Assembly: GCF_001540865.1 (NCBI RefSeq)
Contig: NC_033635.1
Span: 2,620,787 to 2,684,786 of the forward strand
Reading direction: 5' to 3'
Source: Ananas comosus
Taxonomy: Eukaryota; Streptophyta; Magnoliopsida; Poales; Bromeliaceae
DNA: 64,000 nucleotides
Position numbers and translations under genes: made by a program. The notes under the pieces were generated by a model, which ran no database searches, was not told where the DNA came from, and saw nothing but the letters and a program-made list of their open reading frames with translations. Every line of letters begins with the position of its first letter. The first letter of the stretch is position 1. Of the stretch, positions 1 through 64,000 are shown piece after piece.

Positions 1-94
1 TCTTTTTTTTTTTTTTTTTTTTCCGCACCTTTTCCTCGGCTATTTGAAATGAATCTATTGTAACTTCTATAGATTTTATTTTATTCTATTTTAT

Positions 95-250
95 TTTTTG
101 AGAGGGAGATAGAAAACGTACTATTCACTTTATTTATTTTTTTTGAAAATAAATTTAACTAAAAATGTGAATCAACTATCAAATTAGAATTTGAATTCGG
201 AATCTCGAATATCAACTATCAAATTTTTTGTCACCTGCGTTAGGAATAGC
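95..250 (-). repeat. degenerate tRNA-derived SINE copy
   Basis: Same order of blocks as the better copies at 1199-1342 and 17684-17822: a GAGAGGGAGATAG-like end, the AAATAAA...GTGAATCAACTA core, then the reversed B-box area. The B box has decayed. A T-run upstream would be the poly(A) tail of the minus-strand copy. Confidence 0.5.
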
Positions 251-340
251 CGGTGTAACTTCTATAGGTATGTTACCATAAGTTCAGTAACATAAAGCCA
301 ATAAGTAATTTGAGCCATGCGTCTATTGTGTTTTTTTTAT

Positions 341-490
341 TTTGAGAGAGATAGGTAGCACACCACCTGCTTCATTTATTTTATTTAGAAATAAACTTAG
401 CTAGAAATGTGAATCAATTAGGATTCGAATTTGGATTTTGGATATCAACCACTAAACTTTTTACCACTTGCTCTAGGATCAGTCAGTATC
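341..490 (-). repeat. tRNA-derived SINE copy
   Basis: Near full-length copy: AGAGATAGGTAGCACACCACC, the AAATAAACTTAGCT core, GTGAATCAATTAGGATTCGAA (B box read on the minus strand as TTCGAATCC) and ACTTGCTCTAGG at its 5' end. It has a T-run on its left (tail). Confidence 0.65.
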
Positions 491-1198
491 TATTGTGTTG
501 GTACAATAATATTCTAGAATGGATATTGGTATAAGTGATAGAGGAAGATAAGTGAATGTATATATATTAATTAATAATATCCATTTATTATTCATCAACA
601 GTGCTTTTCGATCTGATTTTAAGTCCCTGATAAGACCACATCAAAAGTTTTTCCTCCAATCTTACATTAAATGATGCCCACGTGGACTCTAGTGTATTAT
701 ACGGGACTGTTTAGAAACCTCCAGAGACATATACGTGTTAAATCTTCGGAAATTATATTATCAGAGCAGATATTTTGTATCTGTCTATAATTTGGACTTT
801 TTCGCTTTGACCAATAAATTTTTTTTTTTTTTCAAAAGATACAACTGCTAAAAAGCAATATTTCTTCTAAAATTAGTTCTCGTGTCTGAATTTGAAACTT
901 TATGCATGATAACATGAATTTGGATGTAAAATAAGTGATATTCAGTAAAAATTTAAGCCGTAAAAGAGCGGCATTTCTTATATTTATAGTTAACTATTTG
1001 GAACCACCATTTTCCACTTCAATTGTGTTGGAGCATGAAGGGTCACTCCACCTCTTCCTCTTGTCCCCTGGAAACACAAGTGTCTTTGCTTTGAAAGTGC
1101 CAACCATGCATGAAAGCATTATTGGGTTTAGGAACTACCCTGTATTATAGCTTGTTGTGATTGAGCATCTACTTTTTCTTTTCTTTTTTCTTTTTTTT

Positions 1199-1342
1199 TA
1201 GAGATAGGTAGCACGCTATCCGTTTCGTTTATTTCATTTAGAAATAAACTTAGCTGAAAATGTGAATCAACTAGGATTCGAACTTGGGTCTCGAGTACCA
1301 ACCATCAAGCCCTTTGCCACTTGCTCTAGGGACGGTTGGCGT
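1199..1342 (-). repeat. tRNA-derived SINE copy, best preserved
   Basis: Read on the minus strand it starts CCGTCCCTAGAGCAAGTGGC, which resembles a pol III A box. It then has GTTCGAATCC (a perfect B-box match) about 40 nt later, the GTGAATT..CACATTTTCAGC body, and ends CTACCTATCTCTAAAA. The plus strand to the left is T-rich, consistent with a poly(A)-like tail. This layout is that of a plant tRNA-derived SINE. Confidence 0.75.
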
Positions 1343-4300
1343 GATTGAGCATCTACTTAAAACTGATATTGCACTCTCAATTAGGGTTTTGATACTACCT
1401 ATGGCAATTCCTTTCCAAACCAATGGTGAACTCCTCTTTCACTTTTATAATACATCTTAATTAATTAACAATCCAGTTCTATATGATTGTGCCAATTTAT
1501 CTCAAATTAAGATCCTCAAATCTCGAGATTTTCTACTAAATTCTCAGCTGGCTTCAAATTGAAGGAAGGAGCACAATCCTTTTGTTAAGGCTTTTGTTCT
1601 TGGTGTATATAGATTAAATTGTTGGATTAAAAATATGCGACGAGCGAAGGGCCAAATTAAGTATTATGTAATGGCAATGATTCTTCCCCTATAAGAAGTT
1701 AATATGTGAAACAATTCTAAAGTATTTGTGATTTCCAATTTCGAACTTAGAAGTTTGAAAATGAAAAATTATACTTCAGTAGATAAACACTCCATTACTA
1801 CGGGACTAGTACTTCAATTATCCAGAAAACAAAGATTAGTCTAACGGGTTTTAAACTTTGCAGTAAGATCTTATCAGCTTTGCATGATGAACCAAGTATT
1901 GAAAGGCTAGCTTTCTCCTTATCTAGATGCAAATGTCGCACATTTTAGTTGGTCCAGTTCACGAACAAATTGGAGTGGTACAACAAATCTAGAAAAAAAA
2001 ATTTTATTTAGCACTAGCAGTGGATCTACTGCAATTTTAAGCAAAAGCTCCACATTTTTTGTAGCCCTAGAGTGCCCAAATTCTAATTTATAAGTACAAA
2101 ACTTGGTTTACTCAATAAAAAGGAAAAAAATTGGTTGGCATGATGTTACATTTGGTGGTTAGTGTGGTCCACAGTGCTTAGTCTAAGCAAGTGAGGGGGA
2201 CCATTTTATTTAATTAAGCTTGTTTAGATCATTAGTTGTGTTAGGCTTGAATGTTATTTTATTTTTTAATAAAAAGATAGTGGAAAAAAATGAAAATAAG
2301 TTGATTGATAAATTTGGCTTAAAAGTTAAAAGCCAATATGAAACATATAAATTAATTAATGCAACCTTTGTGGGACTATGTGAGAATTCAAAAAAAAAAA
2401 AAAATATATGTGCATGCATCCAACTAAATTACCAAATTCAGTAATTGTTCTTGTCCACTTATTACCCAAAAAGAAAAGAAAAGAAAAAAAAAAAAATTGT
2501 CTTTGTCCACAATTGATATATGTAAAGGCAAAAGTAGTTGGCCACTATATCTATGCTTTGATAAGGAGGGATTACAGTGGTGTTATAAACAAAGTTGAAA
2601 TTATTATTTATAGATAACTTATTAAATTTGATTATTATTTTCTTACTGAATTTGATATAATTTAATAAATCTAATTCACAAGTAGTAAAATAGTTGTTGT
2701 TAATATTATTCTTTTAAAATGCACGATAAAAAAATGTTTAGGACTTAATTAATACCTTCGCGAAGAATTTAGCTTCCTCTTTATTGTTATTATGACCTAC
2801 AAGGTTTTCTAGTTGAAAAGTACCTACGGTGCCATCTGAATTGTACGCACGCGTGTACGTGAAATTAAAATCTTTTTATTGGCTGAAATGATCAGAGGCA
2901 GGTGCTATTCAATTTTATTCGTGTGAATCTCCTGCAAATTCTTTAAATAACATAGACGCCATGATTTTTAGGTTTGAATAGTTACTGACCGCCATTAATT
3001 ATTCTGTAAGGAGTCTTGTCCTATAAACAATTATTGTCCTTGAAAAAAAAAACATGTTTGATAAGTTGAATATGAATATTATTATAAACATTATTTTCTA
3101 ATAATTTAAGTTACTAAAAAAAGTAATTATTTTATATTTTTTCATATGTTATAAGAGTAAAAGGTCTATAATTTTGAACACAATATGAAATAATTAGTGA
3201 AAGTGATCTCTAATCTCCAAATAATAACATCACTTGATATAATTATCATTTTTTTTCAAAAAATATTTTAAATAAACTTGGTAGCGTTTAGACATTATAA
3301 GTCGGCCTAATTAACTTACCTGATTTTTTTTTTTTTGAGCGAAGGATAATAAGCTATCTGCTTCGTTCATTTATTTGACATGGCCATGACTCACTCAAGT
3401 AAAACTGAGTCTAAGTTTGAGCCTTAACGAATTCTTATTTGGTTCCACTGTAGGTGAAAATTACTTCGACATTGTATCTCCATTGAAGGGGCTAAATTTT
3501 AAGTTAGAATTTTCACTTTATTCCGATTGAAATAATCATATTAAGTAATATTTTTATCTGCCAGTAATTTTACTTAAAATGATCATAACTAAAAGCAGGA
3601 GCAGAAATAAGATAGAAATAAAATTGTAGTTTTCTGCGAACAGAAAAAGCCAAAAGCTTTTCGCCAGTTTTAAGGAGATTATACGAATCTCACGGCTCGA
3701 CATGGCATTTGTTTTATTCGAAGGTGGAGGGATTAGTGCTAATGAAATCGATACTAATGACAGCGACAATGGATTAAACTAAATAGCACAAACATTGAAG
3801 TGGATGGTGGTATTGAGATTAAAAAATAAAAAATAAAAAAAAGTATAAAAAAGTTTAATTTTTATGGGATGTAACAAATCAATAGTGTGATAAATCAAGG
3901 ACGCGGATACTATTTCCTCCGTATAGTTTAGGTAATGCAAAATCCACAATAATATCACTAAAATTTATTTGGGAGTCTCCTTTTATATATGTATGGGCAG
4001 AGATTTAAACTCGTGACATTGCTACTAAACCGCAGATAATATTAGGCTTTACCAATAACATTTTATAACATTCTCACAATTTACTAATTGCATGTGCTAA
4101 TATGGAAACAATTGGTGAAACATTGGATAAATTTATTTGAGATGTACTATTTTTTTTTTTAAAAAAAAGTTAATGCTGGTTTAGTGGATCATAAAAAGTT
4201 GCTCTTCTTACACGTGCTTATTAAGATAATAGCACTAGCTAATTAACAAAAACGTTTACTGTATCGTATTTATACCACATCATCAGCAATAAGTCAATCA

Positions 4301-6234
4301 TATTTCTCCATTCAGAGAAAAATATAACAAAAATATTCTTTTATTAATTATGGCGGAACGTATCAATCAAAGAGGGATAATTTTATTCGTTGGGAACGCC
4401 ACATCAGTAATACACCAGATGCATTTTAGATTTTTCTCTAATTAACTGGGGTCTATTCCAAAAAACAAAAGAAAAAAAGAAAAAGAAAAGAAAAAAACAG
4501 CTGGGTTTGTGTTAGCCCCATCCATTTTCTTTTTTTTTTAATAAAAAAGACTTTTGAGCATAGAGTTGTTTAAGGAAATCCTAAAAACTAATTCGATGAT
4601 TGTTTTTAAAGCTTTTTTTAGTTAGAATTTGAAAGTAAAAGTTCAAATTGAAACTTTGTTTGCTGCAGTTTAAAATTTTATTTGCCTGATAACCAAAGTT
4701 TTAGACTTTTTTATTGTATCAATATTTAAGTAAATACATCGGATTTGGATTTTAGGGATCAAAAAATTAAAATACAGATTTCAAAAAATAGAAATAAGAA
4801 TTATCCATATAATGAGGGTATTTAATTATGAGCCATTTATTTGAAACTAGACGTAAAATTTTAATTTTAGCTCAAACTTGGATTCATATTATATTTTTCC
4901 TTTTAAAAAATATACCATCCAACCAGGATTCAAAACAGAGCATCGAAAGAGCTCTGTAATATTATTTGGCCAAAAAAAATGGAGTAAATGCACAAAAAGA
5001 TATGATTCTCCCATCTATAGTGACATCTCAAAACTCAATAATAACAATATAAACTACGTGACATGCAATTATTTATGAAAACTATAATAAACTTTTATAC
5101 CGTATTTTTTTTTACCGCGGGTAATATTATGTTGTTGTCGTTTCAACGAAAGTATAAACAATTAGTTATTACTCGAAATGCAATGAGAAGGGTAAAGTTT
5201 TTTTTTTTTCGACCGAAAAAAATTACGAGGAGTAAAATAATTTTTGACGGTAAATATTTTTTTTTATTATTTCACTTGTGTTCGAAAATATAAAATTTTT
5301 AAAATATCATAATCAGCTCCGATTCATTCCAAAACTAAAGTCAAATTTTTTAAAATTATCGCCAATACTTTTGATTTTTACGATATTCATTTTCTGCCAA
5401 ATAAATAGTATAAATTAATAAAAATTTAATTTTATGGTTATAAAAATAAACAGAGGTGAGAAATCTAAACTTTAGTTTATTCAAAGAATCTATTTTAATT
5501 TAAACTTCGGTTTTAATAAAAAAAAATTACAAAAAAATAAAATTTATATTATAAAAAAAAAATTATGTAACATTTATAACACATCATCTAATTATAACGG
5601 GCACATTCAAGTTTTGGAGTCGTATTATATCGTATAGGCTCTTAATTAGGCATTTACGGAAAAACTACAATGACGAAAATAGCCCCAAACTTAATGAAGA
5701 TTTAGCGGAACAACGAGGGCATTAATGTCATTTCGAATTTTTGGCGCGACGTGCGAGCGAGGAAAAAGCCTTTCCGGACGATCGGTCAAGTCCATGGACC
5801 CGGGTCTACAGACTCAGTAGGCCCCCTAGGATGGGTCCCACACCCCCCAAAGTGAATTTCCTATTTTGCCCCTGCCCACCAACGACATTTTCGCAGTTTG
5901 CCCCCTCTCTCCCACTAAAATTACAATCCCGCCCCTCCCCGATCTCGAAATAGTATATCCGTACTAAACAGTGAGAAATCATTTAATTATTACACCCTGG
6001 GGTTTTGTCCCCGTCGTGCAAAGCATTACTGTTGGTTGGTTTATTTATTTATTTATTAATTTCTTATTTTAATTTAATTTATTTTTTATTTGTTGGTAAT
6101 AATAATAATAATAATTATCATTACTTTCCAACATTCCGTACGCACCTATCCGTGTTAACCAGTGTTTTAAAATCCATAAATTATTGCATAACAGTTCATT
6201 TACAAAAAATATATTATAAAATATAGTATTTAAT
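1343..6234. other. AT-rich intergenic DNA without a supportable gene
   Basis: No open frame here has codon bias, splice logic or a recognisable motif. It holds many A/T homopolymers, a partial SINE-like scrap near 3340-3440 and a GC-richer island at about 5700-5960 with C-rich tracts. The island could be an old promoter or repeat fragment, but no gene follows it. Confidence 0.5.
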
Positions 6235-6600
6235 AGAGTAAATTACAGAAATTTTTTTTTAAATATATATATTTTTTTACTTTTTCTTTTCAACTTTCAA
6301 AGGCCTATATTTTTACTACCTCAATATTTTAAATTACTGTATTTAGCCCCTCTACATCAGGTTCTATCGTTATTCCATTTATTTCTTAAAATTTATACGG
6401 AAAATATTCTTCAAAATGATAAAAAATATAGTAAAATTTTATTTTTTTTCTTATGGAAAAAGTAAATGTAATTTGATCATTTTGTCTTCTCTATTAACAC
6501 CTTACTCCTCTACAAATATTTCCAAAATTTTAAGAGAATAAAATATAAATTTTTTGAAAGTCAAAAAGAAAAAAGTGAAAAAATATATATTAATTTTTTG
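6235..6600. mobile_element. MITE-like inverted-repeat element, family D copy 1
   Basis: The left part (ACTTTTTCTTTTCAACTTTC at about 6280) is mirrored by the right part (near 6555-6590, reverse complement ACTTTTTTCTTTTTGACTTT). A second diverged copy lies at about 54100-54440 and shares TTTGATCATTTTGTCTTCTC and TATTAACAC. Length about 300-360 bp, non-coding. Confidence 0.55.
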
Positions 6601-6605
6601 TTTTT

Positions 6606-6738
6606 TTAGAGATAGGTAACGCTGCCCGCTTTGTTTTATTTCATTTAGAAATAAATTTAGCTGTAAATGTGAATCAACTAGAATTCGAACTTGGGTCTCG
6701 GGTACCAACCATCGAGCCCTTTTGTCACTTGCTCCAAC
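6606..6738 (-). repeat. tRNA-derived SINE copy, 5'-truncated
   Basis: GAGATAGGTAACGCTGCCCG at the left, the GTGAATCAACTAGAATTCGAA core, ending CACTTGCTCCAAC where the other copies continue TCTAGGGACGG. It abuts family D copy 1. Confidence 0.65.
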
Positions 6739-7001
6739 TTTTAAGCATTTTTGGATATTCAAATCCCTGATTTTATAATCTGCTACTGAACAGCTAATTA
6801 ATGGACTATTAATGTTTAAATACAACCATGTGTATTATACAATATTAGTTAAAATAATAGCATTCTTAGTTTATTTGTAACCTTTTTTTAATAGATATAA
6901 TACTATATTATTTCTCAAAAAACTATAACAAGAGAATTAAGACTTTGTTGGCAATTAATGGTAGAGTGCGTTTCATGTGCTTTGAAAGTATGAGAAAAAA
7001 A

Positions 7002-7151
7002 TTATTTATTTGTATTTATAAATAATATAATATTATCTAATTCATATTTAGTTAGTTAAAATATAATTTTTATAGCTTATTTATTTGTATTTATAAATAA
7101 TAACGTATTATGTAAATCGTACTAGTTAGTTAAAATATAGTTTTTACAGCT
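7002..7151. repeat. tandem duplication of about 75 bp
   Basis: Two adjacent diverged units each contain TTATTTATTTGTATTTATAA, then TAGTTAGTTAAAATATA and TTTTTA(T/C)AGC. The first ends near 7076 and the second near 7151. Confidence 0.7.
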
Positions 7152-8514
7152 CTATATGGATTCATCCAATTTTTTTTTTTTTGACTCAATTGCGTTACAT
7201 GCCTTTTTATTGATTTCTCATATATCATGTTCTATTTATAATAAGCGAAAGCATAACGTTCATAATATTTTGAGGTGGTACGTATAGACACGTAAAGAAT
7301 CTATATAAGATTCAAAATTAAGACATGTGACACTTTTTTATTCTTATATAAAAATTAACTCTATACTTTACTTATTATCATTACTAGATGTTAAAAAAAT
7401 AAACAAACTATATGCATTCATTTCATCTAATTTTCGAATTATTTTCTCCATCGAACTTAAATAAATGACATAATAATAATACAAATTAAAGCTTGTCAAA
7501 ACTAAACTATTTACAACAAAATGAGCATGTTATAAGCGCCGCTTAGATAACAATTACCCTTTATTAATTATAATTATAAGATAATTTTGTTTTGAGTAAT
7601 TTCTACGTATATAACCATTCCAATTTGGGACAAGTATGTTGTATAAAAATACGAATGAATTGTTAATTAGTTGAGTTGAAATTGTATTTAATTGGGGTAA
7701 TTAAGAAACAAAATGCTGGCCTTTGCAGAATTAATTGTTTATTTAATTTAATTACAACTTGCTTATACAAAAGACCAACTAAAGTGTTATTTAAAACAAA
7801 AAAAAGTTGGAAATATTTGTATCATGTTTGGTGGGGAATAATTTTCAAATATCTGACTAAACGATAAAATCGCAAAAAATGTTTAATATTTTAGCACATT
7901 TCCTATTATCCATTACTTTCTATACATATCATACATAAATCAAATGGTCAATATTTAAATCAAAAATTTAATTTGATAGATATAATATATAATATTTAAA
8001 AGATTTATATTTAAAAATTTATAAATTTTAAAAAGTTTCTTCTGAAAAATGAAAAAAATATTATATAATGCACAAAGTTGAATATGTAAGCTTTTAAATA
8101 TTGCTATATATTAAATTAAATTATATTCCCATTTGGGACTTGTAAACTATGTCTTTATTAGGGGATCAGTAGTCAATAGCCAACATTTTTAATAATAATA
8201 ATCAAAACTAAATGGATATAAAGAAATGACTATAAAATATAAAAATTTGATAAAAATATATAAAATTACTTAAATTATAGACTATTTTGAGTCGAATAAA
8301 ATTTAAATTTTACTATTCAATTTTTTAATTTATTTAATTTGAATCGGTCAATGCCACTTTTACTTTAAAGTTTGAATGCATTGTTTTTACAAGTTTAATT
8401 AGTATACTTTATATTATCTTAATTATAAATTATTAAAATTGAATTACTGTTGATTGTCCAAATTAAATAAATTATAAGATTGGATAGTAAAAATATAAAA
8501 AGATAAAAAATAAT

Positions 8515-8569
<55 letters not shown>

Positions 8570-8574
<5 letters not shown>

Positions 8575-8833
8575 TAGGATTATTGTGCTATTAGGAGCAC
8601 AGCAGTCCTCACGCTCCTAACTTTTTAACCACTCATCAAATTTGATGGATGGTTAAAATGAGAGAGGGATGAGAAATTAGGGAGAAATTGGGTGTTTCAA
8701 TTTTTCTTCTCCTTGAATTTCTCTTTAATATCTTCTCCCTCTCTCATTCTAACCATCCATTAAATTTGATATGTGGTTAGAAAGTTAGGAGCACAAGGGT
8801 TGCTCTGCTCCTAATAGCACAGCAGCCTTGCTT
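8570..8833. mobile_element. foldback MITE flanked by (TA)n
   Basis: Long terminal inverted repeats: TTGTGCTATTAGGAGCACAG on the left, and on the right CTCCTAATAGCACAGCAGCC, the same sequence inverted. Uninterrupted TA microsatellites lie on both sides (about 8515-8568 and 8834-8852). Confidence 0.75.
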
Positions 8834-8852
8834 ATATATATATATATATATA

Positions 8853-9045
8853 TAGAGGCTGGAATATTATTAATAGCACCAATGACTTGGTGTTATTAAG
8901 TTTTCAGCCATTGGATTAAAAGATGTGCGGTTAGGATGATGTGGGCCCTCTAGAATTGAGTGGGTAGTTGGTTGAATAGTATAATCTAATAGATAAAAAT
9001 AATAAAAGTGGTTAATTAATCTAACGGGTGGGTTTTATTTCTAAT
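8853..9045. mobile_element. family C (TA)n-associated MITE, right end missing
   Basis: Starts TAGAGGCTGGAATATTATTA next to a TA run and contains the family hallmark GATGATGTGGGCCC and GTTGAATAGTATAATCTAA. The right inverted repeat is absent. Confidence 0.65.
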
Positions 9046-9257
9046 GTATACAATTAAATACTTAATTGTATATATTAGAAATACTTAATTTTTTTCTAAT
9101 GTCTACAATTAAATACTAATTTTTTTTTCACGAAAATAATAAATTGGTATTTTTGGGTGGGTTTTATTTTGGCTGTATCTAGTATCGCAAAAAAAAAAAA
9201 AAAAAAAAAAAGCGCAAAAGCACACGCATACACACACAAAGATTGGGTATGAGTCAT

Positions 9258-9316
9258 CAACTCGCTCCGTTACACGCGGCACCAACTCGCTCCGTTACAC
9301 GCGGCACGTACGTGCC
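9258..9316 (+). promoter_or_regulatory. NF-YA promoter: duplicated 25-mer plus ACGT palindrome
   Basis: A 25-bp unit containing CGCTCCGTTACACGCGGCAC occurs twice head to tail (9258-9282 and 9283-9307). The second copy runs into GGCACGTACGTGCC, a perfect 14-bp palindrome at 9303-9316 with two ACGT cores. ACGTG is the core of abscisic-acid response elements and CGCG is the core of CAMTA sites; activity here is inferred. It lies about 250 bp upstream of the probable NF-YA transcription start. Confidence 0.45.
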
Positions 9317-9539
9317 ATGAACGGGTGGCACCGCCCGTAATTAACTCCAACTCCAAGGGCATTTTCCAAACCCCGGTAACCCAATCCCCCGTTTAATAAA
9401 TAAATAAATAAATAAACAGATATAAAAATATTAAAACATAAATAATAAGTAACAATAACAATAATAAAAACAGAGGAGAGAGTAAAAGCAGGGGGAGACG
9501 CGGCTCCATTTCCTTTTACTATATGCGAGAGGTGGCGTA

Positions 9540-9663
9540 GTATATATTTAGCAAAAAAAAAGAAAAAAGAAAAAGGTTTGTTTTGTTAAATACTATTTTA
9601 TTGAGGATAAAAGAGCAAAAAAACACAGCAAAAGAGACGAAGCAGAGGAGGAGGAGGAGGAGG

Positions 9664-9696
<33 letters not shown>

Positions 9697-9837
9697 TAAG
9701 GGTTTGGAGCGAGAGGGAACATGCTCCCCTTCATAGGGTCTCTTCTTCTTCTTCTTCTTCTTCTTCCTCTTCGCTGCTACTGCCTCTTTATTCACCATTT
9801 TGCCACTCACTGTTGTGTGTCTCCTGTGGTCGGTTGA
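9540..9837 (+). promoter_or_regulatory. NF-YA core promoter and 5' leader with upstream ORF
   Basis: A TATA-like TAGTATATATTTAG lies near 9538-9551. The following DNA is leader-like: GAG and GA microsatellites at about 9645-9696 and a CTT run at about 9740-9768. An ATG at 9721 opens a 38-codon frame (Leu-rich from the CTT run) that stops at 9835-9837, upstream of the leader intron acceptor at 11459-11460. The transcription start and the leader intron donor cannot be fixed from sequence. Confidence 0.4.
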
Positions 9838-11514
9838 CCTTTTGGCCTTCTGGGTCCTTCGCGGTTTCGTTGGGTGTTTTTGGTTCTTGTTTTTGTTTTT
9901 GTTTTTGTTTTTGTTTTTTTTTGTGGAGCTCTTTGATCTCCTTTTTGTTTAGATTTTAGATGGTTTTGGAAATGGGTTTTTCATTGTTTGGTCCCTTTTA
10001 TGAAACACCTGGAATTTTTTGGCTGTGGCTGTTGTTGGAGTTGTTGATTTTTTGTATTTGATTTGAGTTGGTGGATTTTTGGTGTTTGGTATATAACCTG
10101 TTTGTGAAACATTATTAGCACCTTCGTTTATTTTTTGGCTTCTGAGGTTGGGATCTTGTGTTTGATTACCTGTTTGTGTTCTTTGGCTTGTTTAAATTTC
10201 TAATTTACTATTTTATGACCTTTTTTTACAAAATAAATTAAGGGCAATTTCACAATTAGTTTATTCTTCTTCTTCTTCTTTTTTCTTTTTTTTTTGCACA
10301 TGAATTATTGCTCTGCAATTTTGGTTGATGCACATTTCCGTAGCTCCCTATTTTTCTCTCAATTATTCGTGCTGCATGTGTATTTTTTTTTGTTTCTCAT
10401 GTATCAATTATTATCAATTGTTATATATATGAAGCCATAGATTTGTGAATGCATGTTTGTGTTTGGGAAAATTAGATTAGTTCATTATCTTTTCCTAATA
10501 AACTTAATATCTTATAGTTAGCAAGATATTACCTGTGTTATTACACAGCTTATGGCCCGAATTAACATGTGAAATCATAATTCAAGTTTTAATTTGTGGA
10601 ATGCTACTCTTATGTTACTCATTTTCGCGCCCGTTGCATGCTCTCCGGAAATTGGGATGATAATAATTTCTCAATGGATTAGTTATGATAATGATGGGGG
10701 AAATTTTCATCTTTGGTGTTTCCGTGTTCGTAGACTACATAATCTCTTGAAATAACCTGTCAGATGGCCTGTTGATTGATATATCGGTCGGTAGATTGAT
10801 ATATTAATTCATCATAATTTTGTATATATACCGGTTTCAGATGTGATTTCCTTAGGATGATACACTTAATATCAGTTTTATTGGCTAGACTAGTGTTATA
10901 ACATTAGGGGGTATTATCCAAAATTAAAGGTTATGTTTCCCAGCGTATCGGATGCCATAGAAGCTCCTTGCTGTTCTCAGGATTCCCCCGTTTTTCTAAA
11001 CTTTTCTTTCAAAGATTTGCTCGTGGTAAAATGCTGTTAAATGGGGTTCCAGAGTGTTTGTCGGAGAGAATGCAGAATACATATAATTTGCCGAACTATA
11101 TGGCACTATTCTGACATATTGTTTGCTTTCGTAAGCCATGTATGGAATGCAAATATATATAATTTTTTCGGGGAACTCGTTAAGTGTTTTAGGTAGATCA
11201 ACTTTGTTTGTTAGAATTTTACTTCTTAGGATATGTATTTTTGTTGCTTGCCATTTTCTAATGAACTCCTACTGGTCGTTTTAGTTGTGTTATCCTTCCT
11301 CGTTCTTAGTGTCCCGCGGTATCAATTGCTTTTGCTGTTACCTGATAAATAAATTCTATTCTAACTAGGTTTGTGCTGGTTCTTGACTTGTCTTTTGGCT
11401 GCCGATAATAGCTCAGCATATAAATGTTTGTACTAAAGGATTTGGTGTTTCATATTTGCAGTGTCAAGTAAAAGCACAAATTTCTGAAGAAGCTCAACAG
11501 TTTGGAGCAGTGAG

Positions 11515-14500
11515 ATGCCTATTAATAATGTAAAGGCTTTTGATATGCAAAACATTACTGGCAAAGCTACGGAGGGCAGTTCAGTCCATTCAGCATCTAT
11601 TAATGTTTTACAGAACTGTCAATCTTGGTGGAATTCTTCTAGCATGTTCCACTTTCAGCAACCATCGTATCCCAAGACGTTGTGCGTGAACAAGGAATTC
11701 GTGGCAGAACATGGTAATCAGATAAAGCAAGTTGGTCATCAGATGCCCGACCAAGACTCATCGTCAACTCAGTCAACTAGTCAGTCCAATCAAGAAGTTT
11801 CCGGAAGAAGCGAAGGTAGCAGCCTAAATGAGCAGCAGCATACTTCAACACAATCTGGTATAAGTTATTCACACGGTACTTATCTTCCTTTGCTACTCAA
11901 TGTGCTATTTTTAGTTATACATCTCGACCATTAGAAGCTTTTGTAGCTTGTTCTTTTTCTGAAGTTTAGCACACTAATAAGGCTTGATGGTCGGCTTACT
12001 TGTTTGTCATTTTTTTCCCCTTTTCCTCACATTCTAACTGCATATCATCTGAAAGACTACAATTAGAGTTGATTTCTTTGATCCTTCAATCCCTTCCTCA
12101 TATGTCGGGCACATTTGGCTTTGAACAACTATTTTGCTTTGAATAAAAGCACTTTGTGGTATCAGACTGACGGCGCTAGTTACGTTTAGAAATATTGATT
12201 GTACATTTGGCTGATTCTAAAACTCAATAGTTCATCATTCTTTCACTTTAGCAATTATCCTCCCAGAATTACATGGATACTTGCACAAAAATGATCCTTG
12301 TAGTTATTATTTGAGGTTCCACTTTGCCCTAACAAATCAGGTGTACAAGCTTCTACGCATTGTCATCTAATAATGTTGTTCTTCTCTCACTTAGGTAATG
12401 CTGATAGCTATGGAAAGCGGGATGACGGTCAGATGAAGTCAGTGTTATCTTTGGGAAATCCGGAAGCTGCCTTTCCACCTCAGAAACTTGATTATTCCCA
12501 GTCTTTCGTAAGTTCATCTAATTTTTCAATCTTTTGAATGTCAGTGAGCGAGCTCTTCAAATCCTTTTTATTCCACATTTTTATAAATTCATTAGTTTGT
12601 TCTGCAACAAGTTTCCTAGTCCTCTGCCGTTTCTCTTTCAGGCTTGTGTTCCATACCCTTATGCTGATCCATGCTATGGTAACGTACTGACTGCTTATGG
12701 GGCACATGCCATTGTAAGTGTTTCTTTCTTTAGACAAAAAATAAAGATAAAATAAAATAAATCTTGTTCTTTGTAATTGCGAAAGTCGCCATTATGTAAT
12801 AGAGCACCTCCTTTAATATTTTTCTTTGAAAGTTTGTTATCAACATGAATTTCTAAGCAAACACTACTAGATAGCACTTCTATAGGTAACTAATGATGAA
12901 CTGATGAAGTAGCAGTTTCATTGGTGAATTAGGTGTCTTTACTATTTTTTCCTCTGCATACCCTTAGAAAGATGCTAATTTATGTTTTTACCGTTTGAAA
13001 ACTAATGGACACCCTTTCTTCATAAACTAGTGTTGCGCTGTAAGGTTTCACAAATTCAGCTTGTAAGCATCCAATATGTATACTAATAACGTAATTTCTC
13101 AGGACTTTGTAATTGATGCTGAAAAATGGTGTGCATCATTTCAGCTGGAAGTCACCTGCAGAATTATAGGTGTTTGATTGAAATAGTTTTCAACTTCTGT
13201 TTTTCTCTTACAGTGGATTCCTGTTCTTATTCAGTCTCTTGAGTTGTATTCTTTGCATAGAGCATAGCGTAGTTAGAAGTATAATTTCACTTCAATCTTT
13301 CTTGAGTTTTTTAACTGAAAGTTGAAACTGTAGGAAAATGTTCAGCTTATCAAGTTATTAGTTTCTCACTTTTCCGTTTGTATTGTTGGTTAATTTCATT
13401 CCTTCTTCTGATATTTGCTGTAATGTTATTATTAGTTTCATTCCTCCTCCCGATATTTGCCTTAATGTCATTAAGCTTCTAAAATTTTCACCTAATCATG
13501 AATTTCCCTTAATGTGGCTACTAAATAGGTTGTCGGAGATGCCCACAAGACCTTTGAATGCACCGCACCCATATACTGTTAATGCATACTTACTAGTTAT
13601 TATCTGTTGTACTGTCTTAAACCAGATTCATCCTCAAATGGTGGGTATGGCACCTTCCACCCGGGTCCCTCTGCCTCTTGAACCTGCCTCCGAAGAACCA
13701 ATTTATGTGAACGCAAAGCAATATCATGCAATCCTACGAAGGAGACAGCTACGAGCAAAGTTAGAGGCTGAAAATAAACTTGTCAAAAATCGGAAGGTAT
13801 ATAAATTTTGAAGCTTTTTCGTTTTAATTACTTTGTCCAAGTTATCTTGAGATCGAAATAGTAGTTATTTATATTGTGCTAATAGTTTTAAAGAGGGCGC
13901 TTTGAGGAAAAGAAGTGATGGGTGCTTGCGATGAGCTGATAATCTATGTTAGATACAATTGGATCGGGGCGCTATATTAGCTATCCCAAAGCTTTTAGTA
14001 TGTTAACAATGCTCAGAGTCGATGCCTTTTTTTAGATAAGCCCTAGGAAAATACTAGTGCAGTTGAAAAATAGTTTTTAGCAGTTAACTCAGTAATTGGT
14101 CTTAGCCTTCAATTTATTTATTTCAGCTATGACTGATCCAAGGGTCCAAATAAGTTAGACTTGGCTGCTTAGGTGTCTTCTCATTGATGCCTGTATCTGT
14201 TTCCAGCCTTACCTTCACGAGTCTCGACATCTCCACGCGATGAAGAGAGCTAGAGGATCCGGAGGGCGCTTCCTTAACACAAAACAGCTTCAACAACAGC
14301 AGCAGCAGCCGCAGTCGGATAACACAAAGCTATTGGGTTTGAACTTCCTCTCCGAAAACGGCCCGACCGGCTCATCTGCGACTCCGACCAGCTCCGATAG
14401 CACAAGCATGTCCAACAGTGGCGGCGTATACATGCAACAGGACAATCTCGGCTTCGCAGCAAGCAATCTCCACTCTCATGCAAGGAGGGGTATTCAAGAC

Positions 14501-14557
14501 GGAAGCAACAAAATTGCCAACGGCGGCTCGCATGTTAGGGTTCCGATCATGAGGTGA
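11515..14557 (+). CDS. NF-YA: nuclear transcription factor Y subunit alpha (NF-YA / HAP2)
   Basis: Coding exons are 11515-11857, 12395-12507, 12642-12713, 13626-13796 and 14207-14557, all GT/AG, giving 349 aa. The first coding exon begins about 55 nt after an acceptor at 11459-11460, so the leader is spliced. Residues about 199-259 hold the full NF-YA core: [19 protein letters not shown] for binding NF-YB/NF-YC, then [23 protein letters not shown] and RFLNTK for recognising CCAAT. The intron between NRK and PYLHE cuts the core at its linker. The N-terminal half is Ser/Gln-rich and a poly-Gln stretch follows the core, as expected for activation regions. The family assembles with the NF-YB/NF-YC histone-fold dimer in the nucleus to bind CCAAT boxes. 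A miR169-type site follows the stop. The start fits because it is the first ATG after the acceptor. Family assignment is very secure; the exact paralogue is not. Confidence 0.95.
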
Positions 14558-14585
14558 CATGGAAAACTCGGGGAATGTTGTTTCC

Positions 14586-14606
14586 TTGGCAATTCATCCT
14601 TGGCTC
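14586..14606 (+). promoter_or_regulatory. miR169 target site in the NF-YA 3' UTR
   Basis: Twenty-nine bases after the stop is GGCAATTCATCCTTGGCT within a 21-nt site. Against the complement of canonical plant miR169 as I remember it, 18 of 21 positions match, including the uninterrupted centre around the expected cleavage point. A miR169 site just after the stop is a known feature of plant NF-YA genes. Confidence 0.85.
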
Positions 14607-16034
14607 TTATGGTGTTCGGTTACTGCTATTTCTGTTTTATGTGGATATGTAAAACTCATTAGTAGGTTGATCCAAAACTAATAGTTGCAAGTGTTATTAG
14701 TGGGAGTGCTTGACATCTCTTATTTTGGACATATTTGTGTTGCGAGAGAAATGCATGCTAAGTGTATCTTTTCTCTCTCTTTCCTGGGATGTTAACAGAA
14801 CAGATCTTTCGCAGCTTCTAGTATTGTAGATTGTTTATGTTGTTGGATTTGCTCTCTCCTGTTCACATTTTCTCTGCTGCAGATGATGGCTTCAGTTTGT
14901 GTGATAACATTTCTAGTCAAAGACCAATCGCACTAGTACTTTTGGATAAAGTTCTTATCAATTGTCTCTTATGCTATTTTATTTTGTTTTTCGGTGCATG
15001 TTGTGTGATTTTTCTGATTTTCATTATGCATTTTGAATGTCGGTTGAAGTTTCTTTTTTTTTGTGTCGATCATTTGGGTAACAGTTTTAAACACACCATC
15101 AGAGCAAAACTTTTTCTTTTTTCCACCCTTTTAAAGATCAAAGAGAATCTCAACAATTGGTAAAAATTCTTAAGATGTTTTTTAATAAAGATAAATTCAG
15201 ATTATAACAGCAACATAATTAGGGCCCCACTGACACCATAAATTTTGTCGTTAGTGAGTTGGGTGTCATCACACGTCTCGAATACTATTTATTATTTTGA
15301 TAATGATAGGTTCAACACATCATCACAACTAAGATTGAAACAAATTGACCGGGTTTACCCCCAATATTTTTCGCAAATTAATTTTCATACATATATTATA
15401 TTTCAGAGGATCAGATGAGATTTTCAGCTACAAGTTAATTTTTTGGGCTTGATTTTTGGCAATTCTTTACATAAACTAAAATTTGGTTTGTTTTAATGTT
15501 TTCAATATTCCTTGTTGTGTAAATTGTAACAAGTCGGTGAAGTAATATTTTTCAGTTTTACTGAAAAATACGAAAGTATATTTCTATATGCTTTTCTATC
15601 TATAGACCCTAAGCATCTGATCACAAATACTCTAGTGGTTTCGGTTAAAACCATAATATTTAATTAATTTTCATTTAACATAAAACACTACCATTTTCAA
15701 AGAGATTTTATTTTTCTAAATTAAACGGCAATGTCTACACCCGTAGATATTAGCCACATTTTGATTATACGCACCTAACGATTATATCAACTGAAATTTT
15801 CAACTTTTTTTTCTTTTATTTTATTTTATTATAGGGAAAAAAAGGTTAAAATCAAACCAGTTTGAAGAAACAAAAACAAAAAGTCAAACCAAACTTGAAC
15901 TGAAACAGTCGATTCGATTTGATTTGATTCGATTCATTTCCGTTTTTCTGTTTCCTTTATTTTTCCATTATTTGAGAACTCGAAACAGGACAGTAGAAAT
16001 GTGACATCAAGAAATTTCTGAGTCTGATGCAGAG
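14607..16034. other. NF-YA 3' UTR and intergenic DNA
   Basis: The first few hundred bases are probably the NF-YA 3' UTR. The rest is AT-rich with no supported gene. The open frame at 14831-15163 is hydrophobic low-complexity translation of T-rich DNA and is not credible. Confidence 0.5.
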
Positions 16035-16813
16035 CTAACAAGGGCAGGTGCACAAGCACCCGCAGGTAGAGCCTCCGCCGACGGGGGCGCAGGTTCCTCT
16101 GCCGTTGCAGCGCTGAATGCACTGCGGTCGGCATACATCGGGGGTGCAACCGGCGCTAGTAATGAATTGTTGACACTCTCCTGCTTCGTCGATCGGCTCT
16201 GTTACGTCGCTGGACACGAACTCTTTGCATATAGCCTCCTCGACCGTCGGCACCAATGTTGTGTGATCAGCTGAAGAGATTAAAGAAGAACATGAAAACT
16301 AGAGGAGATCTTCTGAAAAAACCTAAAGAATTTTCTTGATTAATCTAGGGTGCTTTGGAAGGAACATTTTTTAGCTTGATTTTATGATGATTATTATTAT
16401 TACTACTAATTTCTACTAAATATGGCTCTTTCCCCCTCTTTTTTTTTTCTTTTTTTTTTTAAATGAAGGCCCAAAAAGATATGTTACCACATATTTTTTT
16501 TTGCCGTGGTTGACAACTTGACATTGTTATTTACAGTATAAGAGGAGAAAAGTTTAAAAAGGATTCTGACTTTTTTTGTTTGATTGTTTAGAACATAAAA
16601 AAATGGTACTTTTAGCCACCGCGTTACTGAACTAGGCCTAAAGAACGAAGAGAAAAACCGACAAAATATTTGGGTTACTACTTTTTTTTTTTTTTTTTGT
16701 TGATATTCTAGTGGACTAATGCAAAAGAAATCAAGAAGATTACCAATCAGATCACCTGATGCAGCCACAACCAAAATCATAAGAAAAAGGGAAGCAGTGA
16801 AAAGCTTAGCCAT
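16035..16813 (-). CDS. small secreted cysteine-rich protein (defensin-like)
   Basis: Two coding exons on the minus strand: exon 1 16756-16813 and exon 2 16035-16270, with intron donor GTGATC after GCATCAG and acceptor ATCTCTTCAG. The spliced product is 97 aa. Residues 1-19 (MAKLFTASLFLMILVVAAS) are a clear signal peptide, and the intron falls right after it, the classic layout of plant defensin-like and other cysteine-rich peptide genes. The mature part has 12 cysteines, ending in a dense GGGSTCGCLCTCPC tail, so it should be an extracellular disulfide-rich peptide. I cannot name a family: spacing does not match a canonical CSalpha-beta defensin or a Bowman-Birk inhibitor. Function is unknown; defence, inhibition or signalling are all possible. 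No frame break is seen. Confidence 0.7.
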
Positions 16814-16924
16814 CTCCTTTTAGCAACAAAGTGAAGAGAAATAGTTACCTCAAGTTCCGGATTTTGCTTACAAAATCAAGTTGCAATTTCATGTATTTAT
16901 TATGCACTCAGATTACATGCATGA

Positions 16925-16990
16925 AACCAGTGAATTTTGCTATTTATGATGCACATTTAATAAGATTCCAACCAGTGAATTTTGCTATTT
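16925..16990 (-). repeat. 21-bp direct repeat upstream of the cysteine-rich peptide gene
   Basis: ACCAGTGAATTTTGCTATTT occurs at 16925-16945 and 16970-16990 (21-bp units including the leading A). It lies 110-180 bp upstream of the minus-strand start codon, so within the proximal promoter. Confidence 0.6.
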
Positions 16991-17683
16991 TTAGAAGATA
17001 TTTTCTCATGCTTTGGGGACACATTGGTTGCTTAGGGTGGGCATAAATGGTTCAGTTTAAGAAAATCAAAATAAAAAAAAACAAACCAATTGTGTGGAAA
17101 ACAAAACTGCGCCTTTTTCTTGCACTCACTCTCATTGATTGGATTTAAGTCGGACCCAAACTGTAGCCAAATCGATACGAGCCATTTTCCTACGAATCAC
17201 ATCGGGTTTACGATTTCGAATCAGAGAGTGACAGTGTGTGTGAATCTACAACAGCACAAGCGAAATTTGTAGTCTAAAAGCATGGCCAAAATATTCTCAG
17301 ATTTTTCGAAAACTCATGAAAAGTTCACTAATCTTTAATTTGGCTAATGTTTCATTAATATGTGAAAACTAACAACAAATTGCAAAAACTAATATATTGG
17401 TTTTATAACTATTATATACACAAATATGTTTTGTATTTATATGTTATTAATATTTTCATTTGTCTATTAACCAAAATATTTCCGAATTACTATATTACTT
17501 CATCAAATATGTTCCTAAATACAAAAATTTTAACGATGCCAAACTTGTGCGGCAAAGACAAGCTTGACCTACGATTGAGCACTTCAGCTTTTTTTCGCAT
17601 CTAATCTTAAAATAAAAAAAAAATTAAATTCTATTCTACATAAACATAAACTTAATTATGAATCAAATTATGTTTCTTCTACC
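16991..17683. other. intergenic DNA, no gene seen
   Basis: AT-rich; open frames here are short and without family features. It contains the distal promoter of the minus-strand cysteine-rich gene. Confidence 0.4.
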
Positions 17684-17822
17684 GACCGTCCCTAGAGCAA
17701 GTGGCAAAGGACTTGGCGGTTGATATCCGAGACCCAAGTTCGAATCCTAGTTGAATCACATTTCTAGCTAAGTTTATTTCTAAATGAAATAAACGAAGCT
17801 GGTAGCGTGCTACCTATCTCTC
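17684..17822 (+). repeat. tRNA-derived SINE copy, forward orientation
   Basis: Starts ACCGTCCCTAGAGCAAGTGG (A-box-like), then AAGTTCGAATCCTAG (B box), the AAACTAAG..TTTATTTCTAAATGA body, and ends GTGCTACCTATCTCTC. It is followed directly by a TA microsatellite. Confidence 0.75.
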
Positions 17823-17842
17823 AAATATATATATATATATAT

Positions 17843-18383
17843 AGAGTCCGGCTACTATACTATCGATAGCACGGAACGCTCCGTGCTACCAAGTTGTTTT
17901 CAATGATGCGGCTTTCAAATCGACGATCGGCTCCGTTAGACTTGATCTATACTATTGAAAGTATTTGAAAACTAAATTTCAGATTTTTTTGACATCATTT
18001 GACTAGTGATAAAAAAATCTCAAAATTGACAATTTTAACGGCTGATGTGGTGTGTTTGAGAGTTTAACGGTGTAAAACAATCCAAACCCGATGAAAATTT
18101 TATAGAAAATTTTTTTCACTATTTAGAATAAGATCAGTATATCTGATCTTGAATTTAAATCTTTTATCATCATTTTTTATGAGATTTTTATTTTCAGCCG
18201 TTCACTTTTAGACTACTTGTTTGATAGGTAAATGGTATCGAAAAATTATGAAATTTAGTTTCTAAATACTTTTAATAGTGTAGATCAAGTCTAATGGAAC
18301 CGATCGTCGATTTGGAAGCCGCATCATCGAAAACAACTTAGTAGCACGGAGCACTCCGTGCTACCGATAGTATAGTAGCCTAG

Positions 18384-18387
<4 letters not shown>
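17843..18387. mobile_element. family B foldback element (long inverted repeats, (TA)n flanks)
   Basis: The left arm GGCTACTATACTATCGATAG...CTCCGTGCTACC recurs inverted at the right as GGAGCACTCCGTGCTACCGA...AGTATAGTAGCC. The arms are about 140 bp each, including the GATCGGCTCCGTTAGACTTG block. TA repeats lie on the left; (CT)n then (TA)n lie on the right. No coding capacity. Confidence 0.8.
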
Positions 18388-18421
<34 letters not shown>

Positions 18422-18435
18422 ATATATATATATAT

Positions 18436-18587
18436 ATATATGCTTATGGAAGCACGGAGGGCTCCGTGCTTCCACTTTGTTTTCGATGTTCGGACTTTCG
18501 AATCGACGATCGGCTCCGTTAGACTTGATCTAGAGTATTTGAAGTATCTAGAAAATAAATTTTGCAATTTTTCGATATCATTTGCCT
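18436..18587. mobile_element. family B' element, left part, cut by an assembly break
   Basis: Begins TGCTTATGGAAGCACGGAGG and follows the family as far as TTTCGATATCATTTGCCT at 18587, where the printed sequence changes abruptly. Its missing continuation is found by reading backwards from 21434: AGTAATTGAAGTGCCTCAAA, and so on. Confidence 0.75.
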
Positions 18588-18938
18588 GGGGGGAGAAGGG
18601 TGTTGAATCCCGTGCCAACGGAGGTGAGGACGGCGTCTTGTGGCGGGCAGCTCCAAACGAGGGGAAGGGCGGGTCGCTCACGAGGCCGGTGTGCGATGCA
18701 GTTGACGTCCCGCCCGGGTAGGTGGTAAAGCAGGTGTGGCGCGACGCGGAGGCAAGTAGAGGCAACGTCACGCGCCGGAAGGAGAGGACTCGAAAAGTCT
18801 CAGGAAAGCTGAAGTTACGACTTAAAAGGTGGAAAATGGAGGAAATACCAAGCAAAGCTTAGCTAGCTAACTAACTACACCAAACTTAGAAAGCTAACCC
18901 CAAAACCTCGGGATCTAAACAGGGATCCCAAGCTTGTC

Positions 18939-19062
18939 CACCTGCCGCTCCTGCTGCTAAGCGTCCGCCTCAAGTTGACGGGGAAAACACGACTCCTAAA
19001 GCTAAAGTCACCCCGAAACAACGTTGTAGTTACTGCTCGTGGTGCAACTCCGATTTTTACCC
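18939..19062. other. hidden Di19-type zinc-finger exon (visible only in the plain complement)
   Basis: Complement the bases and keep the left-to-right order. After an acceptor-like CGAACAG the exon reads VDGEDDDSQAEFNCPFCAED and FDF, then after one extra base VGLCCNINDEHHVEAKNG, and ends at a GT donor. CPFC...LCC and DEH.VEAKNG are the signature of the Drought-induced 19 (Di19) nuclear zinc-finger family, where an intron also follows VEAKNG. The exon is 124 nt; without the extra base it is exactly 41 codons. Against the family the first zinc-ligand His reads Asn, and Pro after EH reads His. These and the frameshift could be base-calling errors or decay. The first exon and downstream exons were not found. 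Confidence 0.7.
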
Positions 19063-20718
19063 CATAAACGAAAGAAAAAGCTACCAAATCTCCACATAAC
19101 TTAGCTAAAGGGATTGGCTTATCCACAATAGAATGTTAATGACGTTATAGTGGTGGTATCCTGAAGGATAGACAGAATTTATTCGGGGTAAAAAAAGAAT
19201 GAGAATAGTATCAAACCAAATCGCATCTAGAGAGAGAGAAAAAAAAATTATCAACATAACGAACGATACAAAAAACAAAACTAATAAACTCAAAAACTTA
19301 CTTTTTAGACTATCAAGCAAAAACGGCGGTTGGTATATTTCAGAGGAAAAACAGGGGTAGTCAAACAAATTAAACAACTCCAAAGGGATAAAAATAAAAA
19401 GGTACCTTTTTAATGACGCTCCAACTTAGGGTTCTTTATACGAACAGTAACTTAAGAGTGAAGATCAACACATACAACCATAACTACCCTCCTTCCTATA
19501 TTTTTTCTTTTTTTTTTTTAGGGACTCCTACAAGTTTACCTTCAGTTTTGACAACCTGTAAAAAGAAACCCCAACTAGTGGTTCGTGTTTCTCTTAATCA
19601 TACGTGGAGCTGTATTGTGTTTTATCTATATCACGGGTGATAGTATGACCTACTAGTGACCAGTTTGTTTAGTTCAAGGAGTTCCCCAACAAAAGACTCA
19701 GGACGTTTACCTTAGGGTATTCTGACATTACGAGAATTCAAAATTTAGTAACTAGTAGAGGTGATTTTCAACCTAGTAGTTTCAACTTACTAGGTTAAAT
19801 TAAAGAAATTGTACATAAAAGGATAGGAGGAGTGACGAACGTACTATGGAAGTATGGTTATGTAATACCGGTTTATGGTTACAGTAAAGTGATTACGTAG
19901 AGACGGTAGCACGTTATCAATATTTCTTTTATTTCCGGAACACAAGACGAAAGGATGTAATGTCTGTGTTACAGTTTCGAAGGTATTTCGTGACATAATC
20001 AACAACCAAGCTAATTCAAACTCGTAAAACCTTCTACACTAACTCAAGAAAGTTAACTACCAGCGATCAACCCAACAGGACACAATAGTTTCAGCAGGAC
20101 ACAATAGTTTCATCGAGAGTTGGAGTTACCGAGAAAACACATACAATGGATAGACTACAGTGGGTCAAAAACTAGTACCCTACCTTTGCTCAAAGGTTCT
20201 ATTTTCTCTACCTAGTTGTGAAAATCCTTAAACGTCACGTAAAACCCTAGTGAGCTAACAAAGTTAACATCCAACATTTTCCTTTCCAAATATTTTTCAT
20301 CTCTTCCCGTACTATAGACATTAGGTGATTAGGATATAAGTATAAGGTGACGATATTGGTTATTTAACAAGGAGAAATCGTGGATGACAAACTAGAGACA
20401 ATTACACGTTTTGTTCTAATGACTCAACACTAGTAAGAAAATAACTTACGATCATACCATGAAATAAGAAAGAGAACACTTTATTGAACACGAGAGGTTG
20501 CAGTTGTTTCGATTAAGAGTGGATACTTAGGATAAATAGATCCGGTAAACCTAATCCTTGTACCCTGGACCAACTAAGAATAGGTCAAACGTAACCGATT
20601 TGAGGTGTGAAGAGCTCGGTGTTTACACTAACAAAGAATAAAGAATTGGTAAAAGATTTGATAACAACGGTTAGGGTACTTAGTAATAAAGATTATTGTA
20701 TATTAATGATATGATTAG

Positions 20719-20786
<68 letters not shown>

Positions 20787-20799
20787 TGATCCGATTATA

Positions 20800-21015
20800 T
20801 GATAATTATCATGGTTCAGTAACCACGATGGTTCAAAAACCAGTAACCTAATTCTCTACACGCCAACCCTACTACACCCGGGGGATCCCAACTCACCCAT
20901 CAACCAACTTATCATACTAGATTACCCACTTTTACTAGTTTTCCCATCTAGATTGCCGCCTTTTGAACCATCGTGTTTCACGAAGCACGATAATTATCGT
21001 ATCATCGGCCTGATA
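20800..21015. mobile_element. family C MITE inside the reversed block
   Basis: Its plain complement contains GGTTGGGATGATGTGGGCCC and AACTTGGTAGC, matching copies at 51841-52069 and 52108-52334. (TA)n lies on both sides (about 20720-20784 and 21012-21038). Confidence 0.75.
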
Positions 21016-21434
21016 TATATATATATATATATATATCTCACCCGACCATACGAATACCTTCGTGCCTCCGGAGGCACGAAGGTTCAATAAAAGCTACAAG
21101 CCTGAAAGCTTAGCTGCTAGCCGAGGCAATCTCAACTAGATCTCATAAACTTCATGGATCTTTTATTTAAAACGCTAAAAAGCTATAGTAAACGGATCAC
21201 TAGTTTCCCCGAGTTTTAGTTATTAAAATTGCCGGCACCACTCGGCCAACGTTCAAATTGCCACATCTTTATAGGTTTAGTGTACTTTAAAACTATCTTT
21301 TAAGAAATATGGTATATTTTGTTCTAGTTATTGAAATTAGATTTTAAAATTACAGTATAGTAGTATAAAACATTCTAAAGATAAAAGTCGGCTAAAAATA
21401 AAAGTCAGCAACTAAAACTCCGTGAAGTTAATGA

Positions 21435-21459
21435 NNNNNNNNNNNNNNNNNNNNNNNNN
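21435..21459. other. assembly gap of 25 N
   Basis: A run of exactly 25 N at the right end of the reversed block, a typical fixed-size scaffolding or gap-filling placeholder. Confidence 0.99.
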
Positions 21460-22384
21460 ATGTGGTGTGTTGAAATTTAACGGTGTAAACAATCCAAACC
21501 CGATGAAAATTTTATAGAAATTTTTTCACTATTAGAATAAGATCTAGTATATCTGAATCTTGAATCTTAAATCTTTTATCATCTTTTTTTATGAGATTTT
21601 TATTTCAGCCGTTCACTTTTAGACTACTTAGTTGATAGGTAAATTGGTATCGAAAATTATGAAATTTCTATTTCTAAATACTTTTATAAGTGGTACGATC
21701 AAGTTAATGGAAACGATCGCCTCGATTTGGAAGCCGCAACTATCGAAAACAACTTAGTAGACGGAGCAACGTCGTCCTACGATAGGTAAGTGCCTACTCT
21801 CTTTCTCTCGTCTCTCTCTCTCTCTCTCTTTTCTATATATATATATATATATAGTGTTATGGAAGCACGGAGGTCTCGTGTTCCACTTGTTGTTCCGATG
21901 TTCGGCACTTTCGAATCGACGATCGCTCCGTGTTAGACTCTGATCTAGGAGTTATTTGAATATCTAGAAAATAATTTGCAATTTTTCGATACATTTGCCT
22001 AGTTATTGAAGATGGCCTTCAAACTCAACGACTGAAAATAAAAAATCGGCTGAAAATAATATCTTACCACAAATATGATGGATATGGACATCTAAATTTT
22101 TAGATTAAAGTATTGATCTTGTTTTAAATATGGTATAAAAAGAATCTTTCTACATCAAAATTTCATGTTGCATTTGGATATTTCTACAACCGTTACTTAC
22201 AACCGCTCTCACGGCGGTTAACATTATTGATTTTGAGCGCCCTCGATCGCTAGGCAACAATGAATTCGAAACAATCAGCAAAATTTATTTTCTAGGCTAT
22301 TCAAAATTCTAGATCAACTTCTAACGGACGCGATCGTCGATTTAAAAGTCGAATTCGAAAAACCAAATGGAAAGCACCACTTTT
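21460..22384. repeat. error-rich second copy of the 18046-18587 locus plus a complete family B' element
   Basis: 21460-21800 repeats 18046-18387 with many single-base gains and losses. It then has the same (CT)n-(TA)n junction and the same B' start near 21853, which runs on to the B' right end near 22384. The shared junction of two different elements means either the same locus represented twice or a segmental duplication. Confidence 0.7.
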
Positions 22385-22395
22385 TATATATATAT

Positions 22396-22432
<37 letters not shown>

Positions 22433-22439
22433 TTCTTCT

Positions 22440-23315
22440 GCTTATTTTTACTGTTTTACTTATGATACTAGCACAAAATATTCAGCATATCTATGATAGT
22501 CATTAAATTTTTTTAAAAAAAGAACAAAGAGAAACAACAATGAAACATTACAAGCACCTCCGCGATCAAAACAAGCACATATATCATTCTATTCCAATTT
22601 TTATACAAGATTCAGCACGAGTGCAATACACCCTTGATATTGCTACATGATCCTATCTGAATCTAAAACTAGCGAAAAAGGAAACAGAAGAAAAAAAAAG
22701 ACCCTCAACTGTGGCGACTCGAGTCACCGGAAAAGACGAGCAACTACAAATCGACAGCCCGAAGCAAGCATATTACCGCGAGTCCTCGTAAACATTTTAT
22801 TCTAACAAATTGTAACATTGAAACAGGTACTCTACACTGGTGGACCCAAGCAAAAGAAGGTGCAAAAACACGCGCTTGGTGCACCACTTACGCACGCACT
22901 CGATTTGCTGTCCGATCGGAGTGTATTCCGGTATGCCGATTGCGATCCATAACTATCAAATGCAGGGTTCTTGTAAGTTAAAGTTGCAAAAGAGTTGTTG
23001 CTAAATGCATCAAAATGTTATGCAAAGTACCTGAATACAGTAGGAGGAGAGCAAAGAGGAGAGATAGTGCACTGGAGGGGAACTTCATATTTGGGCAATT
23101 GTTATGGTTGAGTAGGCATAGAGAGATTGCTTAAATTCGATTAAGTGGGGGGAAGTTAAAGTAGAAAAGGTGCTTCTAAGGTATAGGTTCTTTTCTTCTA
23201 TATATATAAACTTACTGTTGGTTGGTTGATCCAAAGCTCATTAATGTAGAATTTTTTTGCACACAGAATTATCTCGCCGCTCATTAGCTCTAGCATGCAC
23301 TGAGGACCCTATGTG
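22440..23315. other. intergenic DNA, no gene seen
   Basis: Mixed-composition DNA without a credible frame. A block near 22690-22960 has more balanced composition and could be the edge or 3' UTR of a gene lost at the assembly break, but no exon could be delimited. Confidence 0.4.
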
Positions 23316-23323
23316 TCAGGTAC

Positions 23324-23945
23324 TGTAGGAAATGTATGGTGACATCCCAATAGTCCCACATCAGATAATGTGGAAGAGTCTAATGAGTTTATAAGTAACG
23401 GACATACTAGTAATAATAATTGGGCTTAAGTATTTTGGGCCGGTGGTTTGGATCCAACGAGTTATTATTGCTAGCGGTTCAGATCGTTACATTTGGTATC
23501 AGAGCTTGATGCTTAGCCAAAAGTGAGAGAAGGACTATGTATGTCATTGGGCCGCTTGATAAGCAGCCAAAAGTGAGAGAAGGACTATGTATGTCATTGG
23601 GCCGCTTGATAATCAGCCAAAAGTGTGAGAAGGATTATGTATGTGATTGGGCCGGATTGACGAGAACATCAAAGTCTAAATGAGGGGAGTATGTAATAAT
23701 AACTGTGCTTAAGCATTTTGGGCAAATGGTTTGGGCCCAACAAGTTATTATTGGTAGCAGGTCGGGTCGTTATATGTATACCTAACGCATGTGCCAAAAG
23801 TGTGAGAAGGACTATGTATGTGATTGGGCCGGACTGACGTGGACCTCAAGGTCTAAATGAGGGGAGTATGTAATAATATGCTTAAGTATTTTGGGCTGTT
23901 TGGGCCCAACAAGTTATTATTGGTAGCGGATCGGGTCGTTATATC
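23324..23945 (+). mobile_element. TRIM-like mini LTR retrotransposon, rearranged
   Basis: A terminal-repeat-like block TGTAGGAAATG...TCGTTACA (about 23324-23491) is followed two bases later by TGGTATCAGAGC (23494-23505), the usual primer-binding site complementary to initiator tRNA-Met. The internal part has no coding capacity and repeats a roughly 48-bp unit (GCCAAAAGTGAGAGAAGGAC...) three times, with a fourth at about 23793. Two partial 3' LTR copies follow (about 23690-23775 and 23866-23942), each with GGGCCCAACAAGTTATTATT. Confidence 0.75.
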
Positions 23946-23999
23946 TATACCTAACTCATGTAAGAATCGAATTCTCGCAAACTTTTCACTATATAACTT

Positions 24000-24494
24000 G
24001 GCCTGTTTTGGATGGATCAAGTTCGGGCCAGCCCAATTCACATATAATTTGGGCCTGATGTGGCTCCACCAATATTTAGTGCAATGGAGCGTGTTTGGGC
24101 GTAAAATAAAAGAAACTCAGCCCACATATTTTAGTGTATTTTATTTGGGATGGGCCAAATTTGGCCCCAAAAATTTAAGTGATCAGATTTTAAAAAAAAA
24201 ACCAATTCCAAACAACGTTGTTCACTCTTGCTATGGGTATACCAAAATGCTGCAAGATGTGATGTGGCAAGTTGTGATTGGTTAGTACGGACGATTCAAA
24301 TTGCTACGTGAGCATCTCTGGGTACCTACAGCATTTTCGGCTTTTGAAGCGGTTCGGAATAACAAATTTGGTTTGTGAGTAGATTGCTACGACTAATAAA
24401 CCGGCCGCCGAATAACCCGGCAGAACCGGACCGGACCGGACCGGCTTGTTGAACCGTGACGGGTTTTAGCCCGAAACGGACCCGTCTATAAAAG
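24000..24494 (+). promoter_or_regulatory. promoter region of the capping enzyme gene
   Basis: Contains several TGGGCC/TGGGCT-type site II motifs (known TCP-bound elements of plant housekeeping promoters), tandem ACCGG units at about 24425-24445, and a TATA box TATAAAAG at 24487-24494. A CT-rich, GC-rich leader follows. Confidence 0.6.
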
Positions 24495-24514
24495 TGACTC
24501 CCCCTCCGCTCGTG

Positions 24515-24663
24515 CTTCCCTAATTTCCGACCCCGGCCCCCGACCCCCTCTCGCCCACTCCCCGAAACCCTTCTCCCCTACGTCACCTCTCTCCCCTCAA
24601 CCCCGAGCTCCGATCGGCGCCGTAGAACCGTCGCCGGCGCCTCCTCCGCCGTCGCCGGAGAAG
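24515..24663 (+). other. probable non-coding first exon of the capping enzyme gene
   Basis: GC- and CT-rich leader starting about 25 bp after the TATA box and ending GCCGGAGAAG before GTACACCC, a plausible donor. The next leader exon or exons before the coding start at 25998 cannot be placed with confidence. Confidence 0.45.
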
Positions 24664-25997
24664 GTACACCCGTTCTCTCCCTTTCTTTCTCTCTCTGTAT
24701 CCATCGCGCGCTCTCTCTCTCTACGCCTCTCTCTCTCTCTCTCTCCATGCCGCCTCCGATCGGAACTCGTGCCAATCAACAAGAAGGGAATCGTGAGGAA
24801 CACGACGAGGTTCGTCGATGGAGGCTGATACTGCTTTCATGGTGGGTGCCTTGGGGCATCTTCGTGAGTTCGGGTAGCAGAGATTTGTGGGGCGAAATCA
24901 GAAGGGGAAGCGCGAAGAGTTTTCCTCTATTCGCTAAATTGGCAAAAATATGCAATTACAGGTCCTGAATTAGGTCGAATGCGAGGATCCGAGCGCAATA
25001 AGGTTTTGTAGGCTGGAAGCTTACGAATTGGAAGGATAACTGCAGAATTGATTAAAAAAAAAAAACTTGTTCCCTTTGAGTCTACAATCGAAGGTTAGAA
25101 CATGGTAATGCCGGAGAAGGGAACTCATTTTCTTGTTTTCAAAGGAAAGCGTAACACTTCAGAGCTCATCAGAGGTGTCTAAATATGTTTCATTTGTCTG
25201 GCATAAGTTGGATAATACGGATGGGATCTTGCATCCTCTTTTAGCTAATGATCAGTGGCGCCTGAAAAAGAAAGAAAATGCAGCTGGAGATTCTCTGGAA
25301 GAAAGAAAGAGGAGGCAAGAGAGATTTGACGATAGAGTTTTTAATTGGGTAGATGCTTGTTGGTGTCTACTGGGTTTTCATTCCCAGTAGAGATATATTT
25401 GATGTGTTTTATGGAGGGAAACATTGGGGATATTTATTTATGGGCCTTCTTGTGCTGGGAAGGAGGGAGGAGGATTGAGGAAAAAGCAAAAGAGTTAAGG
25501 TTTTGAATGATTTTATTTCTATCAAGAAAAAATGGGTTAATGTTGCAGTAGATGTTTGGTACCAAAAAATAGAATATTCAAGATATATCGGTTTTGTCGT
25601 GGATATATGTGTGAGAGAATTGGCACAAGTGAGAATTGGTGACATAGCAGTATTTACTTATTACTGGAAGTTTACCCCGATGACCAACCCTTAGCTTTTA
25701 CCCTTTTGTGCTAGTTATGAGGAACTTGTCAAGCATATTCTTGGTGATTTTGCTGGTGTGCGCTATTTGTTTAGCATCATCACTTGCTCTTACATTGCTA
25801 CTTGGTTTAGTGTTCTATGTCTTAAATTTCTTCTAATGATCTCATCTAAGCTTCATATTTAAATATTTTGATACTCATAAGTAGCTTTCTTTTATTTCTA
25901 GAATCTAAGCTAACAATTGCTATCATTTGTATTCACCTTAAAATTCATGAAGGCACCCGAAAATTTATGTGCTGGTTGATGTTGAATGATCCTTTCA

Positions 25998-28900
25998 ATG
26001 GATTTAAATGCGTCACCTTTGCCTGAAGAAGATGAACAGCCTTATGAAGAACAGATTGACAGTGATCTTATACAGGAGGAACGCGTGGAGTCTGCAGTGG
26101 CAACCATGCGAAGGGTATATCGTTTCCCTAAAATATTTAGCTGTCTGTTTTGATATGGGTACTTGTGGGTGAATTGGATTGCATAGGAGTTGACTTATTG
26201 CTTAGTTTGAATATTTCGAGTTTTCGACTATCCAATAAGGCAATAATTCTACTGTTAGTCTTGTACACAAAAATACCTTGTTTAGGTTTATGATTATGCT
26301 ACATTAAGCTCACGAAGGCCTTTGTTCCTTGACATGTCTTTCCAAACACGCATACATGCAGCCTTTGTTCCTTGACTTAACTGTAGTGTGTGATGGGCTT
26401 TACATTAAACAAAATAAATTCGTATCCTGTTAGAATCTCAAGCTAATACTGGCTCGTCTAAGTAGTCAATGTTTGTGATAGGGAACATGATTCCTCTTTT
26501 ATGCATCATTGAAAATGCAACTTTCGGCTACCTTAGAGGCAGTGGTTCTTCCAAAAATTTGTAATTTCTTTTCATGACTTCTATCAATTACCGCTCGTGT
26601 AATTTATGCTTTTTGGTGTGTTATAATTCATCAAGTAATTGTTCTGCAGCTGCCGTTTTCTAGTAAGCTATTACAGGTCTTGATCATCTAGATTAAGTTG
26701 GGCCATTATTAGGAGTGAGTGGGTAAATGGTTTGAGCTAATACTGAGGTTGATCATTGTATATCCTTGGTAGCTTTGCCAAAGCTTTCTTTTCTTTTTTT
26801 TCTGTGCTCTCAAGCGGTAAGTCGTTGCTTGTATTGTTGGTTATTTGTACTTCTTGATGATGTTCAATGTGCTTGTACTTCTTATGCATGAAATGTATGC
26901 ACATTAACATGTTTGTATTATTATATTTGTTGGGACCCCTTACTTTCTAGGAACGTGAAGAAAGGCGCCTCAGATTAAAAAGAGAATACCCAGATGAAGG
27001 ACCAAGGCGATATTCACAACCAAGGAATGACTACCTGCCTCAAAGCAGAAGCGTTAGACCTTGTGGAAGAAATAGGGAGATTCCTCAAGGTATGTATTTT
27101 ATCATTATTTGGTTTTTACTGAATCTTCATTTTAGATACCTTTTTGTTGTTCTTGAGCTTCCGCTGATGAGGTCTTGTTTTTTTCGTCCTGGAGTAGCTT
27201 AGTTGCATATGGTAAATTCTATATTATTGTTGCGTCCTTCTTCATTTTGTTTGTCGAATAGAAAAATTGTTTTATTCTAGCATGTCTGAACAAGGCAAGC
27301 AGGAAATATGAAAACGAGAAATTTTCTGAAACGCAGATGAGAAAATTTATTGTCTTTTCTCCCCTCTTTTGGTCTTTTGGCGATCAGCGTGCGTAATGGG
27401 TTTTATGCCTATAGAGGTTGTTTACTGTTTTTCGGTTTTCTCTCTTATTGCATTTAATTATTTATCAAGCATCAAGATTTTTTATTTGCTTTCTTTCTGT
27501 TCTTTTATCCTTTGTTTTGGAGTTGTTGGTGATTAATGGTACTTTTATTCTTTTCAATTGGCCATTCAACAGTCCAATTATAACTTATGCCTGTTATTTG
27601 TATGCTCTTTTTTGATTTTACAGGCTGGTTGGATTGCCCTGCACTTGGGGAGTGCATAGATAAAATAATTCCTTCCAAAGCTCCTCTTGATGAGTCATAT
27701 AATGAAAGTGTGGTGCCTGGCAAAAGATATTCTTCTAAACAAATTATCAACAAGCTTAGAAAAGCCGGACGGGAAGTAAGTGTCTTATGTGATTTGTTAA
27801 TATTACTGCTGTCATTCTTATATCATTCATTAAACTTCAATTCATGATGTTCAGTCATTCTGTCTTTTGATTATAAGTGAAGTGCTGCATATTTATCTTA
27901 ACTCTTCTTCTTTTGGTAATTTGTTTCATTTGGGTTTTGAATTAAAGATAATTTATTGAGCATTAAGAAGTGTTCTGATGACATGTAAGGTTCTAGCTCA
28001 TTATTTTCTTGCTTTAATCATCTATTATGACCATGATGCATGAATGAATTATCTTTTGTCATTCCTCTAATCTTGTGATGCTTGATATTTGAATAAGAAA
28101 TGCTGAGATGAATTTGTGAATATGCAGCTAAAACCAATATTGTCATTTCGAAAAGCTACGTTTAAATGTTTCCAAGTCTGCTGTTTACATGGTGTGATTG
28201 AAACCACTTGTGATTATGTTCCAATAATTGTTGACTATTAGTATTAAATATTCTGGTGTCCTTTCTCCAGTTAGGTTTGGTGGTTGATTTGACAAATACA
28301 GATCGCTATTATTCAGTTTCGGAATTTAAAAATCTAGGTATTCAGCATCGCAAGGTGAGAAAGTTTGAATATGCACTTTATGTCAGATCTTAAAGTAATT
28401 TCCGTTTGTAAATGATTATGTTTTTCTGTTGTAGATCAAATGCAAGGGAAGAGATGCTGTACCAGATAATGAGTCAGTGAACATATTTTTTAATGTGGTA
28501 ACTACTTGATTTCTCATTATTCAACCTTGCTTCTTGTGGCCTTTAGTTGATTGTCAATTACATTGTAATGAGTTAACTGCAGATCTTTTTTGCTCCATTT
28601 TATCTGCACCACATTTTGCTCAGATATCTGTTTGCATTTGTGGTAGATTAGTAAATTTCTTGTATTTTCCATCGGTGCGAGGGTGGCTAACTAATTGTGA
28701 AAGGCAGCCTTTCCCAGCAAATTTGATGGAATATTAGTATGATTTACTTGTAGATATGTCTGGAATTGTCGAACTACGTTCTAAATTTCACTTCTTGTAT
28801 TGCCTCTTTCCTTCTTTTGATCCCTTCTAATCTATCTGTTCAAGGAAAGCTTATATTTTGATTTCTGTTGCTTTTGGATGTCATAGTTTTAGTTTAGATT

Positions 28901-31900
28901 CCTATTTTTCTCATGTGGTATTTATACCTTCAGGCTTCAGCTTTCACGTACTTTTTATCCCCCCTTATATTGAAAGAAAATGCCATTCATAAAGAAAGGG
29001 TGTAGGAGTCAAAAGGCTGCAGTCAATTCCTGAAAATCTGATGATTGTTAGTAGATATTGACTTTAATGTGCACAGATATCCTTATGCCTAGTCAGAGAG
29101 CAATTTTGTACTTTCTTCCATGGGCACTCGTGGTTTACTTTGTTTGCCATGTTTTCTTTATATATTTGGTTTGAAGAGCTTTTATTGTTGCTTTTCTTAT
29201 TGAATCCCTGCTGCGTAATTTTCAGGTTTTTCAGTTCCTTGACCGCCAAAAGCATTCGAGGAATCCCAAATATATCCTTGTCCATTGTACTCATGGGCAT
29301 AATCGTACAGGTTTTATGATTGTTCATTACCTTATGCGCACACATCTGTCAAGTGTTGCCGAGGTACGCAATTTTCACATTTCCTTGTTTCCATCATGAT
29401 CAACTTTGCTCTCTCGAACTATTTTATTTATGCTGTCAGGCATTGCATATATTCGCTCAAAAGCGTCCTCCAGGAATATATAAGCAGGATTATATTCAAG
29501 CACTGTATACATTTTATCATGAAAGCCCTGAGAATCTTGTATGTCCTCCCACACCTGAGTGGAAGAGATCCTCCGATCTTGATTTAAATGGTGAAGCTGT
29601 CCAGGATGATGATGGTGATGATAATGGTGACCCTTCAGCCCTTTCACATGTAAGCGTTACTTGAATATTTCCCTCGAGGCTATCTTCAATTCTGTTTAGC
29701 AGTAATATCTATATTCTAGTACCAGTTTTTCTTGCTTTCTTGCTAGTGTAATGAGGAACATTACCTTCTATAAAAACTTGGTCACTTTATGTTGTACGGT
29801 GAGCATATTTTTTTGGTATGGTGAGCATATGGTTATATTGGTAATGTTGTACTAGTTCAGTTGCTGTTCATTTTATAGATTATGTGCTTTTAAGTTCATA
29901 TTATTGAGCATTGCTTTATCCTTCTTGATGATTGTTCAGGTTTCTTCTTGGTTTTAACATATTCTATTTCTGAAATTATCTATATCCTGCTGTGTTATTT
30001 ATAAAAAATTGCCGGAAAGGAACCAGAATTTCTTTTGATGTGCTTAGACCTGCTGATGCATGATGAACAAGTAAAGCAGTTCAGGAAAGATTATAGGATC
30101 ATCTATTCTTAGAAATTAGAACTTTCTTTAATTGCAACAATTTTTCTCTCAATATCAGGTTAAAGCTTTAAATGCTGAAATCACATAGGATCACTGACAC
30201 ACTTTTTGTAATATCTGTGCTTGCTATGTTTTTTTTTCCTTGCTACGGATAGTCACTGGGCCAAAATTTTCTAAATCTTATGGACCTGCTTTGGATAATA
30301 TACATAGAAGTACATACTTATATGCAGTCTTATACATACATACACTCTTACAAATATACATGAACTGTAGATATGTACAGGGTCTGGGTTTTAGTGGTTT
30401 GTATATATGTATTTGGGTATATTTGAACCCTGAATGCTAAATATATATATGGTTCAGGGGTGTAGTATATATGGATATGTATTTATAATATTCTCTCGCT
30501 CTGAGAATGGATACGTTCTTTTTTATTTCTGAAAGTATGTTCTTTTTTATTTCTCTCTCTTTTTTTTTGGCAGGAAAATGTGGAGAACAAAAAGATAACG
30601 AATGATGATGTTTTAGGAGATGCAATTCCTTCTGACCGAGAAGAAGTTCTGCAACAGATATGTTATCGTTTGCTTGAACTAACTCCTACGGTATCGATCT
30701 CGATCTTATCTACCTCTTCGTATCATTTTCTGATTATTATTCAGTCAACAATCATTCTGCATCGTTCGATAGTCATTCTGCATCTTTCAATAATCATTCT
30801 GCACTGTTGTTTTTTTGTATTATGATGCAATACACCAAGCATTTGAAAACACTGCATTTATGGCCTGCTTTTTGCTGAAAGCATTTTTCATATTTATTTT
30901 CTTTTAAATTAGTATTTTTGTTTTTTTACTTGTGATGTTTCTCAGTTTTAAGGTCATTGCAATCATTTCATAACCACTTGTTAAAATTTTTGAATAATCT
31001 TTAATTATCCTTCCTGAATATTTGCCTTGAGCTTTTATATCATATGAGTTATTTTAATCTGTAGGCTGGTAAACATTACCAGTTTTCCTCTTATAATTTC
31101 TATGGATGCAATTGATTAAAGTGAAATAAAAGTTTCTCTATCCTTGTACTGCTGTCATGGTGCTCGTTCTTTCTGCGTTGTTGAATAATTTCTTTCTGCT
31201 TGCTTATAAATGGTCTTAAGCTTGTAAAATACTTCTAATTTAATGAACTTAATGCAAGCTTGCAAAATACTTCTAAATTAATGAACTTAATGCTTGTTGA
31301 GTTGATTTTCTTATTATCTGCTCCCTTGTTTATATTTTTTGTTTTATAGGCAAGAGGGCCTAGAAACAATTTACAATTTCCAGGATCACATCCTGTTTCA
31401 CTCAACAGGTATACATTTTACATTTACGTCCCTATATTATTGTGGCTTTTTATTCTTTCCTACTGTTAGATCAAGCATCTAATCTTTTAAGATACTGAAT
31501 CTTTATTATCTATTGCAAATACAGCACACTTCTCCCATGCATATAATTTTTGAGATATTCTTAGTGCATCTTATGCAGTATGCGTTAGGCATTTCTTGGT
31601 TTTTTTCAATTTGCTTAGTTGCAACTATTACCTATTTATTTTCTGAAACAGTAAACTTTATTATCATTTAGGTATTTCCCACATGATTGTTATCACTTAT
31701 ATAATTTTTAGAAAGTCTTAGACTTTAATACCTGCTATCCAATTCAGCATAATAAACAATGATACTGAAAAGATATTTTATTTCTGCTAAATAAATATTT
31801 AATATTTTGTGAGGCTAAGTTGGATTAGTGCTCCCCTTCAGTTAACCATATCTTTCCATTTATAATCTGTCTACTGTATGTGCAGGGAGAACCTACAGCT

Positions 31901-34699
31901 ATTAAGGCAACGGTATTATTATGCTACTTGGAAAGCTGATGGGACACGATATATGATGCTTATCATGAGAGATGGTTGTTACTTGATTGATCGAAATTTT
32001 CGCTTTAGAAGGGTTCAGATGCGGTTTCCTTTGAAGAATATAAATGAAGTAAGCACCAAATTATGATTCTGTAAAATGTTTAGACACATTTAGCTTATAT
32101 TCGGAGCTTTACCTTTCTCCTTTTATCGTTTGGAAGGGTTTTCATGAGATGACTTTGATTGATGGGGAAATGATTATTGACACAATACCTGACGCTGGAC
32201 TGAAGAGAAGATATCTAGCATATGATCTGATGGCAATTAATTCATGCTCCAAAATAAAGGTAAGTGGAACAGCGTACTTTCTTGAACTAGTCTTGAGATT
32301 AATGTTGCCTTCTCAGTTGTTGTTGAGCTTTTGATGTTACGCCTCCTTTTTCCATTTATTCCTGGGATTAACTAAGATTCATAACTTGATTTTACATATT
32401 TTTAATAACTTGTATTTTAGAGTTGCCTATTCTGTGATCCTTCTTTGGTTTTTCTACCATTGGTTTGTTAGTAATAATATTGTTAGCTGATATCTCTTGG
32501 TAAGTTTTGCTTTTCTCACCACATTTTCTTGACCCTTTTTTTTTGTTAAATACGCCTGTGGGCCAGTTTTCCTTACATCTTGACCAAGCTAAGTTTTGAT
32601 ATCAGCTCTATCATTTTTCTAGTAAATAAGGAGCTGGTCTTATGTTTCTTGTTTACATCAAATTGGTCATAAATATCTAATTTTGTTGCCAATTTCATGC
32701 ATGTTTTATCTTAACATGTCATGATTCGTACTTTGTTTGTTGGTCTAGTTGCCCTTCTCTGAAAGATGGAAGCTACTTGAGGAAGAAATAATTCGGCCTC
32801 GAAATTATGAGAAGAAGCAATTTGAGTGTGAAGGCAAATGCAATCCAATATATCGATATGACATGGAACCATTTGGAGTATGTAGAATTGAATAGCTGGA
32901 ATTGCTACTGTGTTTGTCTCAAACGTTAAACATAAAATTATATCTTTTGACATTACAGTTGATTAATTCCCAGAGTTGAACAGGTTAGGAGGAAGGACTT
33001 CTGGTTATTATCAACTGTTGTAAAGCTGCTTCAGGAGTTCATCCCAAGACTTTCGCATGCAGCTGATGGCCTTATATTTCAGGTACTTTTTTTATCCTTG
33101 AGCAGTCTTCTTGCGTTAATTACTTATTGAACACTGTAAAGGTTTTCTGAAGGTTGACAGATGCTAAAATTTTCAAGTTAAATAAGTGCTATCAACTCTT
33201 TCTAAGTTTTGAATCTGAGATTTTGAATTGACAGGAATTAATTTTATGTCAATTTCATCATAGCTATATACACACTTTAATGATCTGGCGGGATATTGCA
33301 ACACAATTTGAAAATGCACTAATGAAAATATTAATTTCAAGAATTACTCAAGTCTGGAACGTGTAGAGCTATCAATTAACTTCTCTAGATCATCAATTTT
33401 TTTTTCCTCATGTAGCAGATCCCCCTTTTTACTTTCCACCCTCAAGGGTTCATTTTGCATGACTTGCATTTTGTAACCTCAAGTCATGTTGTTTGGTGTT
33501 CTGTTGCCGTACATCAAGGTTCTGGCAGGGCCAGATAAAGCAAGAACATCTCTTGTAGTAGTTTGATAGAATATGCTCTCAACGCCTTATTAGCTTTAAC
33601 AGGCAAATTTTGATTATTAAGTTTGTAGTCTTGCTTTAGCTATTTAAATGGTCTATTTTTGTGCTTGGAATTAAGGTTTACTAGCATAGTTTTTATACCA
33701 TACTGTCTCTTATGGTCTTTGAAATAATCAATTTTTATTTTCTTTTTTTCCCTAGGGTTGGGATGATCCATATGTGTGTCGTACACATGAAGGACTTCTG
33801 AAGTGGAAGTACCCAGATATGAATTCAGTTGACTTCTTATTTGAGGTTTGTTTCACTTTGCTACCTAATTGGTTTGATTTTTTATTTTTTATTTTTTATT
33901 TTTTATTTTTTTATTTTTATTTTTATTTTTATTTTTTGCCTTCTAAACTATTTAGGTGGTTAATCCATTGGTTTTGTGTAAATGTGTGTATGATTTACTG
34001 AGTCCTATGACTGCAGATGGGGAGTGACAACCGCCAGTTGCTTTTTCTTTATGAAAGAGGAAAGAAGAAACTCATGGATGGATCTCGGGTCATATATGGA
34101 GGTAAATATAAATACTACTGTCAATTTTTTTTCCTTTTGTGTGGTTTCTTTGTCATCTCAAGAATTGGTACTGATCATTTTGTTTATTCCCTATTTTCTA
34201 ATCCCCACAATCCAGTTGCTCGATTGTTTTCCATTTTCTTGCCATTTTGTGTTTTTCGGGATTTAAAAATCTATGATGCAATGTTATCGTCCCTGTACTT
34301 CTTGTTACTTTAATTGAACTGATTTGCTCAATAAGCCTCTCCAATTTAAGCTTTTCTTGCTTGAGGTTTGATTCTCATTTTCAGTTGAGTTGATATGTCA
34401 TGTGTTTGATTGGATTTGATTTGATTTGTCACTTCCATTGTCAGTTGAGGTTGTCATTGTGATGACTTATCTAGCTAGACATGGTATGGCATCTTTGTTG
34501 TGCAATTTTTTTTTTTCTTTTTCTTTTTCGTTTTGTTAAGACTTGAGATATCCTGATTTGTTTGCACAGGTCAAGAAGATATTTCTACCCTATCAGGAAA
34601 GATTATTGAATGCGGGTGGGACCAAGAGGAGAGCTGTTGGATCTGCATGCGTGTCAGGACTGATAAATCAACTCCTAATGACATAAACACATACCGAAA

Positions 34700-34751
<52 letters not shown>

Positions 34752-35439
34752 CATCATGTAGATGCAAATTGGACAATTCGAGTGTGACTACTGTGTTGCA
34801 AAACATTGTGGACCATGTTATTTTACATTCAGAATCTGAAGCGTTCGTCTTGATTAATATTCACGGATCTAAGAAAACTGAAGTACTCTATTGATGCGAC
34901 TAGTTTGTTGGCTAAATTCACAAATTCCATCCATATTGCATAGAAAAGAGCCATTGTTTCCCCCTTTAATTTTGGGGCACTCCAGTTGTTGTAGGTCATG
35001 TACAATAGCATGTTTTATTTTTCTTTCCCAGTTCCCCATTAATGATTGTAGGCAGTGAGTTGAGGTCTCGATTCTTTTTAGAATATGGCGTGGATGGATT
35101 GCTGTTTGATGATTAGCATAAATTGAATATTAGAATGGCTTTAAAAGAATTGTTAGTTATAAGACAGTCTAATATGACATTGATCCTGAGAGAAAAAACC
35201 CAATAGTAGAATCATCTCTCCGGAAACATGATTGTGTGCTATGTGATGCTAAATCACAAATTTTAAAATATATTTCTATATATTTCAAATACTAATACTG
35301 CTGTCTAATATAATAACAGGTAATGAGGAGCATCAACGACAACATTACAGAAGACGTGCTTCTGAGTGAGATATTGGAGATAGTGCGCCTCCCAATGTAT
35401 GCTGATAGGATAGCTCAGCTTCAGCATCGACGTAGGTGA
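25998..35439 (+). CDS. bifunctional mRNA capping enzyme (RNA 5'-triphosphatase + guanylyltransferase)
   Basis: Coding exons: 25998-26114, 26951-27089, 27624-27775, 28271-28354, 28435-28497, 29226-29363, 29440-29649, 30574-30690, 31350-31408, 31886-32048, 32137-32259, 32749-32877, 32984-33082, 33756-33845, 34017-34101, 34570-34700 and 35320-35439. All phases join, giving 672 aa, the size I recall for plant enzymes. An N-terminal charged region (1-85) precedes a cysteine-phosphatase-type triphosphatase domain with HCTHGHNRTG (Cys206, Arg212). The guanylyltransferase domain has KADG (nucleophile Lys376), LIDGE (421-425), DGLIF (526-530) and LLKWKYP (545-551), followed by an OB-fold ending QHRRR. 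It removes the gamma phosphate of nascent pre-mRNA and adds GMP in the nucleus on RNA polymerase II. All introns are GT-AG except the last, which is GC-AG. The start is the first ATG of an acidic N-terminus. Confidence 0.96.
34701..34746 (+). repeat. (CT)n microsatellite at a GC donor site
   Basis: The last intron of the capping enzyme gene opens GCATCTCTCT and runs straight into (CT)n. The repeat starts four bases inside the intron. See the GC-AG intron finding. Confidence 0.9.
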
Positions 35440-36919
35440 TACCCAAGTTCTATTGCTGGCCAGTTATAATTTTTTTAGCATACAAAATCCTTAATTGCAC
35501 AAACTTCAAATATTTTCTAGTAGAGCTGATGATGGCTGGTTTTCAGTGGCTTTCTGTAAGTATTAGAGGGTGTTATTAGTGTCCTACGAGGCTCGACAAA
35601 ATGCAGGTCATTCAGATTCTTGCTCAAGCCTCCGGGTTGTATAAAGTCGCAATCCTCTTGTAAATCTCCTCTCTTTTTTACTTGTATTCTTGTTCTCTTT
35701 TAGTTGGAAATATAGTAGCTGCAACCGGAGCCGGAAGTATGTCTACTTTGGCCTACTACAGCACTGATAACTACTGACTGCATCCTTGTCCTTAAATAAA
35801 CAAGAGGGTTCTTATTGGGCTTCTATGCATAATATTTACTTGGATTTATGCCTTAACCACGACGTGAAATAGGTCATGTTGAATTAGTGATTTGCCTTCC
35901 TGTGTTGTTCTTATTTCGATGGCAGGGTTGAGTTGTTCTCTGTCTTTATTATTTAAGAGGTGTGTTCAGTTAAAGAAATTGTCTCTGCTGCAGAAAAATT
36001 GTATTGTCATTCTTGAAATATTGGACATTTTGCGGTGGACAGACGGATCAGAGATACGAGTGGCATTTTGTTACTTCTGCCATTCGAATATACTTGTTGG
36101 CATCGAGGATTTTGTAGCTTCAAATCCAATTCGATTAACTGTAATACCTTTAAAATAGAAAAGAAAAAGAAAAAATCCGACTGCTAAAATGTCGATCGCC
36201 ACTTTCTCTTGATGGTTTGGTCTTGTTATGTAGCTTGATATTTGCATTTCTGGGAGCTACATTCTCACTTTTGTGCAATGACCATAAGCAACGTACCGCC
36301 TTGCTGCGCAAAGCGCCTGTTTCCTTGTGCTCTTTTCAATGTTTTCCAGTATCCAATTTGACATTTTTCCTATCGTGATAGACGTCTTCGGTTGTCGAAT
36401 TAATATTCATGCCTAACGGCTTAAACCTTGAACATTGTTCAAAAACTGAAAGTCGTCATCTCGTTTTTTAAGTATCATGTCCTGTAAATTGAATTTCTGC
36501 GTATTTGTGACTAGCAGCAAGTGTTCATCAAAATGTTCTGGTGCTTTTAGCTCACAAACATTGTAAGAGAATGTAACCGAAGCTGAACCAATGCTGGCCC
36601 ACGTGGAAAGTATATTACTTGTCGCACATAACCAACCTAGCGATGGTGCATCTCTCTTCATAATCTATTAACTTATTTTTCCATTGAAGTCAATAACATG
36701 GAAACCGTAGTGTTGTTACTAGCAGCCGAACCTAGCTTGCAAAACAAAAGCACTACATATTTGCCGTAGATTCACGCAGGTAAAAGCAGCAATGTAAATT
36801 CAAACTAATGTGAGTGCCGGTACAGTTTTGAAGAAGATTAGCCATTCTGACAACGGTATATTTACAAAAGTTATTGCCAGAGAATTTTGAGTATAAGAAG
36901 GTGAATGAGGTTTTTTACT
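35440..36919. other. capping enzyme 3' UTR and convergent intergenic DNA
   Basis: Sits between two converging genes and must hold both 3' UTRs. The open frames at 35892-36158 (+) and 36413-36661 (-) show no domain or exon logic and are not called. Confidence 0.5.
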
Positions 36920-38498
36920 TCAAATGGAAGCGCCAGATCTCAACACCCTCTCGAGCTTTTCGGCCTTCACGTAATCCTTCTCTGTAAGTGGTCCGGCAGG
37001 AAAAGCAGTGATCTCGACAACCAGGTGAGGGGTCGGGAGCTCATCAAACAGCGCCCTCACGTTGTGGCAACATACGCTCTCTCCGTGAGCACTCTCCCTC
37101 CTTATTTGACAGCCCTAAACAGCCCACGAGAGCTTCCCATTAACGATGTTTAAAAACTGCAAATAATGTGCGCTACAGAAGTAGCTGTAATACTTCACCA
37201 CAACAATCGGGTGTAAAGTAAAATATAGCCTGGTCGGCCTGGTTGGGGTCCAGAAGGCGCTGTTTCTAGTAAAGCCCAAACAGCTTTCCTCAACAGCTCT
37301 GCACTTGATATAGAGGTAGAAACTTCAAATTGAAGCTTTTTTGGGGTCTGCAAACCTTTACTTTCTTCTTCGCTCTAGACTCTTTGTTTGTCAAATACTT
37401 GACTTAACGCTATTCGAGTAGGGACTTTTCAGATGCCATGTTAGAAAGACACGGAATGTTCACATATAGCTTGTTTTTGAGCAGTTACTGACAAAGGGAA
37501 AAACAAATTTAAAGGAACAACGCAAAGCAGCATATCGTAGAAAGATTTGTATAAAAACAGTACTCCATGGAGGAGATTTACCTTGTGTGAAGTAGCATCT
37601 ACAAAGTGGTCATCGTCAGAGAGTAAGGATGCAATGGCCTTAAGAAGCCGGCGGCCTTCGGCCTTGGAAGGTACTCTGTAATTCCTCTTAAGTGTGCCTT
37701 TCGTCGTCGGATGCCATTTACTAACTAGCTTCCTCCTATCACTCGCCTCTTTATCATCTGTCATCGAGCAAAAGCAATTGATCCATCTTAGATGGTCTTA
37801 AGAATCCAATTCCTAGCCACAAGAGAAACGCAGAATGGATTTGCATTCCCGATCAAAATCTTTGATCAACCAGATACTTCATATATCCCATCTGCGTAGT
37901 GCTTAATTTATATAAAATCCTATTGCTAGATAAAAGACTCTAGGTACGCATAATCTGGAATTGTAGCAAGTTTCTTGAAGATAAACTCAGGTAGTACACA
38001 GTACTAAACATTCTAGTCCATCTAATGAAACATTTTTTAAAAAAAAAAAATTTCCAAGTTCATTTGAGGAAACAAAAAAAAAAAAAACCTACGGGTTAGC
38101 CATGTATGATCCATTAAGCAAATAAACCTCTATTAGTGAGATTATAATGCCTAATCTCCTACAGGATAAAAGTAGCACATATCCAAGAAGCACAACAAGT
38201 GCAAAAATGTTGGCTTGTTCATGTTGCATCTTTTCAACCATTTTACTGAAAAAGGGAAAAAAAAACAAACAATTGCACTCAACATACCATGTTCCACTAA
38301 TCTTAACACACTAATCTCAGCTAAATCATGCGACTAACAAGCCAAATTCATTAAGCCAACCAACCACATAAACAATAAAAGAAAAAAGAAAAAGGGTAAA
38401 AAATCCCACAAACCTGATCTTCCTTGGAGGCCCTGAATCCATCTTGAAAACCCCAAATCACCACCACCATCACCCTCCCCAATCTCTGACACACACAC

Positions 38499-38532
<34 letters not shown>

Positions 38533-38849
38533 AAACAAAAATACAAAACAAAAATACAAAACGGTTAACTTAAGATGAACATGCACAAAGAAAGTGCGCA
38601 CATGTACTAAAACCTCCTCAACTATTTGGGCCGGTTAGAAAAAGCCTCTCAACTTTACTTTTCTCGATCAACACCGCCTCCACTTTTTTACTTCAACTGA
38701 ATCCAACAGTGATTCATTCAATTAGTCAGATTCACTGGTTCTAAAATCACATTTTATTTTAATCAAGAGAAAGAAAATAAAAAAATAAAGTCGAGGGTCA
38801 CATTTCAAAACAATCTACAATTAAGAGAGGCTACATACATTTTTACCAC

Positions 38850-38893
<44 letters not shown>

Positions 38894-39126
38894 GAGGAGG
38901 AGGAGGAGGAATCAAGACCTGGAGAGGAGAGGAAGGGATTGGAGTGAGACCCAGCGAGGCCGATCTTGATGAGGGCATAGTAGACGCAGAGCCTCCCAGC
39001 CCAGAGAACAGGGCTCTCGAGCAAGGAAGAGGCGATCGCACCAGTTCTCGCGTGATTGGGTGGTTGCCTCTGCGCTAGGGTTTTGAGAGGAGGAGGAGGA
39101 GGAGCTCCCACTCCCACTCCCACCAT
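36920..39126 (-). CDS. conserved plant protein of unknown function (216 aa, four exons)
   Basis: Minus-strand exons are 38919-39126, 38414-38485, 37582-37757 and 36920-37114. Donors and acceptors are GT/AG and phases 1, 1, 0 join. The order is: a low-complexity Pro/Gly N-terminus; SLLESPVLWAGRLCVYYALI and KIGLAGS, a possible membrane or amphipathic segment (residues about 35-60); an acidic Gly-rich linker to DLGFSRWIQGL; the basic RKLVSKWHPTTKGTLKRNYR; KAEGRRLLKAIASLLSDDDH; and a C-terminal domain with GCQIRRESAHGESVCCHNVR and LPTPHLVVEITAFPAGPLTE. The pieces match a small plant family in my memory whose function I do not know. An in-frame ATG at 39231 would add 35 residues of His/Pro-rich low complexity; I prefer 39126. 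No break is visible. Confidence 0.8.
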
Positions 39127-39239
39127 GGAGGGGAGGAAGAGGGTTTTGATGGGGGATGGGGCATGGCGACGGTGGTGGTGGTGGTGGTGGTGGGGAGAGG
39201 TGGTGGTGGGTTGAAGGAGATACAGAAGCATGTGTGCGC

Positions 39240-39304
39240 TTTTTGGGTCTCCAAAAGCCAACGAAGAGAGAAAAAGCGAAGCGGGGAGAAAGACGGGATT
39301 TCCT

Positions 39305-39340
<36 letters not shown>

Positions 39341-40223
39341 GGTTAAAATGTGGGAGAAAAGAATATCTCTCACTCAAATGGAACCCTTTTGCATAATCCT
39401 GCTATTCATGAAGTTGTGGATGATTTTGTATATCCAAATACAACACACAAGTTTTGTCATCTAATGTGCACAAGTTCTATGGATACTATGCAACAGACGG
39501 TGAGGGCCCGCAGTATGGAGTTACTAAATATCCTTTTGGTGGAACATCGACGACAATGTTGCTTGGTCGTGGTCTACCACATCATCCGTAGACCAGTATA
39601 TGTTAAAAATGCAACACACGATAAAACTAAAAAAGAGGCTCTTGGGCTTTGTACATTCTAAATTAAATTAGCTGATTACTAATCCAACTAACACCCAAAC
39701 TGCTATTTCTGAGATCCATCCAGTATGAGCATGCCCTATCAATCAATAATCCCACTGTGTCAACATAATAATTTATAGATGTTATTATGTTAAATAGCTG
39801 TGTTGTGTAAATTCAAGAGTTCTCATCTAGATTTCTCCCCCCCCCCCCCGCTTTTTTTTATAATATATTTCCCCTTTGTTTCATTGATCATCTATTCTCC
39901 TCATGAGATAAAATCTTGGGTTTGCAAGGATTTGTAGTTTGATTGAAACAAATTCTCAGGACATATTATCAAGGGAAAGAAAAAACACACACACACACAC
40001 ACAATAGAGATTAATTCACATCACGCACCAAGTCATGAAGCACCAGAGATGATTCTCTTCTTTTCATTCCCTACATGATGAAAAGAGTGATAGAGAGGTC
40101 CAGAGAGCAAGTGATCAGTAGTATCATTTATCGCATTATCCAAAAAAAACAAGGGGGGGACAAAACACCAGAAGAAATTATAACGTCAATTCCAAAAATC
40201 ACAAGAAATGCTGCAAGTACCAC
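39240..40223. other. intergenic DNA between two minus-strand genes
   Basis: Contains the upstream region of the 216-aa gene with a 30-bp T run at about 39308-39337, a C run near 39840, a (CA)n microsatellite at about 39986-40002, and the 3' UTR of the RMC1 gene. No additional gene is supported. Confidence 0.5.
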
Positions 40224-43200
40224 TCAGCTAATCTCAGTCAGGACACGATGATACCTATCATACTCTGATGTGGTCTTAAAGCTCGGTGTGAAATCTGAGA
40301 AAAACCTCAGCACCGCCGCAAGATGCTGCGAGTTATTGGCGGCAAAAGCTGCTTCGAGGAATAAGGCTGGTCGCACCGTGATGACCTAGCAGGCATCTCG
40401 TGTTAGCAACACAATATTTTTTTTGTACAGACTGAACATTCAAGTTTACATCACAAATGATTCATCTCGACAAAATTAATTCTGCAGCACGATAGAGAGT
40501 TACAACTGATACAAATGTATGGAAATTACTATTGATTTTACCGTTCGTTTCACAAATTTTTATTTGCAGGCCTTTGAAAAATGGTGAAAGGATGAAGAAG
40601 TAATGAGTTTATACCTTGTATTTTCTTGCATAACGTAAAGCCTCGAGATAGTATCCATCTTGCAATAGTGCGATGACAAAATCATGATGCAACGACATTT
40701 GCCTAAGCATATCCCTCCCCAGCTTCCGAGCCAGTAAATTTTGTTGACCTGATTCTAAAAGTTGAAATGCAACTTCTTTTGATGGCTCTAATATCTGCAT
40801 AAGATTGTGTGTAATTAACTATTTATTCTTACGAAAAATACCTAAAGTTGTCGGATCCAGATGTAAGTTTCATACCAGTATAACAAATGGTAGGTAATAG
40901 ACTAACTACGACAAAGGCTTACATAACTGCATCACATTTCGTAAAGGTGTAAAAATGAAAAGATAAAACCAACTTGAAAGTTTAGCACAAAATAATCAGA
41001 AAAGAAATATAACAGGGCCTAAGTATAAAAGCTTACTTGGAGGCAATAAATATACATCGAAGTTGGAAGTATACTACCTTATTTGATACAAATAATGCAA
41101 CTTCAGCAAAACGGTTCGCACGGGCTAGCAGTTGAATCATCATCACATAAAGGTTAGCATGAACTGCGAGTTTTTCCTTTGAAACACTGCGAGTTGGAGC
41201 AGTTTAGAATACTTTAATTAGTACGAGAACATGTTGAACAATAATTAGTTGCTCGATGAGTCATGATTGCTAGCATTACAATATTTCTTGAGTAATTCAA
41301 AATTCGCAAAAAACAAACTGAACGCACCTCTGTAAAAACTCTATGATGATAGCAACCAAGTAAGAAGGGTCTCCTCCCATTTCATCCTCGACATGTGCAA
41401 AGACGAAGTGGTACATTTCATTGGGTGAAATTGAAACGCGAGTGGATTGAGATCCCTGCTGGTGGGAAGCCAATGGCCGGCTACTCCCAGGTCCTTCAGA
41501 CTGCGATGGTTGTTCGAACTCAGCAATATCTGAAGCATGCAAGGACTTCCCACGAAACTGTTCTGAATTGATTCCCCCAATTTCCCGTCTTGTATCATTG
41601 TCAGAATCTGAGCCCAACAAATTTCTCCTTGTAGTAGATTCTACAGAATTTTCAACTGGTTCATGCTCCGTGCCCTTTGTTGGTTCCTTCGCTACTTCGG
41701 TCAGGGACTCTTGTCTCATGCCTGAATTATGGGTTTGTTCTGATGTTTTCCTTTCTCCTCCTTGGAGTGCGTTTTTAGTTTTCATCTCGTGAGAATGAGA
41801 AGCAACAAGGACATCTATCGCCCTTGCAGCTGTAGTAATAGCCCTCCTTTCCAGAATTACAGTACGCATTATTGTGAGGCATAATGATTTAATCTGAATA
41901 TGATTCAGAGTGTCATTATGTTAGTGTCGAATAATACAGGTCTAATTCAAAACAGGAGCTTACACGTCCCGCAAAATCATCTATTTACATCTATACACTG
42001 TACGGATTTTCATATTTACCCTTCGGAAAATGCATTTTCCTAAAAAATACTCTTTAGTTGGAGAGTCATCCAATTCATGAGGAAGTTGATATTGTATTAG
42101 TACAAATTTTCTATTCAGTAAAAGGAAATCTCTATGTAAGAAAGTAATTTTTTGCAAGGGATTTAAAGTTATATGCAACAGATAATATTGCAATTGTGTA
42201 AATATCTCTATGAAGAAAGCAGGTAACCTGCAACATGGACATAGATGTACGGGATGATTTTTACCATGCTCGGATCAGATCTTCGACGCTGCAAGAACTC
42301 CAGAATTGAAGGAACGTCTGAGCTACTGGTCGCAATAGCCTGATATTCAAAACCATACACACTACAAATTGATCTTTGTTATACCCAGAGAGAAGAGAGT
42401 TAACCTTTGATGAGCAAGACACTCACCTCTAGGTCCAAACAGATCCTCCATAAGAGGCCATTATCAACATCGCAAATAAGATCAGGAACAAGAAAATTCC
42501 AAGAATCGCCATAAAGCATTCCTCCATATGAAGTAGAAAGACTATCCTCAACTTGACCTGTTTGCCTACTATTACCAGATGTTCCCCTCAGCAGAAGCGG
42601 AAGTGGTGCAGATATTGGTGTTAGGGAATCTAGAAAAATGTCATAGAGTATGACAACCTTTGCATCCACTTGATGTACCAAAAGTACATTATCTACAACA
42701 CTCACTGCAATTCTGCTTGAATAAATTGGCAGAGTACCCTACGTGTGATTATACATGTAAAAAGGAATTAGGTAGAAGATGCAGCAAAAATATGGCAATA
42801 TGATGGAATCCAGTAAAATTTGAGAGGCTGTATTGTATCATAGAATGGAATCTTTGAACAGGTCATACCTGTTGTACAACAGCATCACGGTAGAATCTGT
42901 ACAAGTAGAGAACCATGCCAACTCTATCAAGTTGAAGACAGTATATCCTACCATAGCTGTGAGAATTTGACAAAACATTTATTCAAATGCTATACTTCCA
43001 AGAAGGAAAAAAAAAGAAAAAAAGAGGGCAATGAAATTTTAGGGATGACTTACATGGTAACAATGTGAACATCATCTGAAGCAAGAACAGGCTTCTGGTT
43101 GGCCTCAGATTTAGTCATAGTCATCTCAAACTTAGGCAGACGAACAATACCTCCAGATGAGAACTGAAGAAAAGTGAAAATTTAGTGCCGAAGAAATTTT

Positions 43201-45707
43201 GTTACTCAGCAAGTGACAACCATAGTAATTGTTCTTCAATTTGATATATTTTCATAAGATTTAGCCATCATTATCGTTATTACATATTAAACTGTACTCT
43301 CACCAAAGAAGGGTCGCCCCTCAGAAGCAGGGCCAAAGAGGCCTGAAGAATCACGTACAATATCTAATCTGACGAAAGATACATTTCTTGACTTGTATTA
43401 CCTTTCTTTGATTTTTATGTCTCTATAATGTTAGAAAACCTAGAGCCTTTCATTTATTTTATTTTTCAGGTCAAACTCTTTAAATATTACAAACTCCATA
43501 AGCGCAGAGTCAATCAAAGGGACTGAAGCTAAAGCATTACTTCATGGCATCAAAAAGGAACCATTGGTTAAAGAATGCACGTCTATTTGAAAATACCTTT
43601 ATTGCAACAAAACATGAGCAGGAGTCTTGAGTCTCACGGAATGATGAAACCAAAAGTGAATCTTAGACAATATGTGTGCAACTGATTATTCAAATCATAT
43701 CACCTCTTACCTGATATGCGGAGAATATAGAGCACTGCATTCCAGAAGCAAGAAGAACCATCCGACTCTCATGTGTGTAAACATACCAGCTTACACTAAA
43801 TTTTTTAGCCTCCACCAACTGAAGAGTGTTCAATTCAAGCTCAATGACAAGCAGGTCTATGCCACTGTGTAAAAGCTTCATTCCAGGAAAATGAGAAACT
43901 ATTTTGCCACATAATAGAGGCAACATTTAAAAAACTAAACTCTGAATGAAACATTCAGGTTCTACAGATGAATCAGCACTAAAATTTCCTCCCTTTTTCT
44001 ATTTTCGTTATGTGCTTAACATTAACATTCTAATATAACTATGAATATTTCATAAACTCATAAAGCTGTAAGTCATGACAGTTACACAAACTAATCTGCT
44101 GTCAGGAAGTTGCTATTTTATCTCATCAAATGAAATGTTAGTTATAAACAAACATAAGAGCAGTAGAACTAAGGACATTTATTTAATTCAAACTTTGAGT
44201 TTAAGAGAGTTTTTAGAACATCTACGATAAAATTGAAGGCCAATAAAAGTTCAAATACTCCGACTCAAACACATTTAGTCATCTTATTAAATTCTTGTAC
44301 AGCATCATACATCTTTTACATGTCAGTATCATAGTTTGAAAAGGCGCGCCTGAGGCGTAGGCCTCGGCGCCTAGGCGTGAGGCGCGGGCCTCAGCAGCTC
44401 AGCAATAGTGAGGCACAGAGCTATTGTTGAGGAGCGAGGCGTGCCTGAGGCGCGCACCTTGCAATATTCAAGTTTACAAGGATTTTTTTTATTGAAGTTT
44501 TCAAGTCGTCGGGTTTTGAATTTGTATCTTATACTTTAATCCAATAAGATACTTAAAAAATCTTAAAAGAAATCGAAAAAAAATTCAAGTTTTCGGATTG
44601 TCGGGTTTTGAATTTGCATCTTATACTTTAAACCCGATAAGATACTTAAAAAATTTTGAAAGAAACCCAAAAAACCCCTAAAAAAATCAGCCACTCGCCC
44701 CCTTCTCTCCGTCTCTTGTTCTCCCACATCCTCTCCTTGTTGAGCATCTAGAAGCAGTTGCGCTAGCAGTAGAAAGCAGCGGCAGCAAACCAGCGTGGCG
44801 TCAGCAAGAACATCAGCAAAAACAAGCAATCAGCAGCAGTAGCGAAAACAGCAGTAGTGTCAGCAAGAACATCAAATTAAACTATAAGCATGTGTTTTTT
44901 TTGACTTTTTGATGGTTATTTTGGAATTTTTTAATGTAGAACATCAATTAAACTAGCTTTAGTAAATGCGTGCCTCGCAATCTTGCGGTTCGCGCCTCGC
45001 AGTGCGCCTTGCGCCTAGGCTCCAGGAGAGTCTTGCGCCTCTCCGCGCCTCGCGCCTTTTCAAATACTGATCAGTACAAAGTACAAAGTACATAACATAG
45101 ACCACAATCAACAATGTTGTGCCCACCAAGCCTAAGCTGCCATACCACACAGGCGTTCTAAAATCAGGAAAGCAAACTACATACCTTGTTTTTATTAATA
45201 TGATATCACAGGAAGGGCAGTCTGTCCAGAAAAATCCAAGTATGCTTTCGGAATCAGGCCTGCATCTTCTAAAAAAGGCCTGCCCAGTTTCTCTATTTCT
45301 GAATTCGACCTCATGGTTAGATCGCTGAATCCCTATGATCTTCTGATCCAAAGAGTATCTTATAGATACAACAGGCCCTTCACCAATCGGATCAGAATTG
45401 GGAGGGTCGAGTTGCGTAGATTGACCTATTTTCCATGACAAAACCTGCAAAATAAGACTCATTCAAAACAATTTACTTTTCAAATATTATCTTCATACAA
45501 ATTAAAGAAACCAGCTGCATCCTGTAACGCAAATGATACCTGATCAGAAGTTGGTGCAAGAATTAACTTATTCCCATCATCATAGAATAGCCCCTGAATT
45601 TCAGGTATGTTGCATCGAAGGAGAGGATGCTGAATATAGACATGAGAGAGGGCACCTGAACCACTCAAGCTCACTCGGCCTTGACCGGAGGATACTTTTC
45701 CAAACAT
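40224..45707 (-). CDS. RMC1: RMC1 / Mic1-domain protein, regulator of the MON1-CCZ1 complex
   Basis: Eleven minus-strand exons: 45540-45707, 45185-45444, 43711-43864, 43054-43163, 42869-42956, 42427-42738, 42265-42339, 41328-41893, 41078-41186, 40615-40794 and 40224-40385. All are GT-AG with matching phases, giving 727 aa. The N-terminal half (SHVYIQHPLL, GLFYDDGNKLILAPTSDQ, SWYVYTHESR, GRIYCLQLDRVGMVLYLYRF) is propeller-like. Residues about 390-545 are a charged, Ser-rich insertion. The C-terminal part (YHFVFAHVEDE, ALLQDGYYLEALRYARKYKV, PALFLEAAFAANN) is the Mic1 domain. In animals RMC1 joins MON1-CCZ1, the Rab7 exchange factor on late endosomes; the plant role is inferred. The start is bounded by an in-frame TAA 15 nt upstream, and the stop of the CHCH gene is only 128 bp upstream. 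One intron carries a 742-bp transposable element. Confidence 0.92.
44323..45076. mobile_element. non-autonomous inverted-repeat DNA element in an RMC1 intron
   Basis: The element (44329-45070) begins TCATAGTTTGAAAAGGCGCG and ends CGCGCCTTTTCAAATACTGA, about 20-bp imperfect inverted ends. The 6-bp direct repeat TCAGTA flanks it (44323-44328 and 45071-45076). The ends are rich in GGCGC/GCGCC and the middle is AT-rich; no transposase is present. It lies in the 1.3-kb intron between RMC1 exons 2 and 3. Confidence 0.7.
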
Positions 45708-45835
45708 GTCTTCTTGGCATTAAAAATCAGGTACAGATTTTGGCTTGATATAGTACACAAACTATAAATCTGACAGACGAAGAATTTTTAATCTCTAAAA
45801 CACGACCATGGAAATCCACAATGTCAATGAATCTC

Positions 45836-46678
45836 CTAGTTCAGCCTCAAGTCTTGTTTCTGATCTTTAAAAGAAACACAAATTCGTTATTATAATGTAA
45901 CAGATAAAGAATATAGCAGAAATAAACACTAATTCTAAGAATTCTTGTTTATAAGAAATTGAAAGTTTACCGAATTCTGCATGCACGCTTTTAGTGCCAA
46001 AAACTCCTTTGAACACATGTGATGTTCGATCTCTGGAACCTTCAGCGTGATGCATCTTCCATATTCTTTTGCCTTCAACACAGAGCATCGAGAAATCAAA
46101 AAACAAAGGCATTAAATCCTGACACTCAATTTGCACTATTTTCATTTTCTGTAAAAGAACGTGCACGTAAAATCCATTAAATCCTGACGTTTGAGTCGAC
46201 AAAATCGAACAGAAAGAGCGAAGCATGTCCTTAGGGTTCTTCATCTGCAAAGCAAGTTTACGACATCCTCGGTCCAAATTGCATCAGATCTTCTTGGTTT
46301 CAGAAGACTATTAAACTATTCAGTTTTCATATGCAATTTTGATTTGACCATTTTTAAAGAGGATAGACGTCAAAGACTTTTCTAATCAAATCGTAATCAG
46401 CATCTTGTGCTTGACCAAAAAAGAACCATAACATCTAAAATCAGGAGTACCTACAATTTTGCCCTTCTATCAGAAATTCTAGTTTCAGAAAGAACATGAG
46501 ATCAGGAACGATCAACTCAAATCTAATCAATATACACAGAACTCAGATTAAAATTAACTACCAACTATTGTTGAATAATATTATGCACGGAATGTCAATT
46601 GAAACCCCGATTACTAACCTGAGAAGCACAATTCGCAAGTATACGCGCTAAAGCAGAAGCACTCTTTCGCTCTTTCAT
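45836..46678 (-). CDS. twin-CX9C (CHCH) mitochondrial protein, NDUFAF8-like
   Basis: Three short minus-strand exons: 46619-46678 (20 codons, donor CAG/GTTAGT), 45971-46072 (34 codons, acceptor GTTGAAG, donor TTCG/GTAAAC) and 45836-45859 (ending NLRLN-type tail and TAG), 61 aa. Residues read ALARILANCASQ then AKEYGRCITLKVPEIEHHMC and SKEFLALKACMQNS. CASQAKEYGRC and CSKEFLALKAC are two exact CX9C motifs, which form the disulfide-linked helical hairpin of CHCH proteins imported to the mitochondrial intermembrane space by the Mia40 relay. The sequence resembles the complex I assembly factor NDUFAF8 family, from memory. An in-frame ATG at 46798 would add a 40-residue hydrophobic extension, less likely. 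The third exon is the least certain. Confidence 0.8.
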
Positions 46679-46869
46679 CAACAAAATCGCTGGTAAGATG
46701 ACGAAAACAACGATTTTGATATCGAATTCGTATAACAAAAACATCACAAGAAAAACCCTAAATGCACGGCTAGGGTTTTCTATGACCCAAAAACCCAATT
46801 ACTCTGCGCAGATTTTTTGATCGAACGCGAGAAAATAAAGAATTAAAAAAGACGAAAGTATCAAAAATT

Positions 46870-47180
46870 ACCGAAATAAATCGTTGGATAATATAACTCG
46901 GAGGGATCGAGAGATCAAGAACACAATTGGAGGTTAAATTTCGGGAAATTTTTGGATCCGATCCCTCGCGCAACGTCGAAGATGCGAGGAAGAGCGACGT
47001 TGGATTGTGGTGTCGAGTGTCGACTAGAGCTAACCTACCGGTCCACGATCGCGTTGGACTCATAAGGACCGGTTCAGGAAACGGACTGGGTCTATACCTA
47101 ATGGGCTATCTCTAGCTTAATTTGGGCCGAATGGGCCGAGAGAGATTCAGGCCCGTAAAAGCCCATTAGCAGCCTCTGGT
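46870..47180 (-). promoter_or_regulatory. promoter and leader for the CHCH (and possibly RMC1) gene
   Basis: Four TGGGCC/GGCCCA/AGCCCA-type site II motifs lie at about 47120-47170, next to a GC-richer stretch typical of a plant transcription start near 46.9-47.1 kb. Further GGCCCA/GCCCAA motifs continue to about 47350. No other minus-strand promoter is visible before RMC1. Confidence 0.5.
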
Positions 47181-49419
47181 TATTGCAGTTATTGCCTGGA
47201 CCTGGTTCACCACGTCATCCGTGGGCCACATACGCAATCTAGAAAATATTTTTAGAGTTTTGAAGTTTTGAACCAAAAAGCCTCAACTAAATGGATGGTG
47301 GAGATTTTGTACGAGGCCCATGAAAGAAGCCCAAAGGCCTTTTTGGCCCAACGGGTGGAGAAGTTATTCTCCGATCTTAGTGCAGGGATCGCAAAACAGA
47401 GATAAGATAAAAAAAAAAAAAAAGTTCACCAGATCACTGGACCTACTCGAATAGAACCGTGTATTGTATTACAATTGACGCACAAACTAATCAGCTACAT
47501 TTTACCAAATGGTCGATCTTTTCTGCTTCGCTCTGTCAATCGAAATCATGCGCAAAGCGCCAATCAGACAGTTTTTCGCAACATTAGTCGACCTGCCATA
47601 GCACAAATTTCCACGACATTAAAGACAGTAACTGCCTTACCATACCGTGTTTTCGGGACTCGAGTTGTAGTAAAGCATCATTGATCAAAGCACCGTTGAT
47701 CGCTTATTTAGCGTGCAGTTAATCCGACCACATAATCTGCAAAAGTACAGGCTCTTCGGATGAACTCAGTGGTCCTGCAATCAAACTAAATGATGTTTCT
47801 CCTCACTCGTTCAGTACCAATCTAGCTGTGTAAAGAAGACATGCAATTGATTGTTGGTAACATGCAAAAGCATCCCCAAACAGCCACACTTCACCGTTTG
47901 TTCTTTTTTTGTTTTTTTTTCCCTTCGAAATGTTCACTTCTCTACTGTGTTGGGTCCATCAAATTCAATGGGCCTGGATCGTTTTGTAGACAGTTTACAG
48001 GTTCATGTTTGTGGTCCTTTCTGGCGAAAAAATAATGTGGTCCTAACTAGTTAGTAGCGAGGTTCGAATTGATCTACATGGTTTCGCAATAAAGAGTATA
48101 TATATGACTCCAGCTGTAGTGCTTTTAGAAGCACGAAGACTTTTGTTCTTCTAAATTATTTTCGATGATCAGACTTTCGAATTGACAATTGACCCAGTTA
48201 CACTTGATTTGTAGTATTTGAGGTATTTTGAAAAGAAAATTTACAATTTTTTGATATCATAATCTTAGTGATCGAAGGAACTCAAAATCAACAACTGTAA
48301 ATATATATATCTCATAAGAAAGGAAACATAGCACAACATGCCTAAAACTAAAAGGTTTTAATCTTTGCATTTGTTGCCTATGAAGTTAAGGTTTTGGTAT
48401 TGAGCGTCGTCTGACGCTGCTGAGTCAAAAGTAGTTAAGGCTATTAAAAAAATATGCTTCTCTATTTTTTAAGAGAGGCCGCAAATATTATATCGTGACC
48501 GAGGCATCAAAAGGAGCCTAATTGGTGCAGTTAGTTTTACTTTTAACTTGTATTTACAATGTTCTATATTCTCCTTTTCTAAGTGAGTTTATCTTCTATT
48601 TAACATCAAAATGTCTTTAGCTTTAATTACTAAGTACTTGTTTTGACTACCATGAGAGATTTTTCCAGGAAGAAAATTTGAGGAATGTCATTATAACATT
48701 TAAAAGATCAAAAAGTAATCTACTCAATTATTGAATTTTAAAAAGTTAAATATTTAGGTCCTATTTTTATACATAAATATTTTGTTTGGCATATCTCTGT
48801 AACTAATTTGAGAAGTTTGTATATTTAGTAGATAAAGAAAGCAATCACATATCTAGAATTAGAAATTATATATTTTATTCGGTCTTCAAGTCTTTTCTGA
48901 GATATGATAAATTATCTCGTTAGTGAAATATGTTATTTTACTAAATCATAAATATTAAGACTTTGTAAGAAACAAAAATCAATTTTTTTTTTTTTTAACA
49001 ATCACACTAAAGAATTTGTATACTAAGTAAGAATAACTTACTCTGACTTTTCAAATATATAAATTTGGCCTAGTTGGCTTCAACTTCATCACGGCTTCTA
49101 CTGAGGTAAAAAGTTAAAATGAGATTAGACTACGGTTCGAAGGACGCCACTGTGGGTATTAATTTTCAATAGACTTTTACGTACTATTAACACTACTCAA
49201 CAAGGACATGATCGAACAATATTAATACGACTTAGTATAGGATCAAATAGTGCCTGAAAACGAAAATTCGTACTTAATTAATGCCCTTGTTATCAAACCT
49301 TTCTTCTTTTCAGGCTCAAGTACACAAACGAATTGACAGTGAGAGCTACTGCATCTAGCATCTGTGGTGCTCTTTAGCCCTTCGTGTAAGCAACACATCC
49401 TAGTATGTCATTGAATTGG
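47181..49419. other. intergenic accessory DNA
   Basis: No supported gene. It contains a partial family B element at about 48105-48305 (GACTCCAGCTGTAGTGCTTT then TTTTCGATGATCAGACTTTC) with only the left half preserved. The segment at 47460-47700 is of balanced composition but has no exon logic. Confidence 0.45.
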
Positions 49420-49552
49420 TTAGCTATGATTCTTAAATGTTGCAGTTGGACCTGCACCGTAGAACACTGGCCCATGAAGACGTCGCCTTGGAGTTCTTAA
49501 ACTGTGCTGATCAATGACATCCAACTTCGAGGCAATCTCGCTCCGAGTTATT
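49420..49552 (-). CDS. orphan terminal exon, protein not recognised
   Basis: On the minus strand, an acceptor TTTCATGCAG is followed by 133 nt. The first base closes a codon, then 43 residues follow: ITRSEIASKLDVIDQHSLRT, PRRRLHGPVFYGAGPTATFK and NHS, then TAA. The composition, the clean acceptor and the strongly protein-like sequence argue for a real last exon rather than chance. No preceding exon is seen in the 14 kb to the right, which is almost entirely transposable elements. So the gene either has a very large TE-filled intron, continues beyond the window, or is a stranded fragment. Function unknown. Confidence 0.5.
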
Positions 49553-49704
49553 CTGCATGAAATGTAAATCAAACGTTAACAACGTTGAAATAAACTATAT
49601 ATTGTACCTAACTCTACCAACTTAAACTTTTGAGGAGATTTGGTAAATATGTCACATCCTTAGACACATCAGTAAGGATACAACGAGAACTCCTTTAATT
49701 AAGA

Positions 49705-49742
<38 letters not shown>

Positions 49743-49914
49743 ATAGATGGTTCATGTCACTGGTGAAGTTTGTTTTGGCTCATTTGTACACTAGATTATG
49801 GATGAGGTATTGAGGGGGAGTTCCTTTTTGGATTTCTACAATTAGCATGGGGTTCATTTGTTTATGTCTGGGGCATCTTTCTTTGGAACCTCCAATGGTT
49901 CAATTCTCCAATAT

Positions 49915-50393
49915 TTAGGGCCGTTTGGTTACATATAGTTGCAACTACACTGCAGTTGTAACTGCATATAAATGCAAATTTCGTGTTTGGTTTTATGTAT
50001 TTAACTCCAACTGCTGCAATAGCTGCAGTAGGAACTGCAGGAGGAGGCCCAATTGCAGCAGTTCGAACTACACCTAAATTAGCCGCAGTTCCAACTACAA
50101 CAGATGGAGAGAGTAACTTTAAATAAAAGGTATATTTACCTCCTCAATATTTTTTAAACAATTTTTTTTTCCTTTTTTATATTGGTAGTAATTTCACCAT
50201 CATATATATAAAATAATAAAATTTTAAAAATTATCTCTCAACTATATGCAACCAAACAAATTACGTATACTTGCAGCGCTTTCTACTACATCGAATCAAA
50301 TATGATTCATATAGTTATAATTGCTGTATTTTCAACTATATGCATCTCTAACTACACTGCATTTATAATTACATCTAACCAAACATCCTCTTA
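49915..50393. mobile_element. PIF/Harbinger (Tourist-like) MITE
   Basis: The element (49918-50390) starts GGGCCGTTTGGTTA and ends TAACCAAACATCCTC, imperfect inverted ends sharing GTTTGGTTA. It is flanked by the TTA direct repeat (49915-49917 and 50391-50393), the target duplication typical of PIF/Harbinger. The interior is rich in CTGCA/TGCAG and non-coding. Confidence 0.75.
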
Positions 50394-50736
50394 GTGTCTT
50401 TCCAGGGCCCTACTTGCACAATATATACTACAAGAAAAGACACTATACTATGGTTGAGGAATTTAAGGCTCGAGAGGGGGAGGGTGGAGAAATTTATGTT
50501 GCTGGGGGCCACTTCTAAACTTGCTAAAGGGAACTGGAGGAATAAGGACTATATGTATATACAATTAAAAAAAAAAAAGTTTTCTAGGCATGTATGTGTC
50601 AATTGTGCTTTTATCAATTCTTTTCAACAATCAAAATTTGTCGATAATTCTTTACATCATAAATTCTTAGCATTTCACCCCTTTCTATAAGGAGGTTAAT
50701 TTAGAGCAAGATAAATTAACTCGGGGATTATATATA

Positions 50737-51259
50737 TATCACTACAACAAAAACGGTCTATAGTGACATTTTTAAATATCGGTATAGGTCAAAAAAAGTA
50801 CTACTAGCTAAATTACCGACACTTTTGAAAAGTGTTGCTATATGTGGAGTCGCTAGGTATATAGTGACAATTAAATGATGTCGCTATAACCTCAAAAGAG
50901 TGTTGCTAATTTACCAACACTTATTTAAGTATTTAGCAACCGCCAGAACTCTATCTCGTTGGCTCCGGTGGCGGAGGAGGAGGAGAGGGGAGGGCTATTC
51001 GTCTAGGATGTCAGTGGATTGAGTGAGGGAAGAATAGGAGATGGTAATCGATTTTTCTTTTTTTTTTCTTTTCTGCTTGTAATCGGGTCGAATGGGCTGG
51101 GTGGGGTGGGTTGAGTAGAGTAACCTTTTATTTTTAGTTTGATTGGGCTTTATATTTAGACATTAGTAGATTTTTTAAAAAAATTTTGGCATAAATGGGA
51201 CACTTACACAAAAGTGTCACAAACATGTGTCCCTATAACCTAATTTTGTTGTAGTGTAT
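50737..51259. mobile_element. miniature CACTA (En/Spm-type) element
   Basis: The element (50740-51256) starts CACTACAACAAAA and ends TTTTGTTGTAGTG, perfect inverted ends. The 3-bp repeat TAT flanks it on each side. CACTA ends and a 3-bp target duplication define the superfamily. The interior has repeated GTGTTGCTA/TAGTGAC-like motifs and no transposase. Confidence 0.85.
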
Positions 51260-51262
51260 ATA

Positions 51263-51795
51263 TAGTAGGTCTTGTGTGTTATTAGGAGTATGGAGGCTTC
51301 TGTGCTACTAAGCCGTTTTCGATGATGGAGCTTCCGAATCGACGATCAGCTTCGTTAGATTTGATCTAGCGTATTTGAAGTATCTAGAAAATAAATTGTG
51401 GTTTTTCGATATTATTTACCTAGTGATCGAAAGGGTTCAAAATCAACAATTTTTAATGATTGATGTATATCATTTACAAGTTTAACAATGTAAAAGTAAT
51501 TAAATCATATGAAATTTTGATAGAAAATTCTTTATACTATATACTTCAAGATCAATATCTCTGATCGAAAATTTTAAAGTTATATCACCACTTTTTATAA
51601 GAATTTTATTTTTTAGCCGTTGATTTTAAACCCTTTCAATTGCAAGGTAAATGATATCGAAAAACCGCAAAATTTATTTTCTAAATACTTACGCTAGATT
51701 AAGTTTAACGGAGCTGATTGTCGATTCAGAAGCTCCATTATCGAAAACGGCTTAAGAACATGAAGGTTTCCGTGCTCCTAAGAGCACACAAGACC

Positions 51796-51800
<5 letters not shown>
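51263..51800. mobile_element. family B foldback element
   Basis: TAGTAGGTCTTGTGTG at the left and CACACAAGACCTACTA at the right are exact inversions. Long inner arms share CCGTTTTCGATGATGGAGCT and its inverse. (TA)n lies to the right. Confidence 0.85.
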
Positions 51801-51840
<40 letters not shown>

Positions 51841-51843
<3 letters not shown>

Positions 51844-52068
51844 CAGCTATGGTGCTTGTAAAAGCACCAAGCATTTAGTGCTTGTAAGTTTTTTACCGTT
51901 AGATCTATTTCTCGGATCATTTTCAACCATTAGATTATACTATTCAACCAACCACCCACTCAACCCTAGGGGGCCCACATCATCCTAACCGTATATTTCT
52001 TAATCCAATGGCTAAAAATTTACAAGCACCAATAACTTGGTACTTTTAAAAGTATAGGAGCTCAATTC

Positions 52069-52069
<1 letters not shown>
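51841..52069. mobile_element. family C MITE
   Basis: Left end GTCCAGCTATGGTGCTTGTA; interior CAACCCTAGGGGGCCCACAT and CATCCTAACCG in inverse orientation to the 52108 copy. (TA)n lies on both sides. Confidence 0.75.
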
Positions 52070-52107
<38 letters not shown>

Positions 52108-52334
52108 TTAGGTTGGAATACTATTGATAATACAAAGCGCTTGGTGCTATTAGGTTTTTGACCCTTTAATGAAAAAATGTACGGTTACGATGATGTGGGC
52201 GCCATAGGGTTGAGTGGGTTATTGATTGAATAGTATAATCTAACGGATAAAAATAATCAAAAGGTTAAATCTAACGGCAGAAAACTTCGTAGTACCAAAC
52301 GCTTGGTGTTATCAATAGTATTCCAGCCGGACTA
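52108..52334. mobile_element. family C MITE
   Basis: Left GTTAGGTTGGAATACTATTG and right TATCAATAGTATTCCAGCC are inverted ends. The interior has GATGATGTGGGCGCC and GAATAGTATAATCTAACGG. Confidence 0.8.
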
Positions 52335-52352
52335 TATAGATATATCTCTCTC

Positions 52353-52400
<48 letters not shown>

Positions 52401-52405
<5 letters not shown>

Positions 52406-52560
52406 GTTTTGTGTGCTATTAGAAGCTCGGAGGCCTTCGTGCTCCTAGACCGTTTTCGATTATAAGACTTTCAAATATACGATCGGTTCCGTTAGACTTG
52501 ATCTAGCGCATTTGAAGTATTTAGAAAATAAATTTTGTAATTTTTTGTTGAAACTTTAGT
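52401..52560. mobile_element. family B element, left half only
   Basis: AGTAGGTTTTGTGTGCTATT...CCGTTTTCGATTATAAGACT, ending abruptly at TTTTGTTGAAACTTTAG, after which the next family B copy begins. Confidence 0.65.
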
Positions 52561-52571
52561 ACTATATATAT

Positions 52572-53089
52572 AGAATAGGTCTTGTGTGCTGTTAGGAGTA
52601 CGAAGGCCTCCATACTCCTAAGCCGTTTTCGATGATGTTGCTTTCGAATTAACGATCGGCTCCATTAGACTTGATCTAGCATATTTGAAGTATTTAGAAA
52701 ATAAATTTTATGATTTTTCGAAGGTTTAAAATCAATAGCTGAAAATAAAAATATCACAAAAAATAGTGTTATAGCACTAAAATATTTTAATCAGGGATAT
52801 TGATCTTGCACTAAATGGTATAAAGGATTTTCTATCAAAATATTATCTGATTTGAATATTTTTATACCGTTAAACTTGCAAACGATATACATCAATCATT
52901 AAAAATTGTTGATTTTGAATCCATTCGATCGCTAGGTAAATAATATCGAAAAATTGCAAAATTTACTATCTAGATACTTCAAATACGTTAAATCAAATCT
53001 AACGGAGTCGATCATTAATTTGGAAACATTATCATCAAAAACCGCTTAGAAGCACGGAGGCCTCCGTGTTTCTAATAACACACAAGATC

Positions 53090-53094
<5 letters not shown>
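52572..53094. mobile_element. family B foldback element
   Basis: Left GAATAGGTCTTGTGTGCTGT; right TAATAACACACAAGATCGTA. Arms share CCGTTTTCGATGATG and its inverse. (CT)n then (TA)n follow on the right. Confidence 0.8.
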
Positions 53095-53161
<67 letters not shown>

Positions 53162-53269
53162 TGCAGGTTTTGAAATAAGAACGAGCAAAAATTTTTGGTA
53201 CCAAAAAGAGTACTTGGAGTGATATATATCGAAATATGCAAACAAACAAAATATTTTATTGTAATCTAC

Positions 53270-53720
53270 ATTTGGTTGGGGGATTGTGGGTGGGGGCGGG
53301 GGCTGGGGTGATTATCCCCTTCATCCCCAAACGAGATTTTTAGTGGGGATTGTTAACCCCACCCCTCCCTGAATTAGGGTGGGAATAGTCATTTCCATCC
53401 CTATTTAATTTTTTTAAAAAATAAATTTAAAAATTTATAATTTGTAAACTTAAAATGAAAATTTTATAACTTTAAATTTTAAATTTTAAATTCATATTTT
53501 AATTTTTTTAAATTTAAATTTTGATATTTTAGATTTATAAAGTTAGATTTAATTTAAAATTTAAAATTTAAAAATTTAAAATTGAGAATTTTAAATTTTT
53601 GAATATGAGATTTAAAAATTTTAATTTTAATTTTAATTTTTTAAAATTTAAAAGTTATATATTTAAATTTAAAAAATTTAAATATAAAATTTATATATTT
53701 AAATTTAAATATAATATAAG
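53270..53720. repeat. G-rich then AAATTTAAA-rich repeat segment
   Basis: A stretch with GGTTGGGGGATTGTGGGTGG and its partial C-rich inverse (CCCCACCCCTCCCTGAATTA) precedes about 300 bp of AAATTT/TTTAAA permutations. It looks like a degraded repeat; no gene. Confidence 0.4.
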
Positions 53721-54099
53721 GGGCAATATCATTTTTTTCTATTTATAACTATCTATCTTTCTTCTTATTCCACTTATCCAACCAATCACTATTTTGCTTA
53801 TTTCCGGTAACAACTCAATTTTCATCCAAATGTAATATTGATCTAATTTCTGTTTATTCTTAAACTTATATATATTTTCGGAACAGACAGTTCTTACTTA
53901 ATTATACATGAGTGAAACGAAGCCAGAGTATGCAAGGCATGATATTGGAAATAATAGCATTTTTTGTAAGGATGATTGTGCATGTACTCATTGTATGACT
54001 GCTGGAGTCAATTTGCATTATTGCACTTGCAATAACACTTACTGCTTCAAAGACAAAATAGTGTAACATTGTAACTTTTGTGAAATTTACTATTTAGCT

Positions 54100-54440
54100 G
54101 AATTAAAGAAAATTCTCCTATAAATATTAATTTTTTTACTTTCCATTATTAACTTTTAAAATTTTATATTTTATTCGCTCTACATTTCAAATTGTTATAT
54201 TTAGCCTTACTCGGTCAGAGTTCCATCATTATTTCATCCATTTTTTATAATTTATATTAAAAGTATCCTTCAAAATAATAAAAAATTTTAAAAGTTATTT
54301 TTTTATTAAAAAAATAAAGATAATTTGATCATTTTGTCTTCTCTATTAACACTTTACTCTCCTGAAAATATTTTTAAAATTTTAAAGAGGCAAAATATAA
54401 ATTTTTGAAAGTTAAAAGGATACAGTAAACAAGCGGATAT
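54100..54440. mobile_element. MITE-like element, family D copy 2
   Basis: Parallels 6235-6600: a TATATTTAGCC-like block, then TAATTTGATCATTTTGTCTT, CTCTATTAACAC and TTTTTGAAAGTTAAAAG. Confidence 0.55.
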
Positions 54441-54844
54441 TTAAAAGAAGATTTTTTATAATTTAATTTTATTATTTTCTATTTTTACTTACTGTATCAG
54501 TAAATATATTCTTCGGAACAATATTCACAGTAAGATGTGCCTAAATTGTACGAATACAGTGTACAAATACAGCTACACCATTTTCCATGTTGTATCACGT
54601 CCACTTCACCAATTAAAGAAGAGAGGGGGACCAACATAGTGCGCGATTTATTGTGTGACTCGTAATAGATTCGTTACTTTATGACTTACACATTAATGAG
54701 TACATGAACGGAATTTTCAATTAATAATTACACAGAGAGCTAAGTTATATAACTTAAGTTCACATATAATACCTACGAGTTTTCCACTAGACAAGGACAT
54801 TAGGTCGCAATAAATACCTACATATCTTTCATGATACAGTGAGC

Positions 54845-54883
<39 letters not shown>

Positions 54884-55480
54884 TATATTCTACGTGTCGA
54901 ATTGTGTAGTTTTAAGTCATAAATCAGCGTCATCGTCATTCGTAAAATGATCTATCTGACTCAGCTGGAGTTTATTTAGTGAAAAAAAATCTATTTAATT
55001 AATCCCTAGCCTTGTAGATTTTATATATATATATATATATATTATATAATAATATATAATATATATATATATAATATATATATATAGTGACATCCATTTA
55101 TGATTTATGTTTTGAATATCTCTGTTTTCACTCATATGTAAATATTTCACTCTACACAGATAATATGTGTGAGACACATCATTGTCTATTTAAGCCCTAT
55201 TCTTGTAGAACCTTTTTTTTTTTTTTTTTTTTTTCAATAGTGGCATCTGCTTATGATTTATGGTTCAAATATATGCTATTCACGCGTATACGTCCCGACT
55301 AAACAAACTAGTCTGTGTGAGACGCATTAGTGTGACACATGATCTATATATCATTGTATTCTTCTATTGAAGTTAGATAAATTAAGATACCGCAAATTGG
55401 GATGTTAAAACTCATTTTAATTTCTCGTTCGGTCATCAAATTTAAAACTTCGTGTTATCCTATCCGCAAATGAAAGTTTT
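54441..55480. other. intergenic DNA, no gene seen
   Basis: AT-rich with TA microsatellites at about 54850-54880 and 55022-55086 and a 24-bp T run near 55210. Frames here translate the microsatellites only. Confidence 0.4.
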
Positions 55481-55484
55481 ATTT

Positions 55485-55770
55485 TTTTTTAAAAATTGAT
55501 AACATGCTATCGCTTCTTTCACTTATTTTTTTCTTTTGAGAAAAGGTAGCAAGCTACCTGCTTCATTCAATAATTAAAACAGTAAATTAATCATACAAGA
55601 TGGAAGCAGCCAAGACCTCCTGAAAAAAAAGTAGAGTAACAGAGGAAAAAAATAACAACAAAAAAAAAAAAAAATATAAATTTAATTAACAATATAAAAT
55701 AATTAAATTTAAAATTTAAAATCTCGAATATTAATTATTAAATTTTTTGCCGTAGGCGCGAGCGACAGTT
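55485..55770 (-). repeat. degenerate, interrupted SINE remnants
   Basis: GATAACATGCTATCGCTTCT and GAAAAGGTAGCAAGCTACCT resemble two SINE 3' ends side by side. A decayed 5' part (AATCTCGAATATTAATTATT...GGCGCGAGCGACAGTTGG) follows after an unrelated A-rich insertion. Confidence 0.4.
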
Positions 55771-56035
55771 GGTTTCCGCGAAGGAAAGAGTAAACTTGTT
55801 TTGTTGGAATATATTAGAAGTACAAAACTTTTGGTGATGCGTCTTTCATCAATTTATGCCGATCTGTGAATCGAAACCAATTTATATATCCTTTCTTTTC
55901 AGGTCTTAATTGGTGTCTTACATTCAAGTACAGTGATGGGTGTGACTTGTACCAAAAAACAATATATAGTCGAATAGAGATGCTACTACATTTTCATGTA
56001 ATTTTAGTACGGATTATAGATAGTAAGGTACCTAT

Positions 56036-56152
56036 TTTGTTTATTTATTTAAAAAATAACTTTGTTGAAAATGTGAATCAAGTAAAATTCGAATTTGGGA
56101 TCTCAGATACCAATCATCAATTTCTTTACCACTTACGATAGAGACAATCAGT
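56036..56152 (-). repeat. tRNA-derived SINE copy, 3'-truncated
   Basis: AAAATGTGAATCAAGTAAAATTC and GAATTTGGGATCTCAGATACC, then ACCACTTACGATAGAGACAA: the conserved middle and 5' part of the SINE on the minus strand. Confidence 0.6.
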
Positions 56153-59100
56153 AATATGAATTAATTAAAGGGCTAATTTATTTAGGCTTTCATAATTAGA
56201 CATGATTAGATATGCAGTTCGCAAATAAAGCTGATTGCTAAGATCCAAAACATAGGGTCAGTTAGGTTTAGTATTTATGATTTCGGTTTAGGGTTTGGCC
56301 TCGTGGTTGTGGCATGTATCGCCCAAATTCGAAACGCCAGTTGAATCATGCAAAGATATGATCATCTGCTGTAACCGCAAGCCTCAGGGTCATTGTACGA
56401 GAAAAAAAAGTATATTTATCAGTGTTAATTAAATTTCTACGTAAGAAAACAATAAATATTATTACACAACAGCTGGTCATAAAATTAAGATTTGATGGTT
56501 AATTACTTAAAAACGAAAAGAGAAGTGTTTCATGGAATTAAACCAACAAACGTCCTTTGAGATTAACCAACACATGAATGAAGAGACAGTTATACATATC
56601 ATTATGAATAGAATTAATGACATTATATATATATATATATAGTACAATATTTATGAACTACATATTCAAAAGTTCCCTTAACGAAATTTACCATAAATAC
56701 TTTTCTTTTTAATGAAACATAAGGTGACCCACATGCACGTTAGAGGCACAAAGAGTGGCCAGATCCAAACATAAAAAGGAGGGTCCAATCATAATATTTC
56801 TACTCTCTAAAAATGGACCCAACAGGTCCCCCTTTGGTGGCACTCAATAGCACATGCGAAAAGAACCTTAAAGATCTTCTCAAAAAGCCCTTCACAATAA
56901 CTGTATATCTCTTTTAGGTGGTTTCATTTATTTTAAAGATGCTATTTTCTTGGTGGTCCTAAGTTTATTAACTCGATATCCACCCCGACAGCTCTATCGA
57001 TCGCATCGAGAGCAACACCAAAGCATTTAAAAGCTAAATTTAGTTGTCCATACTGATATATTGCTGATGTGCATGTACATGCGGAGTTCGAAGTGATCGT
57101 GTACAATTATTTATAATTGAGATCATCGTTTCATTAATTCAAAACCACTTATCCAAACCTCACGCTTTGCGCAATCCCATGCTCGACTCGTTTAAACCTT
57201 GAATCATCTCCATTTTTAAATTTTTTAAGCTCTTCTAAAATGTCAAAATGAGTGCCAGTTTTATAATATTTGCAAAATAGGCCTAATGTATAATATTTAA
57301 TTACCTGTTACGGACAAAGAGTTGTCGCCATGATATGTCAACGTAAATAGTAGGCTCTTACTATTTGGTTGATAATGTATACGTACATTTGTACATATGT
57401 ACATAAATAAATAAACATTTATATATTTATGCACTGAATTTTGTACATCTCATCTCCTTAGATCAGCCGTACACGTGCCAGTCTGGCACGGGGGACAAAG
57501 CAAGTACATGGACAGCCCCATGCAAAGCACGTACCATACGAGAAATTTATTGCCTACACTTGTTGTATAATTATGTCTTTTATGTAGAGACTTCAAAATG
57601 ACCTGAATAGTAGTACGTACTACGTTATTCACAAGACATGCACAATTAAAGTTATAAGTTTTGGGCATGGATTCTTCGCAAACCAAACAATTCTCTTTAT
57701 ATATCGATTGTTGCCTTTTGCATTGCTTAATATCCCAACAATAAATGTTCAAAATACTTTAGCTTTTTATGTATAAGTCTTTTTTATTTCAGCGTGTCGG
57801 TAGACCTTGAAAAATACTAATTAGAACCTAGTTTGTTATTGCGGTGGTTGGTTAAAGGCCTCAACTTTCATGCTATAAAAGATTCAAAAAAAACGCTTTC
57901 AATTTGTCCTTCGATACTTCTCCGATGGTGGCTCCCGCTCTAATTTTATAACATTGGGAACATTCAAAGCATAAAAACAACACTATTAATTTGATAGTTG
58001 GTGCCAAAGGTTTCAAGGTCGAAGTTTAGTTGCTTTACGTTTCTAACTTAATTTATTTTTAATAGAAAATAAACAAAATGGATAACTTTTGCAGAAATAT
58101 AAATTGTACGTATACGTGTGCATCAGGTGCAGGAAAGAATTTATGAGGGGGGGGGGAGGGACCATTAGGAAGCAACAAGAGACGAGGAAGGAGGTGACCC
58201 GACGAGCGCGTGAAGGTCTTAAAAGCCCCCGAGCCGGGGACCAGAACCCGGCCCGGTCCGGTCGCACGCGGTTCAAAAAAATAGTCGCCACCCAAAGACC
58301 AAAAAAAACACAGAAAAAAAAAGAAAAGGAAAAAAAGCTCTATTAGGCTTTTGTGAAAAGACACGGCCGAGCCTCATCACGCTTGTCGCTCACGTACTAG
58401 CTCGAGGTCCCCTTGTTGTACTACGGGTTCAGGCCCATGTTCAATTTGTCCGTTCATTTACAGTTTAATAGAGATAATTGTGGCCACTTAGTTGAATACT
58501 TGAAAAAAGCAAAAAAGAAAAAAAGAAAAAAAGAATACTTGAATTTAGTTATAGTTGCATGTAAAGTACTGTAACTATAAATAATTTATATAATTATATG
58601 CACGCAATAAAAAAGTATTTTTTAAAAAACTTTTATTACTTTAGATACGCGGTTGTGAAACTACCTCCAACATAAAAAAAAATCTAGAAACTATGGCCAA
58701 TTTAGATATACTAGTCCCAACTGTCGGCCCCTGCAGCATCTGCACACATTTGCAGTATGTAGAAATCGAATCCGTGACCTCTAACTCTGATACTATTTGT
58801 CGAATCATTGACGCTAACCATTAATCCCAAAAGCTTAAGCTGTTAGAAATACACAACCAATTCACTTAAAACATATAGATACAGCGCTATGAGTCTCGAT
58901 TATGACTCGGCCTAACCAGCCTCACGCAATTTCGAACATGACTCGGCCCACATGGCCTCCCGCCATAGAGCAGGATGCTGGTCCATTTAAGCCAACACCG
59001 ACTATTATAGTTAAGCCTCGTGGTGTTGTTCCAACTTCTGGTAGGCTAGATATCATATTTAGATTTTGAGAGATTAGAAGGCTAATTAATTGAGTTCCCG

Positions 59101-59966
59101 TAAAATAAAATGATTATCATTTTCTTTAGAAACGAAAAATGATAAAGCACCAATTTCGTAGGAGAAAACAGAGTTTAGAGTTGGAAATTTAATACTTTAC
59201 AAACTGTATAGTTTAATGGTTGGGTTTCAATCCTGAAAATGTAAGTCTCGTGTTTATTTTCTTGTGATTTATGCTTTTTCTCCCAACTAAATATATCCCG
59301 GCAGGTATATTTGTTTGTAAATTAAGTATTATAAAATTTGTTTGTAAGTATAAGATTACTCTTAGATTTAGAGGGCTAAAAAGCTTCTAGTTAATTCTTG
59401 AGAAACCAAACAATTACCTTCTTTCTTCATCTACCACTATCATTAAATTTATTTATTTTTTCTTTATTAAAATCAGTACTCTTGAGTATAAAAACAAGAT
59501 TAAGGTCAAATTTTAAGGGCAAAATTCTAATTACCTGAATTAAGTTTTCAACATAAAGTTGAATATACATCTAAGAACAAAACATTAATTTGAGACTTTA
59601 TAATTATAATGAAAATAAAAAGCATGCATGCAAGGTCTCAAACGCCAAGACAATTTAAAGTTACCAAAAAAAAAAAGAAGAATCGTTAGAGAATCAGTAT
59701 TTCCACAATTAGGCCGCCAAAAAGACCAGACGTTTTAAAAGGACAAGAGCTAGGGATTAAATTAAGTAGAATTATTGGATGAATGGAGGATAACTTGTTA
59801 TTAATTACATGGTTGCATGATGATACGGATAGTACTGCTACGATCGAGTCACCCAAAAGTGTTCTTTTTATATAAGTTACTGATTTGTTTAACTATATGA
59901 TATAAAAATTTTAATTAATTCGTGTACACAGTTTAAAAAATGCCCATATATATNTATATATATATA
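56153..59966. other. intergenic accessory DNA
   Basis: No supported gene. It includes a GC-rich scrap at 58140-58290 and, at about 58780-58860, a degenerate retroelement end containing CTCTGATACTATTTGTCGAA (resembling the inverse of the TGGTATCAGAG primer site). One ambiguous N is at 59954 in a TA run. Confidence 0.4.
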
Positions 59967-60468
59967 TTAGGCTACTATACTATTTATAATACCGGAGCTT
60001 TGGTACTATAGTCTTGTTTTCAATCTTAGGGTGTTCAAATTAACAACCTACACAGTTAAATATGATTTAGGGTATATAAAGTTCTTAGGAATAAAATTTT
60101 AATTTTTTTCGACATTGTTTACTTAGTAAATAATTTATGTCAAAATGGACAATAAAAATTGAATAATTTTTCAAATTTGAGCATATGGCTTTTAAATTCA
60201 AGATCAAGAATATTAACCTTAATCTAGATAGTTTAAAGTATTTTCTATCAAAATTTGAAAAAATTTAGATTATTTTACACCGTTAAACTCCAAATTTGCC
60301 ATAGTAGTCATTGAAAATTGTCGAAAAAATATAAAATTTTATTTCTAAAAACTTTAAATACCCTAGATCAGTTTTAACGGTGTGAATCGTTGATTTGAAC
60401 ACTCTGAAATCGAAAACAGAACTATAGTACCGGAGCCCCGGTACAGTAGATAGTATAGGAGACTAGCT
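59967..60468. mobile_element. family B-type foldback element
   Basis: Left TTAGGCTACTATACTATTTA and right TAGTATAGGAGACTAGCT are inverted. Arms include TACCGGAGC/GCCCCGGTAC and GTTTAAC/GTTAAAC blocks. (TA)n on both sides. Confidence 0.75.
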
Positions 60469-60480
60469 ATATATATATAT

Positions 60481-61021
60481 AGAGTTTGACTGGCTACTAT
60501 CGGTAGTAAACTGCTCGGTTTACTACCGATTTGTTTTTCATGATAGAGCTTCCAAATAAACGATCGACACCGATGAACATGATTTAGACCATTTAAATTA
60601 TCTAGAAATCAAATTTCATGATTTTTTGGCATCACTAACTGAACGATCAAAGGGTCATAAAATCTATAATTTTAATGAGTGATATGGTGCGTTTTCTCGT
60701 TTAACGGTATAGAAGAGTTCAAATCAACTAAATTTTTGTTAAAAAATTCTTTGAACTATTTAAAATAAGATCTAGACTCTAGATCTCAAATATAAAAATT
60801 GTATCATTACTTTATGAAGGATATTCATTTCCAGCCATTCATTTTTCTATTCACTTGATGGACAATAGAACAATATCGAAAATGTATGAAATTTAATTTC
60901 CAGATAGTTTAAATAGTTTAGATCATGTTTAACGGTGCCGATCATCAATTTGGAAGCTCTATCATCGAAAACAAATCGGTAGTAAACCGAGCCATTTACT
61001 ACGATAGTATTCTAGCAAAAC
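60481..61021. mobile_element. family B-type foldback element
   Basis: Left GCTACTATCGGTAGTAAAC and right ACTACGATAGTATTCTAGC, with inner arms TGATAGAGCTTCCAAAT/GGAAGCTCTATCATCG. (TA)n follows. Confidence 0.75.
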
Positions 61022-61043
61022 TATATATATATATATATATATA

Positions 61044-61255
61044 TAATTGAGTTAGAATACTTTTAGAAGTATTACACTCTTGGTGCTTTTAGGTTTTTAG
61101 CCCTTGGACCTTGATTACTAATAGCCTTTAGATCAAACACTATTAATTCCACCTACCACCACCTACTACCATCATCCCAACCTTACATTTCTCCATCCAA
61201 GGATTAAAAACTCAAAAGCACCAACCTATTGGTGCTTTTGAGAGAATTCTAGCTC

Positions 61256-61260
<5 letters not shown>
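61044..61260. mobile_element. family C-type MITE
   Basis: Left ATTGAGTTAGAATACTTTTA and right GAGAGAATTCTAGCTCAAC, with CTCTTGGTGCTTTTAGG mirrored by AAAAGCACCAACCTATTGG. (TA)n on both sides. Confidence 0.75.
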
Positions 61261-61300
<40 letters not shown>

Positions 61301-61303
<3 letters not shown>

Positions 61304-61830
61304 CGGCTACTATACTCTTATGAGTACGATCGCTCTCGTACTCATAAGTCTTTTTCGATCGATCAAAGCTTCCGAATCGATGATTCCACACCGTTAAAAC
61401 GTTATTTAGAACATTTAAAACTTCTAGAAATCAATTTTCATATTTTTCGACACATTTACCTTACGATTTAAAAGCTCACAAAATTGACAATTTTTTAACG
61501 CCAGTATGGATACTCGCTAGTTTAACGGTGGAAAAGAATCGGAAGAGGTTGAATTTTGATAGAAAATTCTATTCACTACCTAGATAAAGATCAATAACTT
61601 CGATCTTAAATTGAAGGATCCGATCTCATTTAGGACGTCGTTCGATTTTGACCGTTCATTTTAAGCCCGCTTGATGGATCTTTATTATGATTCGAAAATT
61701 ACGAAATTATTTTCTAAAGTTTCAAATACTCTAGATCATATTTAACGGAGTGGATGCGTCGATTGGAAGCTCCATCATAAAAACACTTATGAGTACTAAG
61801 GCCACACTCATAAGAGTATAGTAGCCTCTA
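61301..61830. mobile_element. family B-type foldback element
   Basis: Left GTTCGGCTACTATACTCTTA and right CATAAGAGTATAGTAGCC. Arms are mirrored over about 130 bp but contain many one-base gaps, suggesting noisy sequence. (CT)n then (TA)n on the right. Confidence 0.75.
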
Positions 61831-61921
61831 CTCTCTCTCTCCTCTCCGTTCAACGTCTCTCTCCTCATCTCTCTCCCTCGTCCTCTCTCGATCCATTTCT
61901 ATATATATATATATATATATA

Positions 61922-62169
61922 AAATTAAGGCTGAAATACTATTAATAGTAAAACGCTCTTTTGCTATCAATGTTTTAACCCTTGGATGAAAAATTGAAGG
62001 GTCCATGATGATATTAGTCGGTTAGAGTTGAGCCGGTTCCCCCTAGGTTGAGTGGTCCCCACCTGGGTTATAGTATTTAATCCAATGATTAGAAAATATG
62101 AAAAGAGTTGATCAAAGCTAAAAAACTGTAGAAACAATGGATTTGCTACTAATAGTAGCCCAGTCCAAC

Positions 62170-62170
<1 letters not shown>
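61922..62170. mobile_element. family C MITE
   Basis: Left AAATTAAGGCTGAAATACTA and right TACTAATAGTAGCCCAGTCC. The interior is a shuffled version of the family hallmark (GTTGAGTGGTCCCC). Confidence 0.65.
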
Positions 62171-62210
<40 letters not shown>

Positions 62211-62213
<3 letters not shown>

Positions 62214-62434
62214 CTAGGCTGGAATACTATCAATAGCACCAGCTATTGGTGCTATTGATTTTTAGCCCTTGGATTGAGAAATGGATGGTTAGGATGATGT
62301 GGGCCCCCAAGGTTGAGTGAGTGGATTGGTTGAATAGTATAACTAACCGGTAAAATAATCAAGGGGTTAAATTTAAACGTGAAAAACTTGATAGCACCAA
62401 ATCTTTGTTGCTATCGATAGTACCCCAGCCGACT
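62211..62434. mobile_element. family C MITE
   Basis: TAACTAGGCTGGAATACTAT at left, ATCGATAGTACCCCAGCC at right, interior GGTTAGGATGATGTGGGCCC. (TA)n on both sides. Confidence 0.8.
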
Positions 62435-62469
62435 ATATATATATATAATATATAAATATATATATATAT

Positions 62470-62706
62470 GTTAGGGCTACTATACTCTTATGAGTATAGA
62501 CCCCTCTTATACTCATCAAATTTTTAACCGTAGATTGATGGGATGTGTGGTTAGAATGATGGTGGTCTCCATTTTAGAATAATAGTGGCCCTCTAGGTTG
62601 AGTGGGTAGTTGGTTAAATATATGATCTAACGGTGAAAACGATCAATAGAATAAATCTAAAGGCCGAAAACTTATGAGTATAAGAGAGCCAATACTCATA
62701 AAAGTA
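62470..62706. mobile_element. family C-related MITE with family B-like ends
   Basis: The left end GGGCTACTATACTCTTATGA resembles family B ends, while the interior (GTTGAGTGGGTAGTTGG, GATCTAACGG) is family C. The right end is AGAGCCAATACTCATAAAAG. Confidence 0.7.
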
Positions 62707-62760
62707 TATATATATATATATATATAATAATAATATATTATATATATATATATATATATA

Positions 62761-63299
62761 GAATTAGGCTACTATACTATCTATAGTACCGAGCTCACGG
62801 TACTATAGTGTTTGTTTTCGATTTTAGGGCGTTCAAATCAACGATCCACACCATTAAATATGATCTAGGGTATATGAATTTCTTAGGAATAAAATTTAGT
62901 TTTTTTCGATATCGTTTACTTAGTAAATAAATTATATCAAAATGGACGGTGAAATTGAATAATCTTTAAATTTGAGCATACGCACTTTTAAATTTCAAGA
63001 TCAAGAATGTTAACCTTAATCTATATAGTTTAAAGTATTTTTATCAAAATTTGAAGAAAATTTAGATTCCATCTACACCGTTAAACTCCAAACTCGTCAT
63101 AATAGCCATTGAAATTGCACAATTTTGAACTAGTTTGATCATAAAGAAACTATGTCGAAAAATATAAAATTTTACTTCTAGAACTTTAAATACCCTAATC
63201 AGTTTTAACGGTGTGGATCGTTGTTATTGAATACCCTAAGATCGAAAACCAACACTAGTACCGGAGCTCGTACTGATAATAGTATAGTAGCCTAGCTCT
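62761..63299. mobile_element. family B-type foldback element, sister of 59967-60468
   Basis: GAATTAGGCTACTATACTAT at left and AGTATAGTAGCCTAGCTC at right. The internal blocks parallel the 59967 copy throughout. Confidence 0.8.
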
Positions 63300-63340
63300 A
63301 TATATATATATATAATTATATATATACTATTAATATATAT

Positions 63341-63854
63341 CACAAGGCTCCGTGCTACCAAGCTGTTTTCAATGATGTGTCTTCCAAATCGACGATCAGC
63401 TCTAGCTATTAGATTTGATCTACACTATTAAAAGTATTTAGAAACTAAATTTTATAATTTTTCGATATCATTTATCTTTCAAACAAGTAGTCTAAAATTG
63501 AACGACTGAAAATAAAAATCTTATAAAAAATGATGATAAAGATTTAAATTCAAGATCAGATATACTGATCTTACTTTAAATAGTGAAAAGAATTTTCTAT
63601 AAAATTTTCATCGAATTTGGATTGTTTTACGCCGTTAAACTCACAAACACACCACATCGACCGTTAAAATTGTCAATTTTGAGATCTTTTAATCACTAGT
63701 CAAATGATGTCGAAAAAATTTAAAATTTAAGTTCCAAATACTTTCAATAGTGTAGATCAAGTCTAACAGAGCCGATCATCGATTTGGAAGCCGTATCATC
63801 GAAAACAACTTGGTAGCACAGAGCCCTCCGTGCTACCGATAGTATAGTAGCCGG

Positions 63855-63859
<5 letters not shown>
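63341..63859. mobile_element. family B foldback element, left tip missing
   Basis: Begins CACAAGGCTCCGTGCTACCA, lacking the outermost 20 or so bases of the left arm. It ends TACCGATAGTATAGTAGCCG before (TA)n. Sister of 17843-18387. Confidence 0.75.
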
Positions 63860-63892
<33 letters not shown>

Positions 63893-63897
<5 letters not shown>

Positions 63898-64000
63898 CTA
63901 CCAGCTTCGTTTATTTCATTTAGAAATAAACTTAGCTAAAAATGTGAATCAACTAGGATTCGAACTTGGGATCTCGGGTACCAACCACCAAGTCCTTTGC
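63893..64000 (-). repeat. tRNA-derived SINE copy running off the window
   Basis: CACGCTACCAGCTTCGTTTA, GTGAATCAACTAGGATTCGA, ACTTGGGATCTCGGGTACCA, then the window ends inside the 5' part. Confidence 0.7.

Follow-up and report, generated by a model that had tools for sequence, protein, structure and literature searches.

Can a stretch of a published genome be printed in a form that no DNA molecule could take? The question is raised by positions 18588-21434 of a 64,000-nucleotide stretch of Ananas comosus DNA (contig NC_033635.1 of RefSeq assembly GCF_001540865.1, hereafter the window), for which it was predicted from the letters alone that they stand in reversed order without having been complemented. 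No known DNA process reverses a sequence without complementing it, and the original prediction concluded that the block is a software error and not an inversion. In this study, we have examined the orientation of the block, the place from which its letters come, the gap beside it and the recurrence of similar blocks, both in 264 kb of C15, the assembly sequence that holds the window, and in the assembly as a whole.

Results

Orientation of the block

The prediction that the block is reversed but uncomplemented was borne out by homology, by composition and by a match of its complement on C22 of the same assembly. In a blastn comparison with all other sequence of the window (cut-off E<=1e-3, low-complexity regions filtered), the printed string had no matches and its letter-reversed form had 31; the null for the printed string covers the window and the C22 place. 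Two repeat families support the same orientation. It had been claimed that a jump from 18587 to 21434, read downwards, completes a family B' element without a break, and this junction is indeed mirrored at 22000|22001 of a second copy: 18045-18587 aligns with 21460-22000, and bases 1-346 of the reversed block align with 22001-22361. A family C element had also been read in 20800-21010, where we find that reversed 20767-21000 matches 51853-52086 at 83%. The right border is, as anticipated, a run of 25 N.

A homology-free test gave the same answer. We trained a strand-symmetric 5-mer model on the window without the block; the log-likelihood of the printed minus the reversed string was -23.4 nats/kb for the block and +1.7 to +27.0 for 20 control tiles, all of which favoured the printed form. 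With the repeat elements excluded (18588-20720) the block still scored -21.0, whereas none of 27 controls fell below their minimum of +2.7. Dinucleotide use is likewise what reversal predicts, with CpG undepleted (observed/expected 0.99 for the block and 0.78 elsewhere in the window) and GpC depleted (0.71 and 1.15). A two-state segmentation on 9-mers drew both limits of the block slightly too narrow (18922-21384). The oddity of the printed sequence had been correctly described, and it is an artefact: neither in the window nor at the matching place on C22 does the printed string have a homologue, its reversed or complemented form has one, and the block borders on a gap.

Table 1. Features of the block, its flanks and two further blocks on C15 (window positions unless a locus or C15 is named)
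Feature	Position	Strand	Remarks
MITE in the left flank	17850..18380	+	531 bp; 151-bp terminal inverted repeats, 89%; beside (TA)n and (TC)n
Start of B' element	18445..18587	+	continued by 21434 downwards or by 22001 upwards; left end approximate
Block reversed without complement	18588..21434	.	not real DNA as written; blastn, k-mer test, C22 match of complement
Complement-only copy of C22:5169748-5171943 (same assembly)	18588..20784	.	one 1-base gap; exact run 18597-20784
Complemented: zf-Di19-like exon	18939..19062	.	one frame break, then GT; break also in the C22 copy
(TA)n run	20722..20783	.	62 bases; C22 identity stops here
Reversed microsatellite-flanked repeats	20785..21434	.	family C, (TA)n, remainder of B'; blastn
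Gap of 25 N	21435..21459	.	equals PBJelly's minimum gap definition
Raw-read-like extension	21460..22420	+	normal orientation; repeats 18045-18587 and B'; right end approximate
Gene start twice, forward then reversed, around a single N	L025:5766-7602 (C15:2566552-2568388)
Reversed block of ~7 kb with a complete NAC104-like gene	C15:2593736-2600943 (L022 and start of L021)		ends approximate, from segmentation

Origin of the block

The complement of 18597-20784 is found as an exact run of 2188 bases on C22. A 602-base query from its left side (the complement of 18588-19189) had four matches in the whole assembly, the best of them at C22:5169748-5170348 (100%), and over the first 1301 bases fetched at this place the complement scored 2301, compared with 28 for the printed string and 34 for the reverse complement of the latter. 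The stretch 18588-20784 is a second, misplaced copy of the C22 sequence, complemented but unreversed relative to C22, and therefore a reversal in place would not restore the true local sequence. The attribution to software is strengthened by this exact match, although the supposition of local sequence merely printed backwards does not hold. For the same reason, we rejected a long read reversed in place as the main reading. Past 20784 the block and C22 diverge, so a single C22 contig is unproven as the source of the whole block, and a chimeric join within the (TA)n run is an equally likely account. In BLAST alignments with other copies of its repeats, the block shows mismatches and few gaps, a pattern of contig quality and not of raw reads.

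A rival account would need only one error: a long read or consensus that truly belongs to the gap on C15 was entered in reversed order, and it resembles C22 because of a recent, true duplication. It would explain why the B' element runs unbroken across 18587|21434 and why the identity with C22 ends at 20784, but 2188 bases without a mismatch are unlikely for a duplication or for an uncorrected read. Together with the evidence from the flanks and from the other blocks given below, this makes the account improbable.

The block had also been predicted to hold, once complemented, a Di19 exon ending at a GT donor. Such an exon is present, with one frame break: the complement of 18939-19062 matches Pfam zf-Di19 (E 3.1e-8) with the break bridged by an X, and rises above the cut-off only across the break and not in an open frame. 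Since both copies have the same break, this Di19-like sequence is a frameshifted exon or relic; a raw-read error was rejected as the cause of the break on the same ground. Open-frame matches to the first half of zf-Di19 were found on C13, C14, C4, C16, C5, C18 and C20, and this search of the assembly gave none on C15 or C22. DNA related to the 602-base query is present on C4 (88%) and C14 (79%) and at another place on C22 (80%). Two Di19-like stretches lie about 15 kb apart on C22, at 5154816-5155425 (80% to the query) and 5169748-5170348 (100%). The statement that gene finders will miss everything in the block holds for the C15 copy, whereas the same sequence, including the Di19-like exon, can be read on C22.

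The gap and its flanks

The left flank and its right copy differ by 48 indel positions and 12 mismatches in 566 columns (by BLAST counts, 40 gap positions and 23 mismatches), compared with 7 indel positions and 55 mismatches in 655 columns between two ordinary copies of a neighbouring repeat. The differences are thus mostly indels, and the right-hand extension (21460-22420) has the look of a long read from this locus that escaped correction, was left in the chromosome and duplicates the left side of the gap. This extension is close to the left flank, yet it continues differently from the block after the B' element, which argues against the block being a true read of the C15 gap. Substitutions point in the same direction, with 20 of 336 aligned positions between the block and the right copy and 12 of 518 between the left flank and the right copy (Fisher p 0.009). 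By BLAST counts the contrast is 26 of 337 against 23 of 522 (p 0.05), so that the excess in the block, a weak point against the rival, is only a hint that would fit a foreign origin.

The MITE of the left flank has its inverted repeats at 17850-18000 and 18230-18380 (89%). The window also contains a short repeat family with a motif like the B box of tRNA genes (1196-1339, 346-488, 6594-6734 and 17682-17825), which we take to be possibly a SINE; one copy of it, L020:6024-6177, is reversed. At 13362-14554 (+), open frames resemble by eye an NF-YA (CCAAT-binding) gene.

Other reversed blocks on C15

The 264 kb of C15 (2520787-2784786) were divided into 500-bp tiles (n=524); as the region was selected for containing the window, it provides no estimate for the genome. 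In 26 of the 524 tiles the match to other sequence was better when the tile was reversed. These tiles form nine groups, namely three single marginal tiles and six others, the window block included, and in the six the reversed matches contain a run of N or sit about 60 bases or less from one. Only two of the window block's own tiles were flagged, because its unique part has no relatives in the 264 kb. The window block is one of many such blocks, which could not have been seen by the original prediction.

Two of the other blocks contain gene sequence. In L025 only 6580-7602 is the reversed copy, one N away from the forward copy, and the two are identical in 733 of 735 aligned letters aside from indels of 12 and 69 bases, which are present in the reversed copy and missing from the forward one. 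Once reversed, this copy is in frame with the right flank and gives a 358-residue stretch without a stop. The part of L025 called X is forward, and some of the four flagged tiles of this locus cover it. A Pfam search with the L025 gene gave no family; we presume that it is BIG GRAIN. The L022 block, when reversed, has a full NAC domain (Pfam NAM, 122/122 positions), and its protein is identical over the query to an Ananas comosus NAC104-like protein except for one residue at a hand-made exon join; the last exon of this gene is found on C21 (225/225 bases, 100%). For all three blocks whose unique sequence was probed, a copy that reads normally exists elsewhere, at least for the part probed: 2197 bases in the window block, 816 of the 1023 bases in L025, and one exon plus the protein in L022. 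That L025 and L022 are duplicates too is a further point against a true C15 read in the window block.

Two more places on C15 have reversed sequence near N. In L020, where two 25-N gaps lie 1.3 kb apart (6224-6248 and 7543-7567), reversed sequence directly precedes the first gap and flanks the second on either side. About 600 bases separate L027:1-433 from L028:9001-9431, which match each other at 98.6% when one is read letter-reversed; a single N lies nearby at L027:441, and one of the two stretches is probably reversed.

The segmentation was iterated on the 264 kb and on five 10-kb loci, and only blocks with BLAST support were accepted. Many weak segments were flagged (log-likelihood about 20-90), which probably reflect gene composition. 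Two segments, C15:2539743-2540209 and 2540772-2541827, scored 99 and 129; both were masked from the database used for the tiles, in which they had almost no reversed BLAST support.

Recurrence in the assembly

The assembly searched has 381,958,007 bases in 3128 sequences. A 20-mer from the terminal region of the repeat occurs in it 1936 times in the proper form and 45 times in the reversed-only form, for which chance alone, under equal base use, predicts about 0.0007 matches. The reversed matches fall on 19 of the sequences C1-C25 (41 matches) and on four small contigs (four matches). Since some are paired at opposite ends of a single element, the number of distinct places is about 40. At each of the four places that were fetched, the match sits within a reversed stretch (241 to 1528 bases long); N was present within the fetched 2 kb at three and absent at L037. 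The five 10-kb loci (L030-L034), taken from C1-C5 regardless of the 20-mer, had no block callable as reversed, and their reversed matches trace mainly to the blocks on C15.

The balance tips slightly towards a systematic program fault that has placed copies of existing contigs, either only complemented or only reversed, next to gaps all over F153. These could amount to up to about 2% of the assembly, or some megabases, if 45 of 1981 is representative, and other genomes from the same pipeline may share the fault. The figure of 2.3% of 382 Mb, several megabases, is an extrapolation from a single 20-mer, and since gaps gather in repeats the true reversed share is probably lower. An error in the copy of the genome that we analysed, instead of in the published F153 record, is very unlikely, as the blocks track the gap structure and contig ends, have various partner chromosomes and occur on small contigs too.

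Discussion

In this study, we have explored a stretch of sequence that is not real DNA as printed. The reversed-only writing, the duplication of C22 over 18588-20784, the adjoining 25 N, the sister blocks at gaps or Ns and the recurrence in the assembly are direct observations. With them in hand, we hold with high confidence that the block is an artefact of the F153 assembly, in which existing contig sequence, here mostly from C22, was written beside a gap with half of a reverse complement. A real biological rearrangement or unusual DNA can practically be dismissed, since the blocks adjoin gaps and we know of no replication, repair or recombination process that gives a reversed, non-complemented copy.

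One possible mechanism would be that a gap-filling or contig-extension step reuses already assembled sequence of good quality, in this case mostly from C22. Its misplacement may have been anchored by similar microsatellite-associated MITEs or by (TA)n, and the sequence would then be written next to the gap after a reverse complement that was only half completed. A single step of one program could be responsible, and the 25-N gap, along with the use of PacBio reads for F153, suggests PBJelly or a similar program.

There is no new biology in these blocks; their value lies in the apparently systematic fault to which they point, which should be checked for and masked in the pineapple assembly. Reversed-only copies evade homology search and read mapping, inflate the amount of apparently unique or orphan sequence and create false joins at gaps. 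Detection is cheap and needs no reference, as it is enough to score each stretch, once as printed and once letter-reversed, with a strand-symmetric k-mer model. If the fault is present in other genomes gap-filled by the same pipeline, the same k-mer test would find it there, again without a reference.

The ordinary misassemblies of F153 have been described, and reversed-only sequence is not mentioned in the portion of that work available to us (PMC8774480). Nor was a report of such a fault found in the part of the literature matches that our search covered, which is no proof of absence. The left-flank MITE resembles, by description, Ac-mMITE-1, one of the microsatellite-associated MITEs of pineapple as far as they are presented in the sections at hand (PMC8449440): its size of 531 bp falls within 510-570 bp, its terminal inverted repeats of 151 bp within 140-180 bp, and like them it is set beside (TA)n.

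As for the program, the F153 assembly drew on Illumina, 454, PacBio and BAC data, according to the excerpt available (PMC6139296), and use of PBJelly on it was not found in the part of the search results covered. As none of the papers covered ties PBJelly to F153, we do not accept it as the definite culprit. In the accessible part of its description, PBJelly defines a gap as 25 or more N, puts flank extensions into gaps that are left open and recognises overfilled gaps (PMC3504050). The locus resembles this in its 25-N gap and in the extensions beside a gap still open; residual 25 N beside extended flanks is suggestive only, as other programs may use 25 N. The same part of the description contains no reversed-only output (PMC3504050). 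The key distinction is that the input of PBJelly is normally raw long reads, and the right-hand extension does look like one, whereas the block has the quality of a contig and for the most part repeats sequence of another chromosome, which fits the reuse of a contig better than the insertion of raw reads.
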